This document shows, one piece after another, positions 1 through 64,000 of a stretch of 64,000 bases of DNA; position 1 is the first letter of the stretch, and each line of letters opens with the position of its first letter. The notes under the pieces are model-generated. The model ran no database searches and was not told the DNA's origin. It was given only the letters and a program-made list of their open reading frames with translations. Position numbers and translations under genes: made by a program. The DNA is from Thiobacillus sp. (GTDB lineage Bacteria; Pseudomonadota; Gammaproteobacteria; Burkholderiales; Thiobacillaceae): positions 1-64,000 of the forward strand of contig NZ_JAUYRI010000033.1 of the NCBI RefSeq assembly GCF_030696885.1, read 5' to 3'.

Positions 1-140
1 CGGCCGAACTCGGCCCCGCCGTGTCGCGCAACCCCTACCTCGGCTTCAAGGTCAAGGGCCCCAAGGCCGGCGACAAGGTCGTCGTCAACTGGGTCGACAA
101 CAAGGGCGACAAAAACAGCGCCGAAGCCACCATCGGCTAA
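1..140 (+). CDS. soxZ: Sulfur-oxidation carrier subunit SoxZ (3' end only)
   Basis: Only the last 45 codons are inside the window; the 5' part lies outside. The readable C-terminus (AELGPAVSRNPYLGF, then KVKGPKAGDKVVVNW) is the typical immunoglobulin-like end of SoxZ. SoxZ pairs with SoxY; SoxYZ is the periplasmic carrier on which sulfur substrates are covalently held during thiosulfate oxidation. It stops at TAA (138-140) and is followed 68 bp later by soxA in the same direction, consistent with a soxXYZAB-type order. Identity rests on these residues and on the two clear sox genes downstream. Confidence 0.85.
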   Translation, partial: AELGPAVSRNPYLGFKVKGPKAGDKVVVNWVDNKGDKNSAEATIG

Positions 141-208
141 GACGGCAGCAAACGGGCGGGGCGTGACGCCCCGCTCCCGCTTTATTCATCAGGTTTCTGG
201 AGGACGGC

Positions 209-1054
209 ATGAAACAACAAATGATTACGAAACTGCTGACGGGAATGGTGGGTCTGGGCATCGCCCTGGGCGCTGCCACGGCATACGCTTCGCCGGAGAA
301 GGACCGTCAGGAAATGGTCAAGTACTACACGGAGAAGTATCCAAACATCAAGCTTGAGGATTATGTCTACGGCGCGCTGGCGTTCGAGCCCGACGCCAAG
401 GCGCAGTACGACGCCATCATGGAGTTCCCGCCTTTCGACTCAATGGTCGAGGCCGGTCGCAAGCTGTGGGAAACCCCGTTCAAGAACGGCAAGACCTACG
501 CCAGCTGCATGCCCAACGGCGGCAAGATGATCGCAGGCAACTACCCGATGTTCAACGAAGCCAAGGGCAAGGTCGTCACGCTGATCGACGCCCTAAACGA
601 CTGCCGCGTCGCCAATGGCGAAGAGGCTTACAAGGTGGGCGACACCAAGACCATGGGCTACCTGACTGCCTATATGCGCACCCTGTCCGACGGCATGCTG
701 ATGAACATCAAGGCCGAAGGTCCCAAGGCCATGGCAGCGTATAACGACGGCAAGAAGAGCTTTTACCAGCGCAAGGGCCAGCTCAACTTCGCCTGCGCCA
801 GCTGCCACGTGCAGAACGGCGGCGTCAAGCTGCGTTCCGAGCTGATCTCGCCTGCCGTTGGCCATGCCGTGCACTGGCCGGTGTTCCGCGGCGGCGACAA
901 CCTGGTGCTGCTGCAGCAGCGCTATGTCGGTTGCTACCGCTCGGTTCGCGCGATTTCGCCGGACCAGGGCAGCACCATGATGAACAACCTGGAGTACTTC
1001 CACTCCGCGTTGTCCAACGGTCTGCCGATGAAAGCCTCGGTGTTCCGCAAGTAA
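209..1054 (+). CDS. soxA: SoxA, c-type cytochrome subunit of the SoxAX complex
   Basis: Encodes a 281-residue periplasmic cytochrome c that, with SoxX, oxidatively conjugates thiosulfate to the SoxY cysteine. The ATG is preceded by a GGAGGA ribosome-binding site (about 199-204). Residues 1-27 form a signal peptide ending AYAS. One haem motif, CASCH, lies at residues 196-200. The active-site cysteine expected to ligate the haem (as persulfide in studied SoxA) is Cys242 in the RYVGC motif. The N-terminal half has Cys100 and Cys132 but no CxxCH, so this is a mono-haem type of SoxA that has lost the N-terminal haem site. It lies between soxZ and soxB. Confidence 0.95.
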   Translation: MKQQMITKLLTGMVGLGIALGAATAYASPEKDRQEMVKYYTEKYPNIKLEDYVYGALAFEPDAKAQYDAIMEFPPFDSMVEAGRKLWETPFKNGKTYASCMPNGGKMIAGNYPMFNEAKGKVVTLIDALNDCRVANGEEAYKVGDTKTMGYLTAYMRTLSDGMLMNIKAEGPKAMAAYNDGKKSFYQRKGQLNFACASCHVQNGGVKLRSELISPAVGHAVHWPVFRGGDNLVLLQQRYVGCYRSVRAISPDQGSTMMNNLEYFHSALSNGLPMKASVFRK

Positions 1055-1067
1055 GCGGTCGCCCAGC

Positions 1068-1104
1068 AGAAAAAGCCCGGGCGACCGGGCTTTTTCTTTT
1101 TGGT
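1068..1104 (+). terminator. Intrinsic terminator after soxA
   Basis: A perfect 13-bp stem (1068-1080 with 1085-1097, arm AGAAAAAGCCCGG) closes a GCGA tetraloop and is followed by a T-rich run. It lies 14 bp after the soxA stop, so part of the soxZ-soxA transcript probably ends here and soxB may have its own promoter in the following 110 bp. Confidence 0.85.
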
Positions 1105-1213
1105 TCGCACTCTAATTAACCCGGATTGCTGAGCTGGAGCTACTATTTACGGGTATACCGCCAGCACCGACAATACATAAAATCAATTTTCATTCGTTTT
1201 CAGGAGACCCCCC

Positions 1214-2956
1214 ATGCATATGAACCGTCGCGAATTTCTGCAATTGCTGGCCGTCGCCGCTGCGTCCGGCATGGCAATTGACAGCAAGTCCGCTCTGGCG
1301 GGCAAGGCCCCGGCCAACTTCTATGATGTGCCCCGTCATGGCAATGTCTCGTTCATGCATTTCACCGACTGCCACGCCCAGCTGCTGCCGGTGTGGTTCC
1401 GCGAGCCCAACGTCAACCTCGGCGTCGGCGGCGCGTTCGGCAAGGTGCCGCACCTGGTCGGGCAGAACCTCCTGAAACATTACGGCATCAAGCCCGGCTC
1501 GGCCGAGGCCCATGCCTTCACCTACCTCGATTTCACCGAGGCCGCCAAGGTCTACGGCAAGGTCGGTGGCTTCGCCCACCTGAAAACCCTGGTCGACAAG
1601 ATTCGCGCGCAGCGCCCAGGCGCACTGCTGCTCGACGGCGGCGATACCTGGCAGGGCTCGGCCACCTCGCTGTGGACCGATGCACAAGACATGGTCGATG
1701 CCTGCATCCAGCTGGGCGTCAACATCATGACCCCGCACTGGGAATCGACTTTTGGTGCCGACCGCGTGATGGAAATCGTCAACAGGGATTTCAAGAAAGC
1801 CGGCATCGATTTCGTCGCGCAGAACATCATCACCAACGATTTCGGCGACCAGGTGTTCAAGCCCTACACCATGAAGGAACAGAATGGCGTGAAAATCGCC
1901 ATCGTCGGTCAGGCCTTCCCCTACACGCCGATCGCCAACCCGCGCTGGATGGTGCCGGACTGGAGCTTCGGCATCCGCGACGACAACATGCAGAAATGGG
2001 TCGATGACGCACGCGCGAAAGGTGCCAAGGTCGTCGTGGTGCTGTCGCACAACGGCATGGACGTCGACCTCAAGATGGCCAGCCGCGTCACCGGCATCGA
2101 CGCCATCTTCGGCGGCCACACCCACGACGGCGTGCCGCAGCCGGTCAAGGTCAAGAACGCCAAGGGCGTCACGCTGGTCACCAACGCGGGCTCCAACGGC
2201 AAGTTCCTCGGCGTGATGGACTTCGACGTGCGCGGTGGCAAGGTGCAAAGCTTCAAATACCGTCTGTTGCCGGTGTTCTCCAACCTACTGCCGGCCGATC
2301 CGGCGATGGATGCCTACATCAAGAAGGTGCGCGCACCCTACGAGAAGAAGCTCAATGAAACGCTCGCCGTCACCGACGATTTCCTCTACCGCCGCGGCAA
2401 CTTCAACGGCACCTGGGACCAGCTGCTGGTCGACGCGATGATGGACGTCAAGGGCGCGGACGCTGCGTTCTCGCCGGGCTTCCGCTGGGGCACCACGCTG
2501 CTGCCGGGGGATCCCATCACGATGGAACGGCTGATGGACCAGACCGCGATCACCTATCCGCAGACCACGCTCACCAACATGAGCGGCGAGATGATCAAGG
2601 TCATCATGGAAGACGTCGCCGACAACCTGTTCAATGCCGACCCCTACTACCAGCAGGGTGGCGACATGGTGCGTGTGGGCGGCATCGAGTACACCATGGC
2701 ACCCAACGCCAAGATGGGCAGCCGGATCACCCGCATGACCATCAAGGGCAAACCGGTAGTGGCCAACAAGAACTACAAGGTTGCAGGCTGGGCGCCGGTG
2801 GCTGAAGGTGCAGACGGCGAGCCGATCTGGGAAGTCGTCGCCACCTACTTGCGCGACAAGAAAGTGATCAAGGGTCTGAAGCTGAATGAACCCAAGATCG
2901 TCGGTGTCGGCAAGTCCAACCCCGGTATCGCCGACTACAAGGGCGGCGTGTCCTGA
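1214..2956 (+). CDS. soxB: SoxB, dimanganese thiosulfohydrolase
   Basis: Encodes a 580-residue periplasmic hydrolase that releases sulfate from the sulfonate bound to SoxY, part of the Sox thiosulfate-oxidation cycle. A twin-arginine signal is visible (RREFLQLLAVAAASG, residues 5-19), implying export as a folded metalloenzyme. Metal-binding motifs of the 5'-nucleotidase-like phosphoesterase fold are present: TDCHAQ (Asp52, His54), LDGGDTWQGS, SHNGMD and GGHTHDG. Start: ATG 1214 has CAGGAGA upstream; ATG 1220 is an in-frame alternative. Length is normal for SoxB. It follows soxA after 159 bp containing a terminator. Confidence 0.96.
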   Translation: MHMNRREFLQLLAVAAASGMAIDSKSALAGKAPANFYDVPRHGNVSFMHFTDCHAQLLPVWFREPNVNLGVGGAFGKVPHLVGQNLLKHYGIKPGSAEAHAFTYLDFTEAAKVYGKVGGFAHLKTLVDKIRAQRPGALLLDGGDTWQGSATSLWTDAQDMVDACIQLGVNIMTPHWESTFGADRVMEIVNRDFKKAGIDFVAQNIITNDFGDQVFKPYTMKEQNGVKIAIVGQAFPYTPIANPRWMVPDWSFGIRDDNMQKWVDDARAKGAKVVVVLSHNGMDVDLKMASRVTGIDAIFGGHTHDGVPQPVKVKNAKGVTLVTNAGSNGKFLGVMDFDVRGGKVQSFKYRLLPVFSNLLPADPAMDAYIKKVRAPYEKKLNETLAVTDDFLYRRGNFNGTWDQLLVDAMMDVKGADAAFSPGFRWGTTLLPGDPITMERLMDQTAITYPQTTLTNMSGEMIKVIMEDVADNLFNADPYYQQGGDMVRVGGIEYTMAPNAKMGSRITRMTIKGKPVVANKNYKVAGWAPVAEGADGEPIWEVVATYLRDKKVIKGLKLNEPKIVGVGKSNPGIADYKGGVS

Positions 2957-2975
2957 ACTGGAACTGCAGCACAAG

Positions 2976-3001
2976 AAAAGGGGCCTCGCGCCCCTTTTTT
3001 T
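2976..3001 (+). terminator. Intrinsic terminator after soxB
   Basis: A 9-bp perfect stem (AAAAGGGGC, 2976-2984, with 2990-2998) and a 5-nt loop run into seven or more T residues. It separates the sox genes from the convergent Bat operon, whose last stop is at 3027. Confidence 0.85.
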
Positions 3002-3026
3002 CGTCCGCTATTTACCGGCGGCCGCG

Positions 3027-4478
3027 TCAGATTCTCGGGCGGCGCGGCCGCACCCGCGCCAGCGCGTCGACGAACGCCTGTCGCAGCGCGGGCAGATCAA
3101 CGGGCGCAATGCCGAACTGCTGCTGCTCCAGCCGGCGCACCGCGTCCACCGCGCTCAAGGCGCCCGTTTCCTGCTGCAGGCGATCCAGCCAGGCGCCCAG
3201 GCTGGGCGCGGGCGCGTGCCCAAGCAGGGAAAACCGGCGCACCGCCTGCATCAGCTGCGCGGCGTCCTGTGCCTGGCGAATGGCCTGCAGCCCCCGCCGC
3301 CGCCACAAGCGCCAGCGCAACGCCCGCTGCAGAAGCCGGCCCAACACCCCCAGCAGCGCCAGACCGACCAGCCCGGCCCCAGCGCGGCCCACGGTCTGCA
3401 GGCGCGGATCGAATACCGTGATTGACTGCGCCGATACCGCGCGGCGGTCGAGTCGTTCGCGCACTGGGTCGTACCATGGCAGGCTCAGCACCGGCAGTTC
3501 CAGCTCGCCGCGGGCGCGCGGCTGCAGCGTCAGGGTGACGCGGTGGCGGGTACGCGTCGAGGCCGGATCGGACGGCGCCAGGGCTTCGATCAGCGGCGGA
3601 TAGACGCCGAGTTCGGGCGTCTCGCGCAACTGCATCGCCAGCAGGGACTTGAGGCCGTCCGCGCTGTACGCCCCCTCGATGTCGATCTGCCAGGCCAGCG
3701 GTCGCTGCAGCGGCCAGCGCGCGGGCAAGGGCGCGGCCTTCACGCGCGGCGCAACCGGCGGGATGGTCTCCGGCAGCCAGGCCGGCAGGGCGCCGGCCAC
3801 ATACTCCAGCGCCGGTCCCGGATAGCGCAGGCGCTGGCCGAACAGGCCGGCGTCGAGCATAGGCATGACGACGCGCGCCGCGCCGCCGCGGGTGGGGACC
3901 AGCGTCCAGTGAAAACGCGTGCGGGTGCAGCGCTCGCCGGCCACCTCGTCGGGACCCTCGTCCTCGTTCAGCGCGCGCAGCTCGCGGCCACTCTCGGTCG
4001 GCAGAACCGGGCGCTGCCAGCGCAAGCCATCGTTGTCGCAGACCGACAAACTCAGGCGTGCGGGCTCGCCGACCCACGGCGCCGCCGGCGTCATCTGCAC
4101 CTGGATGGCGACCGGCGACCGGTCCTCGCGCCGGGTTGCCACGCTGAGCGGCAAGGCGGCGGTATGCTGCGCGCCCACCTGCAAGGGCGGAATGCGCAGC
4201 GCGCCGCTCGCGCGCGGATACAGCGTCAGCACCAGGGTTTCGCTGGCCGGCGCGCGACTCAGCGTGCGCGCAAAAATCTCGAATTCGGTTTCCAGCGACG
4301 TCAGGTCGAGTTGATCTAGTTCGAGTCCGCGCGCTTCGATCGTCAGGCTGACCGCCTCGCCCAGCAGCGATGCGGAACGGTCCAGCCGCGCCTCGAGCGC
4401 GGCCGCAAGCGCACCGCTGCTCCACGCCGCAGCCAGCAGCAGGGGCAGAATCCGTCGTGTCTTGGCCGGCCTCACCAT
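3027..4478 (-). CDS. batD: BatD-like membrane protein
   Basis: A 483-residue protein with an N-terminal signal sequence (LLLAAAWSSGALAA). A long extracytoplasmic beta-rich region follows, then a transmembrane segment near residues 365-385 (GAGLVGLALLGVLG) and a cytoplasmic tail. This layout matches BatD (oxygen-tolerance family), which acts with BatA and BatB in membrane-anchored Bat complexes whose biochemical role is poorly defined. It is the last gene of the moxR operon and overlaps the end of the batB-batC gene by 7 bp, indicating translational coupling. Family assignment relies on architecture and context. Confidence 0.75.
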   Translation of the reverse strand: MVRPAKTRRILPLLLAAAWSSGALAAALEARLDRSASLLGEAVSLTIEARGLELDQLDLTSLETEFEIFARTLSRAPASETLVLTLYPRASGALRIPPLQVGAQHTAALPLSVATRREDRSPVAIQVQMTPAAPWVGEPARLSLSVCDNDGLRWQRPVLPTESGRELRALNEDEGPDEVAGERCTRTRFHWTLVPTRGGAARVVMPMLDAGLFGQRLRYPGPALEYVAGALPAWLPETIPPVAPRVKAAPLPARWPLQRPLAWQIDIEGAYSADGLKSLLAMQLRETPELGVYPPLIEALAPSDPASTRTRHRVTLTLQPRARGELELPVLSLPWYDPVRERLDRRAVSAQSITVFDPRLQTVGRAGAGLVGLALLGVLGRLLQRALRWRLWRRRGLQAIRQAQDAAQLMQAVRRFSLLGHAPAPSLGAWLDRLQQETGALSAVDAVRRLEQQQFGIAPVDLPALRQAFVDALARVRPRRPRI

Positions 4479-6262
4479 GGCGGCCTCGGCGTGTCATCGT
4501 GACGGGCGTCCTGCTTCAGCAGGTTCTTCAGCAGGGTCGCCGGACGGTCTTGCAGGCCATCGAGTTTTTTCAGGCCGGATGCGGCAAGCCGCGGGTCGAG
4601 GCGGGCACGGGCGCGCGGGGGCACCCCGTCCGCCGCGTGGGCGCCGCCATCACCCGGTGCAGCGCGATCGAGCTGCATGCCCGGCGCGTCGGATTCCGGG
4701 TCCGGCAGCGCCTCCGAGTCACGATCCAGCGCGACGATGCCCTCGGCCATGTAGCCGCGGCGCCCCCGCAGGTCGCTTGGCGCGGCCACATCGGCCCGGC
4801 GGTGGCGAATCAACCGCTGCGCCTGGTCGAGGTTGGCGCGCGCGCGGGCGTCGCCGGGACGCAGGCGCAGCACGATTTCGAACGCCTCAGCCGCGGCCTG
4901 CGGGTTGCCGTTGCCGTAGTGCGCGTTGCCGAGGTTGTACAGCGCATCGGTGCGCGCGCGTTCATCGCCGGCTTGCAGCAGCGCCGCGCCGAAGTGCCGG
5001 ACAGCCGCCGCGTAATCGCCCTGCCGCCAGGCGGCGGCGCCGGCGCCCATCTGTCCGGCATAGCCGCCGATCTGGGCATAGCGGGCTTGCGCAACGGCAT
5101 ACTGTTTCTGCTGCCAGGCCTGCCAGGCGGTGGCCTCGTCGGCCCGCACCGGTGACGGCACCAGCGCCGCGCCCAGCACCAGCAGCGCGGCGCTGGCGAC
5201 TGCCCGGCGCGGCAGCGAGACAGCCATCAGCAATGCCAGCGCAGGCGCCAGCAGCCAGGGGTAGTGTTCGCGCCAGGCGGGCGCATCGCCGGGTGCGACC
5301 GAGTCGCCCGGCAGGCGCGCGATGCCGCCGTCGTAGAGCTGCGCCCAGTCGGCATCGCCATCGCTGACGGCGGCAAAGCGGCCGCCGCTGGCATCGGCCC
5401 ACTGGCGATATGTTGCGCTGTCCATACGGCTTAAGAGCGGCACGCCATCGCGTGCGGCCAGGCCGCCGTCGGGCAGCGGCACCGGGGCGCCGTCCGCGCT
5501 GCCCACGCCGAGCACGAACAGCGGCAGCCGCGCCTGGCGCAGGGCCGCGACCGCGGCGTGGGCCGCCGCGTCGACGCTGTCGGTTTCGACATCGCTCAGC
5601 AGCAGCACGGCTTTCGCCTGGCCTGGCGCAGCATCGAGCTGCGCCCGCGCGAGGTCGAGCGCCGCAGCAAGGTTGCTGCCCTGCGCATCGATCAGGCGCG
5701 GGTCGAGTTGGTCGAGCGCGCGTTCAAACAGCGCCGTATCGTCGGTCGGCGGCAGCAGCACGCCGGCCTCGCCGGCATAGACGATCAGGGCCAGCCGTTC
5801 ACCATGCAGCCGCGGCAACAGATCGAGCAGCTCGATGCGCGCCCGGCTCAGCCGGTCCGGCGCAGACGGTTTTTCAGGGGCGTCGGTACGCAGAAATGCG
5901 GCGTCTCCGCGGGGGACGAGGTCGGTCGCGCGCATCGAGGCCGAAAGGTCGACCACCACCGCCAGCGTCAGCAGGTGGCGCGGCACGACCTCGCCCTCGC
6001 CCTCGCGCACGTCTATCGGCTGGCGCGGGCCGGCTGCCGCCAGCGCCAGCAGCAGCCACGCCAGCGCATGAACCGCCCTGCGCATGCGATGGCCCGCGCG
6101 TGCCGAGGACGCGCTCGCCGCCCACGGCAGCAGCGCGGCATCGGCATAGCGCAGCAGGCGCGCACGGCGCTGTCCGCGCCACCAGCCGAGCAGCAGCGGC
6201 ACCGCCGCCAGCCCCAGCCACCCCGGTTCGCGCCAGTGCAACTGCAGCAAGAAATCCATCAT
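4472..6262 (-). CDS. BatB-BatC fusion: VWA domain membrane protein with TPR tail
   Basis: A 596-residue protein starting at an ATG that overlaps the batA stop (ATGA). Residues 1-85 contain two membrane segments. A von Willebrand A domain follows with the metal-ion-dependent adhesion motif DLSASM at residues 105-110, then a third membrane segment (residues about 310-345). The C-terminal part has TPR repeats (ALYNLGNAHYGNGNPQAAAE) and ends in a charged tail. In many genomes batB (VWA) and batC (TPR) are separate; here they are one reading frame. The frame stays open further upstream to 7213, but that part is antisense-like shadow over batA. Confidence 0.8.
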   Translation of the reverse strand: MMDFLLQLHWREPGWLGLAAVPLLLGWWRGQRRARLLRYADAALLPWAASASSARAGHRMRRAVHALAWLLLALAAAGPRQPIDVREGEGEVVPRHLLTLAVVVDLSASMRATDLVPRGDAAFLRTDAPEKPSAPDRLSRARIELLDLLPRLHGERLALIVYAGEAGVLLPPTDDTALFERALDQLDPRLIDAQGSNLAAALDLARAQLDAAPGQAKAVLLLSDVETDSVDAAAHAAVAALRQARLPLFVLGVGSADGAPVPLPDGGLAARDGVPLLSRMDSATYRQWADASGGRFAAVSDGDADWAQLYDGGIARLPGDSVAPGDAPAWREHYPWLLAPALALLMAVSLPRRAVASAALLVLGAALVPSPVRADEATAWQAWQQKQYAVAQARYAQIGGYAGQMGAGAAAWRQGDYAAAVRHFGAALLQAGDERARTDALYNLGNAHYGNGNPQAAAEAFEIVLRLRPGDARARANLDQAQRLIRHRRADVAAPSDLRGRRGYMAEGIVALDRDSEALPDPESDAPGMQLDRAAPGDGGAHAADGVPPRARARLDPRLAASGLKKLDGLQDRPATLLKNLLKQDARHDDTPRPPW

Positions 6263-7272
6263 GCCGTCTGCCTCAGCGTCAGCCAGCGCGCCCACGCCAG
6301 CACGGCGGCGGCCAGCGCCAGCAGCACCCAGTACCCTTCGCGCGCCTGGCGGTGCTGTGCCGGACGCGACAGGGTCGGCTCGAGCTGGTCGATCGCACGG
6401 ATCACGCGCGCGGCGTCGTCGGCGCTGGCGATCGCAAAATGCTGGCCGCGGCTGAATTGCGCCAGGTCGATCAGGTCGGGTTGCGGATCGGGCAACGCGG
6501 CATTGCCGCCGCGCGCGGCGCGGCCGGCGGCATAGGGGTCGCTGCCGAACTGCAGGGTATGGATCGCGACCCCGGCCTGGCGTGCCACCGCCACCGCCTC
6601 GGAGGGCGTCAGCGTGCCGGCGTTGCTGTCGGCGCCGTCGCTGACCAGGATCACCACCGGACGCAGGCGGCGCGTCGTCACCTGCTTGAGCGCCATGCCG
6701 AGCGCGTCGCCCAGCGCGGTGTCGCCGCCCAGCATGCCGACCTGGATGCGCTGGATCTGCGCGATGGCGTGCTGGCGATCGAAGGTCGGCGGGGTCAGCG
6801 TCGCCACCTCGCTGCCGAACACGATGACGCCGAAGCGGTCGCCGGGACGGCCTTCGATGAAGCGGGCGAGCGTGTCCTTGAGCACCGTCATGCGTTCGAC
6901 GTCGAGATCGCCCTGTCTGAAATCGCGGATGCTCATCGTGAGCGAGGTGTCGATCAGCAGCACCATGTCGCGTCCTTCCGGCGGCGGCGTGATCCAGTCG
7001 CCGACCTGACGCGGCTGCGCCAGCGCCAGCACCAGCAGACCAAACGCCAGCGCGCGCAGTACAACCGGCCGGCGCAGGCTGGGCGCGGGCAGCGACGCCA
7101 CGGCCGCCAGCGGCAGCGCCGGGTGGTTGAGCACCAGTCCCGCGCCCTCGCCCTGGCGATCGGCCAACACGCGCCGCCAGGCCAGCCCGAACCAGCCGGC
7201 GACCCCGAGCCACAGCAGCAGCCAGCGCGGCTGCGCCAGCTCAAACCCGAGCGGCAGCATCCAGTCAGACAT
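6259..7272 (-). CDS. batA: BatA, VWA domain membrane protein
   Basis: A 337-residue protein with an N-terminal membrane segment (WLLLWLGVAGWFGLAW, residues 17-32) and a second around residues 70-86. A VWA domain follows with MIDAS motif DTSLTMS at residues 108-114, and a final membrane helix lies near the C-terminus (YWVLLALAAAVLAWARW). The start chosen is ATG 7272 (MSDWMLPLGFEL); an upstream in-frame ATG at 7320 would add 16 residues overlapping the previous gene heavily. It overlaps the DUF4381 gene by 8 bp and batB-batC by 4 bp, so the operon is tightly coupled. Confidence 0.85.
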   Translation of the reverse strand: MSDWMLPLGFELAQPRWLLLWLGVAGWFGLAWRRVLADRQGEGAGLVLNHPALPLAAVASLPAPSLRRPVVLRALAFGLLVLALAQPRQVGDWITPPPEGRDMVLLIDTSLTMSIRDFRQGDLDVERMTVLKDTLARFIEGRPGDRFGVIVFGSEVATLTPPTFDRQHAIAQIQRIQVGMLGGDTALGDALGMALKQVTTRRLRPVVILVSDGADSNAGTLTPSEAVAVARQAGVAIHTLQFGSDPYAAGRAARGGNAALPDPQPDLIDLAQFSRGQHFAIASADDAARVIRAIDQLEPTLSRPAQHRQAREGYWVLLALAAAVLAWARWLTLRQTA

Positions 7273-7690
7273 GGCGCTTCCAAACGCGCGCGGTTTCGCA
7301 CAGCGCGGCCAGGGCCGCATACGCGTCGGGCGGCGACGGCGCGAAACGCAATTGGGTCAGGCGCGTCGCCCACTCTGCCCAGGCGCCAGGATCGTGCCCG
7401 GGCGGGCACTGCGCGGCCTCGATCCGCGCAAGCCCCAGGCGCTCCCGCGCCCACGCATCGAGCTGCGCCGCGAGCGCCGGCACCGGCGCCTGTTGCAGGC
7501 CCACAGCCGCGGCAATGCGCCGCAGCGCGCGGTGATGACGGCGGCGATGCCACAGCCAGGCCGCCAGCGCGATGCACGCCACCGCCGCCAGCGCGGCAAC
7601 GCCCCACCCCGCCAGGCTGCTGCCGGCCGCCACTGTTGCAGGCGCAACCGGCGCGATGATGTCGGCAAGTTCGGTGCGCGGATCAGCCAT
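7265..7690 (-). CDS. DUF4381-type small membrane protein
   Basis: A 141-residue protein with one membrane helix near residues 27-46 (SLAGWGVAALAAVACIALAAWLW) and a soluble C-terminal alpha-helical part. Proteins of this layout (DUF4381) sit between the DUF58 and BatA genes in gammaproteobacterial and betaproteobacterial moxR operons. Function is unknown. It overlaps the DUF58 gene upstream by 8 bp and batA downstream by 8 bp. Confidence 0.75.
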   Translation of the reverse strand: MADPRTELADIIAPVAPATVAAGSSLAGWGVAALAAVACIALAAWLWHRRRHHRALRRIAAAVGLQQAPVPALAAQLDAWARERLGLARIEAAQCPPGHDPGAWAEWATRLTQLRFAPSPPDAYAALAALCETARVWKRHV

Positions 7691-8645
7691 GGATCAGGGG
7701 TACGACCAGATCGTCGGCTTCGCTGCCCACCCATTGATGGCGCACCCCGGCGCGGGCAAAGCGCGCCGCCTGCGCGTCGAGACGCTGCGTCCAGGCCGAC
7801 TGGCAGGCGTCGCGCACCGCGGCCTGCGCGGTGTCGAGCCACGCGCCCTGCCCGCTCGCCATGTCGTGGAAACGCACCAGTCCCAGGTCCGGCAGCACGC
7901 GCTCGGCCGCGTCGATGATCTGGATCGCCCACACCTCGAAACGCGCAGCCAGCCGCGCCAGCTGCGATTCGTGTTCGGCCGTGAGCCAGCCGAAATCGCT
8001 GACCAGCACCAGTTGCGCGCCGCGCGGCAGACTGGCTTCGAGCGCGGCGAGGCGGTCGGCATGATGCAGCGATTCGGTCGATGCCGGGTCGGTCAGCGGC
8101 GGACACGGCGCCGCCGCCTGCTCGATCAGCGCGAGTGCGGCCAGCCGGCCATGGCGCGGCGGCAGATCCTGATCCTGCGCATCCCACAAGGTGGCGCCGA
8201 TCACGCCGTTGCGTCCTGCGGTGGCAAACGACAGCACCGCGGCCACCCTGGCTGCCTGCGCGACCTTGAGCCGGCGGCGCGTGCCGAAGCGCATGGTGGC
8301 GCCGCGATCGATCACCAGGTGCACCGTCGGCTGGCGCTCCTCGCGGTAGATCTTCAGGTGCGGACGGCCGGTGCGCGCGGTGGTGCGCCAGTCCATGTCA
8401 CGGATGTCGTCGCCGGGACTGTACAGCCGCGACTCCTCGAAATCGAGGCCGCGCCCGAGCCAACGCGAGGCCCAGTCGCCGGCATGGTGGTCATGCACTT
8501 CGCGCATCGGCTGCGTCGCCAGCAGACTCGCCTGCGCGGCGAGGCCGGCCATGTCGGCCGCCGCAATCAGCGGCGCGTGCACGACAGCCTCCGTGCTGTC
8601 CGGCTGCGCGCCCAGACGCAGCAGCCGCTTCAGCCGCACCGGCAT
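7683..8645 (-). CDS. DUF58 protein of the MoxR operon
   Basis: A 320-residue protein. The DUF58 signature is clear at residues 72-100 (SRLYSPGDDIRDMDWR, then TTARTGRPHLKIYREER), followed by a VWA-like fold. DUF58 proteins travel with MoxR ATPases and are presumed partners or substrates in complex assembly. The start is ATG 8645, which overlaps the moxR stop by 1 bp (TGATG); the frame is open upstream, but no sensible start occurs there outside moxR. Confidence 0.88.
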   Translation of the reverse strand: MPVRLKRLLRLGAQPDSTEAVVHAPLIAAADMAGLAAQASLLATQPMREVHDHHAGDWASRWLGRGLDFEESRLYSPGDDIRDMDWRTTARTGRPHLKIYREERQPTVHLVIDRGATMRFGTRRRLKVAQAARVAAVLSFATAGRNGVIGATLWDAQDQDLPPRHGRLAALALIEQAAAPCPPLTDPASTESLHHADRLAALEASLPRGAQLVLVSDFGWLTAEHESQLARLAARFEVWAIQIIDAAERVLPDLGLVRFHDMASGQGAWLDTAQAAVRDACQSAWTQRLDAQAARFARAGVRHQWVGSEADDLVVPLIHG

Positions 8646-9601
8646 CACGGCGCCGGCACGGCCTCGAGCAGACCGGCGATGAAGGTGTCGCGGTCGAGTT
8701 TCTGCAGCCGCGCATCGAGGCTCAACGTGATCCGGTGGCGCAGGCAGTCGGCCGCCAGTTCGCGCACGTCGTCCGGCGTCACGTAGTCGCGGCCGCGCAA
8801 ATAGGCCGCGGCCGCCGACGCATGCAGCAGCGCGAGCGCGGCGCGCGGGCTGGCGCCCACGTCCACGGCGTGCGCCCAGTCGGCACGCCATTCGCCAGGT
8901 GCACGGGTGGCCCGCACCAGCGTGACGATGTAGCGCTCGACTTCGTCCGACACATGCACCTGCCGCACCTCCTCGCGCGCCGCCAGCACGGTCGCGGTGT
9001 CGATCACCGCCGTCAGCGGCGCCCGCCCGGCCACGGACGGATGTGCGCGATCGCGGCGCAGGATTTCCAGCTCCTCGGCATCACTCGGATAGTCCAGCGA
9101 CACGTGCAGCAGGAAGCGGTCGAGCTGCGCTTCCGGCAGCGGATAAGTGCCGGCCTGCTCCAGCGGATTTTGCGTCGCCATCACCATGAACAGCGGCGGC
9201 AGCGGACGCGTCACGCCGCCCACCGTGATCTGGTGTTCTTGCATCGCCTCCAGGAGCGCAGCCTGGACCTTGGCGGGCGCGCGGTTGATTTCGTCGGCGA
9301 GGATGATTTCCTGGAACAGCGGGCCTTCGACGAACGCGAATTGACCCTCGTGATAGATATCGGTCCCGGTCAGATCGCCCGGCAGCAGATCGGGGGTGAA
9401 CTGGATACGACGGAAGCTGCCGTGGATGGCGGCGGCGAGCGTCTTCACCGCCGTCGTCTTGGCCAGCCCCGGCAGGCCCTCGACCAGCACGTGCCCATCG
9501 GCGAGCAGGCCGATCACCAGACGGTCGAGCAGCGTGTCCTGACCGACGATGACGCCTGACAAGGCCTGGCGCAGCTCAAGGATGCGGGGTTGATTCGACA
9601 T
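8645..9601 (-). CDS. MoxR-family AAA+ ATPase
   Basis: A 318-residue AAA+ ATPase of the MoxR group, probably a chaperone-like factor working with the DUF58 and VWA proteins encoded after it. Walker A is GLPGLAKTT (residues 42-50), Walker B ILADEINRAP (Asp103-Glu104), with the sensor ATQNPLEQAGTYPLPEAQLDRF typical of the family split across residues about 150-170. ATG 9601 has TGGA six bases upstream; ATG 9607 (two residues longer) would have that sequence abutting it. It is the first gene of the six-gene operon running to 3027. Confidence 0.92.
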   Translation of the reverse strand: MSNQPRILELRQALSGVIVGQDTLLDRLVIGLLADGHVLVEGLPGLAKTTAVKTLAAAIHGSFRRIQFTPDLLPGDLTGTDIYHEGQFAFVEGPLFQEIILADEINRAPAKVQAALLEAMQEHQITVGGVTRPLPPLFMVMATQNPLEQAGTYPLPEAQLDRFLLHVSLDYPSDAEELEILRRDRAHPSVAGRAPLTAVIDTATVLAAREEVRQVHVSDEVERYIVTLVRATRAPGEWRADWAHAVDVGASPRAALALLHASAAAAYLRGRDYVTPDDVRELAADCLRHRITLSLDARLQKLDRDTFIAGLLEAVPAP

Positions 9602-9700
9602 GGGCATTCCAGACTTTGAAAGAAAACCACATTAACGGGGCGGCCTGACGGCAGCAATGGGTGCAAAGGCCTAATCCTACAAGGCATGCTGCGCGGCCCT

Positions 9701-10342
9701 TCAGGTTTTTTCGCCGGATGCCAGCAACAGTCCGCCCCAGGGTAGCGTCTTGGGCACGCCGCGTTCCAGCCAGGTCGCAGACCCCGATCCTGAAGGCAGA
9801 AAAATGGCCGAGCGCAGTTTCAGGTTTTTCACCGGCAAGCCGGCGAATAGAGCGCGCACTTCGCGGGCGGTGTGCCAGCGCGCACCGCGATAGGCACCGC
9901 TGCCGCCATGACGGCCTTTTTGCCAGTACAGCAGGCTGGACCGGTTGAGCCAGCCCAGGGCGAAGCGGCGCCGCGCCACCCGCAAGGCTTCAGCCACCGC
10001 CTGCCGCTCGTCGTCGATAAAGCACAGGGCGGCAATCGACAGCACATGATCGAAGCTGGCGTCGGCAAACGGCAGCGCGCGCCCATCACCTTCCACCCAG
10101 CGCAAAGCCGGGCTGCTGTGGGCACGCGCGAAATCCAGCCAAGCCGCATTGGGGTCGAGCCCTGTGACGACAAGCTTGTCGGCCGCGGCGCGGCGGGTGA
10201 ACCAGCCGGTGCCGCAGCCGACGTCGAGCAGGCTGTCGCCCGGCTGCGCAGCAAGCCCTCGCGTGGCCAGCGCGTATTCGGTTTCGCCTATCCAGCGCCC
10301 GCGCGGGGTGTCGTACCAAGCGTCGTAATCGTCAGGCTGCAT
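9701..10342 (-). CDS. Class I SAM-dependent methyltransferase
   Basis: A 213-residue cytosolic methyltransferase. Motif I is LLDVGCGTGWFTRR (residues about 38-51), and acidic residues and a WVEGDGRALPFADASFDHV segment match motifs II-IV of UbiE/SmtA-like enzymes. The substrate cannot be told from sequence. It lies 3 bp after the 105-residue gene (stop 10346), probably at the end of the ArsR-rhodanese operon, so a role in sulfur metabolism or stress is possible but unproven. Confidence 0.82.
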   Translation of the reverse strand: MQPDDYDAWYDTPRGRWIGETEYALATRGLAAQPGDSLLDVGCGTGWFTRRAAADKLVVTGLDPNAAWLDFARAHSSPALRWVEGDGRALPFADASFDHVLSIAALCFIDDERQAVAEALRVARRRFALGWLNRSSLLYWQKGRHGGSGAYRGARWHTAREVRALFAGLPVKNLKLRSAIFLPSGSGSATWLERGVPKTLPWGGLLLASGEKT

Positions 10343-10345
10343 GTG

Positions 10346-10663
10346 CTAGGTTTCGAGCATGCGCTCGAGCGGCCCTTCGAGCGCCTCGGTCAGGCGGGCC
10401 AGCGCCGTCGGATCGTGGCCTGCCGCGGCCAGTGCAGCGCATACGTCGGCCGGCATCAGAATCACGCCGTCGGCCGGCTGGATCGCGTGTCCGTTCAGCA
10501 GCAGCGAAGGAAAGCCCATGCCGTGCGCATCGCGTTCGGCGCTGAATGCAACCTCACTTGCGGCGCCCAGATGCGAGGCGATGACTTCCGCATACGCCAC
10601 GTAGAGACCGCATCGCCCGCCGGGCGGCTTCTGCGAGATGACCCGAATGTGCAGACTCATCAT
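10346..10663 (-). CDS. Small conserved-looking protein, possible Rdx/SelW-like thioredoxin fold
   Basis: A 105-residue protein not firmly recognised. Its layout is beta (LHIRVISQ), a loop PPGGRCGLY, a helix (VAYAEVIASHLG), beta, then GFPSLLLNGHAI and a final helix. The order and the G-F-x-x-x-x-x-N-G segment recall Rdx/SelW thioredoxin-like proteins, but the usual CxxC is reduced to a single Cys in GGRC. Starts: tandem ATGs at 10663 and 10660. It lies 11 bp downstream of the MFS gene. The fold similarity is inferred by eye and uncertain. Confidence 0.6.
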   Translation of the reverse strand: MMSLHIRVISQKPPGGRCGLYVAYAEVIASHLGAASEVAFSAERDAHGMGFPSLLLNGHAIQPADGVILMPADVCAALAAAGHDPTALARLTEALEGPLERMLET

Positions 10664-10674
10664 GGGTGAAAAAA

Positions 10675-12000
10675 TCAACTCCGGGCGGGATTGAGGCGCG
10701 GGTGCGTTTCCTCGCACGCCAGCAGCACGATCAGGCCGGAAACGAACATCGCGGCCGCGGTGAACCAGAAGCCCGCCTCGATGCCGCCGGCGAGTGCCGC
10801 GACCGCGCCCAGCAGCAGCGCGCCGATGCCGTAGCCGAGGTCGCGCCAGAAGCGGTAGATGCCGATCGCCGAGCCGCGCCAGTTGGGATGCGCGATGTCG
10901 GACACCGCGGCAGACAGCGTGGGGTACAGGAGCGCCATGCCGAAGCCCATCACCGCGGCGGCGAACGACCACCACAGCTCGCCCTCGCCCAACAGCACCA
11001 GGCCGACGCCAGCGCCGCACACCCACATGCCGGCGACGATGGGTTTCTTGCGGCCGATGCGGTCGGACAGGTGGCCGGTGAGGAACTGCGAGATGCCCCA
11101 GACGAAGCCATAGACGCCGACCACCCAGCCGATGCCGGCGAGCGAGAGGCCCTGCTGGTAGAGATAGACCGGGAAGAACACCCACACCAGCGCGTCGACG
11201 AATTTCTCCACCAGCCCGGCTTGGCTGACCGAGGCCATGCGCGCATCGCGCCAAGACATCAGCGTGAAGACTTCCCAGGTGCTGGGGGTGTCCGCAATGT
11301 TGGTCGGATAGCGCGGTGTCGGGCCGGTCATCTGGCCGGCGGCATGCTTGCGGCCTTCGGCATGCGCCCACGGCAGCGTGTCCTTCACCCACAGCAGCGT
11401 CAGCAGGCCGGCGGCGCCGATCACGATCACGCCGAAAATCAGCAGGCCTTCGCGCGGCCCGTAGGCGGTGGCGAGGTAGCCGGTGATGATGCCCGCCACC
11501 GCGACGCCGAAGTAGCCGGAGAATTCGTTGAGGCCGATGGTCAGCCCGCGCTGGTCGGCGGTGGTGAGGTCGAGCTTGGAGGTCTGCGTCATCGACCAGG
11601 CGAGGCCCTGGTTCACGCCCAGCAATACGGTCGCCGCGACGATCCAGCCCCAGCTCGGCGCGTACAGGATCATGAAGGGAATCGGCACCGCGGCCAGCCA
11701 GCCGATGAACAGCACCTTCTTGCGGCCCATGCGCTCGGACATGCGCCCGGCGACGAAATTGAGCGATCCCTTGACGAAGCCGAAGGCGGTGACGAAGGCC
11801 ATCAGCATCATGAACGATCCCTTGGCGACGCCGAACTCGGATTCGGCAAGCGCCGGCACCACGGTGCGGAACATGCCGATGGTGAGGCCGACGAAGAACA
11901 CCTGCACCAGCTGGTGCGAGAACTGGGCGAGGTTGTGGCGGATGCCGAAGCGGTACGCGTCCCCCCCATGGGCCACGTCTTGGGTCAACGGCATGTTCAT
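10675..12000 (-). CDS. Major facilitator superfamily transporter
   Basis: A 441-residue integral membrane protein with about 12 membrane helices. The loop 2-3 motif typical of MFS is visible twice, as GRMSERMGRKKVLF in the N-half and GHLSDRIGRKKPIV in the C-half. ATG 12000 overlaps the preceding metallo-beta-lactamase stop (ATGA), giving translational coupling. The substrate is not evident; the company of a persulfide dioxygenase-like enzyme and a rhodanese-fused regulator suggests export or import of a sulfur compound or a related stress metabolite (inference). Confidence 0.88.
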   Translation of the reverse strand: MNMPLTQDVAHGGDAYRFGIRHNLAQFSHQLVQVFFVGLTIGMFRTVVPALAESEFGVAKGSFMMLMAFVTAFGFVKGSLNFVAGRMSERMGRKKVLFIGWLAAVPIPFMILYAPSWGWIVAATVLLGVNQGLAWSMTQTSKLDLTTADQRGLTIGLNEFSGYFGVAVAGIITGYLATAYGPREGLLIFGVIVIGAAGLLTLLWVKDTLPWAHAEGRKHAAGQMTGPTPRYPTNIADTPSTWEVFTLMSWRDARMASVSQAGLVEKFVDALVWVFFPVYLYQQGLSLAGIGWVVGVYGFVWGISQFLTGHLSDRIGRKKPIVAGMWVCGAGVGLVLLGEGELWWSFAAAVMGFGMALLYPTLSAAVSDIAHPNWRGSAIGIYRFWRDLGYGIGALLLGAVAALAGGIEAGFWFTAAAMFVSGLIVLLACEETHPRLNPARS

Positions 12001-12728
12001 TGGCCGAGGTTGAACGCGACCATGCGATCCATTTCCGCGGGGCGCGGCGGGATCGTCTCGGTCAGCGCGGTGACGAATTCATCGCGGCTCATCGACAGCA
12101 TCGGATTCGAGCGCTTCTCGAAACCCAGGGTCGACATCGGCTTGCCCGACATGCCGGCGCCGCACGCGCTGCCCGAGGTGTGGCCGGGATAGAGCTCGAC
12201 CTCGGCCGGCAGCGTGAGCAGACGCTGCTGCAGCGTGTCGTAGAGCTGCCCGGCCATCTCGGCTTCCTGACCGGCCAGATCGGGACGGCCGGCGCTGCCG
12301 ACGAACAGCGTGTCGCCCGTCAGCACGAACCACGGCACTTCGGTGCGGCGCTTGTCGGTGACGACCAGGCAGATCGAATCGGGCGTGTGCCCGGGCGTGT
12401 GGATCACGTCGACGAGGACGTTGCCGACCTCGATGCGCTGCTTGTCCAGCAGCGGCTCGAACGGAAAGCTCACACGGCCGGCGTTGGATGCGTGCAGGCA
12501 GTAGGCCGCGCCGGTCAGTTCGGCGAGCTTGCGGCCGCCGGAGAAATGATCGGCGTGCACGTGCGTGTCGATGATGTGGGTGATCTTCACGTCCTGCTTC
12601 GCGGCTTCGTCGAGGAACCACTGCTCGTCGCCGAGCACGGGGTCGATGGCGACGCCGACATGGCACGAGCCGCAACCGAAGAAATAGGACAGGGTGGCGT
12701 CTTTGGTGAGGAGTTGACGGAAAAACAT
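11997..12728 (-). CDS. ETHE1/Blh-like metallo-beta-lactamase fold hydrolase
   Basis: A 243-residue protein. The metal-binding motif is THVHADH (His56, His58, Asp60, His61). Further ligand segments are HTPGHTPDS and LTGDTLF, followed by GRPDL. These match ETHE1-type persulfide dioxygenases and the Blh enzyme encoded beside BigR; they oxidise glutathione persulfide to sulfite. A CGSC pair sits at residues 19-22. Start ATG 12728 has a strong AAGGAG site seven bases upstream; a longer frame to 12782 is ignored. It is second in the operon after the ArsR-rhodanese regulator. Confidence 0.88.
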   Translation of the reverse strand: MFFRQLLTKDATLSYFFGCGSCHVGVAIDPVLGDEQWFLDEAAKQDVKITHIIDTHVHADHFSGGRKLAELTGAAYCLHASNAGRVSFPFEPLLDKQRIEVGNVLVDVIHTPGHTPDSICLVVTDKRRTEVPWFVLTGDTLFVGSAGRPDLAGQEAEMAGQLYDTLQQRLLTLPAEVELYPGHTSGSACGAGMSGKPMSTLGFEKRSNPMLSMSRDEFVTALTETIPPRPAEMDRMVAFNLGQ

Positions 12729-12739
12729 GGGAGTCTCCT

Positions 12740-13414
12740 TTATTCGTTTTCTGTTTCGACAGGCCGGCCAGCCGCGCGCCATTCCGGCACGCCATCCTGC
12801 AGACGCATGGCGTGAATGCCGTGCTCACGCAGCAGCGCGACGGCCTCCTTGCCCCACAGGCAGAACGGTCCGCGGCAATACGCCACCACCGGTTTTTTGC
12901 GCGGCAACTCACGGACGCGCGCGCGCAGTTCACCCAGCGGCATCGATTGCGCATGCGGCAGATGGCCGGTGTCGTATTCCTCGCGCGGGCGCACGTCGAT
13001 CACGACGACATCGCCACGCGCGGCGCGCTGCAGCAATTCCGCGGGGGTGAGCGGCGACAGCTCGTCGCTGTGCTCGGCCAGCTGCGCCAGCGCCAGCTGC
13101 AGCTCGACCAGACGGTCTTCCGCAAGCGCGCGCAAGGCCACCCAGAAGTCGCCAACCGCCAGCGAGGACACCCGGTAGTGGATGTACTTGCCGTCGCGCC
13201 GGGTTTCCACCAGTTGCGCCTGGCGCAATTCCTTGAGGTGGGCGCTGGCGAGCTTCATGGAAATCTGCGCGTCGGCGGCGAGTTGCTCGACGGTCTTTTC
13301 GCCCTGGCAGAGGATTTCGATCAGCTCCAGCCGCTTGGGGCTGGAAATGGCCTTGCCCATGCGGGCAACCTGCGCGTAGAGGCGATCCTTGATGATGCGG
13401 CTGGGATCGGTCAT
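12740..13414 (-). CDS. ArsR-family regulator fused to a rhodanese domain
   Basis: A 224-residue two-domain protein. Residues 10-100 are a winged-helix ArsR/SmtB domain (ISSPKRLELIEILCQGEKTV, then QISMKLASAHLKEL as recognition helix). Residues 120-222 are a rhodanese domain with active loop YCRGPFC (Cys180, Cys185) and DVRPREEYDTGHLPHA. The DNA-binding domain keeps Cys36, the position of one sensing cysteine in BigR/SqrR persulfide sensors, but no second cysteine is seen in it. Start ATG 13414 has GGAGGG upstream. Probably represses its own operon via the palindrome at 13437-13456. Confidence 0.88.
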   Translation of the reverse strand: MTDPSRIIKDRLYAQVARMGKAISSPKRLELIEILCQGEKTVEQLAADAQISMKLASAHLKELRQAQLVETRRDGKYIHYRVSSLAVGDFWVALRALAEDRLVELQLALAQLAEHSDELSPLTPAELLQRAARGDVVVIDVRPREEYDTGHLPHAQSMPLGELRARVRELPRKKPVVAYCRGPFCLWGKEAVALLREHGIHAMRLQDGVPEWRAAGRPVETENE

Positions 13415-13436
13415 GCGATGCACCCTCCAATTAAAC

Positions 13437-13456
13437 AATCTAATGACTGTTAGATT
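13437..13456. promoter_or_regulatory. Palindromic operator candidate for the ArsR-rhodanese regulator
   Basis: The sequence AATCTAA-N6-TTAGATT is a perfect 7-bp inverted repeat in an AT-rich patch, 23 bp upstream of the regulator start. ArsR/BigR-type repressors bind AT-rich palindromes at this position, so this is a likely autoregulatory operator overlapping the operon promoter. No other regulator gene is adjacent. Confidence 0.6.
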
Positions 13457-13540
13457 ATTGGACAAGACGGGACAAGGCAAGCGGTATTTTCTACCCGCCT
13501 TGCGGCGACTCGATGGATCAGTCGCGGCCGGACCGGGGGG

Positions 13541-13830
13541 TCAACGCAACAGCAGCAGGGGGATCTTCGCCTCGCGGATCGGGTAGTGGTGCTGCCGACC
13601 AGGAATTCGCGAATCTTGGAATGGCCGTAGGCGCCCATCACGATCAGGTCGATGGCGTGCTCGGTGCGGTAGGCGCACAGCACGTCCTCGACCTGGCCGG
13701 AACGCAGGAGGGCGGTCACCGCGAAGCCGGCTTGGGCCAGCATCGCGCGTGCCCACTCGAGCTGTTCCAGAAACGGCCGCCCCGCCCGCTCAGGCGGGAT
13801 GACGCGGACGACGGTGTCGAAACGTGCGGA
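13541..13830 (-). pseudogene. Broken universal stress protein gene remnant
   Basis: The minus strand encodes the C-terminal part of a UspA domain (LEWARAMLAQAGFAVTALLR, then HAIDLIVMGAYGHSKIREFL and VGSTTT). The frame then shifts near 13585-13600: the expected ending IREAKIPLLLLR-stop is present in a different frame, ending at 13541. The N-terminal half (a full Usp has about 140 residues, tandem forms about 280) is absent, the remnant butting against the pepN start. Either a decaying gene or, for the frameshift alone, a base-calling error; the missing 5' half argues for decay. Confidence 0.7.
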
Positions 13831-13870
13831 GGGTGATAGTCTGGACTGAGACCTATCCCAGGAATTTCCC

Positions 13871-16570
13871 ATGCGCACCGAAACCCCGACCACGATCTAC
13901 CTCAAGGATTATGTGCCCCCCGCCTGGTGGGTCGACACGGTCGATCTCCGTATCACAATCCATCCGGACCACGCCGAAGTGCGCGCCAGGCTGGCCTGCC
14001 GGCGCAATCCGCAGGGGGCCGGCGGCGCGCTGGTTCTGAATGGTGAAGACCTCGCCCTGCAGGCGCTGAGCCTCGACGGCGCCGCGCTCGACCCCACGCG
14101 TTATACCCTGACCGACGACACGCTGAGCATCGCCGGTCCGTTGCCGGACGCCTTCGTGCTCGAAACCGGGGTGCGCATCGAGCCGGACAGCAACACGCAA
14201 CTGTCCGGCCTCTACCGCTCCCGCGACGGCTACTTCACCCAGTGCGAGGCCGAGGGCTTCCGCCGCATCACCTACTTTCCCGATCGCCCCGACGTGATGG
14301 CGCGCTTCAGCTGCACCCTCGAGGCCGATGTCGAGCGCTTCCCGCAATTGCTGTCGAACGGCAACCGGGTTGCGTCCGGCATCAGCGAGCACGACGCCTC
14401 GCGCCACTGGGCGCGCTGGGAAGACCCGTTCCCCAAGCCCTGCTACCTGTTCGCGCTGGTCGCCGCCAAGCTGGACATGCTGGAGGATGAATTCGTCACC
14501 GGTTCCGGCCGCAGCGTGCGCCTCGCCGTGTATGTCGAACCGGGCAAGCTCGACCAGTGCGGCCACGCCATGGCGGCGCTGAAGAAATCGATGCGCTGGG
14601 ACGAAGAACGCTTCGGCCTCGAAATGGACCTCGACCACTACATGATCGTTGCGGTGGGCGACTTCAACATGGGGGCGATGGAGAACAAGGGCCTCAACAT
14701 CTTCAACACCAAGTACGTGCTGGCCCGCCCCGACACCGCGACCGATACCGACTACCAGAACATCGACCGCGTCGTCGGCCACGAGTATTTCCACAACTGG
14801 ACCGGCAATCGCGTCACCTGCCGCGACTGGTTCCAGCTGTCGCTGAAGGAAGGCCTCACCGTCTTCCGCGACCAGGAGTTCGGCGCCGACACGCACTCGC
14901 GCGCCGTCACCCGCATCCAGGAAGTGCGCGCCCTGCGCGTCGGCCAGTTTCCCGAGGACGCCGGCCCGATGGCGCATCCGGTGCGCCCGGCGTCCTACGC
15001 CGAAATCAACAATTTCTACACCGCCACGGTCTACAACAAGGGCGCCGAAGTCGTGCGCATGATCCACACGCTGCTTGGGCGCGAAGGGTTTCGCAAAGGC
15101 ATGGACCTCTATTTCCAGCGCCACGACGGCCAGGCCGTCACCTGCGAGGATTTCGTCGCCGCCATGCAGGATGCCTCCGGCGTCGACCTCACCCAGTTCC
15201 GCCGTTGGTATGCCCGTGCCGGCACGCCGCGTCTCAAGGCCGAGGGGGCATGGGATGCAGCGGCCCGTCGCTACACGCTCACCCTCGCGCAAAGCCTCGC
15301 ACCCACCGCCTACGAACAGCGCCTGGCGGAGGCGGGCATGCCAATCGTCGAAGGCCCGCTGCACATTCCGGTGGCGCTCGGCCTGGTGCTGCCCGACGGC
15401 ACGGATGCCCCGCTGCGCCTCGCCAACGAGACCGCGCCGCGGGGCTCCACGCGCGTGCTGTCGCTCACCGCCGCAACCCAGACCTTCGTTTTCGAGGACA
15501 TTGCGGCGGCGCCGGTCGCCTCGCTGCTGCGCGACTTTTCCGCGCCGGTGCAGCTTGAGTTCGAACAGGCCGATGCCGAACTCGCCCACTTGATGGCGCA
15601 CGACGCCGACGCGTTCAACCGCTGGGAAGCAGGCCAGCGCCTCGCCACCCGCGTGCTGCTCGCCGGCATCGCGGCCGGTGGCGAGGGTGCCGGCTGGATC
15701 CCCGCAGACTTCGTCGCCGCCTGCGGCCGCGTGCTCGACGCCGGCCTCACCCACGACCCTGCGCTCGCCGCCGAAGCCTTGGTGCTGCCGGCCGAGCAAG
15801 TGCTGGCCGAGGACGTAGCCGGTCGCGGTCAGATCATCGACCCCGAGGCGATCCACCGTGCACGTGTCAGCCTGCGGCGCCACCTAGCAATGCAATTGCG
15901 CGACCGCTTCGAGACCGTGTGGACCACGCTCTCCCCGGCCGAACCCTACGCTGCGGACGGCGCCCAGGTTGGCCGCCGCGCCCTGCGCAATCTCTGCCTC
16001 GGCTATCTGGCCGAAAGCGACAACGCTTATCTGCGCGACGCCGTGATGCCGCGCCTGCTGGCCCAGTTCGAAGCCGGCGGCAACATGACCGACGTCATCG
16101 CCGCGCTCGGGACGCTGGCCAACCTCGACCTGCCCGAACGCGAAACCGCGCTGGCAGCGTTCTACGCGCGCTGGCACGACGAAGCACTGGTGGTCGACAA
16201 ATGGCTGCAGGTACAGGCGATGTCGCGTCTGCCCGGCACCGCGGCACGGGTGCGAGAACTCATGCAGTCCCCGACCTTCGACCTCAAGAATCCGAACAAG
16301 GTCTACGCCCTGGTGCGCAGCTTCTGCGCCGCCAACCCGCGTCATTTCCACGCGACCGACGGCAGCGGCTACGCGCTGGCGGCCGATGTCATTATCGAGC
16401 TGCAGGCGATCAATCCACAGGTGGCGTCGCGTCTGGCGCGCAGCTTCGACCGCTGGCGCCAGTTCGATGCCGTGCGGCAGGACCACGCACGGACTGCGCT
16501 GGAGCAAATCGCGCGCTGCGAGAACCTGGCCAAAGACGTCGCCGAGGTCGTCGGCAATGCCCTGAAATGA
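13871..16570 (+). CDS. pepN: Aminopeptidase N (M1 family)
   Basis: An 899-residue cytosolic zinc aminopeptidase that trims N-terminal residues from peptides. The exopeptidase motif GAMEN is at residues 268-272. The zinc site is HEYFH (His304, Glu305, His308) with the third ligand Glu327 in LKEGLT. Length and the long alpha-helical C-terminal half match E. coli-type PepN. AGGAA precedes the ATG. It starts just after the broken Usp gene, divergent from the ArsR operon, and is followed 34 bp later by a methyltransferase gene. Confidence 0.96.
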   Translation: MRTETPTTIYLKDYVPPAWWVDTVDLRITIHPDHAEVRARLACRRNPQGAGGALVLNGEDLALQALSLDGAALDPTRYTLTDDTLSIAGPLPDAFVLETGVRIEPDSNTQLSGLYRSRDGYFTQCEAEGFRRITYFPDRPDVMARFSCTLEADVERFPQLLSNGNRVASGISEHDASRHWARWEDPFPKPCYLFALVAAKLDMLEDEFVTGSGRSVRLAVYVEPGKLDQCGHAMAALKKSMRWDEERFGLEMDLDHYMIVAVGDFNMGAMENKGLNIFNTKYVLARPDTATDTDYQNIDRVVGHEYFHNWTGNRVTCRDWFQLSLKEGLTVFRDQEFGADTHSRAVTRIQEVRALRVGQFPEDAGPMAHPVRPASYAEINNFYTATVYNKGAEVVRMIHTLLGREGFRKGMDLYFQRHDGQAVTCEDFVAAMQDASGVDLTQFRRWYARAGTPRLKAEGAWDAAARRYTLTLAQSLAPTAYEQRLAEAGMPIVEGPLHIPVALGLVLPDGTDAPLRLANETAPRGSTRVLSLTAATQTFVFEDIAAAPVASLLRDFSAPVQLEFEQADAELAHLMAHDADAFNRWEAGQRLATRVLLAGIAAGGEGAGWIPADFVAACGRVLDAGLTHDPALAAEALVLPAEQVLAEDVAGRGQIIDPEAIHRARVSLRRHLAMQLRDRFETVWTTLSPAEPYAADGAQVGRRALRNLCLGYLAESDNAYLRDAVMPRLLAQFEAGGNMTDVIAALGTLANLDLPERETALAAFYARWHDEALVVDKWLQVQAMSRLPGTAARVRELMQSPTFDLKNPNKVYALVRSFCAANPRHFHATDGSGYALAADVIIELQAINPQVASRLARSFDRWRQFDAVRQDHARTALEQIARCENLAKDVAEVVGNALK

Positions 16571-16604
16571 ACGGGGCGATGCGTTGCCCTGTGCCACCGG
16601 CCTG

Positions 16605-17243
16605 ATGCGCTGCCCGGTTTGCGAAGCCGCGTCAGCGCGATTCTTTCTCCACGTCGTCGCGCGCGACTACTGGCGCTGCGTTGACTGCGAGGCGACTTTT
16701 CTCGACCCCGCGCAGCGCCCGGACGCCGCCACCGAAGCGGCGCAATACCGCCTGCATTGCAACGAACCGGATGACGCTGCGTATCGCGGCTTCCTCGGGC
16801 ATCTGGCCAGGCCGCTCCTCGACCGCCTGCCCCCCGCGCAGCACGGGCTGGACTACGGCTGCGGACCGGGGCCGGTACTGGCGGCCATGCTGCGCGAGGC
16901 GGGGCACATCGTGGCGCTGTACGACCCGTTCTACTTCGACGATGCGACCGTGCTTGCCCAGGCCTACGATTTCATCTCCTGCACCGAAGTGACCGAGCAT
17001 TTTCACCATCCCGCCGATGAATTCAGGCGGCTCGAACAGCTGCTGAAGCCCGGCGGCGTGCTGGCCGTGATGACGGCTTTCCTGACCGACGACACGCGCT
17101 TTGCCGACTGGCATTACCGGCGCGATCCGACTCATGTGGTGTTCTATCGGCCCGCGACGTTTCATCATCTGGCCCGGCAGCATGGCTGGGCATGTGAAAT
17201 CCCCTGCCCGAATGTCGCCCTGCTGTTCAAACGGGAAGGCTGA
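16605..17243 (+). CDS. Class I methyltransferase with N-terminal zinc-ribbon-like cysteines
   Basis: A 212-residue protein. It opens with CPVC and, after about 22 residues, CVDC, a zinc-ribbon-like pair. The methyltransferase motif I is LDYGCGPGPVLAAM, and later TEVTEHFHHPADEFRRL and LKPGGVLAVM fit the family. Substrate unknown. Start is uncertain: ATG 16605 gives the MRCPVC start; a TTG at 16584 would add seven residues. It converges with the DUF1415 gene (14 bp gap). Confidence 0.8.
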   Translation: MRCPVCEAASARFFLHVVARDYWRCVDCEATFLDPAQRPDAATEAAQYRLHCNEPDDAAYRGFLGHLARPLLDRLPPAQHGLDYGCGPGPVLAAMLREAGHIVALYDPFYFDDATVLAQAYDFISCTEVTEHFHHPADEFRRLEQLLKPGGVLAVMTAFLTDDTRFADWHYRRDPTHVVFYRPATFHHLARQHGWACEIPCPNVALLFKREG

Positions 17244-17256
17244 CCTGGCGCACCCG

Positions 17257-17799
17257 TCAGGGCTTGCGCCACAAGGCCTGCCAGCCCGCCAGCCCCAGGT
17301 TCTGCAGGGTTTCGATATTGCGCTGATAGATCGTCTCGGCCTCGGGGAAGGCCGCCACTGCGCGCGCGATGCTGGCCTCGCGCAACAGATGCAGGGTCGG
17401 GTATGGCGCCCGGTTGGTGTAGTTGCCGAGGTCGTCGGGCGCGGTGCCCTCGAACTGGAAGCGTGGGTGGAAGCTGGCGATCTGGATCACGCCGTCCAGC
17501 CCGTGCTCGTCGATGGCGGCCTCGGCCAGCTGCATGAAATCGTTGAAATCGAGAAAGTCCGGCAACAGCGTGGGATGGATCAACAGCGTGGTATCGACTG
17601 CTTCGGGATCGGCGGCAGCGAGAAAATCCAGCTCGCGGTCGAGGTCTTCCAGCAGGCCGTCCAGATGCCGGGCCGTGCTGACCACGAAGCGCACCTGGTT
17701 CTTCACGTAGACCGCCTTGGCGAACGGGCACAGGTTGAGCCCGATGACCGCCTTGTCGATCCATTCCCGCATGGCCGCGATGACTTCAGCTTCGTCCAT
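17257..17799 (-). CDS. DUF1415 family protein
   Basis: A 180-residue soluble protein. The conserved stretch WIDKAVIGLNLCPFAKAVY near the N-terminus, TLLIHPTLLPDF in the middle and YTNRAPYPTLHLLRE in the last third are hallmarks of the DUF1415 family, which is common in proteobacteria and has no assigned function. It is transcribed away from alaS (divergent, about 87 bp apart). Confidence 0.85.
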   Translation of the reverse strand: MDEAEVIAAMREWIDKAVIGLNLCPFAKAVYVKNQVRFVVSTARHLDGLLEDLDRELDFLAAADPEAVDTTLLIHPTLLPDFLDFNDFMQLAEAAIDEHGLDGVIQIASFHPRFQFEGTAPDDLGNYTNRAPYPTLHLLREASIARAVAAFPEAETIYQRNIETLQNLGLAGWQALWRKP

Positions 17800-17885
17800 G
17801 TTGCCTGCCCCAAACGCCTGTAAGGGCGGAACTTTAACGGATACAATGGCTTATTGTCCGCCGTTCACGCAAAAGCCCCTTAAAA

Positions 17886-20504
<2,619 letters not shown>

Positions 20505-20587
20505 CCTGTTGGAACAGTTTTTGCACGATCATCCGTGCCATGCACGTATGCATGCATTCCGATCCCTGCGATAGATAGACTGAGACG

Positions 20588-22288
20588 ATGAGTTCACTGG
20601 CCGCCAAACTTGCTTCGCACCTTTCCCGACTCGTGCCTTTCGGCACCGGAGGCGACAATCCGCAGGCCAGTCCGCGCGCAGCGATACGCTGGATCGAGAA
20701 TCTGCCGGTCGGCGACGCCTTCAAGGCTCAGCAGGCCATCTGTCAGGAACTCAAGCGCTTCAATGCGGAAAATTCGTCAAAGTACACGCGCGATCGACTG
20801 ATGATTTTCATGTTGCTCGACGAAAAGGCGAGCGACCTGCAGGACACCCTGGTGCGCCAATACCTGCGCAACCCGCGCATGTCGCGCTCGCTGGAAAGCC
20901 AGCTCTGGCACGCCGTGTACGGCCATTATTGGGAAGTGGCGCGGGGCTACCACGCCTTTGTGCTGCATCTCACCCAGGGAGTAGGCAAGACACCGCACGA
21001 TGCCGACATCCAGCTGGTCACGCTGCGCGCGATCCGCGCCATGGGCCAGCTGCTGAAGTGGCGCGCGATCCGCTACCTGCCGGCAAGCGAGAAACTGTGG
21101 CTGCGCCTGCACAATCTGTATCGCGTCGCCGAAACCGGGCAGTTCCACCGGCTACCGCAGCGGGTGTATCCCGAGGACGCGGCAACTTGCAACTGCGAAA
21201 CGGCCTATCTGCATATCCTGATGGTCGACCTGGCCAACTCCGGTACGCTCTACCCGCGCCAGCTCGACCTGCTCGACCGCTGGCTGTGCGGCTGGCACGA
21301 CTCGCTGAGCCTGGATACCGCTTTCGCGTCCGATACCCACACTTTCTACATCGACCTGTCGGCCGACCACGGGCCGCGCCATGTCCGCAAGCCCAACGAC
21401 GACAAGCCCTTGCGCTACTGGAGCACGGCCGGGCTGCTGCAGAAGCTGGACGAACTGCAAACCTCATTGCGCGCCGGGCACATCGCGCCTTCGGAACTGG
21501 GCCTGACCAGCGGCGCACGCACCAGCGAAAGCCTCGAACTGCTGCACCACCTGCTGCACCAGTGGGCACCGCTCGCCACCCGCGAGCAACGCCGCGCGCC
21601 GCGCGAGGCAAGCAAGCGCCTGGTCGACGTGGCACACGGCATCAACGCCATCGTCAACCAACTCAAGGCGAGCGAAAGCGGGACCGCATCGCCCTACGGC
21701 ACTGGACTCAGCTACAGCGAAGTCGACGATGTGCAGGTGTATGGCTTCATCACCGACCGCACCCGCGAACGCGTCTCGCACCTGCATGTTCCGACCGTCG
21801 CGGTCTCGCCCGACGTCGAACGCTGGGTCATGCACGACGAAAGCGAATGCGGCTACGGCGCCATTGTGGAATCGCGCGACCGGGACTGGCTGCGGGTCGG
21901 CGCCCTGATCGGCATCAAGCCGCACGACGCCCGGATCTGGGCAATCGGCATCGTGCGCCGCATTTCGCGCATCAACGACGATACCAGCTCGATCGGGGTC
22001 GAAACGCTGCGCGAGCCGCCCGCCCTGGTCACGCTCTACGAAATCTCGCCGTCGGGTTATCTGGTAGACGGTTTCGACAGCAACGGCGGGGGGCTGCCGC
22101 ACGCCAGCCTGTTGCTGGCCCGCAACGACGGCACCCCCGACAGCCTCATCCTCGACCCCGTGCATTTCATGCCGGGCAAAACCGCCGAACTGCGCGGCAT
22201 GGGCCAGCCCCGGCTCATCACGCTGGGCAATCCGATTGAGCACAGCGAGGGCTGGATGCGCGTCACGGTGGTTCCCCAGCCCGGCTGA
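20588..22288 (+). CDS. Uncharacterised 566-residue protein, possible PilZ-like C-terminal barrel
   Basis: Not firmly recognised. The protein is soluble with no signal peptide. The N-terminal 330 residues look alpha-helical (repeated helices such as LWHAVYGHYWEVARGYHAF). Residues about 405-480 look like a small beta-barrel (RWVMHDESECGYGAIVESR, then DWLRVGALIGIKP and IWAIGIVRRI), in the style of PilZ-related domains, but a complete PilZ RxxxR/DxSxxG signature is not seen. It lies between alaS and the pilus-locus response regulator, in the same direction; no close partner is evident. Confidence 0.7.
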   Translation: MSSLAAKLASHLSRLVPFGTGGDNPQASPRAAIRWIENLPVGDAFKAQQAICQELKRFNAENSSKYTRDRLMIFMLLDEKASDLQDTLVRQYLRNPRMSRSLESQLWHAVYGHYWEVARGYHAFVLHLTQGVGKTPHDADIQLVTLRAIRAMGQLLKWRAIRYLPASEKLWLRLHNLYRVAETGQFHRLPQRVYPEDAATCNCETAYLHILMVDLANSGTLYPRQLDLLDRWLCGWHDSLSLDTAFASDTHTFYIDLSADHGPRHVRKPNDDKPLRYWSTAGLLQKLDELQTSLRAGHIAPSELGLTSGARTSESLELLHHLLHQWAPLATREQRRAPREASKRLVDVAHGINAIVNQLKASESGTASPYGTGLSYSEVDDVQVYGFITDRTRERVSHLHVPTVAVSPDVERWVMHDESECGYGAIVESRDRDWLRVGALIGIKPHDARIWAIGIVRRISRINDDTSSIGVETLREPPALVTLYEISPSGYLVDGFDSNGGGLPHASLLLARNDGTPDSLILDPVHFMPGKTAELRGMGQPRLITLGNPIEHSEGWMRVTVVPQPG

Positions 22289-22422
22289 CGCCGCCAGCCG
22301 CACGGGCTGGTTTAACTTTCAGCGTTCCTCTGGCACAATCGTCGAAAATCCGACACGCGCACAATAATCCCCTTCTCCCCGAGAGCAGGCGCGGTCGCGA
22401 CACCATTGGACCTGGAGGATAT

Positions 22423-23853
22423 GTGTCCCAAACCAACAAACCGAGCCTGCTGATCGTCGATGACGACCCGCTGATTTCCGACACGCTTACCTACGTTCTG
22501 GGCAAGGACTTCGAGATCTCGGCCGCCGAGTCGCGAGCCCAGGTCAAGAGCCTGATGATGCAGCTGGATGAGCCGCCGCAACTGGCGCTGGTCGACCTCG
22601 GTCTGCCGCCGCAGCCACACAAGCCGGACGAGGGCTTTGCCCTGATCGCCGACCTGCTCGGCATCTCGCCCAGCATCAAGATCCTGGTGCTGTCGGGCCA
22701 GAGCGACGAGGCCAACGCGCGCCACGCGCGTGCGCTCGGCGCGATCGATTTCGTCGCCAAGCCATGCGAACCCGAGCGGCTCAAGTCGCTGCTGTTCAAC
22801 GCCCTGCTGGTGCAGGATGCCGAGCGCAGCGCCGACAAGGTGCCAACGCCGGTCAAGGATTCCGGCATCGTCGGCGCCAGCCCGGCGATGGACAAGCTGC
22901 GCGAGCAGATCAAGCAGTACGCCGCCGCCCCCTTCCCGGTGTTGATCGAGGGCGAATCCGGCAGCGGCAAGGAGCGCGTCGCCTCCAGCCTGCACAGCTT
23001 GTCGCCACGTGCGGCCAAGCCCTATCTGGCGCTCAACTGCGCAGCGATTTCGCCGACGCTGGTCGAGCCGACCCTGTTCGGCTACGCCAAGGGCGCCTTC
23101 ACCGGCGCCACCAGCGCGCGTGCCGGCTATTTCGAGGAAGCCGAGAACGGCACGCTGTTCCTCGACGAGATCGGCGAACTGCCGCTGGAACTGCAGGCCA
23201 AGCTCTTGCGCGTGCTGGAAAACGGCGAATACCAGCGCGTCGGCGAAACCCAGCCGCGCTTTTCCAACGCCCGCGTGGTCACCGCGACCAACCGCGACCT
23301 GCGCGCCGAGATCAAGGCCGGCCGCTTCCGCGCCGACCTCTACCACCGGCTGTCGGTGTTTTCCATTGCGGTGCCGCCGCTGCGGGAAATGGGCGAGGAC
23401 AAGCTCACCCTGCTCGACCACTTCCGCGATTTCTACGCGCGCGAAGCCAAGAGCCAGCCGTTCACGCTCGATACGCGCGCGCAGCAACTGTGGGCGGACT
23501 ATCACTTCCCTGGCAACGTGCGCGAACTGCGCAACATTGCTATCCGCCTCACCACCAAATACCCCGGCATGGCGGTCGACGTTCAGCAACTGGAAACCGA
23601 ACTCGATACCGACCAGGCCTATCCGCAGGAAATCCCGCTTGCCAGCGACAGCAAGGCGCTGATCGACATGGCGCGCAAGCAGTTGCAAACGCTGGCCAAC
23701 TTCAACCTCGACGCCACCCTGCGGCAATGGGAAAAAGCCTACGTCGAGGCCGCGCTCACCATGACCCACGGCAATCTGTCGCAGGCGGCCAAGCTGCTGG
23801 GGATCAACCGCACCACGCTCTATAGCCGTATGCAGACGTACGGAACTGAATAA
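22423..23853 (+). CDS. Sigma-54-dependent response regulator of the pilus locus (PilR/PrsR type)
   Basis: A 476-residue NtrC-family activator. Receiver domain residues 1-125 with phospho-acceptor Asp58 in LVDLGLP. Sigma-54 interaction AAA+ domain with Walker A GESGSGKE and the GAFTGA loop that contacts sigma-54. Fis-type HTH at the C-terminus ([17 protein letters not shown]). Start is GTG 22423 with GGAGG about six bases upstream; the overlapping ATG 22421 is out of frame. It is followed 9 bp later by the mshM-like gene. Its likely partner kinase is encoded at 34842-36602 and its likely target is the -24/-12 promoter at 36811. Confidence 0.9.
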
Positions 23854-23862
23854 TCCCCCTCC

Positions 23863-25167
23863 GTGTACCTTGAATTTTTCGGTCTGAAAGAAGCCCCCTT
23901 CCGCATCACGCCGAACACCGAGTACTGGCATGCGGGGGGCCAGCGCGGCGAAATCCTCGCAGCGCTGCAATACGCCATCGGCCAGGGCGAGGGCATCATC
24001 AAGGTGGTGGGCGAAGTCGGCAGCGGCAAGACCATGCTGTGCCGCAAGCTGGTGGCGCAGTTGCCCGACACGATCGACAGCGTCTATCTCGGCAATCCCA
24101 CGCTCGACCCGGACGACATGCTGGCGGCGATTCTGGCCGATCTCGGCGAGGCGCCCGCCGACGGCCGGCAGGCCCGGCTGGCGCAGCTCAACGCCAGTCT
24201 GCTGGCACGCCATCAGGCCGGACGCCGGGTGGTGGTGTTCGTCGAGGAGGCACAGGGCATTGCGCTCGACCATCTCGAGTTCCTGCGCCTGCTGACCAAT
24301 CTGGAGACCGCCACCGACAAGCTGCTGCAGATCGTGCTGTTCGGCCAGCCCGAGCTCGACGTGCATCTGGCCGAGCCGCGCATCCGCCAGCTGAAGGACC
24401 GCATCACGCTGAGCCTCAACCTGTCGCCGCTGGCCGAAGCCGAAATCGCCGATTACCTGCGCGCGCGGCTGGCGGTGGCCGGCTATCGCGGTCCCGACCT
24501 GTTTCCGCCACCGCTGATCGCGCGCATGGCGCAGCTTTCGGGCGGCCTGTCGCGCCGTATCAACGTGCTGGCCGACAAAACGCTCTTGGCGGCCTACGCC
24601 GGGCAAACCCACAGCCTCGCCCCGGCGCACCTGGAAGCCGCCGCCGGCGATGCCGAAATGCCGCTTCCATCACGCTCGCAGCCGTCCCAACGACGCCTGT
24701 GGCTGGCAGCCGGTGGAATCGCGGCGGCCGCCGCGCTGGGCCTGCTGGCATGGCTCGCCTGGCCTACGCTGTCGCCCGGCATGCCGCAGCCCGTCTCGCC
24801 TGCCGCCGCGGTGTCGCCGGCGGCGCCGGCGCCCGTCGCCGAACCGACGCTCGCCGAGCGGGCGCTGCAAACCCAGCGTTGGCTGGCCAGCGCCGCGCCC
24901 GGGACCCATGTCATCCAGCTGGCTTCGACTAAAGATGCCGCCCGCGCAGCCGTATTATTGAAAAGTCTCGATGCCACCACCCCGCAACCTGTCCGGGTGC
25001 TGCACGGTCTGAGCCAGGGCAGCCCCGCCTGGATGATCCTGGCGGGCGAATTTCCCGATCGCGAGGCGGCGTTGGCGGTCCTGCGCACGCTCCCACCCTC
25101 GCCCGTCGGCGACCCGTTTCTGCGCACGGTCGGCAAAATGCGCACTGTAGTCTTGCCAACAGGATAA
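23863..25167 (+). CDS. MshM/ExeA-like AAA+ ATPase with SPOR-like C-terminus
   Basis: A 434-residue protein. It begins YLEFFGLKEAPFRITPN, the usual start of ExeA/MshM ATPases. Walker A is GEVGSGKT (residues 50-57), Walker B VVVFVEEAQ. A single membrane helix lies near residues 284-306 (LWLAAGGIAAAAALGLLAWLAW), then a Pro/Ala linker and a periplasmic region (residues about 350-430) with SPOR-like pattern, suggesting peptidoglycan contact. Role in related systems: helping to seat the secretin in the wall. Start is GTG 23863, weakly supported by a ribosome site. Confidence 0.85.
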   Translation: MYLEFFGLKEAPFRITPNTEYWHAGGQRGEILAALQYAIGQGEGIIKVVGEVGSGKTMLCRKLVAQLPDTIDSVYLGNPTLDPDDMLAAILADLGEAPADGRQARLAQLNASLLARHQAGRRVVVFVEEAQGIALDHLEFLRLLTNLETATDKLLQIVLFGQPELDVHLAEPRIRQLKDRITLSLNLSPLAEAEIADYLRARLAVAGYRGPDLFPPPLIARMAQLSGGLSRRINVLADKTLLAAYAGQTHSLAPAHLEAAAGDAEMPLPSRSQPSQRRLWLAAGGIAAAAALGLLAWLAWPTLSPGMPQPVSPAAAVSPAAPAPVAEPTLAERALQTQRWLASAAPGTHVIQLASTKDAARAAVLLKSLDATTPQPVRVLHGLSQGSPAWMILAGEFPDREAALAVLRTLPPSPVGDPFLRTVGKMRTVVLPTG

Positions 25168-25177
25168 GGGCTCGTCG

Positions 25178-26932
25178 ATGAATGCTGTGTTGAAACGCTC
25201 CGGATGGACAGGACTGCCGCTGGCCGGCCTGCTGCTGATCGGGGGTTGCGTGCCGCCACAGGCTTTCGACACCTCGGCCGGCCACATCAGCCAGCCCAGC
25301 CAGCCCGTCGAACTGGCGCCGCCTCCCGCCCCGGTGCGCGCCGCCCCCGCGCTGCCGCCGCCCCGACCGAGCGCCCCGGTCCCGACCTACACCGTGGTGG
25401 TCAACGACGTGCCGGTGAAAGACCTGCTGTTTTCCATCGCGCGCGACACCCAGTACAACATCGACCTGCATCCCGGCATTGCCGGCAACGTCTCGCTCAA
25501 CGCCGTACAGGAACCCTTGCCCGCGATCCTCGAGCGCATCGCGCGGCAGGCCAATCTGCGCTACGAAATGAACGGCCGCACCGTGTCGATCATGCCGGAC
25601 ACCCCCTACGTCAAGACCTATGCGGTCAACTACGTCAACGTGGCGCGCAACACCACGTCCAGCGTCGGCGTGGCGGCGCAGATCGCCAGCACCGGCGGGG
25701 GCGGCATCGGCACCGGTACTGGGGGGGCTGGCAGTTCGGCCAGCGGAAATTCCTCCACCACCACGGTGTCCAGCGAATCCAACAACGACCTGTGGACGGT
25801 GCTCGCCGACAACATCCGCACCATTCTCGCCGGCACCCGCGCGGTCACCCAAAACACCGAGGAACGCGCCGCGCGGCTGGATGCCGAAAAACGCGCGCGC
25901 GCCGAGCGCGTGTCGCAGGCCGAGGCCGCCAGCAAGGCCGGCGCGGGCGCGGCCAGCCTGTTTACCGCGGCGTTTGCCGACCAGCCCGCGGGCGATGGCA
26001 CCCACGACGTCGCGGCCAACCCGGTGGCGGGCACCGTCAGCGTGCTGGGCACCGCCAAGCAGCATGAGCTGGTGCAGCAGTATCTCGACCGCGTGATGCA
26101 GTCCGCGCAGCGCCAGGTGCTGATCGAGGCCACCATCGTCGAGGTCAGCCTGAAAGACCAGTACCGCGCCGGCATCGACTGGTCGAAAGCGCTGCAAGGC
26201 GCGACCGGCTGGTCCATCAACACCCTCGGCGGCGGCACCAATGCGCTGGCCGCTACGCTGACGCCCTTCATCCAGGCCACCTATACCAAGTCGGGCAGCA
26301 ATGGCTTCACCGCCGCGATCGACCTGCTGGAATCCTTCGGCAACACCAAGGTGCTGTCGAGCCCAAAGCTGATGGCGCTGAACAATCAGACCGCGCTGCT
26401 CAAGGTGGTCGACAACCTGGTGTACTTCACCGTCAAGGCTGATACCAATCAGAATGCCAATAACACCACCACGACCTTCACCACCACGCCGCAAACCGTC
26501 CCGGTCGGCATCGTGATGACGATGACACCGCAGATCAACGAGAACGGCATGGTTTCGCTGACTGTGCGGCCCACGATCTCGCGCAATGTCGGCTTCGTCA
26601 GGGATCCCAATCCCAGCATCCCGGCAGCCTTCCCGAACCAGGTGCCCATCATCCAGGTGCGCGAGATGGAATCGTTGCTGCAAATCCGCAGCGGCCAGAC
26701 CGTGATACTCGGCGGCCTGATCCAGGACGACCGCAACAACGCGCGCGACGGCCTGCCGGGCCTGTCGCGTCCGGAAGGCATCGGCGCGGTGTTCGGTCAG
26801 CACGAACGGATCAACAGCCAGACCGAACTGGTGATCTTTCTGCGCCCCATCGTCGTCTCCAACCCCACGCTGGAAAGCGAGGAGCTGCGCCAGTTTCAAC
26901 GGCTGCTGCCCAGCGCGCGGAGCGCGCAATGA
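25178..26932 (+). CDS. mshL: MshL-like secretin (outer-membrane pore lipoprotein)
   Basis: A 584-residue secretin. A lipoprotein signal (LLLIGGC, Cys24) is followed by a Pro-rich stretch and an N0/secretin-and-TonB short domain (residues 65-135). Gly/Ser/Thr-rich insertions follow near residues 165-205, and then the conserved secretin core (VLIEATIVEVSLKDQYRAGI; VLSSPKLMALNNQTALLKV; VILGGLIQ). Secretins form the outer-membrane channel for type IV pili and type II secretion. Position between MshM- and MshN-like genes supports MshL rather than GspD or PilQ. Confidence 0.9.
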   Translation: MNAVLKRSGWTGLPLAGLLLIGGCVPPQAFDTSAGHISQPSQPVELAPPPAPVRAAPALPPPRPSAPVPTYTVVVNDVPVKDLLFSIARDTQYNIDLHPGIAGNVSLNAVQEPLPAILERIARQANLRYEMNGRTVSIMPDTPYVKTYAVNYVNVARNTTSSVGVAAQIASTGGGGIGTGTGGAGSSASGNSSTTTVSSESNNDLWTVLADNIRTILAGTRAVTQNTEERAARLDAEKRARAERVSQAEAASKAGAGAASLFTAAFADQPAGDGTHDVAANPVAGTVSVLGTAKQHELVQQYLDRVMQSAQRQVLIEATIVEVSLKDQYRAGIDWSKALQGATGWSINTLGGGTNALAATLTPFIQATYTKSGSNGFTAAIDLLESFGNTKVLSSPKLMALNNQTALLKVVDNLVYFTVKADTNQNANNTTTTFTTTPQTVPVGIVMTMTPQINENGMVSLTVRPTISRNVGFVRDPNPSIPAAFPNQVPIIQVREMESLLQIRSGQTVILGGLIQDDRNNARDGLPGLSRPEGIGAVFGQHERINSQTELVIFLRPIVVSNPTLESEELRQFQRLLPSARSAQ

Positions 26933-26987
26933 ATAGCGCTTGGCGCGCGGAGTGCGCGCTGATTGAAACCCACGTGCGGAGTTCGCC

Positions 26988-28130
26988 GTGAGTCTGCTGC
27001 TCAAGGCCTTGAAGCAGGCCGAGGCCGCCCAGGGCGGCCGTACGGGGAACACACCCAACGGCCAGGCCGACGGCGACCTGGAGCTCGAGCCGCTTGCGCC
27101 CGGCGCGGCCCAGGCGCGCGAATGGGTGGAGCCGCCCGGTCTGCTGTTCGGCAGCAACGGGCTTTCATCCGATGCGCCGCGCCGCGCGCGCAACTTCCGC
27201 TGGCCGCAGTTCAGGCTGGTGCCGTTCGTCGCGCTGCTGGCCGCACTGGTGGCGCTGGGCTACGGCATCTATCTCTACTTCGCGCTGCAGCCGCCCGCTG
27301 CCGTCGTGGTTGCCCCGCCGATCGACAGCACACCCGCTGTCGCACCCACCCCTGCGCCGGTGCGAATCGCGTCGCCCCCTGCTGTCGCGATCGAGCCCGC
27401 ACCCACGCCTCAAGCTGCACCGGCTACACCCGCACAAGCACCAGCGCCAGCGGCCAGCCTTGCGGCCGAGCCCGCACCTGCGATGGCTCCGCCGGCGCGC
27501 AATCTGCCGCGCAGCACGTCGCCGGCGCGCAGCCCCGCACCCACCGCGCCGCTGCTGCTGCAGGCCGACGTGCACAGCAACGTGCTCAACCAGGCCTATG
27601 CGGCTTACCAGCGCGGCGCGCTGGCCGAGGCGGAGCGGCTCTACGCCCAGGCCGCCGCCCGCACCCGCAGCGTGGATGCGCTGCTGGGACTGGCCACGAT
27701 CGCCAGCGTGCAGAACCGCGACGCCGAAGCGCAGCTGCTGTATCGCGAAGTCCTTGAACGCGACCCGCGCAATGCCACCGCGCAGGGCGCGCTGCTCGAT
27801 CTGCTCGGCAATACCGACAGTCAGGCCGCCGAAAGCCGGCTCAAGCTTTTGATCGAGCGCGACCCCAGCCCGCAGCTTTATCAGACCCTAGGCAACCTGT
27901 ACGCCGAGCAGTCGCGCTGGAACGACGCCCAGGCAGCTTACTTCGAGGCCTTGCGCGGTGCACCGGGCAATGCCGATTACGCCTTCAACCTGGCGGTCAG
28001 CCTCGACCAGCTGCGCCAGCATCCGGCCGCACTGACGTATTACGAAAAGGCGCTTACCAGCGGCAGTGCGCACCGCTTCGACCGTGCGCAGGCCGAAGCG
28101 CGCGTGCGGCAGCTGAAGTCGGTTCGTTAA
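26988..28130 (+). CDS. MshN-like TPR protein
   Basis: A 380-residue inner-membrane protein. The cytoplasmic N-terminus begins SLLLKALKQAEAAQ, the usual MshN start. One membrane helix lies at residues about 78-97 (FVALLAALVALGYGIYLYF). A long Pro/Ala-rich linker follows (residues 98-190), then TPR repeats (residues 195-380). Start is GTG 26988 with GCGGAG upstream. It is 55 bp after the secretin gene and 10 bp before mshE. Its role in pilus assembly is structural by analogy. Confidence 0.82.
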   Translation: MSLLLKALKQAEAAQGGRTGNTPNGQADGDLELEPLAPGAAQAREWVEPPGLLFGSNGLSSDAPRRARNFRWPQFRLVPFVALLAALVALGYGIYLYFALQPPAAVVVAPPIDSTPAVAPTPAPVRIASPPAVAIEPAPTPQAAPATPAQAPAPAASLAAEPAPAMAPPARNLPRSTSPARSPAPTAPLLLQADVHSNVLNQAYAAYQRGALAEAERLYAQAAARTRSVDALLGLATIASVQNRDAEAQLLYREVLERDPRNATAQGALLDLLGNTDSQAAESRLKLLIERDPSPQLYQTLGNLYAEQSRWNDAQAAYFEALRGAPGNADYAFNLAVSLDQLRQHPAALTYYEKALTSGSAHRFDRAQAEARVRQLKSVR

Positions 28131-28140
28131 GCGCAATCGT

Positions 28141-29838
28141 ATGGAGCGCAGAAAAAAACTCCGGATGGGCGAAACCCTGGTTTCGCAGGGGCTCATCACT
28201 CTCGACCAGCTGCGCATCGGCCTGAAGGAACAGAAGTCGACCGGCCTGCCGATCGGCCGTCAGCTGGTGGCGCTGGGCTTCATGACCGAGGCGGTGCTGC
28301 GCGACCAGCTCGCCAATGCGCTCGGCAGCCAGGGCATCGACCTCACCCAGGTGGTGGCCGACCCCGAGGCGCTGCAGCTGGTGCCCGAGGAGTTCGCCCG
28401 TCGCCACCACCTGCTGCCGATCGCGCACGATGCCGCGCGCAACGTGCTGACGCTGGCGACCACCGACATGTTCAACGTCGTCGCGCTCGACCAGCTGAAA
28501 GCCGCGCTCGGCGGCCAGCTCGAAATCGACACGCTGCTGGCGAGCGAAGCGCAGCTGCTCGAATGCATCGACAAGTTCTACGGCTTCGACCTCTCGCTCG
28601 ACGGCATCCTGCGCGAAATCGAGACCGGCGAAGTCGACTACGCGAGCCTCAACCCCGAGACCGAGGAATACACCCAGCCGGTGGTGCGGCTGGTCGGCGC
28701 GCTCTTGACCGACGCGGTGAAGCGCGAATCATCGGACATCCACTTCGAGCCCGAGCACGCCTTCCTGCGCATCCGTTACCGCATCGATGGCGTGCTGGAG
28801 CAGATCCGCAGCCTGCACAAGACCTACTGGCCGGGCATCCTGGTGCGGCTTAAAGTGCTGTCGGGGATGAACATCGCCGAGACGCGCGCGCCACAGGACG
28901 GCCGCATGTCGCTGACGCTGAACGGCCGCCCGATCGATTTCCGCGTATCCAGCCAGCCCGGCATCCACGGCGAGAACCTGGTGCTGCGCATCCTCGACCG
29001 CGAAAAGTCCATCATGCCGCTGGAGCAGATGGGTTTCACCGACGACGCGCTGCGCGAACTGCAGCTGATGATGGCGCGCCCCGAAGGCATTCTGGTCGTC
29101 ACCGGCCCGACAGGGTCAGGGAAAACCACCACGCTGTACTCGATGCTCTCGCACCTGAACAACGAGACCGTCAACATCATGACGCTGGAAGACCCGGTTG
29201 AATACCCGGTCACGCTGATGCGGCAGAGCTCGGTCAACGAAACGCTCAAGCTCGATTTCGCCAACGGCATCCGCTCGATCATGCGGCAGGACCCGGACAT
29301 CATCCTGGTCGGCGAAATCCGCGACAAGGACACCGCCGAAATGGCGTTCCGCGCCGCGATGACCGGCCACCAGGTGTTCACCACCCTGCACACCAACTCA
29401 GCGCTCGGCGTGTTTCCGCGCCTGATGGACATCGGCATCCAGCCCGGCATCCTGTCGGGCAACATCATCGGCGTCGTCGCGCAACGGCTGGTGCGCAAGC
29501 TGTGTGCGCACTGCAAGGAAGCCTACACGCCGGACGAAGACGAGGCGCGCATCCTCGGCATCGACATCGCCCAGCCGCCGCAGATCTATCGCCCTGTCGG
29601 CTGCCCGCGCTGCAGCAACAAGGGCTACCGGGGGCGGCTGGCGCTGATCGAATTGCTGCGGATGGACCCCGAGCTCGACGAACTGGTGGCCAACCATGCG
29701 CCCCTGCACGAAATCCGCCGCGCCGCGCTCGCGCATGGCTACCACCCGCTGGCCGAGGATGGCGTCAAGCGCGTGCTGGATGGCATCACGTCGTTGACGG
29801 AAGTGGCGCGGGTGGTGGACTTGACGGGGCGGGTGTGA
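28141..29838 (+). CDS. mshE: MshE-like assembly ATPase with MshEN c-di-GMP-binding N-terminus
   Basis: A 565-residue GspE/PilB-type ATPase that powers pilus extension. Walker A GPTGSGKTTT lies at about residues 322-331, the Walker B region DPDIILVGEIRD follows, and a zinc-binding pair CAHC/CPRC sits around residues 456-490. The N-terminus carries two MshEN-like motifs, RMGETLVSQGLITLDQL (residues 8-24) and PIGRQLVALGFMTEAVL, which in MshE bind cyclic di-GMP. It sits 10 bp after the mshN-like gene. Downstream, an unusual 647-bp gap with a repeat element separates it from mshG. Confidence 0.92.
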   Translation: MERRKKLRMGETLVSQGLITLDQLRIGLKEQKSTGLPIGRQLVALGFMTEAVLRDQLANALGSQGIDLTQVVADPEALQLVPEEFARRHHLLPIAHDAARNVLTLATTDMFNVVALDQLKAALGGQLEIDTLLASEAQLLECIDKFYGFDLSLDGILREIETGEVDYASLNPETEEYTQPVVRLVGALLTDAVKRESSDIHFEPEHAFLRIRYRIDGVLEQIRSLHKTYWPGILVRLKVLSGMNIAETRAPQDGRMSLTLNGRPIDFRVSSQPGIHGENLVLRILDREKSIMPLEQMGFTDDALRELQLMMARPEGILVVTGPTGSGKTTTLYSMLSHLNNETVNIMTLEDPVEYPVTLMRQSSVNETLKLDFANGIRSIMRQDPDIILVGEIRDKDTAEMAFRAAMTGHQVFTTLHTNSALGVFPRLMDIGIQPGILSGNIIGVVAQRLVRKLCAHCKEAYTPDEDEARILGIDIAQPPQIYRPVGCPRCSNKGYRGRLALIELLRMDPELDELVANHAPLHEIRRAALAHGYHPLAEDGVKRVLDGITSLTEVARVVDLTGRV

Positions 29839-29880
29839 GGATGGGGCTCGCGGTATTTTTTCCTTTCGCGGATAAGCAGA

Positions 29881-30446
29881 GGCTTCGCTTTTCGCCTTTG
29901 GGCGAGTTACTTTCTTTTGCTTCGCCGCTACTTTTAGGGTCGAACATGCCAAGGCATGTTCTCCAAAGTAACCAAAGAAAAGGCGACCCCACATCGCTGC
30001 CCTGCGGGTACCCGATTTGGCGCGCGCGTGCGGGCGCTCCACCAACTCGCCCTGGCACGGGGCACAAAACGCCCCGTGCTGCGGAGCTCGGACACGGTTC
30101 CGCTTTTTTCCCGCCCGCACACGCCAAATCGGCAGCGCTGAAGGGGAACAACCCCGGGTGCCGCTCACGCGTAATGCCCACGCTTCGCCAAGCACTGGCC
30201 CATGCAAGGGCGCCCCTTGTGTGTCGCCGAGAAGCGCAGCCGGCCGAGGGAAAAAGGGGCTGGGTGTCTGAGCTCCGCAGCAGGGCACGTTGTGTGTGCC
30301 CTGCCAGGGCGAGTTCCAGCCCCGCCTCGGGTGGCGAGCATCGCAGGGGAGCCGAAGGCCGACACACCAGGGGTGGCTTTTTCTTTGGTTACTTTCTTTT
30401 GGCCACGCAAAAGAAAGTGACTCGCCCAAAGGCGAAAAGCGAAGCC
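29881..30446. repeat. 566-bp composite inverted repeat element between mshE and mshG
   Basis: The 647-bp space 29839-30485 contains no convincing gene. Its outer 40-bp arms (29881-29920 and 30407-30446) are inverted copies with one mismatch. Inside them a second pair (AACCAAAGAAAAGGCGACCCC at about 29970-29990, and its inverted relative at 30370-30391) and a third pair (around 30050-30090 and 30265-30315) are also inverted, so the element is two diverged head-to-head copies of one unit. It contains hairpins GAACATGCC-AA-GGCATGTTC (29942-29961) and ACTTTCTTTTG-N6-CAAAAGAAAGT (30391-30418). The latter recurs at 61474-61501. Open frames here are shadows of the repeat. Confidence 0.8.
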
Positions 30447-30485
30447 GTCGCACACCAGAACAACCTGGCGAGGCACCCCTAACCC

Positions 30486-31691
30486 ATGCCCTTCTTCGAC
30501 TACCGCGCCATCGATCAAACCGGCCGCAGCGTCAAAGGCACGCTGTCGGCGGTCAACGACATCGACCTCGAACTGCGGCTGAAGCGCATGGGGCTCGATC
30601 TCATCACGCTGGCCGAGCTGTCGCGGCAATATGCGCCGAGCGGACGCGAGCGCGTGACGCGGCGCGACCTGGTGACCTTCTGCATCCACATGCGCTACAT
30701 CACCCGCGCCGGCATTCCGCTGTTGGAAGGCTTGCGCGACCTGCGCGACAGCATGGAAAAGCCCGGCTTTCGCGATGTGCTGACTGCGCTGCTGGAAGAC
30801 CTGGAAGGCGGCAAGGTGCTGTCGCAGGCGCTGGCCGCGCACCCCGCGGTATTCGGTGCGGTGTTCGTGCACAGCGTGCGGGCGGGCGAGCAGACCGGTC
30901 TGCTGGACGCCGTGTTCGATCGACTGGCCGAATCGCTGAAGTGGCAGGAAGAGGTCGCCTCCAAGGCCAAGCGCCTGATGATTTACCCTGCCATGGTGCT
31001 GACCGTCGTCGGCGCGGCCATCATTTTCCTGCTGGTGTATCTGGTGCCGCAGGTGCTCTCGCTGGTGGAAACCATGGGCGTGGTGCTGCCGCTGCCCACG
31101 CTGATTCTGATGGCGATATCGAACGCGCTGCGTTCGTACTGGCTGGTCTTTCTGCTGCTGATTCTGATTCCGGCCATCGGCCTGCCGCTGTGGGTACAAC
31201 AGAGCGAGGCCGGGCGCGAATGGTGGGATCGCACCCAGTTGCGGCTGCCCATCATCGGGCCGGTCGTGCAGAAGATCGCGCTGTCGCGTTTCACCAGTAC
31301 GCTGGCGATGATGTACCGCTCGGGCGTCACCGTGCTCGATGCGCTGCGCGCGGGTGAAATGGTCGCCGGCAACCGGGTGATCGCCGGCGGCATCCGCCGC
31401 GCGGCGCAGCAAATCGCCGACGGCCGCGGCCTGTCCGAAAGCTTCCAGTCGGTGGCGCTGTTCCCCCCGCTGGTGCTGCGCATGCTGCGCGTGGGCGAAA
31501 CCACCGGCGCACTCGACGAGGCGCTCGACAACGTGACCTATTTCTACAATCGCGAAGTGCTCGATTCGATCGAGAACGGCCTCAGGGTGCTCGAACCCCT
31601 GCTCACCGCCATTCTCGGCCTGCTGCTCGGCGGCATCCTGGTGTCGGTGCTGCTGCCCATTTACGACCTGATCGGGAATCTGCCGCTGTGA
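30486..31691 (+). CDS. mshG: MshG-like inner-membrane assembly protein (GspF/PilC family)
   Basis: A 401-residue integral membrane protein forming the inner-membrane platform of the pilus machine. The GspF fold is repeated twice: a first cytoplasmic domain (residues about 60-170), a membrane helix at about 165-190 (MVLTVVGAAIIFLLVYLVPQVLSL), a second domain (SRFTSTLAMMYRSGVTVLDAL) and C-terminal helices. The ATG has no clear ribosome site and starts 40 bp after the repeat element arm, so its expression may depend on readthrough or on sequence provided by the element. Confidence 0.9.
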   Translation: MPFFDYRAIDQTGRSVKGTLSAVNDIDLELRLKRMGLDLITLAELSRQYAPSGRERVTRRDLVTFCIHMRYITRAGIPLLEGLRDLRDSMEKPGFRDVLTALLEDLEGGKVLSQALAAHPAVFGAVFVHSVRAGEQTGLLDAVFDRLAESLKWQEEVASKAKRLMIYPAMVLTVVGAAIIFLLVYLVPQVLSLVETMGVVLPLPTLILMAISNALRSYWLVFLLLILIPAIGLPLWVQQSEAGREWWDRTQLRLPIIGPVVQKIALSRFTSTLAMMYRSGVTVLDALRAGEMVAGNRVIAGGIRRAAQQIADGRGLSESFQSVALFPPLVLRMLRVGETTGALDEALDNVTYFYNREVLDSIENGLRVLEPLLTAILGLLLGGILVSVLLPIYDLIGNLPL

Positions 31692-33169
31692 TCATGTTCG
31701 ATCACCGCCTCATATTGCTTGCCACACCACGTCAGATTGGCGTGCTCGACTGGCGCCCCGGGCAAATGCACTGGCTGGGCGAATATGCCAACGACACGGC
31801 CGGCTTGGCGGCCTTCCGCCAGCTGGTAGTCCGCCATGCCCAGCTTCCGGTGCTACTGGTGGTCGACACCGTCGACGAGGACTACCGCAGCGAAGTGCTG
31901 CCGCATGTGCAGGGCCGCGCGCGCGCGGAACTGCTGGCGCGCAAGCTCAAGCAGGTGTTCCGCAATGCGCGCTTCACCGGCGCCTGGCGGCAGGCGCGCG
32001 AAACGGCCGGCCGCCGCGACGACCGCTACCTGCTGGCCGCGCTGCCCGATGCCGAATGGCTGACACCCTGGCTCAGCGTGCTGCACCGCGAACAGGTGCC
32101 GCTGGCCGGCATCACGCCGCTGGCCGTGGCCTACCAGCACCTGCTGTCCAGGCTGCGCGCGCAGGAGCCGCACGTGCTGCTCGCCTGCCGCCTCAACAAC
32201 AGCCTGCGGCTGTCCTACTATCAAAACGGCCTGCTGCGCTTTTCGCGTCTGATCGGCAGCGACACGCCGACCCAGTTTCCCGGTAACGCGGCCGACGAAA
32301 TCGCCAAAACGCAGCTCTACCTCACCGGCCAGCGCATCCTGCCGCGCGAAGCGCGCCTGCAGGTGCTGCTGCTCGATCCCAGCGGCCAGCTCGACAGCGC
32401 GCAGGCGCCGCTCAATGCAGACCCCGCGTTTCGGGTCCAGATGATCGACATGGCCAGCCTCGCGCGTGCGCTGCGAATTCCCGATGCCTACCTCGCCGCC
32501 ACCCCGGAAGTTGCGCCGCTGGCCGCGATTGCAGGCGAGTCCTTGTTGCTGAATCTGGCGCCACCCGAACTGCTGCAGCGACACACCGAGTTCCGCTGGC
32601 GGCGCGGCCTGCACTGGGCGGCCGGCCTGATTGCCGCAGCCAGCCTCACGCTGACGGCCAGCTACTGGCTGCATGCGCAGGACCTGCTCAATGAGGCACA
32701 GAAAATCGGGGCCGAAGCGCAACGCGGCGACGCCCGCCATGCCGCCATCGTGAAGAATTTCCCCGCGCTTGCCACCCGCCCCGACCAGCTCGGCCACACC
32801 CTGGCGCTGGCGCAGCAGATCGAGCAGACGCCGTTCGATCTCAACGCGCTGTATGTGCCGCTGGGGCAGGCGCTGTCAGCCCATCCCGAGGTGATGGTCA
32901 AGGTCCTGACGCTGGCACAACTGTCCGACCGCAGCGCGGACATCACGCTCGATGCGCAGCTGGCCGATTTCGACGGCAACTACCGCGCGGCCATGCAGCG
33001 CATCGACGGCTTCGTCGCCACCCTGGCCAGCGCACCCGGCGTGCTGTCGGTCGAGCGCGTGAGCAGCCCGATCAATACCGCATCCACCGCCACGCTGAGC
33101 GGCCGGACCACGGGCAATGCATTGCCCGAGGAAACCCGTTTCAGCGTGAACCTGCAGGTGCGCCCATGA
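31688..33169 (+). CDS. MshI-like protein: PilM-type domain joined to a PilN-type membrane segment
   Basis: A 493-residue protein. The first ~290 residues resemble an actin-like PilM/MshI domain; then comes one membrane helix (GLHWAAGLIAAASLTLTASYWL, about residues 300-321), a coiled region and a periplasmic PilN-like part. It therefore appears to join the functions split between PilM and PilN in type IVa pili. Start GTG 31688 overlaps the mshG stop (GTGA); ATG 31694 is an alternative two codons later. It overlaps the next gene by 4 bp. Confidence 0.78.
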   Translation: MIMFDHRLILLATPRQIGVLDWRPGQMHWLGEYANDTAGLAAFRQLVVRHAQLPVLLVVDTVDEDYRSEVLPHVQGRARAELLARKLKQVFRNARFTGAWRQARETAGRRDDRYLLAALPDAEWLTPWLSVLHREQVPLAGITPLAVAYQHLLSRLRAQEPHVLLACRLNNSLRLSYYQNGLLRFSRLIGSDTPTQFPGNAADEIAKTQLYLTGQRILPREARLQVLLLDPSGQLDSAQAPLNADPAFRVQMIDMASLARALRIPDAYLAATPEVAPLAAIAGESLLLNLAPPELLQRHTEFRWRRGLHWAAGLIAAASLTLTASYWLHAQDLLNEAQKIGAEAQRGDARHAAIVKNFPALATRPDQLGHTLALAQQIEQTPFDLNALYVPLGQALSAHPEVMVKVLTLAQLSDRSADITLDAQLADFDGNYRAAMQRIDGFVATLASAPGVLSVERVSSPINTASTATLSGRTTGNALPEETRFSVNLQVRP

Positions 33170-33768
33170 TGACCCGGCCCCCCTTCGCCTCGCTCAAAAC
33201 CAGCATCGCGTTGCTGCTTGTTGCCGTGACGCTGTCTGCCGTGGGCATCGTCTGGAGCAGCATGCAGCGCACGCAAGCACATGCCGAGCTGCAACGCCAG
33301 CAGGCCGCGCTCGATGCCACGCATGCGCGCCAGGCACAGGGGCAGGCGGAGGCACGCATGATCGAGCAGCACCTGGGCGCCTATCACGCCCTGGTTGCGC
33401 GCGGATTCGTCGGCGAGGAAAACCGCCTTGCCTGGATCGAGGCCGCGCAACTCGCCAATCAGGATGCCCGGCTTTACGGACTCACCTATACGCTGTCGCC
33501 GCGCACCGCTGCGCCGGCGGCGCTGGCCGGCGGCCTGCCCTTGAAGCAGACCCGCATGGTGATCAAGATGCCGCTGCTGGTGGAGACCGACCTGCCGCGC
33601 TATCTCGATGCCCTGCGCGCCCGTTCGGCCGGCCTGTTCCGCGTCGATCACTGCCGCCTGACCCGCAGCAGCGATACCGCGCCGCAGCCTGTCAACCGCC
33701 CCGAACTCGACGCCGAATGCGAACTGCTGTGGTATACCGTGATGGCTGATACGCCGGAGGCCAAATGA
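33166..33768 (+). CDS. MshJ/PilO-like membrane protein
   Basis: A 200-residue protein with one N-terminal membrane helix (residues about 10-30, TSIALLLVAVTLSAVGIVW), a coiled-coil segment rich in Gln/Ala (residues 32-70) and a periplasmic domain. This is the PilO/MshJ layout. Overlaps its neighbours on both sides by 4 bp, which supports a coupled alignment subcomplex. Sequence conservation in this family is low, so the call rests mostly on position and topology. Confidence 0.7.
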   Translation: MMTRPPFASLKTSIALLLVAVTLSAVGIVWSSMQRTQAHAELQRQQAALDATHARQAQGQAEARMIEQHLGAYHALVARGFVGEENRLAWIEAAQLANQDARLYGLTYTLSPRTAAPAALAGGLPLKQTRMVIKMPLLVETDLPRYLDALRARSAGLFRVDHCRLTRSSDTAPQPVNRPELDAECELLWYTVMADTPEAK

Positions 33769-34160
33769 GCCCGCGCCCCAATCGTCTCGCTGTGCTGTCC
33801 GTGTGTCTGCTGGCCCTGGCCGGCAGCGGCGTGAGCCTCGCTGCCGATCCCGGGCGCCTGTTCTATACGCCCGCCCAACGCGCGCAACTGGAAGCTGCAC
33901 GCGCCCGCAACGTCACCCGGGTCGAGACCCGCATGCCCGCGTTCAGCGCGCCGCCGGTGCGCTTCGATGGCGTGGTCATCCGCTCGGACGGTCAGGGCAC
34001 CGCCTGGGTCGACGGCCGGCCGCAGACGGGCACAGCCGGGGTGCCCGGCCTGAAGCCCGGCCAGATCCGCGCCGACGAGCGGGTTTACGAACCCTACCAG
34101 GTGCTGCGCCCCGCTCCCGCCCCGCCCGCGGCGCCCGCCGTCAAGGAGCCCAACCCATGA
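33765..34160 (+). CDS. MshK/PilP-like periplasmic protein
   Basis: A 131-residue exported protein with a signal sequence (LAVLSVCLLALAGSGVSLAA, residues 8-27) and a short beta-rich domain (FDGVVIRSDGQGTAWVDGR), ending in a Pro/Ala tail. Size, signal and position (after the PilO-like gene) match MshK, the small partner that links the inner-membrane complex to the secretin. Overlaps the next gene by 4 bp (ATGA). No strong family motif is seen. Confidence 0.65.
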   Translation: MSPRPNRLAVLSVCLLALAGSGVSLAADPGRLFYTPAQRAQLEAARARNVTRVETRMPAFSAPPVRFDGVVIRSDGQGTAWVDGRPQTGTAGVPGLKPGQIRADERVYEPYQVLRPAPAPPAAPAVKEPNP

Positions 34161-34891
34161 AGCGGATACGCGGCTTTTCCCTGATCGAACTGGCCATCGT
34201 GCTGGTCATCGTCACCCTGCTGATCGGCGGGCTGGCCGTTCCCCTGACCGCACAGATCCAGGCGCGGCGGATCGCCGAGACCCGTGCGGACATGAATGCC
34301 ATTCGAGAAGCGATCATTGGCTATGCCATGCGCCAACCGGCCGGCCAACCCTATTTACCTTGTCCTGACGATGGCACGGGTTTAGCGGAAGGAGACGAAG
34401 GCAGTCGTGATGCCGGGCGTTGTCTGAACACCCGCGGGAAACTACCCTGGCGCACCTTGGGTGTGGACAATGCCGATGCATGGGGAAATCGCTTTACCTA
34501 CGCGGTAACAAGGGATTTCACCAACGACAGGTCGCTAATACTCGTTAATACCGGGTTCGACTCCAATACGCCTGGCGATCTGGAGGTGCATAAAGGCCAA
34601 AACTGTAGCGATGCTGGCATCGCCCATCAAGTTGCAGTGGTCGTCGTGTCGCACGGACCAAATGGTCGAGGCGCGCAAAACAAGGGCGGTGGTACGCCGC
34701 TGGCACCGGCTCAAGTACCCGCCAGCGAACGAGCAAATCTGGTCGTGCCGACAGCCCCATGCACAGAGACGGATTTCGTGAGTCTCACTCCGCTCGATGA
34801 CGATTTCGACGATTTGATCGTATGGTTACATCCCAATACGCTCAAGAATCGGCTATGCCAGAACGGCTGTCCCCTAAATTCGCCACCGTAG
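34157..34891 (+). CDS. Type IV pseudopilin-like prepilin
   Basis: A 244-residue prepilin. The cleavage motif RG-FSLIE (Gly6/Phe7, Glu11) is followed by the hydrophobic N-terminal helix (LAIVLVIVTLLIGGLAVPL). The globular part contains paired cysteines (PCPDDG, CLNT, NCSDAG, APCTETD, LCQNGCP) and NTRGKLPWRTLGV, which resemble MshO/MshP-type minor pilins. From about 34330 onward the base composition drops noticeably below the flanking genes. Its last 50 bp overlap the 3' end of the opposite-strand sensor kinase. Confidence 0.82.
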   Translation: MKRIRGFSLIELAIVLVIVTLLIGGLAVPLTAQIQARRIAETRADMNAIREAIIGYAMRQPAGQPYLPCPDDGTGLAEGDEGSRDAGRCLNTRGKLPWRTLGVDNADAWGNRFTYAVTRDFTNDRSLILVNTGFDSNTPGDLEVHKGQNCSDAGIAHQVAVVVVSHGPNGRGAQNKGGGTPLAPAQVPASERANLVVPTAPCTETDFVSLTPLDDDFDDLIVWLHPNTLKNRLCQNGCPLNSPP

Positions 34892-36602
34892 CCTGCAGCC
34901 AGAACGTCACCCGTCCCGGCTGATTCTCCGGCAGCTCAAGCCGGAACCCGGAGCGCGCCGCCTGGCGCGCGGCCTGATAGAGTCCCACCCCCAGTCCGAA
35001 ATCCGATGCCACCGGGCTCAGGAACAGGTTGCGCGCCACATGCTCGGGCGCCGGCGCGCCGCTGTCGGTAACGGTCAGGCCCAGCAATGGCTGCAATTCC
35101 AGCCGCACTTCAATCGCCACGCCGGGCTCGCTCTGTCGCTTGCGCAGGGCATTGGTCAGCAGGTTGTCGGCGACGCTGTCGAACAAGTCCTGCGGCACCG
35201 GCGTGTCATCGACCGCCTCGGCAAAAAACCGCACGTCATCGTGTTCGTAGCGGGTTTGCAGCGCGCGCCACCACACCTGCGCCGGCATGTAGGCGGCCTC
35301 GGTTTCGGCCGGCTGCTTCAGCTTGTCGACGGTTTGCGACAGGCGTGCCGCCAGTTGCGGCAGCTGGCGGCGAATCAGCGCAAGCAGGCGCTCGCTGTCA
35401 TCCGGGGTGGCGGTCTCGGCCGCGGCGAGCAGGGTTTTCAGCGACTGCAGGATGTTCTTCACGTCGTGGGTCAGGCGTGCGCCGGTGTCATGGATCGCCT
35501 GACTGTAGGCCTGTTCGCGCAGTGTCTGCTCGCGCACCTTGGCGGCATAAAAATACCCCAGGAGCTGCGACAGCAGGCGCACATGCAGTGCCAGCGCCGG
35601 CGTCAGCGGACGGCTCGATTGCCAGGTGACGGTCAGGCCGTGGAAATCGTGGCTGATACCGTGTTCGGCGGGCTCGCCGAAGCGCCCCTCGCCGCGCGCC
35701 GCCTGCCAGTGACCGCCGCGGATCCAGGTCAGCTCGTGCAGGTCGGCCAGCGCATCGCGCACGAAGGATTCGGGATCGCGCTCGCGTTCGGCCCGTGTCG
35801 CCAGCCGCTGCGCCCAACCTTCGAAGGGCAACCCCACCGACAGCAGATAGCGCGAGGTGACCTGGCCCAGCCCGGCAAAACCGGCGCGTGGATTCCACAG
35901 CCACGACAGCGCCAGCAGCAGGGCGGCCATGCCCAGCAGCGTCTGCACCAGCGCCCAGGCATAGCTCACCTGGGCCACCGCCACCACCGCGAACACGCCG
36001 AGCGCCATCACCATGATCAGCAGCGAGAGCATCAGCCCGTAAATGAAATCGAGCGTGGACGACCCGCCCCGCACCCGCGCCGCCGGCAGGAACAGAATGA
36101 TCAGCGGCAGCAGCGCCAGGCCATAGCGCGCCGCGGTCTGCATCGTCGCCGGCAGCAGCGCCGCGCCGCCCAGGCTTTGCGGCAGCACCCAGGCCAGTAG
36201 CAGCGCCAGCAGATAGGCGAGGGCCAGCAGGTAGCCCAGCCGTCGCCCCTCGTGCTGCGAGGCCGCCACCGCGCCCACCAGCCCGGCCAGGATCGCCAGC
36301 CACAAGGCCATCACCCAGGTGCTGTCGACCAGCACCAGCAAGGCCGCCATCGCAAACACCGGCACCGCCAGCCGCGGCTCGATGCGCGTTTCGCTGCGCA
36401 CCAGCGGCTGCCACAGCAGGAACAGGCCGTAATGCGCCAGCAGGAAAGCGCGCGTCACCGTCGCGTCGGCATCGAGCACTACCGCCACATGCAGGGCCAG
36501 CAGCATGAGCGCCAGCCAGCGCTCGGGCGCCACACGGGTGAAGCGCGCGATCAGCGCTGCCATCCCGTCGGGGCGCGCAGCAGTTTCAGCGCGCTCAGAC
36601 AT
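34842..36602 (-). CDS. Membrane sensor histidine kinase of the pilus locus
   Basis: A 586-residue kinase. The N-terminal ~230 residues hold about eight membrane helices; a GAF-like region follows. The dimerisation/phospho-acceptor site is THDVKNILQSL (His in HDVKN), the N box is VADNLLTNAL, and a degenerate G box DSGAPAPEHV and GLGVGLYQ complete the ATPase domain. PilS/PrsK-like. Start chosen is ATG 36602 (MSERAETA); in-frame ATGs at 36614 and 36659 are possible. It is the natural partner of the regulator at 22423 since no other kinase is in the locus, and its gene is divergent from the pilin gene. Confidence 0.85.
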   Translation of the reverse strand: MSERAETAARPDGMAALIARFTRVAPERWLALMLLALHVAVVLDADATVTRAFLLAHYGLFLLWQPLVRSETRIEPRLAVPVFAMAALLVLVDSTWVMALWLAILAGLVGAVAASQHEGRRLGYLLALAYLLALLLAWVLPQSLGGAALLPATMQTAARYGLALLPLIILFLPAARVRGGSSTLDFIYGLMLSLLIMVMALGVFAVVAVAQVSYAWALVQTLLGMAALLLALSWLWNPRAGFAGLGQVTSRYLLSVGLPFEGWAQRLATRAERERDPESFVRDALADLHELTWIRGGHWQAARGEGRFGEPAEHGISHDFHGLTVTWQSSRPLTPALALHVRLLSQLLGYFYAAKVREQTLREQAYSQAIHDTGARLTHDVKNILQSLKTLLAAAETATPDDSERLLALIRRQLPQLAARLSQTVDKLKQPAETEAAYMPAQVWWRALQTRYEHDDVRFFAEAVDDTPVPQDLFDSVADNLLTNALRKRQSEPGVAIEVRLELQPLLGLTVTDSGAPAPEHVARNLFLSPVASDFGLGVGLYQAARQAARSGFRLELPENQPGRVTFWLQATVANLGDSRSGIADS

Positions 36603-36676
36603 GGCGCTGCGCATTCCGGACGTCGACACAAAACGACACGCGGCAGCGACGCACGGCATGGCACCCGCACACAGCG

Positions 36677-36702
36677 AGGGTGTCGTCCGGTCGACTCACC
36701 CT
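36677..36702. promoter_or_regulatory. Candidate upstream activator site for the pilin promoter
   Basis: AGGGTG-N14-CACCCT is an inverted repeat about 110 bp upstream of the -24 element, a usual distance for an NtrC-family enhancer. It is the clearest dyad in the 264-bp kinase-pilin gap besides the ATTGAT-T-ATCAAT palindrome at 36777-36789. No binding consensus is known for this regulator, so the assignment is tentative. Confidence 0.35.
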
Positions 36703-36782
36703 GATGTAATTCCAACAATGGCGTTGCACATTCGTCAGTTCAGCTGGGTTTTTTGCGGACATTTATCTTGTTTGTTATTGAT

Positions 36783-36795
36783 TATCAATGTGTTG
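36783..36795 (+). promoter_or_regulatory. IHF binding site between enhancer and -24/-12 promoter
   Basis: TATCAATGTGTTG is an exact match to the IHF consensus WATCAANNNNTTR. It lies 16 bp upstream of the -24 element, the usual place for DNA bending that brings an enhancer-bound regulator to sigma-54 polymerase. Confidence 0.7.
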
Positions 36796-36810
36796 ACATG
36801 AGACCCATAC

Positions 36811-36826
36811 TGGCACGTATTTTGCA
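36811..36826 (+). promoter_or_regulatory. Sigma-54 (-24/-12) promoter of the pilin gene
   Basis: TGGCACG-TATT-TTGCA matches the sigma-54 consensus at every conserved base, with GG (36812-36813) and GC (36824-36825) the required 10 bp apart. Transcription should start near 36837, about 30 bp before the pilin ATG. The matching sigma factor gene (rpoN) is at 42963 and a sigma-54 activator gene is at 22423. Confidence 0.9.
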
Positions 36827-36866
36827 GGATTGGCAAAACCAAATGACGATAACGGAGCAACTCACC

Positions 36867-37496
36867 ATGTCCCACCCCAATTTTCCGCGGCACCAGTCAG
36901 GCTTCACGCTGATCGAGATCGCCATTGTGCTGGTGATCATCGGCCTGCTGCTTGGCGGCATCCTCAAGGGGCAGGAGCTTATCACCCAAGGCCGCATCCG
37001 CAACGTGTCGAACGACCTGCAGTCGATGACCGCCGCCATCAACCTGTATCAGGGCCGCTATCTGGCGCTGCCCGGCGACGATGCCGGCGCAGCGGCACGC
37101 TGGACCATAACCGCACCTACGCCCAGCACCGGTACCGTAGGCGACGGCGTAATTGCCGGCGCCTACAACACCGCCACTGCCGCCGACGAGTCGCGCCAGT
37201 TCTGGCTGCACCTGCGCCGTGCGGGACTGGTGGGGGGCGCCGTCAACGACAGCAACCCGCCCAATGCCGTGGGCGGCGTTACCGGCGTGCAAACCATCGC
37301 CTTCGGCCTGCCCGGCATCGTGGTCTGCACCAATAACCTGCCGGCCGTGATTGCACAGGCCATCGATACCCAGTTCGACGATGGCAACGCCATCACCGGC
37401 TCAGTGCGTGGCGCCACGGCAATGGTCGCCACAACGCCCACAGTCAACTATGTCGACAACGGCTCCAACTTCTATGTCGTCTGCATGCGCCCCTGA
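36867..37496 (+). CDS. Type IV-like pilin/pseudopilin (major pilin candidate)
   Basis: A 209-residue prepilin. Cleavage motif SG-FTLIE (Gly12/Phe13, Glu17) and hydrophobic helix IAIVLVIIGLLLGGILKGQEL, followed by LITQGRIRNVSNDLQSMTAAI and YQGRYLALPGDD as in MSHA/TFP-like pilins with an extended loop. The ATG has GGAG nine bases upstream. A dedicated sigma-54 promoter and monocistronic position suggest it is the abundant structural subunit (inference). A pair of cysteines near the end (VVCTNN and VVCMRP) may form the D-loop. Confidence 0.85.
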   Translation: MSHPNFPRHQSGFTLIEIAIVLVIIGLLLGGILKGQELITQGRIRNVSNDLQSMTAAINLYQGRYLALPGDDAGAAARWTITAPTPSTGTVGDGVIAGAYNTATAADESRQFWLHLRRAGLVGGAVNDSNPPNAVGGVTGVQTIAFGLPGIVVCTNNLPAVIAQAIDTQFDDGNAITGSVRGATAMVATTPTVNYVDNGSNFYVVCMRP

Positions 37497-37517
37497 CGCA
37501 AGCCCATTGCTGCCGGT

Positions 37518-39488
37518 CTAGCCCTGCAGCACCCTGAATTCGGCCGCCGCCAGTCCATCGGCGGCGCCGCGCAGCACCAGCACATCGCCCACCCGGATAT
37601 CAGTGTCGGGCTGCGGATCGACCCCCTTGATTCCCTGGCGGCGAATCGCCACCACGTCCACCCGTAATTCATCCAGCATCAGCGCGTCCAGGCGCTGCCC
37701 TGCCGCCGCGGCGCCCTGCGTGATCAGCACGGTATGCAGGCGCGGCTGGGCATGCTGGTCCAGCTCGCTGTCGGCGTCCGAGGCGCCCCGGAAAAAGCCG
37801 CGCATGATCGCGTAGCGCGATTCGCGCACGTCGCGGATCCGCTTCAGCACCTGGGTGAGCGGCACCCCTAGCAGCATCAGCGCGTGCGAGGCCAGCATCA
37901 GCGAGCCTTCCATCACTTCGGACACCACTTCGGTCGCACCGGCCGCTTTCAGCGCATCGATGTGGGTGTCGTCGATGGTGCGCACCACCACCGGGAGGTC
38001 GGGTCGCAGTTCGCGCACGTGGCGCAGGATGGCCATGCTCGAATGCAGGTCGGAGTAGGTCACCACAATGGCCTGCGCGCGTGAAAGCCCGGCGGCGACC
38101 AGCACTTCGCGGCGGCTGGCGTCGCCGTACACGACGCTGACGCCGGACGCTGCCACCGCGCGAATCCGCTCGGGGTCGGCGTCGAGCGCGACGAAGCTGA
38201 TGCCCTCGGCCTCGAGCAGGCGCGCCAGGTTCTGGCCGCTGCGGCCGTAGCCGCAGACGATCACGTGCTGCGCCTTGCCGAAGGTCTTGACCGCGATGTC
38301 GTGCACTTGCTTGGCGCGCCCGGCCCATTCGCTGCCGGCAAGCAGCCGGGTGATGGCATCCATGCGGTGGATCAAGAGCGGCGCGATCAGCATCGACAGC
38401 ACCATGGCCGCCAGCACCGGCTGGGTGATCTCGGCACCCAGCAGTTTCAGGTCGGCCGCCTGCGCCAGCAGCACGAAGCCGAATTCGCCGGCCTGCGCCA
38501 GCCCGAGCGCGGTGCGCACGGCGGTAGGCCGGCTGCTGCCGAAGGCCTTGGCCAGTGCGCCCACCAGCGCCACCTTGCCAACCACGATGGCCAGCAGCAG
38601 CAACAGCACATCGCCCCAGTTCAGCATCACCTGCATCAGGTCGAGCCGCATGCCGATGGTGACGAAGAACAAGCCCAGCAGCACATCGCGGAAGGGCTTG
38701 ATGTCGTCTTCGACCTGGTAGCGGTATTCGGTCTCGGAAATCAGCATGCCGGCGAGAAAGGCACCCAAGGCCAGCGACAGGCCGGCGCTTTCTGTCAGAA
38801 AGGCGAGCCCGAGGGTGAACAGCAGCAGGTTGAGCGTGAACAGCTCGGGCGACTTGCGCCCCGCCACCCACTGGAACCACGGCCGCATGATGCGCTGGCC
38901 GACGAACAGCAGGAAGCCCAGCACCACCACCGCCTTCAGCGCGGCGAGGCCGAGCACCCAGCCCATGTTGTCGGCATCCTTGGCGAAGGCCGGAATCAGG
39001 ATCAACAGCGGCACCACCGCCAGATCCTGGAACAGCAGCGCGCCGAAAATCTGGCGTCCGTGCGGGGTCTGGATTTCCAGCCGCTCGGCCAGGAGCTTCG
39101 AGACGATGGCGGTGGACGACATCGACATGATGCCGCCCAGTGCGATCGCCGCCAGCAGTGGCAGGTCGAGCAGCCAGGCGATGAAGGCGGTGAGCACGAT
39201 GGTCAGCACGACCTGCGCGCCGCCGAAGCCGAACACGGTCATGCGCATTGTCATCAGACGCGGCAGACTGAATTCGAGGCCGATCGAGAACATCAGGAAG
39301 ACCACGCCGAATTCGGCGAGGTAACGCGCTTCCTCGCTGTCCGGAATCCAGCCGAGCGCAAAGGGGCCGATGGCGATGCCGGTGACCAGGTAGCCGAGCA
39401 TGGTCGGCAGGCGCAGTGCGCGCGCGGCCGCGGTCACCAGCACGGCGACCACCAGCAGGATCAGTACAAGCGGAAGCGTGCCATGCAT
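37518..39488 (-). CDS. KefB-like CPA2 cation:proton antiporter with TrkA domains
   Basis: A 656-residue membrane protein. The first ~385 residues contain about 12 membrane helices of the Na+/H+ exchanger fold (MLGYLVTGIAIGP, GIMSMSSTAIVSKLL, LLFQDLAVVPLL). A TrkA-N nucleotide-binding domain follows (HVIVCGYGRSGQNLARLLE, about residues 405-520) and a TrkA-C domain ends the protein. KefB/YbaL-type proteins exchange potassium or other cations. Start ATG 39488; a GTG at 39500 would add four residues. Divergent from kdsD with a 47-bp gap. Confidence 0.9.
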   Translation of the reverse strand: MHGTLPLVLILLVVAVLVTAAARALRLPTMLGYLVTGIAIGPFALGWIPDSEEARYLAEFGVVFLMFSIGLEFSLPRLMTMRMTVFGFGGAQVVLTIVLTAFIAWLLDLPLLAAIALGGIMSMSSTAIVSKLLAERLEIQTPHGRQIFGALLFQDLAVVPLLILIPAFAKDADNMGWVLGLAALKAVVVLGFLLFVGQRIMRPWFQWVAGRKSPELFTLNLLLFTLGLAFLTESAGLSLALGAFLAGMLISETEYRYQVEDDIKPFRDVLLGLFFVTIGMRLDLMQVMLNWGDVLLLLLAIVVGKVALVGALAKAFGSSRPTAVRTALGLAQAGEFGFVLLAQAADLKLLGAEITQPVLAAMVLSMLIAPLLIHRMDAITRLLAGSEWAGRAKQVHDIAVKTFGKAQHVIVCGYGRSGQNLARLLEAEGISFVALDADPERIRAVAASGVSVVYGDASRREVLVAAGLSRAQAIVVTYSDLHSSMAILRHVRELRPDLPVVVRTIDDTHIDALKAAGATEVVSEVMEGSLMLASHALMLLGVPLTQVLKRIRDVRESRYAIMRGFFRGASDADSELDQHAQPRLHTVLITQGAAAAGQRLDALMLDELRVDVVAIRRQGIKGVDPQPDTDIRVGDVLVLRGAADGLAAAEFRVLQG

Positions 39489-39535
39489 CGAGTAAATCAC
39501 GGTTGGATAGGCAGGCTTTAGTATACTTGCCGACC

Positions 39536-40522
39536 ATGCACTCCCAGCCCCCCAGTCCCGAACATTTGCTCACCCTCGCGCGCCAGGTGCTCGACATCGA
39601 GGCCGACGCCCTGCGCGTCATGTCGTCGCGTCTCGACGCCGGCTTTGCCGATGCCGTGGCGCTGATGCTGGCCTGCACCGGACGCGTCGTGGTCTCCGGC
39701 ATGGGCAAGTCGGGCCACGTCGGCGGCAAGATCGCTGCCACCCTGGCATCCACCGGCACGCCGGCCTTTTTCATGCACCCGGGCGAAGCCAGCCACGGCG
39801 ACCTCGGCATGATCGCGCCCAACGACGTGGTGCTGGCTTTATCGAACTCGGGCGAGAGCAGCGAAATCGTCTGCATCGTGCCGCTGATCAAGCGACGCGG
39901 CGCCAAGCTCGTCGCGATGACCGGCAATCCGAACTCGACGCTGGCGCGCGAAGCCGACGCGCATCTCCACGCCGGGGTCGACAAGGAAGCCTGTCCGCTC
40001 AACCTGGCGCCCACCGCCAGCACCACCGCGGCGCTGGCGCTGGGCGATGCGCTGGCGGTGGCGCTGCTCGACGCGCGCGGTTTTTCAGCCGACGACTTTG
40101 CGCGCACCCATCCCGGCGGCAGCCTCGGCCGCCGCCTGCTGGTGCATGTGCGCGACATCATGCAAAGCGGCGATGCGCTGCCACAGGTTCCGTTCGACGC
40201 CTCGCTCAAGGCTGCGCTGTTTGAAATCACACAAAAGGGACTCGGCATGACCGCCGTGGTCGATGCCGCTGGCCGCGTGGCCGGCGTGTTCACCGACGGC
40301 GACCTGCGCCGCGCGCTGGAACACACGCTCGACCTGCAGCAGGCGCGCGTGGCCGACCTGATGACCCGCAACCCAAAAACGATCCGCGCGGACGAACTTG
40401 CCGTGGCGGCGGTGGAAAAAATGGAAACGCTCAAAATCAACGGCCTGCTGGTGATCGATGCAAACGACACCCTGGTGGGCGCGCTCAACATGCACGCGCT
40501 GCTGAAGGCGGGGGTGGTGTGA
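39536..40522 (+). CDS. kdsD: Arabinose-5-phosphate isomerase
   Basis: A 328-residue enzyme interconverting ribulose-5-phosphate and arabinose-5-phosphate, the first step to Kdo in LPS. The SIS domain (VVVSGMGKSGHVGGKIAATL, then LSNSGESSEI) occupies residues 30-200. Two CBS domains occupy 205-328. ATG 39536 gives the MHSQPPSPEH start; the frame is open upstream but inside the antiporter promoter region. A TATACT -10-like hexamer lies at 39522-39527. Overlaps kdsC at TGATG. Confidence 0.95.
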   Translation: MHSQPPSPEHLLTLARQVLDIEADALRVMSSRLDAGFADAVALMLACTGRVVVSGMGKSGHVGGKIAATLASTGTPAFFMHPGEASHGDLGMIAPNDVVLALSNSGESSEIVCIVPLIKRRGAKLVAMTGNPNSTLAREADAHLHAGVDKEACPLNLAPTASTTAALALGDALAVALLDARGFSADDFARTHPGGSLGRRLLVHVRDIMQSGDALPQVPFDASLKAALFEITQKGLGMTAVVDAAGRVAGVFTDGDLRRALEHTLDLQQARVADLMTRNPKTIRADELAVAAVEKMETLKINGLLVIDANDTLVGALNMHALLKAGVV

Positions 40523-41064
40523 TGACGCCGGTTTCGATTCCCGCCGCCCTGCTCGCCCGCGCGCAAAAAATCCGGCTGATCGCATTCGACGTCGACGGCG
40601 TGATGACTGACGGCACACTATTCCTGGCCGACGACGGCCAGGAATTCAAGGGTTTCAACTCGCTCGACGGCCACGGTTTGAAAATGCTCCGCGGCAGCGG
40701 CGTGCAGCTCGCCATCATCACCGGCCGCCGTTCGCGCGTGGTGGAGCACCGCGCCAAAAACCTCGGCATCGAGATCGTCCATCAGGGCGCGCACGACAAG
40801 CTGATCGTCTACGAAGCGCTGTGCCGCGAACTCAAGCTCGACTGCGACGTCACCGCCTACATGGGCGACGACGTCGTCGACCTGCCGGTGATGCGGCGCG
40901 CCGGGCTCGCGATCACGGTGCCGGCGGCACCCGAACTGGTCAAAGCCCACAGCCACTACACCACCACGCGCGAGGCCGGGCACGGCGCGGTGCGCGAAGC
41001 CTGCGAATTCCTGATGCGTGCACAGGGCACGCTGGACGCCGCGCTGGCGCCCTATCTGAAATGA
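40522..41064 (+). CDS. kdsC: KDO-8-phosphate phosphatase
   Basis: A 180-residue HAD-superfamily phosphatase that dephosphorylates Kdo-8-P. The nucleophile motif is FDVDGVMTDGT, motif II ITGRRS, and motif IV MGDDVVDLPVM. The short, capless type forms tetramers. ATG 40522 overlaps the kdsD stop by one base; a GTG one codon earlier is possible. Overlaps lptC by 4 bp (ATGA). Confidence 0.95.
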   Translation: MTPVSIPAALLARAQKIRLIAFDVDGVMTDGTLFLADDGQEFKGFNSLDGHGLKMLRGSGVQLAIITGRRSRVVEHRAKNLGIEIVHQGAHDKLIVYEALCRELKLDCDVTAYMGDDVVDLPVMRRAGLAITVPAAPELVKAHSHYTTTREAGHGAVREACEFLMRAQGTLDAALAPYLK

Positions 41065-41633
41065 TTGCACGCGGCTCGCTGTGGCTGCCCCTGGCCATGC
41101 TGCTGCTGCTGGCCGCGCTCAGTTTCTGGATCGAACGGTCGGTGCAGGCGCCGGCGCCGGGCACGCTGGCAAACCAGACCGAACCCGAGGGCATCATGGA
41201 AAATTTCGATGCGCTGCGCACCGACCTCGAGGGACGGCCGCAATACCGCCTGTCTGCCGACCGGCTCAAGCATTACACCGGCAGCAAGCGCACCGAACTG
41301 GAGGCGCCGCGTTTCGTCCGCATCAACGACGAGGCCGGCGAAGTGAGCGCCGTGGCGCGTGAAGGCACGGTCTCTCCGGATGGCAGCGAAGTGGACCTGC
41401 GCGGCGACGTCGTCGTCGAGCGGGCGGCGCGCCCCGGGCAATCCCTGATGACGCTGAAGACAGGACGCCTGCTGGTGTTTCCCGAGCGCGACCAGATGCG
41501 CGCGCCGGGTGCGGTCGAAGTGCGCGACGACACGCTGGAAGTGCGTGCGGGCGGCATGGAGTACGACGCCCAGCAACGCATGATGAAGCTGACAGGGCGG
41601 GTGAATGCCCGCTACATTTCTGGAAGAACATGA
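41061..41633 (+). CDS. lptC: LPS export protein LptC
   Basis: A 190-residue bitopic inner-membrane protein with one N-terminal helix (LWLPLAMLLLLAALSFWI, residues 7-24) and a periplasmic beta-jellyroll typical of LptC (ENFDALRTDLEGRPQYRLSA). It receives LPS from LptB2FG and passes it to LptA. The position between kdsC and lptA is conserved across proteobacteria. Overlaps both neighbours by 4 bp. Confidence 0.92.
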   Translation: MIARGSLWLPLAMLLLLAALSFWIERSVQAPAPGTLANQTEPEGIMENFDALRTDLEGRPQYRLSADRLKHYTGSKRTELEAPRFVRINDEAGEVSAVAREGTVSPDGSEVDLRGDVVVERAARPGQSLMTLKTGRLLVFPERDQMRAPGAVEVRDDTLEVRAGGMEYDAQQRMMKLTGRVNARYISGRT

Positions 41634-42171
41634 ACACCATGCCCACACTGAAAATCGTTTTATCCGCAGCGTTGTACGCCGCGCTGCTGGTCTCGCCCGC
41701 CCATGCCGAGAAGGCCGACCGCGACAAGCCGGTCAACATCGAAGCGAACACGGTCACGCTCGACGACATCAAGAAGATCAGCATCTATCAGGGGAATGTG
41801 ATTCTCAGCCAGGGCACGCTGATGCTGCGCGCCGATTACGTGCAGGTGACGCAGAACGCGGACGGCGTCGACCGGATCAGCGCCACCGGCCGGCCGGTGG
41901 CGTTTCGCCAGAGAGTCGACGGCCGCGAGGAATACATCGAGGGATTTTCCGACCGCATCGAGTACGACAGCGTCAACGGGCAGCTCGAACTGATCGGCCA
42001 GGCACGCCTGCGGCGCGGCGGCGACGAGCTGCGTGGGGCGCAGATTTCCTACAACGCCAACACCGCGTTCTACTCCGTCGTCGGCCAGCCCAACGCGCAA
42101 ACCCCGAGTGGCCGCGTGCGCGCGGTCATCCGTCCGAAACCGCGCGCCGAGCAACCCGCCGCGCCCCAGCC

Positions 42172-42175
<4 letters not shown>
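41630..42175 (+). CDS. lptA: LPS periplasmic bridge protein LptA
   Basis: A 181-residue periplasmic protein with a signal peptide (residues 1-26, ending AHA). The OstA-type repeat pattern (PVNIEANTVTLDDIKKISIY, then GNVILSQGTLMLRAD) builds the jellyroll bridge that carries LPS across the periplasm. An internal ATG at 41639 is an alternative start. Overlaps lptC and lptB by 4 bp. Confidence 0.94.
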
Positions 42176-42894
<719 letters not shown>

Positions 42895-42962
42895 TTCAGG
42901 CCGAGCGCGAATCGCGCTACACTCGCCTCAAGCCGGCACGATTTTTGCCGTAGTCAAATCCC

Positions 42963-44393
42963 ATGAAGCACAGTCTCCAACTCAAGCTCGGTCAGCACCT
43001 CACCCTGACGCCCCAACTGCAGCAGTCGATCCGGCTGTTGCAGCTGTCGACGCTCGAACTGAACCAGGAACTGGAGCAGATGCTGCAGGACAATCCGCTG
43101 CTGGAGCGCGAGGACGAGGACGAAACCCCGCCCGAAGCGCCGGTCCATACCGCCGAGGCCGAGACACAGGGCACGGAAACGGCGGCAGCGCCGGAACCGA
43201 GCAACGAATCCGAGCCGGCCACCTCGCTCGACGATGCCGACTGGAACGACTACAGCAGCGCCAGCGGCGATGACGAAGACAACGATTACGCGCAGGGCGC
43301 GGTCTCCGGCGCGACGCTGCGCGAGCACCTGCTGAACCAGCTGATCGTCAGCCCGCTCACCTTGCGCGACCGAACCATCGTCGCCGCGCTGATCGACGAC
43401 CTCGACGAGGCCGGTTTCCTTACCCAGCCGCTGGAAGACATTGCCGCCGGTCTCGCGGACGAACTCGAGGAACTCGAGCCCGAAGAGGTCGAAACTGCGC
43501 TCAAACACCTGCAAAACATGGATCCGACCGGGGTCGGCGCACGCAACCTGGCCGAATGCCTGACGCTGCAGCTGCGCGTCCTGCCCGCCGACACGCCGGC
43601 GCGCGACGACGCCATCCGGCTGACCACGCATTACCTGGACCTGCTGGCGGCGCGCGACGTCGGCAAACTGAAGAAAATGCTCGGCATCGACGACCCCACA
43701 CTGCGTACCGTGCGGACCCTGATTCTCTCGATGAATCCGCGCCCCGGCGCGGCCTTCGGCGTCGATGAAACGCACTACGTCATCCCCGATGTCTACGTGC
43801 GCAAGATCAAGGGCATGTGGATCGCCAGCCTCAATGCCGACGCCATGCCCAAGCTGCGCGTCAACCGCGTCTATGCCGACATCCTGGCGCGCCATCGCGA
43901 GAATGGCGGAAATCAACTGGCCACCCAGCTGCAGGAAGCGCGCTGGCTGATCAAGAACGTGCAGCAGCGCTTCGACACCATCCTGCGCGTGTCGCAGGCC
44001 ATCGTCGACCGCCAGAAGCATTTTTTCGAGCATGGCGAGGTGGCGATGCGTCCGTTGGTACTGCGCGAGATCGCCGACGCGGTGGAACTGCACGAATCGA
44101 CCATTTCGCGCGTCACCACGCAAAAGTACATGATGACGCCACGCGGGCTGTACGAATTGAAGTACTTTTTCGGCAGCCACGTCTCCACCGACAACGGCGG
44201 CGCCTGCTCGTCGACCGCCATCCGCGCGCTGATCAAGCAGCTGGTTGCCGCCGAGAACATCGGAAAACCGCTGTCCGACGGCCAGCTGGCGGAAGTACTC
44301 GGCCAGCAGGGCATCGTGGTGGCCCGCCGCACCGTCGCCAAATACCGCGAATCACTGCAAATTCCGCCCGCCAACATGCGGCGTTCGCTCTGA
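42963..44393 (+). CDS. rpoN: RNA polymerase sigma-54 factor
   Basis: A 476-residue sigma factor. Region I is Gln/Leu-rich (LTLTPQLQQSIRLLQLSTLE), region II acidic (residues about 56-120). The core-binding region and HTH follow, and the RpoN box ARRTVAKYRE is at residues 454-463. It recognises -24/-12 promoters such as the one at 36811 and needs an NtrC-type activator such as the one at 22423. Confidence 0.97.
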   Translation: MKHSLQLKLGQHLTLTPQLQQSIRLLQLSTLELNQELEQMLQDNPLLEREDEDETPPEAPVHTAEAETQGTETAAAPEPSNESEPATSLDDADWNDYSSASGDDEDNDYAQGAVSGATLREHLLNQLIVSPLTLRDRTIVAALIDDLDEAGFLTQPLEDIAAGLADELEELEPEEVETALKHLQNMDPTGVGARNLAECLTLQLRVLPADTPARDDAIRLTTHYLDLLAARDVGKLKKMLGIDDPTLRTVRTLILSMNPRPGAAFGVDETHYVIPDVYVRKIKGMWIASLNADAMPKLRVNRVYADILARHRENGGNQLATQLQEARWLIKNVQQRFDTILRVSQAIVDRQKHFFEHGEVAMRPLVLREIADAVELHESTISRVTTQKYMMTPRGLYELKYFFGSHVSTDNGGACSSTAIRALIKQLVAAENIGKPLSDGQLAEVLGQQGIVVARRTVAKYRESLQIPPANMRRSL

Positions 44394-44470
44394 TTCAAGG
44401 GTTTTCACGATCCATCGGCATGGAGTGCCTGGCCTGCTTGAATGTCTTCTGCTTTCGTCCCACAATGAAA

Positions 44471-44494
44471 TTAGGCGTACACAATCGCGCCTAA
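44471..44494. promoter_or_regulatory. Inverted repeat upstream of hpf
   Basis: TTAGGCG-N10-CGCCTAA is a 7-bp dyad in the 150-bp rpoN-hpf gap, 50 bp before the hpf start. It could be a protein-binding site or RNA hairpin in the hpf leader. No run of T follows, so it is not an ordinary terminator. Confidence 0.35.
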
Positions 44495-44543
44495 ACCAGC
44501 GCAATACTGGCAATCCGTTTTTTCAGCCGCTTTAGGAGGCGCT

Positions 44544-44885
44544 ATGAATTTGACAATTTCCGGCCATCACTTGGAAGTAACCCCAGCCATCCGCGACTAC
44601 GTGTCCGAAAAACTCGATCGCGTCAAACGCCACTTCGACCATGTCATCAACATGAACGTGATCATGCAGGTCGACAAGCTGGTACATAAAGTGGAAGCCA
44701 CCCTGCACGTGAAGGGCCATGATTTTCACGCGCACAGCGAAGACGGCAACATGTACGCCGCGATCGACCTGCTGGCCGACAAGCTGGACCGCCAGATCGT
44801 CAAGCACAAGGAAAAAACCTCGGACGTCCATCAGGGCAGCGGTGGCCTCAAGCATCAGGTCAACGTAAACGAGAATACCGCCTGA
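44544..44885 (+). CDS. hpf: Ribosome hibernation promoting factor (short HPF)
   Basis: A 113-residue protein of the HPF/YfiA family that binds the 30S decoding region in stationary phase. Conserved features: LTISGHHLEVTPAIRDYV, VEATLHVKGHDFHA and DMYAAID-like NMYAAIDLLADKLDRQI. It lacks the long C-terminal dimerisation domain, so it is the short form. AGGAGG is placed ideally before the ATG. Follows rpoN as in most proteobacteria. Confidence 0.95.
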   Translation: MNLTISGHHLEVTPAIRDYVSEKLDRVKRHFDHVINMNVIMQVDKLVHKVEATLHVKGHDFHAHSEDGNMYAAIDLLADKLDRQIVKHKEKTSDVHQGSGGLKHQVNVNENTA

Positions 44886-44972
44886 ACCGGTTCTTTTGAT
44901 CAGGACAGCCCGGACACGCTCCGGGCGTATAATTTGCGGACCCCCGGCGCTTTGCCCGGCCGTGCAACTGGC

Positions 44973-45428
44973 ATGAACCTAATCGCCCCACTCCTCTCCC
45001 TCGACACCACCTTGCTGGACCTGAGTTTCAGCAGCAAGAAAAAGCTGTTCGAACACGCCGCGGACCTGTTTGCGCAGACCCACGGACTCAAATCCACCGA
45101 CATCTTCACCAGTCTGTTCGAGCGCGAACGCCTGGGCTCGACCGCGCTCGGCTACGGCATCGCGATTCCGCACGGCCGCATCAAGGGCCTGAAGGATGCC
45201 TGCGGTGCGCTGTATCGCCTGAGCACCCCGCTCGACTTCGACGCACCGGACAACCAGCCGGTATCGCTGTGCTTCATCTTGCTGGTGCCCAAGGACGCCA
45301 ATGAACGGCACCTGCAGATTCTCGGCGAACTGGCGCAACTGTTCGGCGACGAAGTCATGCGCACCAACATGCTGGCTGCCGCCAGCCCCGATGATCTCCT
45401 CGCCATGCTCAATGCATGGTCCAGCTAG
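44973..45428 (+). CDS. ptsN: PTS-Ntr regulatory protein EIIA-Ntr
   Basis: A 151-residue phosphoacceptor of the nitrogen phosphotransferase chain. The phosphorylated histidine is His67 in IAIPHGR. The fold segments LFERERLGSTALGYG and LVPKDANERHLQIL match the family. ATG 44973 is chosen because the family starts at MNLIAPLL; an upstream ATG at 44934 would add 13 atypical residues. Precedes hprK by 13 bp. Confidence 0.94.
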   Translation: MNLIAPLLSLDTTLLDLSFSSKKKLFEHAADLFAQTHGLKSTDIFTSLFERERLGSTALGYGIAIPHGRIKGLKDACGALYRLSTPLDFDAPDNQPVSLCFILLVPKDANERHLQILGELAQLFGDEVMRTNMLAAASPDDLLAMLNAWSS

Positions 45429-45441
45429 GCGCGTTCCGCGC

Positions 45442-46398
45442 ATGGACGACACCAGCCAGGTTTCGGTCGAGACACTGTTTCGCGACATGGCCGAGCAGCT
45501 CGGCCTGCAATGGCTGGCCGGCCGCGGCGGTGGCCACCGCACCCTGTCCTCCGAGACCATCCAGAAACCAACGCTGGCACTGATTGGCCATCTCAATTTC
45601 GTCCATCCCAACCGCGTCCAGGTGCTGGGCTGCGCCGAGATGGACTACCTGCGGGGCCTGCCGCAGGCCGGGCTGGAAGACGCCATCCAGCACCTGTTTT
45701 CGTCCGAGCTGGCCGCCATCATCGTTTCCAACGGCGAGTCCGTGCCGGCAGTGCTACTCGAGACTGCCGAGCGCAGCGGCACGCCCCTGCTCACCTCGGG
45801 GCTCGCGAGCCCCATCCTGATGTCCTACCTGGGGCATTACCTGACGCAGCGCCTGGCCGAATGCAGTTCGCTGCACGGGGTGTTTCTGGAAGTGCTCGGC
45901 ACCGGTGTGCTGCTCACGGGCGACGCCGGCGTCGGCAAGAGCGAGCTGGCGCTGGAACTCATCACGCGCGGCCACCGCCTGATCGCCGACGACGTCGTCG
46001 AACTGAAGCACGTCGCGCCCAAAACGCTGGAAGGCAGCTGCCCACCGCTGATCCGCGACTTTCTCGAAGTGCGTGGCCTCGGCATCCTCAATATCCGCTT
46101 TCTATTCGGCGAAATGGCGGTCAAGCAGAAGAAGAACCTCAAGCTCATCGTCGAACTGGTGCAGCCGCAGGAAATCGGCGAAGTCGGACTCAACCGGCTC
46201 GACATGGTGGCGTCGGTCGAAACCATTCTCGATGTCGATATTCCCAAAGTGCACATCCCGGTGGCGGCGGGCCGCAACCTCGCCGTGCTGGTCGAGGTTG
46301 CGGTGCGCAACCACATCCTCAAGCACCGTGGCGTCAACCCGCTCGAGCAGTTCATCCAGCGCCAGCAGGCGGCCATCAACGAGAACGAGAACCCCTGA
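45442..46398 (+). CDS. hprK: HPr kinase/phosphorylase
   Basis: A 318-residue bifunctional enzyme acting on a serine of HPr. Walker A GDAGVGKS is at residues 160-167, and the signature [20 protein letters not shown] follows around residues 200-220. ATG 45442 (MDDTSQVSV) is the natural start; the frame is open into ptsN. It overlaps rapZ by one base (TGATG). No ptsH is inside the window. Confidence 0.95.
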
Positions 46399-47234
46399 TG
46401 CAGATCGTGCTGGTTTCCGGTCTGTCCGGCTCGGGAAAAAGCATCGCCATCGCGGTGCTGGAAGACATCGGCTACTACTGCGTCGACAACCTGCCGCTCG
46501 CCATGTTGCAGCCGCTGGTCGACTATCTGAAGGGTGCGGGCCACGCGCGCATCGCGATTGCCATCGACGCGCGCAGCAGCGCAAGTTTTTCGCAATTGCC
46601 GGCAGTCACTCAGGCGCTGCGGGAACAGGGCGCTGACCTGCGCATGATTTTCCTCGAGGCCAAGACGCTCACGCTGGTGAAGCGTTTTTCCGAAACGCGG
46701 CGGCGTCACCCGCTCTCCAGCGAAAGCGTTTCGCTGCAGGAGGCGATCCAGTTGGAACGCGAGATGCTCGGTGAGATCGCGCTGCTGGCGCATCGCATCG
46801 ACACCAGCGATTTGTCCGCCGCGGCCCTGCGGATGTGGATCAAGGACCTGGTCGGCCAGGACCGTTCGCGCATCACGCTGCTGTTCGAATCCTTCGGTTT
46901 CAAGCACGGCATTCCGCTCGATGCCGACCTGGTGTTCGACGTGCGCTGCCTGCCCAACCCGCACTACGTTGCCGAGCTGCGGCCGCTCACTGGCTGCGAC
47001 CAGCCGGTGAAGGACTACATCGAATCCAGTCCCAACGCGATGGCGCTGCTAGCCGACATCCGCGGTTTCGTCGAAAACTGGCTGCCGTGCTTCATCCGCG
47101 ACCATCGTGCCTATCTGACGGTGGCCATCGGCTGCACCGGCGGCCAGCACCGCAGCGTCTACTTTGCCGAAACCCTGGCCGCCGCCTTCCGCGAACGCGA
47201 GCAGGTGCTGGTGCGCCACCGCGAGCTCAGCTGA
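46398..47234 (+). CDS. rapZ: RNase adapter / nucleotide-binding protein RapZ
   Basis: A 278-residue protein. P-loop GLSGSGKS is at residues 8-15, and the family motif [11 protein letters not shown] and the C-terminal [14 protein letters not shown] are intact. In E. coli RapZ senses glucosamine-6-phosphate and guides RNase E to sRNA GlmZ; in this betaproteobacterial context its RNA target is unknown. Overlaps the NusG-II gene by one base. Confidence 0.95.
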
Positions 47235-47593
47235 TGCTGCGGGCCGGCGACGTGGGCGTGCTGCTGGCCGGCGCCGGCTTCGTCATCGGGCTGACCGTGG
47301 TGGCCTGGGGCGGTCCCCGCGGCGACACCGCGGTGATTCGCGCCGCCGGCCAGATCGTCGAGACCACTGCGCTCACCCACGCGCGCACCCTATCCGTCAA
47401 GGGCCCGCTCGGCACCACCGAGATCGAGATCGAACCCGGCCGCGCCCGTGTGGCCGTCGACCCGTCGCCGCGCCAGTTGTGCGTGAAACAGGGCTGGCTC
47501 ACCCAGTCCGGCCAGGCGGCGCTGTGCCTGCCGAATCAGGTCAGCCTCGAAATCCGCGGCCGCACCGCTGCCTATGACACGCTCGGTTATTGA
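47234..47593 (+). CDS. NusG domain II protein
   Basis: A 119-residue protein with an N-terminal membrane helix (GVLLAGAGFVIGLTVVAW) and a NusG-II/Kunitz-like beta domain. The signature CVKQGWLTQSGQAALCLPN (residues about 82-100) contains the two conserved cysteines. Members are often encoded beside Gx transporters and ApbE-like flavin proteins. Function unknown. Its 3' end overlaps the next gene by 20 bp. Confidence 0.82.
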   Translation: MLRAGDVGVLLAGAGFVIGLTVVAWGGPRGDTAVIRAAGQIVETTALTHARTLSVKGPLGTTEIEIEPGRARVAVDPSPRQLCVKQGWLTQSGQAALCLPNQVSLEIRGRTAAYDTLGY

Positions 47594-48134
47594 ATTACCC
47601 GTCACGCCGGACGACCGCCGCATCGCGCGGCTGGCAGCGCTGGCAATCGGGCTCACGCTGGTCGAAGCGGCGATTCCCAGCCCGATTCCGGGCGTCAAGC
47701 CCGGCCTCGCCAATATCGTCATCCTGCTGGTGCTGCTGCAATTTGGCTGGCGCGCCGCCGCCTGGGTATCGGCGTTGCGCATCCTGGCCGGCGGCCTGCT
47801 GCTGGGCAGCCTGTTCGCGCCGGGATTCTGGCTGTCGGCCGCCGGCGCGCTCACCAGTCTGCTTGTGCTGGGGCTTGCGCAGCATCTGCCGCAGCGCCAT
47901 TTCGGTCCGGTCAGCCTGTCGGTGCTGGCGGCATTCGGCCATATCGGCGGGCAGCTCGCGTTGGCCGGCTGGTGGCTGTTGCCGGCTGCCGCCCTGCTCA
48001 AGCTGCTGCCGGTATTTGCCGCCGCCGCGCTGATTTTCGGCGCGGTGAACGGCGTCATCGTGGCGCGTCTGCTTGCCGGCCCCGCATCATCCGGGCGACA
48101 ATCGGCGTCATGTCTGCCTCCCTCCGCACCGTAA
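47574..48134 (+). CDS. Gx transporter family membrane protein
   Basis: A 186-residue integral membrane protein with about five helices. It begins after a short soluble tail ([19 protein letters not shown]) and has the family pattern [20 protein letters not shown] and [13 protein letters not shown], resembling ECF-type substrate-binding and heptaprenyl-diphosphate-synthase-component-I (Gx) proteins. Its pairing with a NusG-II gene is conserved. The substrate is unknown. The end overlaps the ubiX start by 25 bp. Confidence 0.82.
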
Positions 48135-48727
48135 CCCTGGCGCTGTCCGGCGCGTCCGGCATGGCCTATGGCCTGCGCCTGCTCGAGTGCCTGCTGGCCG
48201 CCGAGCTGCGCGTCTACCTGCTGGTTTCGCAGGCCGCCCACATCGTCGCCAAGCAGGAACTCGGGGTGGCCTTGCCGGCGCGCGCCGGCGACCTCGAAAA
48301 ACAGCTGTCGTCCGGCATGAACGCACGCGACGGCCAGTTGCGCGTGTTCGGTCGCGACGACTGGAATGCACCGGTCGCGTCTGGCTCCAACCCGGCCGAT
48401 GCGATGGTGGTCTGTCCCTGCTCGATGGGCACGCTCGCCGCCATCGCCCATGGCATGTCGGACAACCTGATCGAACGCGCTGCCGACGTCATGCTGAAAG
48501 AGCAGAAAAAGCTCATCCTGGTGCCGCGCGAAACGCCGTTTTCCACGCTGCATCTGGAAAACATGCTGACGCTGTCGCGCATGAACGCCGTGATCCTGCC
48601 GGCCAATCCCGGCTTTTATCATCGCCCGCAATCGGTCGAGGCCATCGTCGACTTCATCGTCGCACGCATCCTCGATCAGCTCGGCATTGCGCACACGCTG
48701 ATGGCGCGCTGGGGAGAGGACCGATGA
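48110..48727 (+). CDS. ubiX: Flavin prenyltransferase UbiX
   Basis: A 205-residue flavoprotein that prenylates FMN to supply UbiD-type decarboxylases in ubiquinone synthesis. Features: the N-terminal [17 protein letters not shown], the [17 protein letters not shown] segment, and [19 protein letters not shown] 48110 fits the family start. It overlaps the upstream gene by 25 bp and the downstream Lon-domain gene by 4 bp. Confidence 0.93.
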
Positions 48728-49320
48728 GCGGGGATCTCAAACCGTTCCCGCTGCCGCTGTTTCCGCTCAATACCGTGGTGTTTCCCGGCGGCCAGCTGCC
48801 GCTGCGCATTTTTGAGCCGCGCTACCTCGACATGGTCAAGCAGGCCATCGCCGACGGCACGCCGTTCGGCATCTGCGGCATCCGCGAAGGCCAGGAGACG
48901 GGCACCCCCGCCGTGCCCTACCCGGTCGGCACCCGGGTGTACGTCACCGACTGGGACATGCCGCAGACCGGCATCCTGCACATCGACACCCGGGCGCAGG
49001 ACCGCTTCGTCATCCGCAGTACCCGCACCGAAACCAGCGGCCTGTTGATCGGCACTGTGGAATCGGTCAGCAGCGAAGCTGCCACCGCCGTTCCCGACGA
49101 TCTCGAACTCGCCGTCGAGATCCTGCGCCACATCGTCAACGAATACGGCGATGCGCATTTCGCTGCCCCGCACGAATTCGACAACGCGGTGTGGGTCGGC
49201 TATCGCCTGTCCGAGGTGCTGCCGCTCAAGCATTCCATCAAACAGAACCTGCTGGAGATGAACGACAGCGTGACGCGGCTGCGCATCCTCACCGAGTTTC
49301 TGAAGAAGCACATCAACTGA
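48724..49320 (+). CDS. Lon substrate-binding (LON) domain protein
   Basis: A 198-residue protein consisting only of the N-terminal LON substrate-binding domain: [32 protein letters not shown], and a C-terminal helical bundle. It has no ATPase or protease domain. Such stand-alone proteins are common in proteobacteria, and their function is not established. The stop at 49320 abuts a palindromic element. Confidence 0.88.
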
Positions 49321-49467
49321 TGAATGCCTCTAGAAATCGTAGCGAGCGGGCATCAGCCGGGTGCGCCCGGAGCGCAGGAACCGGAATGTACACAGGAGTA
49401 CATGAGGATTCCGAGCACCGGACGCGCCCGGATCATGGCCGCGCAGTAGATTTATAGAGGTATTCAC
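49321..49467. repeat. Palindromic repeat element filling the LON-PNPOx gap
   Basis: The whole 147-bp gap is an imperfect palindrome. The outer arms (GAATGCCTCTAGAAATC at 49322-49338, and 49449-49465 inverted) match 15 of 17. Further inner arms pair around a central GTAC-containing core (TGTACACAGGAGTACATG, 49387-49404). The right arm supplies AGAGG (49456-49460), the likely ribosome-binding site of the next gene. Confidence 0.7.
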
Positions 49468-50019
49468 ATGGCGCGTTTTTATTCTTCGCTCGAGCCGCGA
49501 CACCGCGACTTCATTGCCGCGCAAAAAATATTCTTCACCGCCACCGGCACGGCGAACAGCCGGCTCAATTTGTCGCCCAAGGGCATGGACAGCCTGCGCG
49601 TGCTGTCCGACACCTGCGTGGCCTACCTCGACCTCACCGGCAGCGGCAACGAAACGGCCGCGCATTTGAAGCACGACGGCCGCATGACGTTGATGTGGTG
49701 CAGCTTCGACGCCGACCCGCTGATCCTGCGCCTGTACGGACGCGGCCGCGCCGTGCGCAGGCAGGATGCCGGCTGGGCTGAATTGCGCCGCCATTTCCCC
49801 GCCCTGCCCGGCGAACGCCAGCTCATCGTGCTCGACATCGACTCGGTGCAGACCTCGTGCGGCTATGCCGTGCCGATGTATGCCTACCGCGGCGAGCGCG
49901 ATACACTGGCCCGCTGGGCCGAGAAGAAAGGCCCGGTCGGCCTGCTTGACTACTGGCGCGAGAAAAACCAGGCCAGTATCGACGGCCTGCCCACCGGACT
50001 GCTGGAGAACACCCCATGA
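49468..50019 (+). CDS. Pyridoxamine 5'-phosphate oxidase-like protein
   Basis: A 183-residue flavin-reductase/PNPOx-like split-barrel protein. Recognisable segments: KIFFTATGTANSRLNLSPKG, VAYLDLTGSGNETAAHL, LRLYGRGRAV, and DSVQTSCGYAVPMY. Such proteins bind FMN or related cofactors and reduce or oxidise unknown substrates. The ribosome-binding site falls in the palindromic element upstream. The stop overlaps the next gene by 4 bp. Confidence 0.85.
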   Translation: MARFYSSLEPRHRDFIAAQKIFFTATGTANSRLNLSPKGMDSLRVLSDTCVAYLDLTGSGNETAAHLKHDGRMTLMWCSFDADPLILRLYGRGRAVRRQDAGWAELRRHFPALPGERQLIVLDIDSVQTSCGYAVPMYAYRGERDTLARWAEKKGPVGLLDYWREKNQASIDGLPTGLLENTP

Positions 50020-50222
50020 AACGTATTCTGATGATCGCCGGAATGCTGCTGCTTGCCGCCTGCGACCCCACCCCACCGCCGCAGCCCGAAACCGAACGCC
50101 AACCCAACCCGGTGTTCGAGACACAGATCCAGGCGATGGAAAAGGCACGCGCAGTGGAAGGCCAGGTCATGGAGGCGGCGGAAGCCCAGCGCCGACAAAT
50201 GGACGCGGCGACGCAGCCTTGA
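50016..50222 (+). CDS. Small lipoprotein
   Basis: A 68-residue predicted lipoprotein with lipobox LLAAC (Cys16), a short Pro-rich stretch (DPTPPPQPETE) and a helical tail rich in Ala/Glu/Gln. No family is recognised. It is translationally coupled to the upstream oxidase-like gene by ATGA. Confidence 0.75.
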   Translation: MKRILMIAGMLLLAACDPTPPPQPETERQPNPVFETQIQAMEKARAVEGQVMEAAEAQRRQMDAATQP

Positions 50223-50225
50223 CCG

Positions 50226-50426
50226 ATGTTGAAGTGGTTGCTCACCCTGATCGCGGCCCTGCTGGTGCTGGGCCTGCTGACACCGTGGCTCAACCGGCTG
50301 GGCTTCGGCCGGCTGCCGGGCGACCTGCGGATCAAGCGCGCCCGTGGCACCCTGTACTTTCCGTTCACAAGCGTCATCCTGCTGTCGCTGGCACTGACGC
50401 TGCTGGTCCACCTGTTTGGTCGATGA
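50226..50426 (+). CDS. DUF2905 two-helix membrane protein
   Basis: A 66-residue protein with two membrane helices (residues 4-22 and 45-63) joined by the conserved loop RLGFGRLPGDLRIKRARGTLYFPF, which identifies the DUF2905 family. Function unknown. It starts 3 bp after the lipoprotein stop. Confidence 0.88.
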   Translation: MLKWLLTLIAALLVLGLLTPWLNRLGFGRLPGDLRIKRARGTLYFPFTSVILLSLALTLLVHLFGR

Positions 50427-50457
50427 CCCAGGCGCCTGCCATGAGGCTTGATGCACA

Positions 50458-51018
50458 ATGAATAAAGCCTTCGTCAAGGAAACCGACGCGCCCGACGCCG
50501 ACGAGGACGAGATCGCCGCGCCCGCCCTGCCCGCCGGGTCGAAGAATTACATGACGCCCGCCGGCTACGCGCAGCTGGATGCCGAATTCAGCCAGCTGTG
50601 GAAAGTCGAGCGGCCCAAGCTGGTGGAAATCATTTCGTGGGCGGCCAGCAACGGCGACCGCTCGGAAAACGGCGACTACATCTACGGCAAGAAGCGCCTG
50701 CGCGAAGTCGATCGCCGCATCCGTTTTCTGTCAAAGCGACTGGAAAACGCGGAAGTGGTCGACCCCGCGACGCGCGAGGATTCCGACCAGGTCTTCTTCG
50801 GTGCCACCGTCACGGTGGCGGACACGGATGGCAGCGAATCCACCTTCGCCATCGTCGGCATCGACGAGGCCGATGCCGGCCGCGGCCGCATCGCCTGGAT
50901 TTCGCCGATGGCACGCGCACTCATGAAAGCGCGCGAGGGCGACACCGTCACGGTGCAGACTCCGGACGGACGGCGCGAGGTGGAGATCGTCGCAGTGCGC
51001 TACCAGGCGATCGACTGA
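50458..51018 (+). CDS. greB: Transcription elongation factor GreB
   Basis: A 186-residue Gre factor that stimulates RNA cleavage in backtracked polymerase. An acidic leader of about 25 residues precedes the coiled coil (KNYMTPAGYAQLDAEFSQLW, SNGDRSENGDYIYGKKRLRE). The C-terminal domain has VFFGATVTVADTDG and ISPMARALMKAREGD. The basic patch and Asp-Glu tip fit GreB rather than GreA. Converges with the cnoX-like gene (7-bp gap). Confidence 0.94.
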   Translation: MNKAFVKETDAPDADEDEIAAPALPAGSKNYMTPAGYAQLDAEFSQLWKVERPKLVEIISWAASNGDRSENGDYIYGKKRLREVDRRIRFLSKRLENAEVVDPATREDSDQVFFGATVTVADTDGSESTFAIVGIDEADAGRGRIAWISPMARALMKAREGDTVTVQTPDGRREVEIVAVRYQAID

Positions 51019-51025
51019 GAAAAAC

Positions 51026-51868
51026 TCAGTACAGCAAACTGGAAAGCTGGCGCCGGTAGCGGCTGACCAACTCGCCGCCACCCAGCAGATCGAATACCGA
51101 TAGCAAGGTCTTGCGGCCGATATCGTCTTCAAAGCCGCGGTCGCGGCGGACGATTTCCAGCAACTGATCCATGCCCGCCTCGTGCTGGCCGGCGGCGACC
51201 AGCAGCTTGGCGAGCTTCAGCCGCGCCGCCAGATCGTTTTCGTTCGCTGCCACCTGTGCGGTCAGTGCGGCCACATCCTCGCCTGCCACGCCCATGAACT
51301 GCAGCCGCGCCTTCAACTGCGCGACACGCGGATCGGCATCGTCCGGCACGCTCGCGATCAATCGCCGCGCTTCGTCGGCTTCGCCGAGATCCATCATGAT
51401 TTCCGCCGCATCGAGGCGCACGCCAACATGGGCCGGATCAACGCGTGAGGCATCGGCGAGCGCCTGCAGCGCGGCAGGCAGGTCGCCCGCGGCGCGCAAG
51501 CCGGCGGCCTGCGCGCGCATCTCCTCGGCCGGGCTGGGAATCAGTCGATCCAGAAAGGCGCGCACCTCGCCTTCCGGCAGCGCGCCGGAAAACTCGTCGA
51601 CCTGCTCGCCGTTGACGAAGGCCTTGACGCTGGGGATGCCGCGCACGCCGTAGCGCACGGCAAGCTCCTGGTTGTCGTCGGAGTTGATCTTGGCGAGCAG
51701 GAATTTGCCGCCGTATTCGGCCGCGAGTTTTTCCAGGACGGGCTTGAGTGATTTGCACGGCCCGCACCAGGGCGCCCAAAAATCGACGACGACCGGGCGA
51801 TGCTTCGATTCATCGAGAACGTGTTGCTGGAAATCGGCGAGACCAACGTCGAGGGCGTGTTCAGACAT
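51026..51868 (-). CDS. CnoX/YbbN-like thioredoxin with TPR tail
   Basis: A 280-residue protein. The thioredoxin domain (residues 1-110) has an intact WCGPC site (Cys35, Cys38), unlike E. coli YbbN which lacks one cysteine. Residues 115-280 form TPR-like helices. CnoX proteins are redox-protected holdases handing clients to chaperones. A full CGPC suggests retained oxidoreductase activity, as in Caulobacter-type CnoX (inference). It is 24 bp upstream of purB's stop, same strand. Confidence 0.9.
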   Translation of the reverse strand: MSEHALDVGLADFQQHVLDESKHRPVVVDFWAPWCGPCKSLKPVLEKLAAEYGGKFLLAKINSDDNQELAVRYGVRGIPSVKAFVNGEQVDEFSGALPEGEVRAFLDRLIPSPAEEMRAQAAGLRAAGDLPAALQALADASRVDPAHVGVRLDAAEIMMDLGEADEARRLIASVPDDADPRVAQLKARLQFMGVAGEDVAALTAQVAANENDLAARLKLAKLLVAAGQHEAGMDQLLEIVRRDRGFEDDIGRKTLLSVFDLLGGGELVSRYRRQLSSLLY

Positions 51869-51892
51869 GGGCGCTCCGTTTAAAGGTGTCCG

Positions 51893-53317
<1,425 letters not shown>

Positions 53318-53911
53318 TTAAACGGTCCGCCTGTCGCGGACGGCCTGCGCCAGCGTGCCGCTGTCGACATATTCCAGTTCGCCGCCCACCGGCACGCCAC
53401 GCGCCAACCGGCTGACCTTGAGGCCGCGCGCCTTCAGCAATTCGCCGATGGTGTGCGCGGTGGCTTCGCCCTCGGGGGTGAAGTTGGTCGCCAGGATGAC
53501 TTCTTCCACCGTCCCGTCGAGTGCGCGGCTGATCAGCCGGTCGAGATGAATCTCGCGCGGGCCGATGCCGTCGAGCGGGCTCAAGCGCCCCATCAGCACG
53601 AAATACAGGCCGGCGTAGCTGTGCGTGGCTTCCATCATGTTGAAGTCGGTCGGCATTTCGACCACTGCCAGCTGTTGCTTGTCGCGCTTGGGGCTGGTGC
53701 AGACCTCGCACACTTCCGCCTCGGAAAAATTGTTGCACAGGCGACAGTGGTGCAGATGCGTCAGCGCATGCTTGAGCGCGCCGGCCAGCTGCTCGGCGCC
53801 TTTGCGGTCGCGCTGCAACAGATGGTAGGCCATGCGTGCCGCCGACTTGGGCCCGACGCCGGGCAGCACGCGCAGCGCGCCGATCAGGTTTTCAAGTGCG
53901 GCAGGTTGCAC
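53318..53911 (-). CDS. recR: Recombination mediator RecR
   Basis: A 197-residue protein that with RecO/RecF loads RecA at gaps. The N-terminal HhH ([20 protein letters not shown]), the zinc finger ([16 protein letters not shown]) and the Toprim domain ([20 protein letters not shown]) are all visible. Follows ybaB by 4 bp, in the conserved dnaX-ybaB-recR order. Confidence 0.96.
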
Positions 53912-53915
53912 GGGG

Positions 53916-54242
53916 TCAGAACGGCAGCTTCATGCCGGGCGGAATCGGCATACCGGCGGTCACGCCCGCCATTTTTTCCTGCACCGTGGCTTCGACCTTG
54001 CGCACTGCGTCGTTCATTGCCGCGGCCACCAGGTCTTCCAACATTTCACGGTCGTCCGTCATCAGGCTTGGGTCGATGACGACGCGGCGCACGTCGTGCT
54101 TGCAGGTCATCGTCACCTTGACCATGCCGGCGCCGCTGGCGCCCTCGACCTCGATTTCGGCGAGCTTGGCCTGCATCTTGGCCATGTTCTCCTGCATCTG
54201 CTGGACCTGCTTCATCATGTTGCCGATGCCGCCCTTCATCAT
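53916..54242 (-). CDS. ybaB: YbaB/EbfC nucleoid-associated protein
   Basis: A 108-residue DNA-binding protein. Typical pattern: [18 protein letters not shown], then [19 protein letters not shown] and VVIDPSLM. The start overlaps the dnaX stop by 4 bp. Function in vivo is modest; it coats DNA and may aid recombination with RecR. Confidence 0.94.
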
Positions 54243-55972
54243 GTTGATTCTCCTAATGGCTGTATGGTTGAGGCGTCCACCCGACCGCCAAACTGTTCGA
54301 CCAGCTCGCGCACGAACGGATCCGATTCGATCGCGGCCACCGCTTCGGCCTGGCGCGCTTCCTTGATGCGGGTGCGCACTTGCTGCGGCGTTTGTTCGGC
54401 GGCAGCGCCGATCTCGAACGTCACCTGCAGCGCCGCGCCGTGCTTGTCACGCAGCGCCGATACCAGCTTGTCCTGATAGGCGCGGTCGAGCAAATGTTTG
54501 TCCGCTTCGCCAACGCGCAGCGTCACCGCATTGTCCGTCTGCGATACCAGTTCGCAGTGGTCGGCGAGCATCTTGGCCATGCCGCCCAGGCGCAATGCGG
54601 CCACCACCGCGAGCCAGTCCCAGGCTGCGGTGGGCGCAGGCTCGCGCGCCTGCAGCGGTGCAGCGGCGGCGGCGGCAGCAGCGGCAGCGGCAGCGGCAGC
54701 GGCAGCGGGGGACGCGGGCGGCTCGGCAATGACTTCGGCACGCGGCACCACGACGGGCGCGGCTGCCGCAGGCGCACGGGTCGTCGCCGCCGGTGCCGCG
54801 GCCTGCGGCGTAGGCGCGCGCGCCGGTGTCGGACGGGCGGGCGGCGCCGGACGCGGCGCGCCCGACCCTGCGGCGAACGCCAGCATGCGCAGCAGCGTCA
54901 TGCAGAAACCGGAAAACTCGTCCGGCGCATACGGCAGGTCGCGGCGGCCGTTCAGCGCAATCTGGTAATACAGCTGCACCGTTTCGGCGTCCAGCTGCGC
55001 GGCCGCGGTCTGCATGCGCTCGGCGTCCATGCCGGCTTCAATGGCATTGGGGGCGTGCAGCAGCAAGGCCAGCTGGGTCAGCACATTGCCAAGATCCTGC
55101 AGCGCGGCGTCAAACGCGATGCCGCGCTCGGCCAACTGGCGCGCCTGCGCCAGCAACGCGTCGCCGTCCTGCGCCGCCAGCGCATCGAGCAGGTCGAACA
55201 GGTAATCGCGCCGCACCGTGCCAAGCATGGCCTCGACGGCGGCGGCCTCCACCTTGCCGCCGCCGTAGGCAATCGCCTGATCGGTCAGCGACAGCGCATC
55301 GCGCATGCTGCCGGCGGCAGCGCGCGCCAGAATATTCAGCGCAGCGGGTTCGGCGTCGACGTTTTCCTGCGCCAGCACCTCGCCCAGGTGCTGTGCCACC
55401 AGCGCGGGCAGCATCGGCTTCAGGTTGAACTGCAGGCAACGCGACAGCACCGTCACCGGAATTTTCTGTGGGTCGGTGGTGGCGAGGATGAATTTCACAT
55501 GCGCGGGCGGCTCTTCCAGCGTCTTCAGCATGGAGTTGAACGCCGGCTTCGACAACATGTGCACTTCGTCGATGATGTAGACCTTGTAGCGCCCCACCGT
55601 CGGCGCGTACTGCGCATTGTCGAGCACTTCGCGCATGTTGTCGACGCCGGTGTTCGACGCGGCGTCGAGCTCCAGCAGGTCGACAAAGCGCCCGGCATCG
55701 ATCTGGGTGCAGGCCGAACAGGTGCCGCAGGGAGTATTGGTGACGCCGGTTTCGCAGTTGAGGCACTTGGCAAGAATCCGCGCCAGCGTGGTCTTGCCCA
55801 CCCCGCGCGTGCCGGTCAGCAGATAGGCATGGTGTAGCCGCCCCTGGGTCAGCGCATTCGACAGCGCCTGTACCACATGCTCCTGTCCCTTGAGGTCGGC
55901 AAACACGCGCGGCCGCCACTTGCGCGCCAGCGCAAGTGCGGGGGATGCGGAATCGCCGAAGAGATCAGTCAT
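54239..55972 (-). CDS. dnaX: DNA polymerase III subunit tau/gamma
   Basis: A 577-residue clamp loader subunit. Walker [10 protein letters not shown] (residues 54-62), a four-cysteine zinc module ([17 protein letters not shown]), Walker B IIDEVHML and sensor [10 protein letters not shown] are intact. After residue 365 there is a Pro/Ala-rich linker with a 16-residue alanine run, followed by the tau C-terminal domains. No A-rich slippery site like that of E. coli was seen, so whether gamma is made is unclear. It lies downstream of the 4.5S RNA gene. Confidence 0.95.
54660..54706. repeat. GCN microsatellite-like run in dnaX
   Basis: Tandem GCGGCA/GCAGCG-type triplets encode about 16 consecutive alanines in the DnaX linker. 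Such in-frame triplet tracts can change length by slippage without breaking the frame. Confidence 0.8.
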
Positions 55973-55992
55973 GGTTTATGTGGAAGCGGGAA

Positions 55993-56101
55993 CCATTCCA
56001 GGTTGCTTTCTAACGGAGACAAGGCGGAGAGCCGCAGACAGTACATCGCAGTACGGCAAGGCTCGACAACGCAGTATCCGTTAGAAAGCAGCCTGGAATG
56101 G
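55993..56101. repeat. Palindromic element between the 4.5S RNA gene and dnaX
   Basis: A 109-bp element with 25-bp outer arms (55993-56017, 56077-56101), matching at 24 of 25 positions when inverted. Inside are smaller dyads around a GTACAT-GCAGTAC core (about 56041-56054). Its edge touches the 3' end of the 4.5S RNA gene and lies 20 bp before the dnaX start. Confidence 0.8.
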
Positions 56102-56194
56102 CGAGCCAGAACCCCGGCACTGGCATCGGTCGCTGTGGCTGCTTCCTTCCGGACCTGACCCGATTCACAACTTAGCCATGCGGGGAGGCCCGCC
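56100..56194 (-). ncRNA. ffs: 4.5S RNA (signal recognition particle RNA)
   Basis: The minus strand contains the conserved SRP apical region GGTCAGGTCCGGAAGGAAGC followed by AGCC, which binds Ffh. The 5' end GGCGGGCC pairs with the 3' end GGCTCGCC (one G-U), closing the long hairpin, and GCCGGGGTT matches the usual 3' side. Length about 95 nt is right for the bacterial short form. It sits upstream of dnaX, a common position. Confidence 0.93.
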
Positions 56195-56219
56195 ACGCGT
56201 ATTTTACCCCGGATGCGGG

Positions 56220-57293
56220 TTATTCCTCATCCGCCGGCGCGGTCAGCCGGCGTTTTTTCACGGCGTCGGCCAGCATGCGCAGCAGCGGCACGGTGTCGTC
56301 CCAGCCGATGCAGGCGTCGGTGATTGACTTGGCGTATTCCAGCGGCTGGCCCGGCACCAGATCCTGGCGCCCGGCATTGAGATGGCTCTCGACCATGGCG
56401 CCGATGATGCGCATGTCGCCGCCGGCCACCTGGGCGGCCACCTCGGCGCCCACATCGATCTGGCGCTGGTGCTGCTTGCTCGAATTGGCGTGCGAAAAAT
56501 CGATCATCAACTGCTGGCGCAGGCCGGCAGCGGCCAGTTCGCCGCACGCCAGATTGACGCTCGCGGCGTCGTAGTTGGGCGTCTTGCCGCCGCGCAGGAT
56601 CACATGGGTGTCCTCGTTGCCCGTGGTGCTGAACACGCCGACGTGGCCCGACTTGGTGATGGAGATGAAATGGTGGCGCCCCGCTGCCGCCTTGATCGCA
56701 TCCACGGCGATCCGCAGGCTGCCATCGGTACCGTTCTTGAACCCCACCGGGCACGACAGGCCGGACGCCAGCTGGCGGTGCGACTGCGACTCGGTGGTGC
56801 GCGCGCCGATTGCACCCCAGCTCACCAGGTCGGCTATGTACTGCGGCGACACCAGGTCGAGGAACTCGGTCGCGCATGGCAGACCGATTTCACTGATCTC
56901 CAGCAATAACTTGCGTGCCAGCCGCAGGCCCTCGTTGATGTCGTAGCTCTCGTTCAGATGCGGGTCGTTGATCAGGCCTTTCCAGCCCACGGTGGTGCGC
57001 GGCTTCTCGAAATACACCCGCATCACGATAATGAGCTCGTGCGCGAGTTCGTCAGCCAGCGGTTTCAACTTGCGGGCATAATCCAGCGCAGCATCCGGGT
57101 CATGAATGGAACACGGTCCGACGATGATGAACAGGCGATCATCCGCCCCGCGCAGCACGTCGTGGATCGCGCTGCGCGCATGCGCCACATGCGCGTGCAC
57201 GGCCTCGCTGGCACGCAGCTCGCGCATGATCTGCATCGGTGCGAGCAGTTCGCCGCTTTGCTCGATGCGGGTGTCGTCGGTTCGGGTAGACAT
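56220..57293 (-). CDS. DAHP synthase (class I, AroF/G/H type)
   Basis: A 357-residue enzyme condensing phosphoenolpyruvate and erythrose-4-phosphate, the first step of the shikimate pathway. Motifs: FIIVGPCSIHDPDAALDYA, MRVYFEKPRTTVGWKGLIND, GARTTESQSHRQLASGLSCP, and VILRGGKTPNYDA. Which aromatic amino acid inhibits it cannot be told from the protein, but the leader upstream carries Phe and Tyr codons and a terminator, suggesting phenylalanine/tyrosine attenuation. The start MSTRTDDTRIEQ has GGAG about 7 bases upstream. Confidence 0.95.
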   Translation of the reverse strand: MSTRTDDTRIEQSGELLAPMQIMRELRASEAVHAHVAHARSAIHDVLRGADDRLFIIVGPCSIHDPDAALDYARKLKPLADELAHELIIVMRVYFEKPRTTVGWKGLINDPHLNESYDINEGLRLARKLLLEISEIGLPCATEFLDLVSPQYIADLVSWGAIGARTTESQSHRQLASGLSCPVGFKNGTDGSLRIAVDAIKAAAGRHHFISITKSGHVGVFSTTGNEDTHVILRGGKTPNYDAASVNLACGELAAAGLRQQLMIDFSHANSSKQHQRQIDVGAEVAAQVAGGDMRIIGAMVESHLNAGRQDLVPGQPLEYAKSITDACIGWDDTVPLLRMLADAVKKRRLTAPADEE

Positions 57294-57343
57294 GTTCTGG
57301 CTCCGTAAATGTGCGTTGCATTGCGGCGGCGGCGTCCTAAACG

Positions 57344-57370
57344 AAAAAACCGCCAGCGGGCTGGCGGTTT
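57344..57370 (-). terminator. Attenuator terminator upstream of DAHP synthase
   Basis: On the minus strand the 10-bp stem AAACCGCCAG/CTGGCGGTTT with a 4-nt loop (57347-57370) is followed by a run of U. No minus-strand gene ends here: the next gene is the DAHP synthase downstream and the only upstream coding unit is the leader peptide. It is therefore a leader terminator. GGCGGT at 57405-57410 can pair with ACCGCC (57363-57368) to form an antiterminator. Confidence 0.75.
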
Positions 57371-57391
57371 CGTCAAGGCCGGCTGTTCGTC

Positions 57392-57460
57392 TCAGCGCCT
57401 CCCGACCGCCTGTGGCGTGGGATAAAAGCGGCTAAAAAAGAACTTCCCGGCATGGATCAT
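57392..57460 (-). CDS. Phe/Tyr-rich leader peptide of the DAHP synthase attenuator
   Basis: A 22-codon ORF (ATG at 57460, TGA at 57392-57394). Its peptide has KFFFSRFYPTP at positions 6-16: three consecutive Phe codons (57434-57442), a fourth at 57425-57427 and a Tyr at 57422-57424. It is followed 22 bp later by a terminator hairpin. This is the hallmark of ribosome-mediated attenuation, like pheL. A ribosome stalled at the Phe codons would leave the antiterminator strand 57404-57412 free. The ribosome-binding site is not clear. Confidence 0.72.
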   Translation of the reverse strand: MIHAGKFFFSRFYPTPQAVGRR

Positions 57461-57467
57461 GCATGGC

Positions 57468-57497
57468 AGTCTATCAAATTAGACCAGACCCCGCCAA
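57468..57497 (-). promoter_or_regulatory. Candidate promoter of the DAHP synthase leader
   Basis: On the minus strand TTGGCG (57492-57497), an 18-bp spacer and TAGACT (57468-57473) resemble a sigma-70 promoter. The expected start, near 57461, would leave little or no untranslated sequence before the leader ATG, so the true promoter could lie further upstream. Confidence 0.3.
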
Positions 57498-57583
57498 GCG
57501 CTTTGTGCCGGCCGGGGCACCCCGATCCGGGCACGCCACCGCCTCGTTCCAGGACCGGCGAGGCAAACATAAGGAGAAACAGC

Positions 57584-60500
57584 GTGGAAACAATGGCCAA
57601 GGTGTCCGACACTCAACACCCCACTCGGGAAATGCGTCGCGACAGGCGTTTTCAGGTTTCGCAGGCGGCCATGATCTCGCAGCCCGGACACGCGGAAATT
57701 GCCTGTGGAATCCGCGATTTTTGCCAGGGCGGCCTGTTCCTCAAATTTTCCAATCCGGAAACCGCGATCGCGTCGCTGGCCCAGCGTACCGATGCCGTGG
57801 TCGAGATCGTCGTGACCCCGGTCGGTAGCCAGGGCTTCCGTATTCCGGCGCAACTCAAACGCCTGAGCCCGCTCGGCATCGGTGTCGCATTCACCCAGCA
57901 GCCGACGGACGCCTTGCGTGCGCTGCAAAAGCTGCGCATGGCCGAACACCGGCGACGTTTTTCCCTCCTGCCCACAACCGATGCAAACCCGCATCTACGT
58001 GAAGCCTGCACCACCCTGCTGAGCGAAACCCTGTTCCAGGTTCATGACCAATTGATGCGCATGCTGGGCGAAAAGCTGAGCGCTGCCGCCCTGCATGCCA
58101 CCGGCATTTCAGAACACAGCGGCTTGCTGGGTGCTGTCAACGAGTTCAGCACCCACGCGGCAAGCGTGCAAACCCGCTTCGTTCAGCAGGTGCTGGATGC
58201 GCTGAAGCAGGCGAGTCCGGTGCAGACCCAGGCCACCCGCGACACCCTCGATGGCGCGCTGGCACTGGTCGACGAGCTTGATTTCGAGGACTGGCTTGCC
58301 ACCTCGTCCGAGGCCAACAAGCTGGAAGAGCAGTTCCGCGAGCAGCTTGCCGATATCGAACCCCGCATTGGCCAGGTGTTCGGCTTTGCCTGCGATAGCA
58401 ACAGCAACCCCTTTGGCCCCGCCGTCATCGGCCATGCCTATCGCATCGCGCTGCAGGATCTGCCCTTACTGGCGCGCGCACGCCAGGTGGCCTACACCAC
58501 GCTGCGCGAGGTCCTGGCCGAGCCGCTTGCCGCGCTCTATGCCGAACTGCTGGCACTGCTGCCCGTTTCGCAGGCCGAAGTCGAGCAGCAGAAAGCCATC
58601 GCCACGCCGCAGTCGCAGTCGCAGTCGCAGTCGCAGCCGCAGCCGCTGCATGTCCCGCCACAGACTGAAACTGCGGAGCATGCCGCCCCCCCATCGCAAG
58701 GCGCGCTGAGTCGCCTGACCGGCTCGCTGATGGATTTCTTCCGTGGCCAGCCCGCAGCGGCATCCGCGCCCACTGGTGCGCCCGCTGCCGCACCCGCCGG
58801 CGCCCCGGCCACCATGGCGTCCGGCCATGCCGCCCAGGGCGCCGTCGCCAACGCGAGTCCTCAGCCGACGCGGGTCGGCATGCCCGGTATCGCACCCTCG
58901 CCGGTGCTGCAGCGTCTGGCGTCTGCGGGCGCACTGCCGGCCACGGTCACCCAGGAAATGCAACGTTCGGTCGACATGTTCGGTGCGCTGTTCGACACCA
59001 TGCACGCCGAGAAATCGGTCAGCGAGGGCATGCGGCCCTTCTTTCAGCAGCTGGAAACCAGCCTGATCAAACTGGCGATGTCCGACCCGCAATTTCTCAG
59101 CTCGCCCTCCCATCCGGCGCACAAGGTGCTGAACACGCTCGACCGCATCAGCATGGCCGCGGGAGACGACGGCAAGATCACTGATCAACGCCTGATGCGC
59201 CTGATGAGCCGCTGGACCGACCGCATCAATTCCGAGGCCGACAAGAACCCGGGCGTGTTCGAAGAAGCCCGCACCCAGCTCGAGCGCGTGCTGAAGCCCA
59301 TCCTGAACGAGCGCACCGCGCGCGTATCCCGCCTGCAGGCCATGTGCGAAGGCCGCCAGCACGCCGACGGGGTCAAGCAGCGCATCCTGCGCGAACTGCT
59401 GGCGCGCATGGGCGAACGCATGGTGCCCAACGCCGTGATCGAACTGTTGAACGGCGGCTGGCGCAACGTGCTGCTGATCGCCGAAATGCGCCATGGCGCC
59501 GACAGCAACGAAGCACGCGAAGCCTGGCAGTTCCTGCACCAGCTGTGCACCTGGCTGGACCCGGAACGGGCCACCCCCCCCAGCGCGGCCGCTGTCCAGG
59601 CGCTGCTGCAACGCATCGACCAGGCGCTGACCCAGGTCTGCGCCGACAAGTTTGCGCAGGACCGCATCGTCGACCAGCTTGCCAGTGCGCTGTTCGATAC
59701 GGACAGCGCACAGCAACAGCACAGCCCGATCGCCGCCCGCCTCAACGACGCCGCCAGCGAGCCCCTGAGCGAGGCACAGGACATGCTGGCCGGGCGCCTG
59801 CGGGTTGGCGACTGGCTGCTGTTCAACTCGTTCGACACACCGCTCAATCTGGTGTGGATCGGCGACGAGCTGCCGGTGTACGTGTTCGCCAACTACCGCG
59901 GCATCAAGAAGCTCGACATCAAGCGCCAGGATCTGCTGCGATCGCTGGAGTCCGGCGAAGCACGCTGGACCGAAGACCTGGAACTGCCGCTGATGGACCG
60001 TTCCTACAGTGCAATGATCCAGAAGATGCAGCGCGATCTGGTGTGGCAGGCCACCCACGACCCCGCCACTGGGCTCGCCAACCGCAAGCATTTCTTCCGC
60101 TCCATCCGTCGCGACTGGCTGAGGAGCCCGTCACGCGACAGTGGCTGCGCCATCGGTGTCGTCCAGCTCGACATCAGCACCCCTGCGGGCGATGCGGCTG
60201 GAAGCGACATCCGCATTCCCATCCTGCGCGATCTCGCCCAGATGTTGCCTGCACACCTGCCACCCGGCGCGCTGCTCGCGCGCGCCGGCGAATCCGGTCT
60301 GGCATTCTGGGTCGCGGCCGCCGACAGTGCTGCCGCCCAGGCCCAGGCCGCATCGCTGGTCAGCGTCATCGCCGCGCAGCTGCAGGAAATCAACGGCGTC
60401 CGCTACCGCATCCATGCAGTGGCCGGCCTGATGTGGGCAAGCGACTGGCTCAGTCCCGAAACCTATTACGACAACGCCAACGCAGCCTGCGCCCGCGCGC

Positions 60501-61351
60501 GCGAATCGGGCAATGCGGTGGTTGAATATGGCAGCCAGACAGACGACAGCGGCGTGATGGCACTGGCGCAATGGGCGCACGAACTGACTTCCATCCTCGC
60601 CAACAACCAGCTCAGTCTCGACTGCCAGCCGGTGGTGGCCACCGCCGACGTCCAGCAGGCCACCGAAGTGCACACAGACGTGTCGGTCGCGAACAGCCCG
60701 CTGTATTACGAAGTGCTGCTGCACCCAGTCACCCAGGCCGAGCACACCTTCCCCACGCGCGACCTGATCGACGTGGCCGAGCGGCTGCAGCGCATCACCG
60801 AAATCGACCGCTGGGTCGTCCGGCACGTGCTGCAGTGGATGCGCGACCACACCGACAGCCTTGCCCGGATCGGGGGGCTCTCGATCAATCTGTCAGGCCA
60901 GTCCGTCATCAACCCGCTGTTCCTGAAGTTTCTGTTGTCCGAGCTGTCACACGGCGACATCCCCGGCGACAAGCTGATTTTCGAAATCAGCGAAGCCGAC
61001 GCCGTCGAAGGCCACGCCCAGACCCAGATGTTCATGCGCCAGCTGCAGCGCCACGGCTGCCGCTTCACCCTCGACGATTTTGGCGTAGGCAGCAGTTCCT
61101 ACACCAGCCTGAAGAGCATGAAGCTCGACCACCTGAAGATCGATCGCGCCCTGGTGCGGGAAATCACCACCAGCATGATCGACGAGGCACTGGTGCGCTC
61201 CATCATGGAGACGGGGAGCTTCCTCGGGATCAGGACGGTGGCGGGGTTTGTCGAGGATGCGGAGACGCTGGCGAAACTGGAGGAGATGGAGGTGGATTGT
61301 GTGCAGGGGTATTTTATTGGGGAACCGAAGCCGCTGGACACGCTGGCCTGA
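57584..61351 (+). CDS. PilZ-DUF1631-GGDEF-EAL multidomain c-di-GMP-type protein
   Basis: A 1255-residue cytosolic protein. Start GTG 57584 has AAGGAG seven bases upstream; the open frame extends to 57452, but that part has no ribosome site. Domains: PilZ-like (residues about 12-115, RRDRRFQVSQ, IRDFCQGGLF with Cys where Ser is usual). A DUF1631 region follows (about 130-770, LQAMCEGRQHADGVKQRILR). Next is a degenerate GGDEF (about 825-960, RAGESGLAFW instead of GGDEF). An EAL domain (about 1035-1250) reads EVL, with DDFGVGS and FEISE kept. Probably a c-di-GMP effector or weak phosphodiesterase. Confidence 0.88.
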   Translation: METMAKVSDTQHPTREMRRDRRFQVSQAAMISQPGHAEIACGIRDFCQGGLFLKFSNPETAIASLAQRTDAVVEIVVTPVGSQGFRIPAQLKRLSPLGIGVAFTQQPTDALRALQKLRMAEHRRRFSLLPTTDANPHLREACTTLLSETLFQVHDQLMRMLGEKLSAAALHATGISEHSGLLGAVNEFSTHAASVQTRFVQQVLDALKQASPVQTQATRDTLDGALALVDELDFEDWLATSSEANKLEEQFREQLADIEPRIGQVFGFACDSNSNPFGPAVIGHAYRIALQDLPLLARARQVAYTTLREVLAEPLAALYAELLALLPVSQAEVEQQKAIATPQSQSQSQSQPQPLHVPPQTETAEHAAPPSQGALSRLTGSLMDFFRGQPAAASAPTGAPAAAPAGAPATMASGHAAQGAVANASPQPTRVGMPGIAPSPVLQRLASAGALPATVTQEMQRSVDMFGALFDTMHAEKSVSEGMRPFFQQLETSLIKLAMSDPQFLSSPSHPAHKVLNTLDRISMAAGDDGKITDQRLMRLMSRWTDRINSEADKNPGVFEEARTQLERVLKPILNERTARVSRLQAMCEGRQHADGVKQRILRELLARMGERMVPNAVIELLNGGWRNVLLIAEMRHGADSNEAREAWQFLHQLCTWLDPERATPPSAAAVQALLQRIDQALTQVCADKFAQDRIVDQLASALFDTDSAQQQHSPIAARLNDAASEPLSEAQDMLAGRLRVGDWLLFNSFDTPLNLVWIGDELPVYVFANYRGIKKLDIKRQDLLRSLESGEARWTEDLELPLMDRSYSAMIQKMQRDLVWQATHDPATGLANRKHFFRSIRRDWLRSPSRDSGCAIGVVQLDISTPAGDAAGSDIRIPILRDLAQMLPAHLPPGALLARAGESGLAFWVAAADSAAAQAQAASLVSVIAAQLQEINGVRYRIHAVAGLMWASDWLSPETYYDNANAACARARESGNAVVEYGSQTDDSGVMALAQWAHELTSILANNQLSLDCQPVVATADVQQATEVHTDVSVANSPLYYEVLLHPVTQAEHTFPTRDLIDVAERLQRITEIDRWVVRHVLQWMRDHTDSLARIGGLSINLSGQSVINPLFLKFLLSELSHGDIPGDKLIFEISEADAVEGHAQTQMFMRQLQRHGCRFTLDDFGVGSSSYTSLKSMKLDHLKIDRALVREITTSMIDEALVRSIMETGSFLGIRTVAGFVEDAETLAKLEEMEVDCVQGYFIGEPKPLDTLA
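58610..58645 (+). repeat. Short CAGTCG tandem repeat in the PilZ-EAL gene
   Basis: Four CAGTCG units followed by two CAGCCG units encode Gln-Ser and Gln-Pro pairs in a linker of the large protein. The 6-bp unit keeps the frame whatever the copy number. Confidence 0.8.
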
Positions 61352-61742
61352 GGCTTGGTCCTGTCATTGCGAGCGCCGCGAAGCAATCCAGTTGAGTTGA
61401 GCGCGAAGCACACCAGTGGTTGATCCATCGCTGTGCTACTGACCGTTGGCCGGGGGTAGCCCGGCGGCTAGTCACTTTCTTTTGTCTCGCCAAAAGAAAG
61501 TAACCAAAGAAAAGGCGACCCCGACATCCCCGAATTCCCGAAAACCGAGCCTGCCGGACGGGCGACGAAGAACTCGCCCCACCTTGCTGTTTTTGATTTG
61601 GTTTTTTGTGGGCGGGGCTCAAACACCTTCGCCGCTGATCCGCCCGGCAGGCTCAATTTTCGGCGGGGCTGTAAGGGGGAAGAAAGTCAAAACCAGGGCG
61701 GTGATGACTGGACGGCTTGGGCGTTTGTGTGGACGCACATCC
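61352..61742. other. Intergenic region with a third copy of the AAAGAAAGT hairpin repeat
   Basis: No convincing gene in this stretch. It carries ACTTTCTTTTG-N6-CAAAAGAAAGT (61474-61501) followed by AACCAAAGAAAAGGCGACCCC, the same unit found in the msh locus at 29881-30446. Downstream an imperfect inverted duplication (GAGCCTGCCGG around 61545 against its inverse near 61645) continues the palindromic design. Open frames across it are shadows of the repeat. Confidence 0.75.
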
Positions 61743-61780
61743 GGCGCAATACCCTTCGGTTATTGCGCCCTACGCGGGCT
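61743..61780. repeat. REP-like repeat, left copy
   Basis: The 38-nt sequence beginning GGCGCAATACCCTTCG forms an imperfect hairpin by itself (GGCGCAATA with TATTGCGCC). It recurs inverted at 62502-62539 with four differences. The stop codon of the lipoprotein gene (61779-61781, minus) lies inside or at its edge. Confidence 0.8.
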
Positions 61781-62468
61781 AGTATCTTCGCTTCTTCTGC
61801 ATTTCTAGTGTGGCATAGATATTGGCAGCCATTCTTGCATCCGGCGGAGCACCTTCCAAACTCTTCCCGTCCACGTTCAAGCCACAGGTGGAGGCGAATA
61901 GGGCATTCTTTGCGGAGCCAAAATGATTGACTCTATAAACCAAATCAGCCCAGTCCCTAAAACGACGTTTGTTCCGCTCTTCTATGATTTTTGTCGCAGC
62001 CTCATGGCCCACACTTATCACATCTGCAATCTCGTCCGCTGTTGCAGTATTGATGTCTACATCACGTATCACGATGTTCTGCATGGCTTCTGCAAGCCTG
62101 CTTTCTTCGGTCGCATCCTGGCGCGCTCGCTCCTCAGCTTCAAGCGCCCTTTGCTGCATATCGATCTCCCGCTGCTTGGCAAGGTCCCGCATTCTCTTGG
62201 CGATCGCCTCGGGAGTGTTGGCGGCTCTCCATTTGGCTTCTTGCTCATTGCCCGCCATATAAGACGCCTTGTCTATGCAACGAAATTGTTCGTTTATTAA
62301 ATAGCCGTCTTCCATTGCCTGATTCCGCTGCTCCAGCGTTCGCAGCGGTTCTCCATGACATGCTGCCTGATAGGCTTGGGAGTCTTGTGTCTTGGAACAG
62401 CTTGCCATCAGCAAGGTTGTCGAGAGTATGGCAACGAGAATGGTGGGGCTTTGGCTTATGTTGTTCAT
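61779..62468 (-). CDS. Lipoprotein with helix-hairpin-helix (ComEA-like) domain
   Basis: A 229-residue predicted lipoprotein with lipobox LLMASC (Cys24). The middle is a charged coiled coil (residues 85-140, MRDLAKQREIDMQQRALEAE). A ComEA-like helix-hairpin-helix motif (VDINTATADEIADVISVGHE, residues about 143-190) follows. Composition is clearly more AT-rich than neighbours, and inverted REP-like repeats flank the gene on both sides, so it may have been acquired. Start ATG 62468; a longer frame to 62549 runs into the repeat. A role in DNA binding at the cell surface is only a guess. Confidence 0.75.
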   Translation of the reverse strand: MNNISQSPTILVAILSTTLLMASCSKTQDSQAYQAACHGEPLRTLEQRNQAMEDGYLINEQFRCIDKASYMAGNEQEAKWRAANTPEAIAKRMRDLAKQREIDMQQRALEAEERARQDATEESRLAEAMQNIVIRDVDINTATADEIADVISVGHEAATKIIEERNKRRFRDWADLVYRVNHFGSAKNALFASTCGLNVDGKSLEGAPPDARMAANIYATLEMQKKRRY

Positions 62469-62501
62469 TTGTAAATATGGCGTTTCCGAATCAAACCGGT
62501 C

Positions 62502-62539
62502 AGCTCGTGTAGGGCACAATAATCGAAGGGTATTGCGCC
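62502..62539. repeat. REP-like repeat, right copy (inverted)
   Basis: Inverted partner of 61743-61780, matching at 34 of 38 positions. It lies in the gap between the HHH lipoprotein gene start and the tldD stop. Confidence 0.8.
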
Positions 62540-62558
62540 GTATTTTCAATAAGCCGGC

Positions 62559-64000
62559 TTACGCCGTCCCGCCCACCGTCAACCCATCAATCCGCAACGT
62601 CGGCTGTCCCACGCCGACCGGCACGCTTTGCCCTTCCTTGCCGCAGGTCCCCACGCCGGAATCCATTTCCATGTCGTTGCCGATCATCGAGACGCGGGTC
62701 AGCACTTCGGGGCCGTTGCCGATCAGGGTGGCGCCTTTGACCGGGTAGGTGATCTTGCCGTCTTCGATCATGTAGGCCTCGGCGGCGGAAAAAACGAACT
62801 TGCCGCTGGTGATGTCGACCTGGCCGCCGCCGAAGTTGACGGCGTAGAGGCCGTTCTTCACCGAGGCGATGATTTCGTGCGGGTCCTTGTCGCCATTCAG
62901 CATCAGCGTGTTGGTCATGCGCGGCATGGTGAGGTGGGCGAAGGATTCGCGGCGGGCGTTGCCGGTGATCGGCATGCCCATCAGGCGCGCGTTCATCATG
63001 TCCTGCATGTAGCCGGTGAGGATGCCGTCTTCGATCAGCACAGTGCGCTGGGTGGGGTTGCCTTCGTCGTCGACGTTGAGCGAACCGCGGCGCAGCGGGA
63101 TGGTGCCGTCGTCGACGACCGTGACGCCCGGCGCAGCAACGCGTTCACCGATGCGGCCGGAAAACGCCGAGCTGCCCTTGCGGTTGAAGTCGCCTTCGAG
63201 GCCGTGGCCGATCGCTTCGTGCAGCAGGATGCCGGGCCAGCCGGAGCCGAGGACGACCGTCATGGTGCCGGCGGGCGCGGGACGCGCGTCGAGGTTGACC
63301 ATGGCCTGGTGCACGGCCTGGCGCGCGTATTTTTCCAGGATGTCATCGGTGAAATAGCTGTAGTCGAAGCGACCGCCACCGCCGCCGGAACCCTGCTCAC
63401 GGCGACCGTCCTGCTCGGCGATGACCTGCAGCGACAGCCGCACCAGCGGACGCACGTCGGCGGCGAGGTGGCCGTCGGAACGCGCGATGAAGATCACTTC
63501 GTATTCGGAGGCGAGGCTGGCCATCACCTGTTTCACGCGCGGGTCCATCGCGCGCGCTTTTTTCTCCAGCCGCTCCAGCAGCGCGACCTTGGCCGGGTCG
63601 TCCAGGCTCGCCAGCGGGTCGACCGCGTTGTAGAGCAGGCGGCCTTCGCCGCGCTTCACCATGCCAACGCTGCGGTTCTGGCCGGCGCGCGCAATCGCAC
63701 GGGTGGCGTCAGCCGCAGCGCCGAGCGCATCGAGGCTGATGTCGTCGGAATAGGCGAAGGCGGTTTTCTCGCCTGAGATCGCGCGCACGCCGACGCCCTG
63801 GTCGATGTTGAAGCTGCCCGATTTGACCTGGCCTTCTTCCAGGCTCCAGCCTTCGGAACGGCTGTACTGAAAATACAGGTCGGCGTAGTCGACGTCATGC
63901 GTGAGCAGGCGGCCGAAGACGGGTGCCAGCTTGTCGGCGTCGAGCCCGTTCGGCGTCAGCAGGGTGGACTCGGCGGACTGGAACAGCTGTTCGGCGGTCT
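62559..64000 (-). CDS. tldD: Metalloprotease TldD (5' end beyond the window)
   Basis: At least 480 codons; the reading frame continues past 64000, so the start is missing. The zinc site [11 protein letters not shown] (His-Glu-x3-His) identifies TldD, which with TldE degrades unfolded or modified peptides. Other conserved parts: [20 protein letters not shown] near the visible N-terminus, and [20 protein letters not shown] near the C-terminus. A palindrome TAAGCCGGCTTA (62550-62561) lies at its stop and may help termination. Confidence 0.95.

Follow-up and report, generated by a model that had tools for sequence, protein, structure and literature searches.

Leaders proposed to sense aromatic amino acids have been described ahead of DAHP synthase genes in other bacteria. 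In Corynebacterium glutamicum, the aroR leader, with a Phe-Tyr-Phe stretch, precedes the DAHP synthase gene aroF (PMC4046766; PMC11802643), and ribosome stalling on aroR under phenylalanine limitation has been reported (PMC4046766; PMC11802643, a review citing Neshat et al. 2014). In Acholeplasma, the uORFC-13-1 motif is described as a predicted Phe-reading uORF and a terminator before aroF, a DAHP synthase gene (PMC8632094). Putative attenuators have been proposed before aroA(I-alpha,Y)-tyrA in Vibrio (PMC1173090), and Shewanella aroF has been listed with a hypothesised attenuator, an idea that came from E. coli (PMC2659441). We found no report of such an element in Betaproteobacteria in the open-licence PMC literature.

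We analyzed a stretch of Thiobacillus sp. DNA of 64,000 nucleotides, referred to here as the window. Its minus strand carries a 22-codon ORF. An intrinsic terminator comes 20 nt after it, and a DAHP synthase gene begins a further 52 nt downstream. As in the aroR type, a Phe/Tyr-reading leader lies immediately upstream of DAHP synthase; the two are likened here by description, not by sequence. The arrangement is very probably a ribosome-mediated transcription attenuator, by which the supply of charged tRNA-Phe and tRNA-Tyr would set the expression of the only DAHP synthase of the genome. The original prediction had proposed attenuation, and the ORF, terminator, alternative pairing, stall geometry and conservation fit it, with control by Phe and Tyr as its presumed outcome. 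The ORF, promoter-like boxes, terminator, complementarity, spacing and conservation can be read directly from the DNA; from these we infer the transcription start, translation, stalling, termination and Phe/Tyr response.

The leader, the terminator and the DAHP synthase gene

The leader ORF (57392..57460, minus strand) consists of 22 codons and a TGA stop, MIHAGKFFFSRFYPTPQAVGRR. It contains the codons Phe7-Phe8-Phe9 (TTC TTT TTT, 57434..57442) and Phe12-Tyr13 (TTT TAT, 57422..57427), the latter being the likely control codons. This is the leader that had been predicted, with three Phe codons in a row plus Phe and Tyr. The terminator, GAAACCGCCAG-CCCG-CTGGCGGTTTT with a T-run (57344..57371, minus strand), forms an 11-pair hairpin at 57371-57346 and its T-run extends to 57344. 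Because the neighbouring ORF upstream (57452..61351, plus strand) is divergent, there is no upstream gene that the terminator could serve, as had also been noted. The leader stop codon lies 98 nt and the hairpin end 52 nt upstream of the DAHP synthase start, which corrects an earlier estimate of a 134-bp scale. GGCGGT in the leader (57410-57405) was found to be complementary to ACCGCC (57368-57363) in the 5' arm of the terminator, in agreement with the pairing first suggested. The DAHP synthase gene has a Shine-Dalgarno-like ACGGAG at 57301..57306 (minus strand).

This combination is rare by several measures. The window contains eight strong terminator-like sites, and an aromatic-rich short ORF precedes just this one. 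At least five aromatic residues within 10 codons were found at 1 of 1899 short-ORF starts in the window. When the 317-nt region was shuffled 2000 times with dinucleotides preserved, 53 shuffles had just the aromatic ORF and 5 just a terminator with 11 or more pairs; none had both. The leader RNA folded better than every one of 200 shuffles (z -3.28). In the genome, the terminator pattern is confined to a single position, a second listed match being the same hairpin on the opposite strand. The divergent ORF, of 1299 codons, has matches of the GGDEF and EAL type; it overlaps the leader, on the opposite strand, only if its most upstream ATG is used, and it likelier begins at GTG 57584 or ATG 57593, which stand behind an AAGGAG.

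The gene downstream (56220..57293, minus strand) encodes a 357-aa 3-deoxy-7-phosphoheptulonate (DAHP) synthase of the AroF/G/H type (TIGR00034, 530 bits). The protein is a type I enzyme, with a score of 553.6 against the AroG equivalog model, slightly below the cut-off of 568, and the E. coli Phe-regulated (Phe-sensitive) enzyme is among its nearest solved chains. It was the single DAHP synthase gene found in the genome, which is 99.83% complete; no class II DAHP synthase was matched there, and the second PF00793 protein proved to be KDO8P synthase. The same scan detected neither a strong terminator nor an aromatic leader directly before pheA and trpE of this genome. The pheA gene overlaps the preceding gene and trpE lies 120 nt after another gene, and both may belong to longer operons with a leader at the operon head. 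With one enzyme gene and one attenuator at the first step of aromatic synthesis, supply might be gauged here at the gate and not at the branches. Directly 3' of the DAHP synthase gene lies a small SRP RNA (RF00169, 71.4 bits; 56097-56194, minus strand). Past the SRP RNA gene, an inverted repeat of about 100 bp with long arms (55998-56098) surfaced through chance Rfam hits; a 27-base piece from its middle has one copy in the genome, and by that test it is not a dispersed repeat.

To describe conservation within the genus, we used the locus itself and 19 full-length loci from 24 sampled same-genus relatives, the other five giving partial matches (three) or no match (two). At 90-91% identity, the named relatives comprise one Thiobacillus sp. 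and one Thiobacillaceae MAG. Homologous loci lacking the leader or the terminator had been named as evidence that would count against attenuation; in the genus, the 69-nt ORF and the terminator were both present in 20 of the 20 loci examined. Among the 17 distinct leaders of the genus, Phe7, Phe8 and Phe9 are Phe in 14, 14 and 16, respectively; 16 leaders retain Phe12 and 16 retain Tyr13. Codons 18-21, which make up most of the pairing segment called segment 2 below, are invariant, and segment 2 and the 3' leader region are nearly so. In one genus member (L015), the aromatic run is reduced to three codons. Pairwise single-nucleotide codon differences comprised 330 non-synonymous and 216 synonymous changes, a ratio of 1.53 compared with 2.87 expected, and the leader ORF is thus under mild purifying selection, the pairwise counts not being independent. 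The element is missing from the second DAHP synthase copies that we examined in two members of the genus.

Upstream of the leader ORF, an extended -10-like box, (TGA)TAGACT (57468..57473, minus strand), ends 7 nt before the ATG, and a weak -35-like hexamer, TTGGCG (57492..57497, minus strand), is separated from it by an 18-nt spacer. A TARACT hexamer ending 6-7 nt upstream of the leader ATG was found in all 20 genus loci and the -35-like hexamer stands in the same place in 13 of them. A scan for sigma-70-type promoters with at least 9 of 12 matches called no site within 57200-57800, these two boxes included. From the position of the -10-like box, transcription is predicted to start at the A of the leader ATG or one nucleotide earlier (57460/57461). 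The leader ORF of the window has no Shine-Dalgarno match; across groups, a match of -5 kcal/mol or better preceded 6 of 74 leaders versus 63 of the 70 DAHP synthase starts that follow such leaders. In groups outside the genus, a -10-like hexamer was found 5-9 nt before the ATG of 15 out of 55 leaders, versus 1 of 70 DAHP synthase starts. The close -10-like box combined with the missing Shine-Dalgarno sequence suggests that the leader mRNA is leaderless in the genus and in several other groups. The close -10 box is absent from the Burkholderia- and Massilia-type leaders.

Modelled stalling and alternative folding of the leader RNA

Two segments of the leader RNA are central to the proposed mechanism. 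Segment 2, GGCGGTCG (57403..57410, minus strand), is the putative 5' strand of an antiterminator, and segment 3, CGAAACCGCC (57363..57372, minus strand), its putative 3' strand, as judged from folding and from swaps between lineages. Segment 3 overlaps the 5' arm of the terminator, and the two segments are predicted to pair when Tyr13 is in the A site. Transcription would begin at the leader ATG or immediately ahead of it, yielding a leaderless leader mRNA. When aromatic amino acids are plentiful, the ribosome would reach the stop codon and cover GGCGG in segment 2; segments 3 and 4 would then form the terminator, and transcription would stop short of the gene. Under Phe or Tyr shortage, the ribosome would stall at Phe7-9 or at Phe12-Tyr13. 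GGCGGTCG would then emerge just ahead of it and pair with CGAAACCGCC before the 3' arm of the terminator exists, and this pairing would let RNA polymerase read through into the DAHP synthase gene.

To model stalling, we masked the RNA as far as 13 nt beyond the beginning of the A-site codon and folded what remained, with the terminator 3' arm not yet made. The folding set comprised 55 loci (56 minus L067, a false call). With Tyr13 in the A site, the window RNA was predicted to form an antiterminator of GGCGGUCG and CGAAACCGCC at -23.5 kcal/mol, and the antiterminator probability dropped just past Tyr13. Over the 20 genus loci, the mean probability fell from 0.85 at aromatic codons to 0.16 at the stop codon; over 33 other loci, with L031 and L032 left out, it fell from 0.905 to 0.07. 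The stop-codon value of the window itself is 0.31, against a mean of 0.12. By the cut-offs that we chose, 66 of 74 distinct leaders switch and 8 do not, the latter including L198, for which too short a start was picked, and L127, which has a doubtful GTG start.

Averaged over aromatic codons, the modelled switch held over a range of ribosome dimensions. As the ribosome front was varied from 9 to 17 nt, the average at aromatic codons went from 0.90 to 0.83 and that at the stop codon from 0.17 to 0.07. For the last aromatic codon alone, the antiterminator probability was 0.91 with a 9-nt front and 0.54 with a 17-nt front. Shuffled spacers gave a mean antiterminator probability of 0.53 compared with 0.83 observed, a baseline that is due to the GC-rich terminator arm, and for 55 of 74 loci the observed value was reached by no more than 10% of 40 spacer shuffles. 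The ribosome-free antiterminator probability was 0.14 in the window, 0.05-1.00 within the genus and 0.00-1.00 among all 55 loci. As ribosome-free behaviour differs between loci, a protector hairpin common to them is putative at most.

A search for alternative hairpins had been proposed as a check of the original prediction, and its outcome depended on how the RNA was folded. The antiterminator appeared co-transcriptionally with a stalled ribosome, whereas equilibrium folding of the full RNA gave no switch in most loci: the terminator prevailed whichever codon of the window leader was taken, and it did so in the majority of relatives as well. Since the terminator nearly always wins at equilibrium, the switch, if real, must be kinetic. 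Kinetic switching is commonly held to operate in attenuators.

The pairing segments are near-invariant, which makes covariation within the genus uninformative, and for this reason we swapped segments between lineages. Against terminator arms, segment 2 gave an extension of 2.05 with its own arm and 1.66 with swapped arms, and none of 1000 swaps was as good (37 distinct segments). Segments 2 and 3 thus co-vary among lineages, as judged by swaps that correct only partly for relatedness. The locus has the hallmarks of a ribosome-mediated attenuator in its clustered codons for product amino acids within a short ORF and in the intrinsic terminator between leader and gene. An antiterminator that excludes the terminator and is exposed by stalling is found in co-transcriptional folding and in covariation, not at equilibrium.

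Distribution of the element and the codons of its leaders

DAHP synthase loci were matched in 252 cases, 251 of them with usable upstream DNA (that of L081 was too short to count). Two detection rules were applied, a terminator rule and a motif rule, the latter combining an aromatic ORF, GGCGG and a terminator core. Of the 251 loci, 78 were positive by the terminator rule, 81 by the motif rule and 86 by either. On the antisense strand, the motif rule called 0 of 251 and the terminator rule 2 of 251; inside the gene, the terminator rule called 0 of 252. L031 and L032, whose contigs equal those of L016 and L013 in length, are taken as the same loci as these and are still within the 251 and the 86, and within the count for named contigs, of which 31 out of 79 carry the element. 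In an even sample of the order (160 genomes), 126 had a match, among the matches listed, and 121 of these were examined, leaving out G065, G081, G109, G146 and G179. The element was found in 37 of the 121 genomes, in 13 of 37 families represented, and the remaining 84 were without it by both rules.

Carriers include Burkholderia, Paraburkholderia, Caballeronia, Cupriavidus, Massilia, Rugamonas and Janthinobacterium, and also Devosia, Bradyrhizobium and one Lysobacterales MAG. None of 10 enteric or Vibrionaceae loci had the element; they were picked as best hits to the protein of the window, and the aroF-tyrA copy may be a different one. Of 28 loci in the identity bands under 55%, none had it. 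In two genomes, tandem DAHP synthase genes were observed among the matches listed (L118/L139 in G046 and L119/L138 in G168), with matched stretches 73 and 53 nt apart and the attenuator before the first copy only. In Candidatus Burkholderia humilis (L071), the aromatic leader frame continues through the terminator (MSANKFYFYFLLASQAAGG...), and the locus is positive by the motif rule nonetheless; this leader is possibly a decayed attenuator.

We constructed a phylogenetic tree of 234 proteins, leaving out L031, L032, L081, L167, 14 genus loci and proteins shorter than 250 aa. Presence of the element required 14 changes on this tree, compared with at least 53 in 200 shuffles. One clade contained the element in 55 of its 68 members, including all three alphaproteobacterial loci: the element-bearing loci of Devosia and Bradyrhizobium (L105, L076 and L108) sit in this mainly betaproteobacterial clade. 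Their position inside an element-bearing clade suggests that gene and attenuator were transferred together into alphaproteobacterial lineages.

The leader of the window has Phe and Tyr codons only. Across the 74 distinct leaders there are 300 Phe, 136 Tyr and 43 Trp codons, with Phe present in 74, Tyr in 70 and Trp in 36 leaders. GGCGG was found 3' of the aromatic run in 69 of the 74 (controls, 13/74 and 8/74). Its most frequent position, in 33 of the 69, is 14 nt from the start of the last aromatic codon, which corresponds to the modelled end of the ribosome.

Other explanations and related systems

The hairpin might be an ordinary or bidirectional terminator, or one that stabilizes mRNA, with the Phe-rich ORF before it by chance. 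An aromatic-rich short ORF did appear in 53 of the 2000 shuffles of the region, and the terminator is dominant at equilibrium. However, this strand has no upstream gene, the ORF is kept in all 20 genus loci with biased codon changes, and aromatic ORF, GGCGG and terminator core occur together in 81 of 251 loci compared with none of the 251 antisense sequences. We therefore regard a chance arrangement as highly improbable. Conservation of the ORF as a protein within the genus would also fit a uORF acting on translation, by reinitiation or coupling, or a functional small protein, with the terminator being separate. This deserves slightly less credence again: the DAHP synthase start, 98 nt past the leader stop codon, is preceded by a Shine-Dalgarno-like site of its own, and across families the GGCGG RNA segment is retained, 8 of 69 leaders having it in a different codon phase, while the peptide is aromatic but varies in its other residues.

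Control of the terminator by a metabolite-binding riboswitch or a protein factor could account for the structured RNA (z -3.28) and for the near-invariance of segment 2 and the 3' leader region in the genus. Yet no riboswitch family within Rfam reached its gathering score, and what the families have in common is an aromatic codon run and two pairing segments, which leaves this the least probable of the three. The attenuator reading calls for nothing beyond an ordinary mechanism, and its target is a sensible one; the sequence supports it well, and the element is conserved and more widespread than the original prediction could tell.

Searches of Rfam 15 gave no family at cut-off over the leader. 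Phe_leader (RF01859, cut-off 55), the closest family in kind, was not matched in the window region at E values of up to 10; it reached 30.5 bits in the Devosia locus L105 and 23.3 bits in L108. BjrC1505 scored 22.7 bits on L044, under its cut-off of 50. A full-length match to BTH_s19 (RF02691) was rejected at 13.9 bits, the gathering score being 153, and the Burkholderia loci searched gave no such match; the published BTH_s19 is described as preceding BTH_I2095, listed as hypothetical, next to ompR/risA.

DAHP synthase had been called an uncommon target for attenuation. This is partly right, but such control has been reported from Corynebacterium, with predictions for Acholeplasma and Vibrio, and the element was found here in 37 of 121 genomes of the order. 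The set is new in its lineage and extent, as far as the literature found goes, and of a kind already known. Centred on Betaproteobacteria, it would suit an Rfam entry and the annotation of missed small ORFs, and its leaderless leaders suit a test of ribosome-polymerase coupling. More tentatively, and with rather less than even confidence, the loci may represent a large undescribed family of leaderless-mRNA attenuators of Betaproteobacteria at the entry to the shikimate pathway. Such a family would be one control point for Phe, Tyr and, in 36 of 74 leaders, Trp, and would have travelled with its gene into some Alphaproteobacteria; its RNA of about 117 nt or its peptide might act in trans, by analogy with rnTrpL/peTrpL.

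Among described systems, the E. coli pheL-pheA attenuator shares with the window a Phe-rich leader ORF, a terminator and alternative pairing, but governs pheA. C. glutamicum is an actinobacterium with two DAHP synthases, whereas the window genome has one (PMC4046766). The uORFC-13-1 motif differs in having a ribosome-binding site in its consensus, and its 24 representatives are described only from Acholeplasma and environmental sequences (PMC8632094). The Vibrio and E. coli/Shewanella attenuators resemble the window in their DAHP synthase gene and Gram-negative hosts, a comparison made at the level of gene and host. The Sinorhizobium meliloti trpL attenuator (rnTrpL/peTrpL), for which trans action of the released RNA and peptide has been reported, senses Trp and precedes trpE, unlike the window; what the two would share is a leaderless leader ORF, which is predicted for the window.
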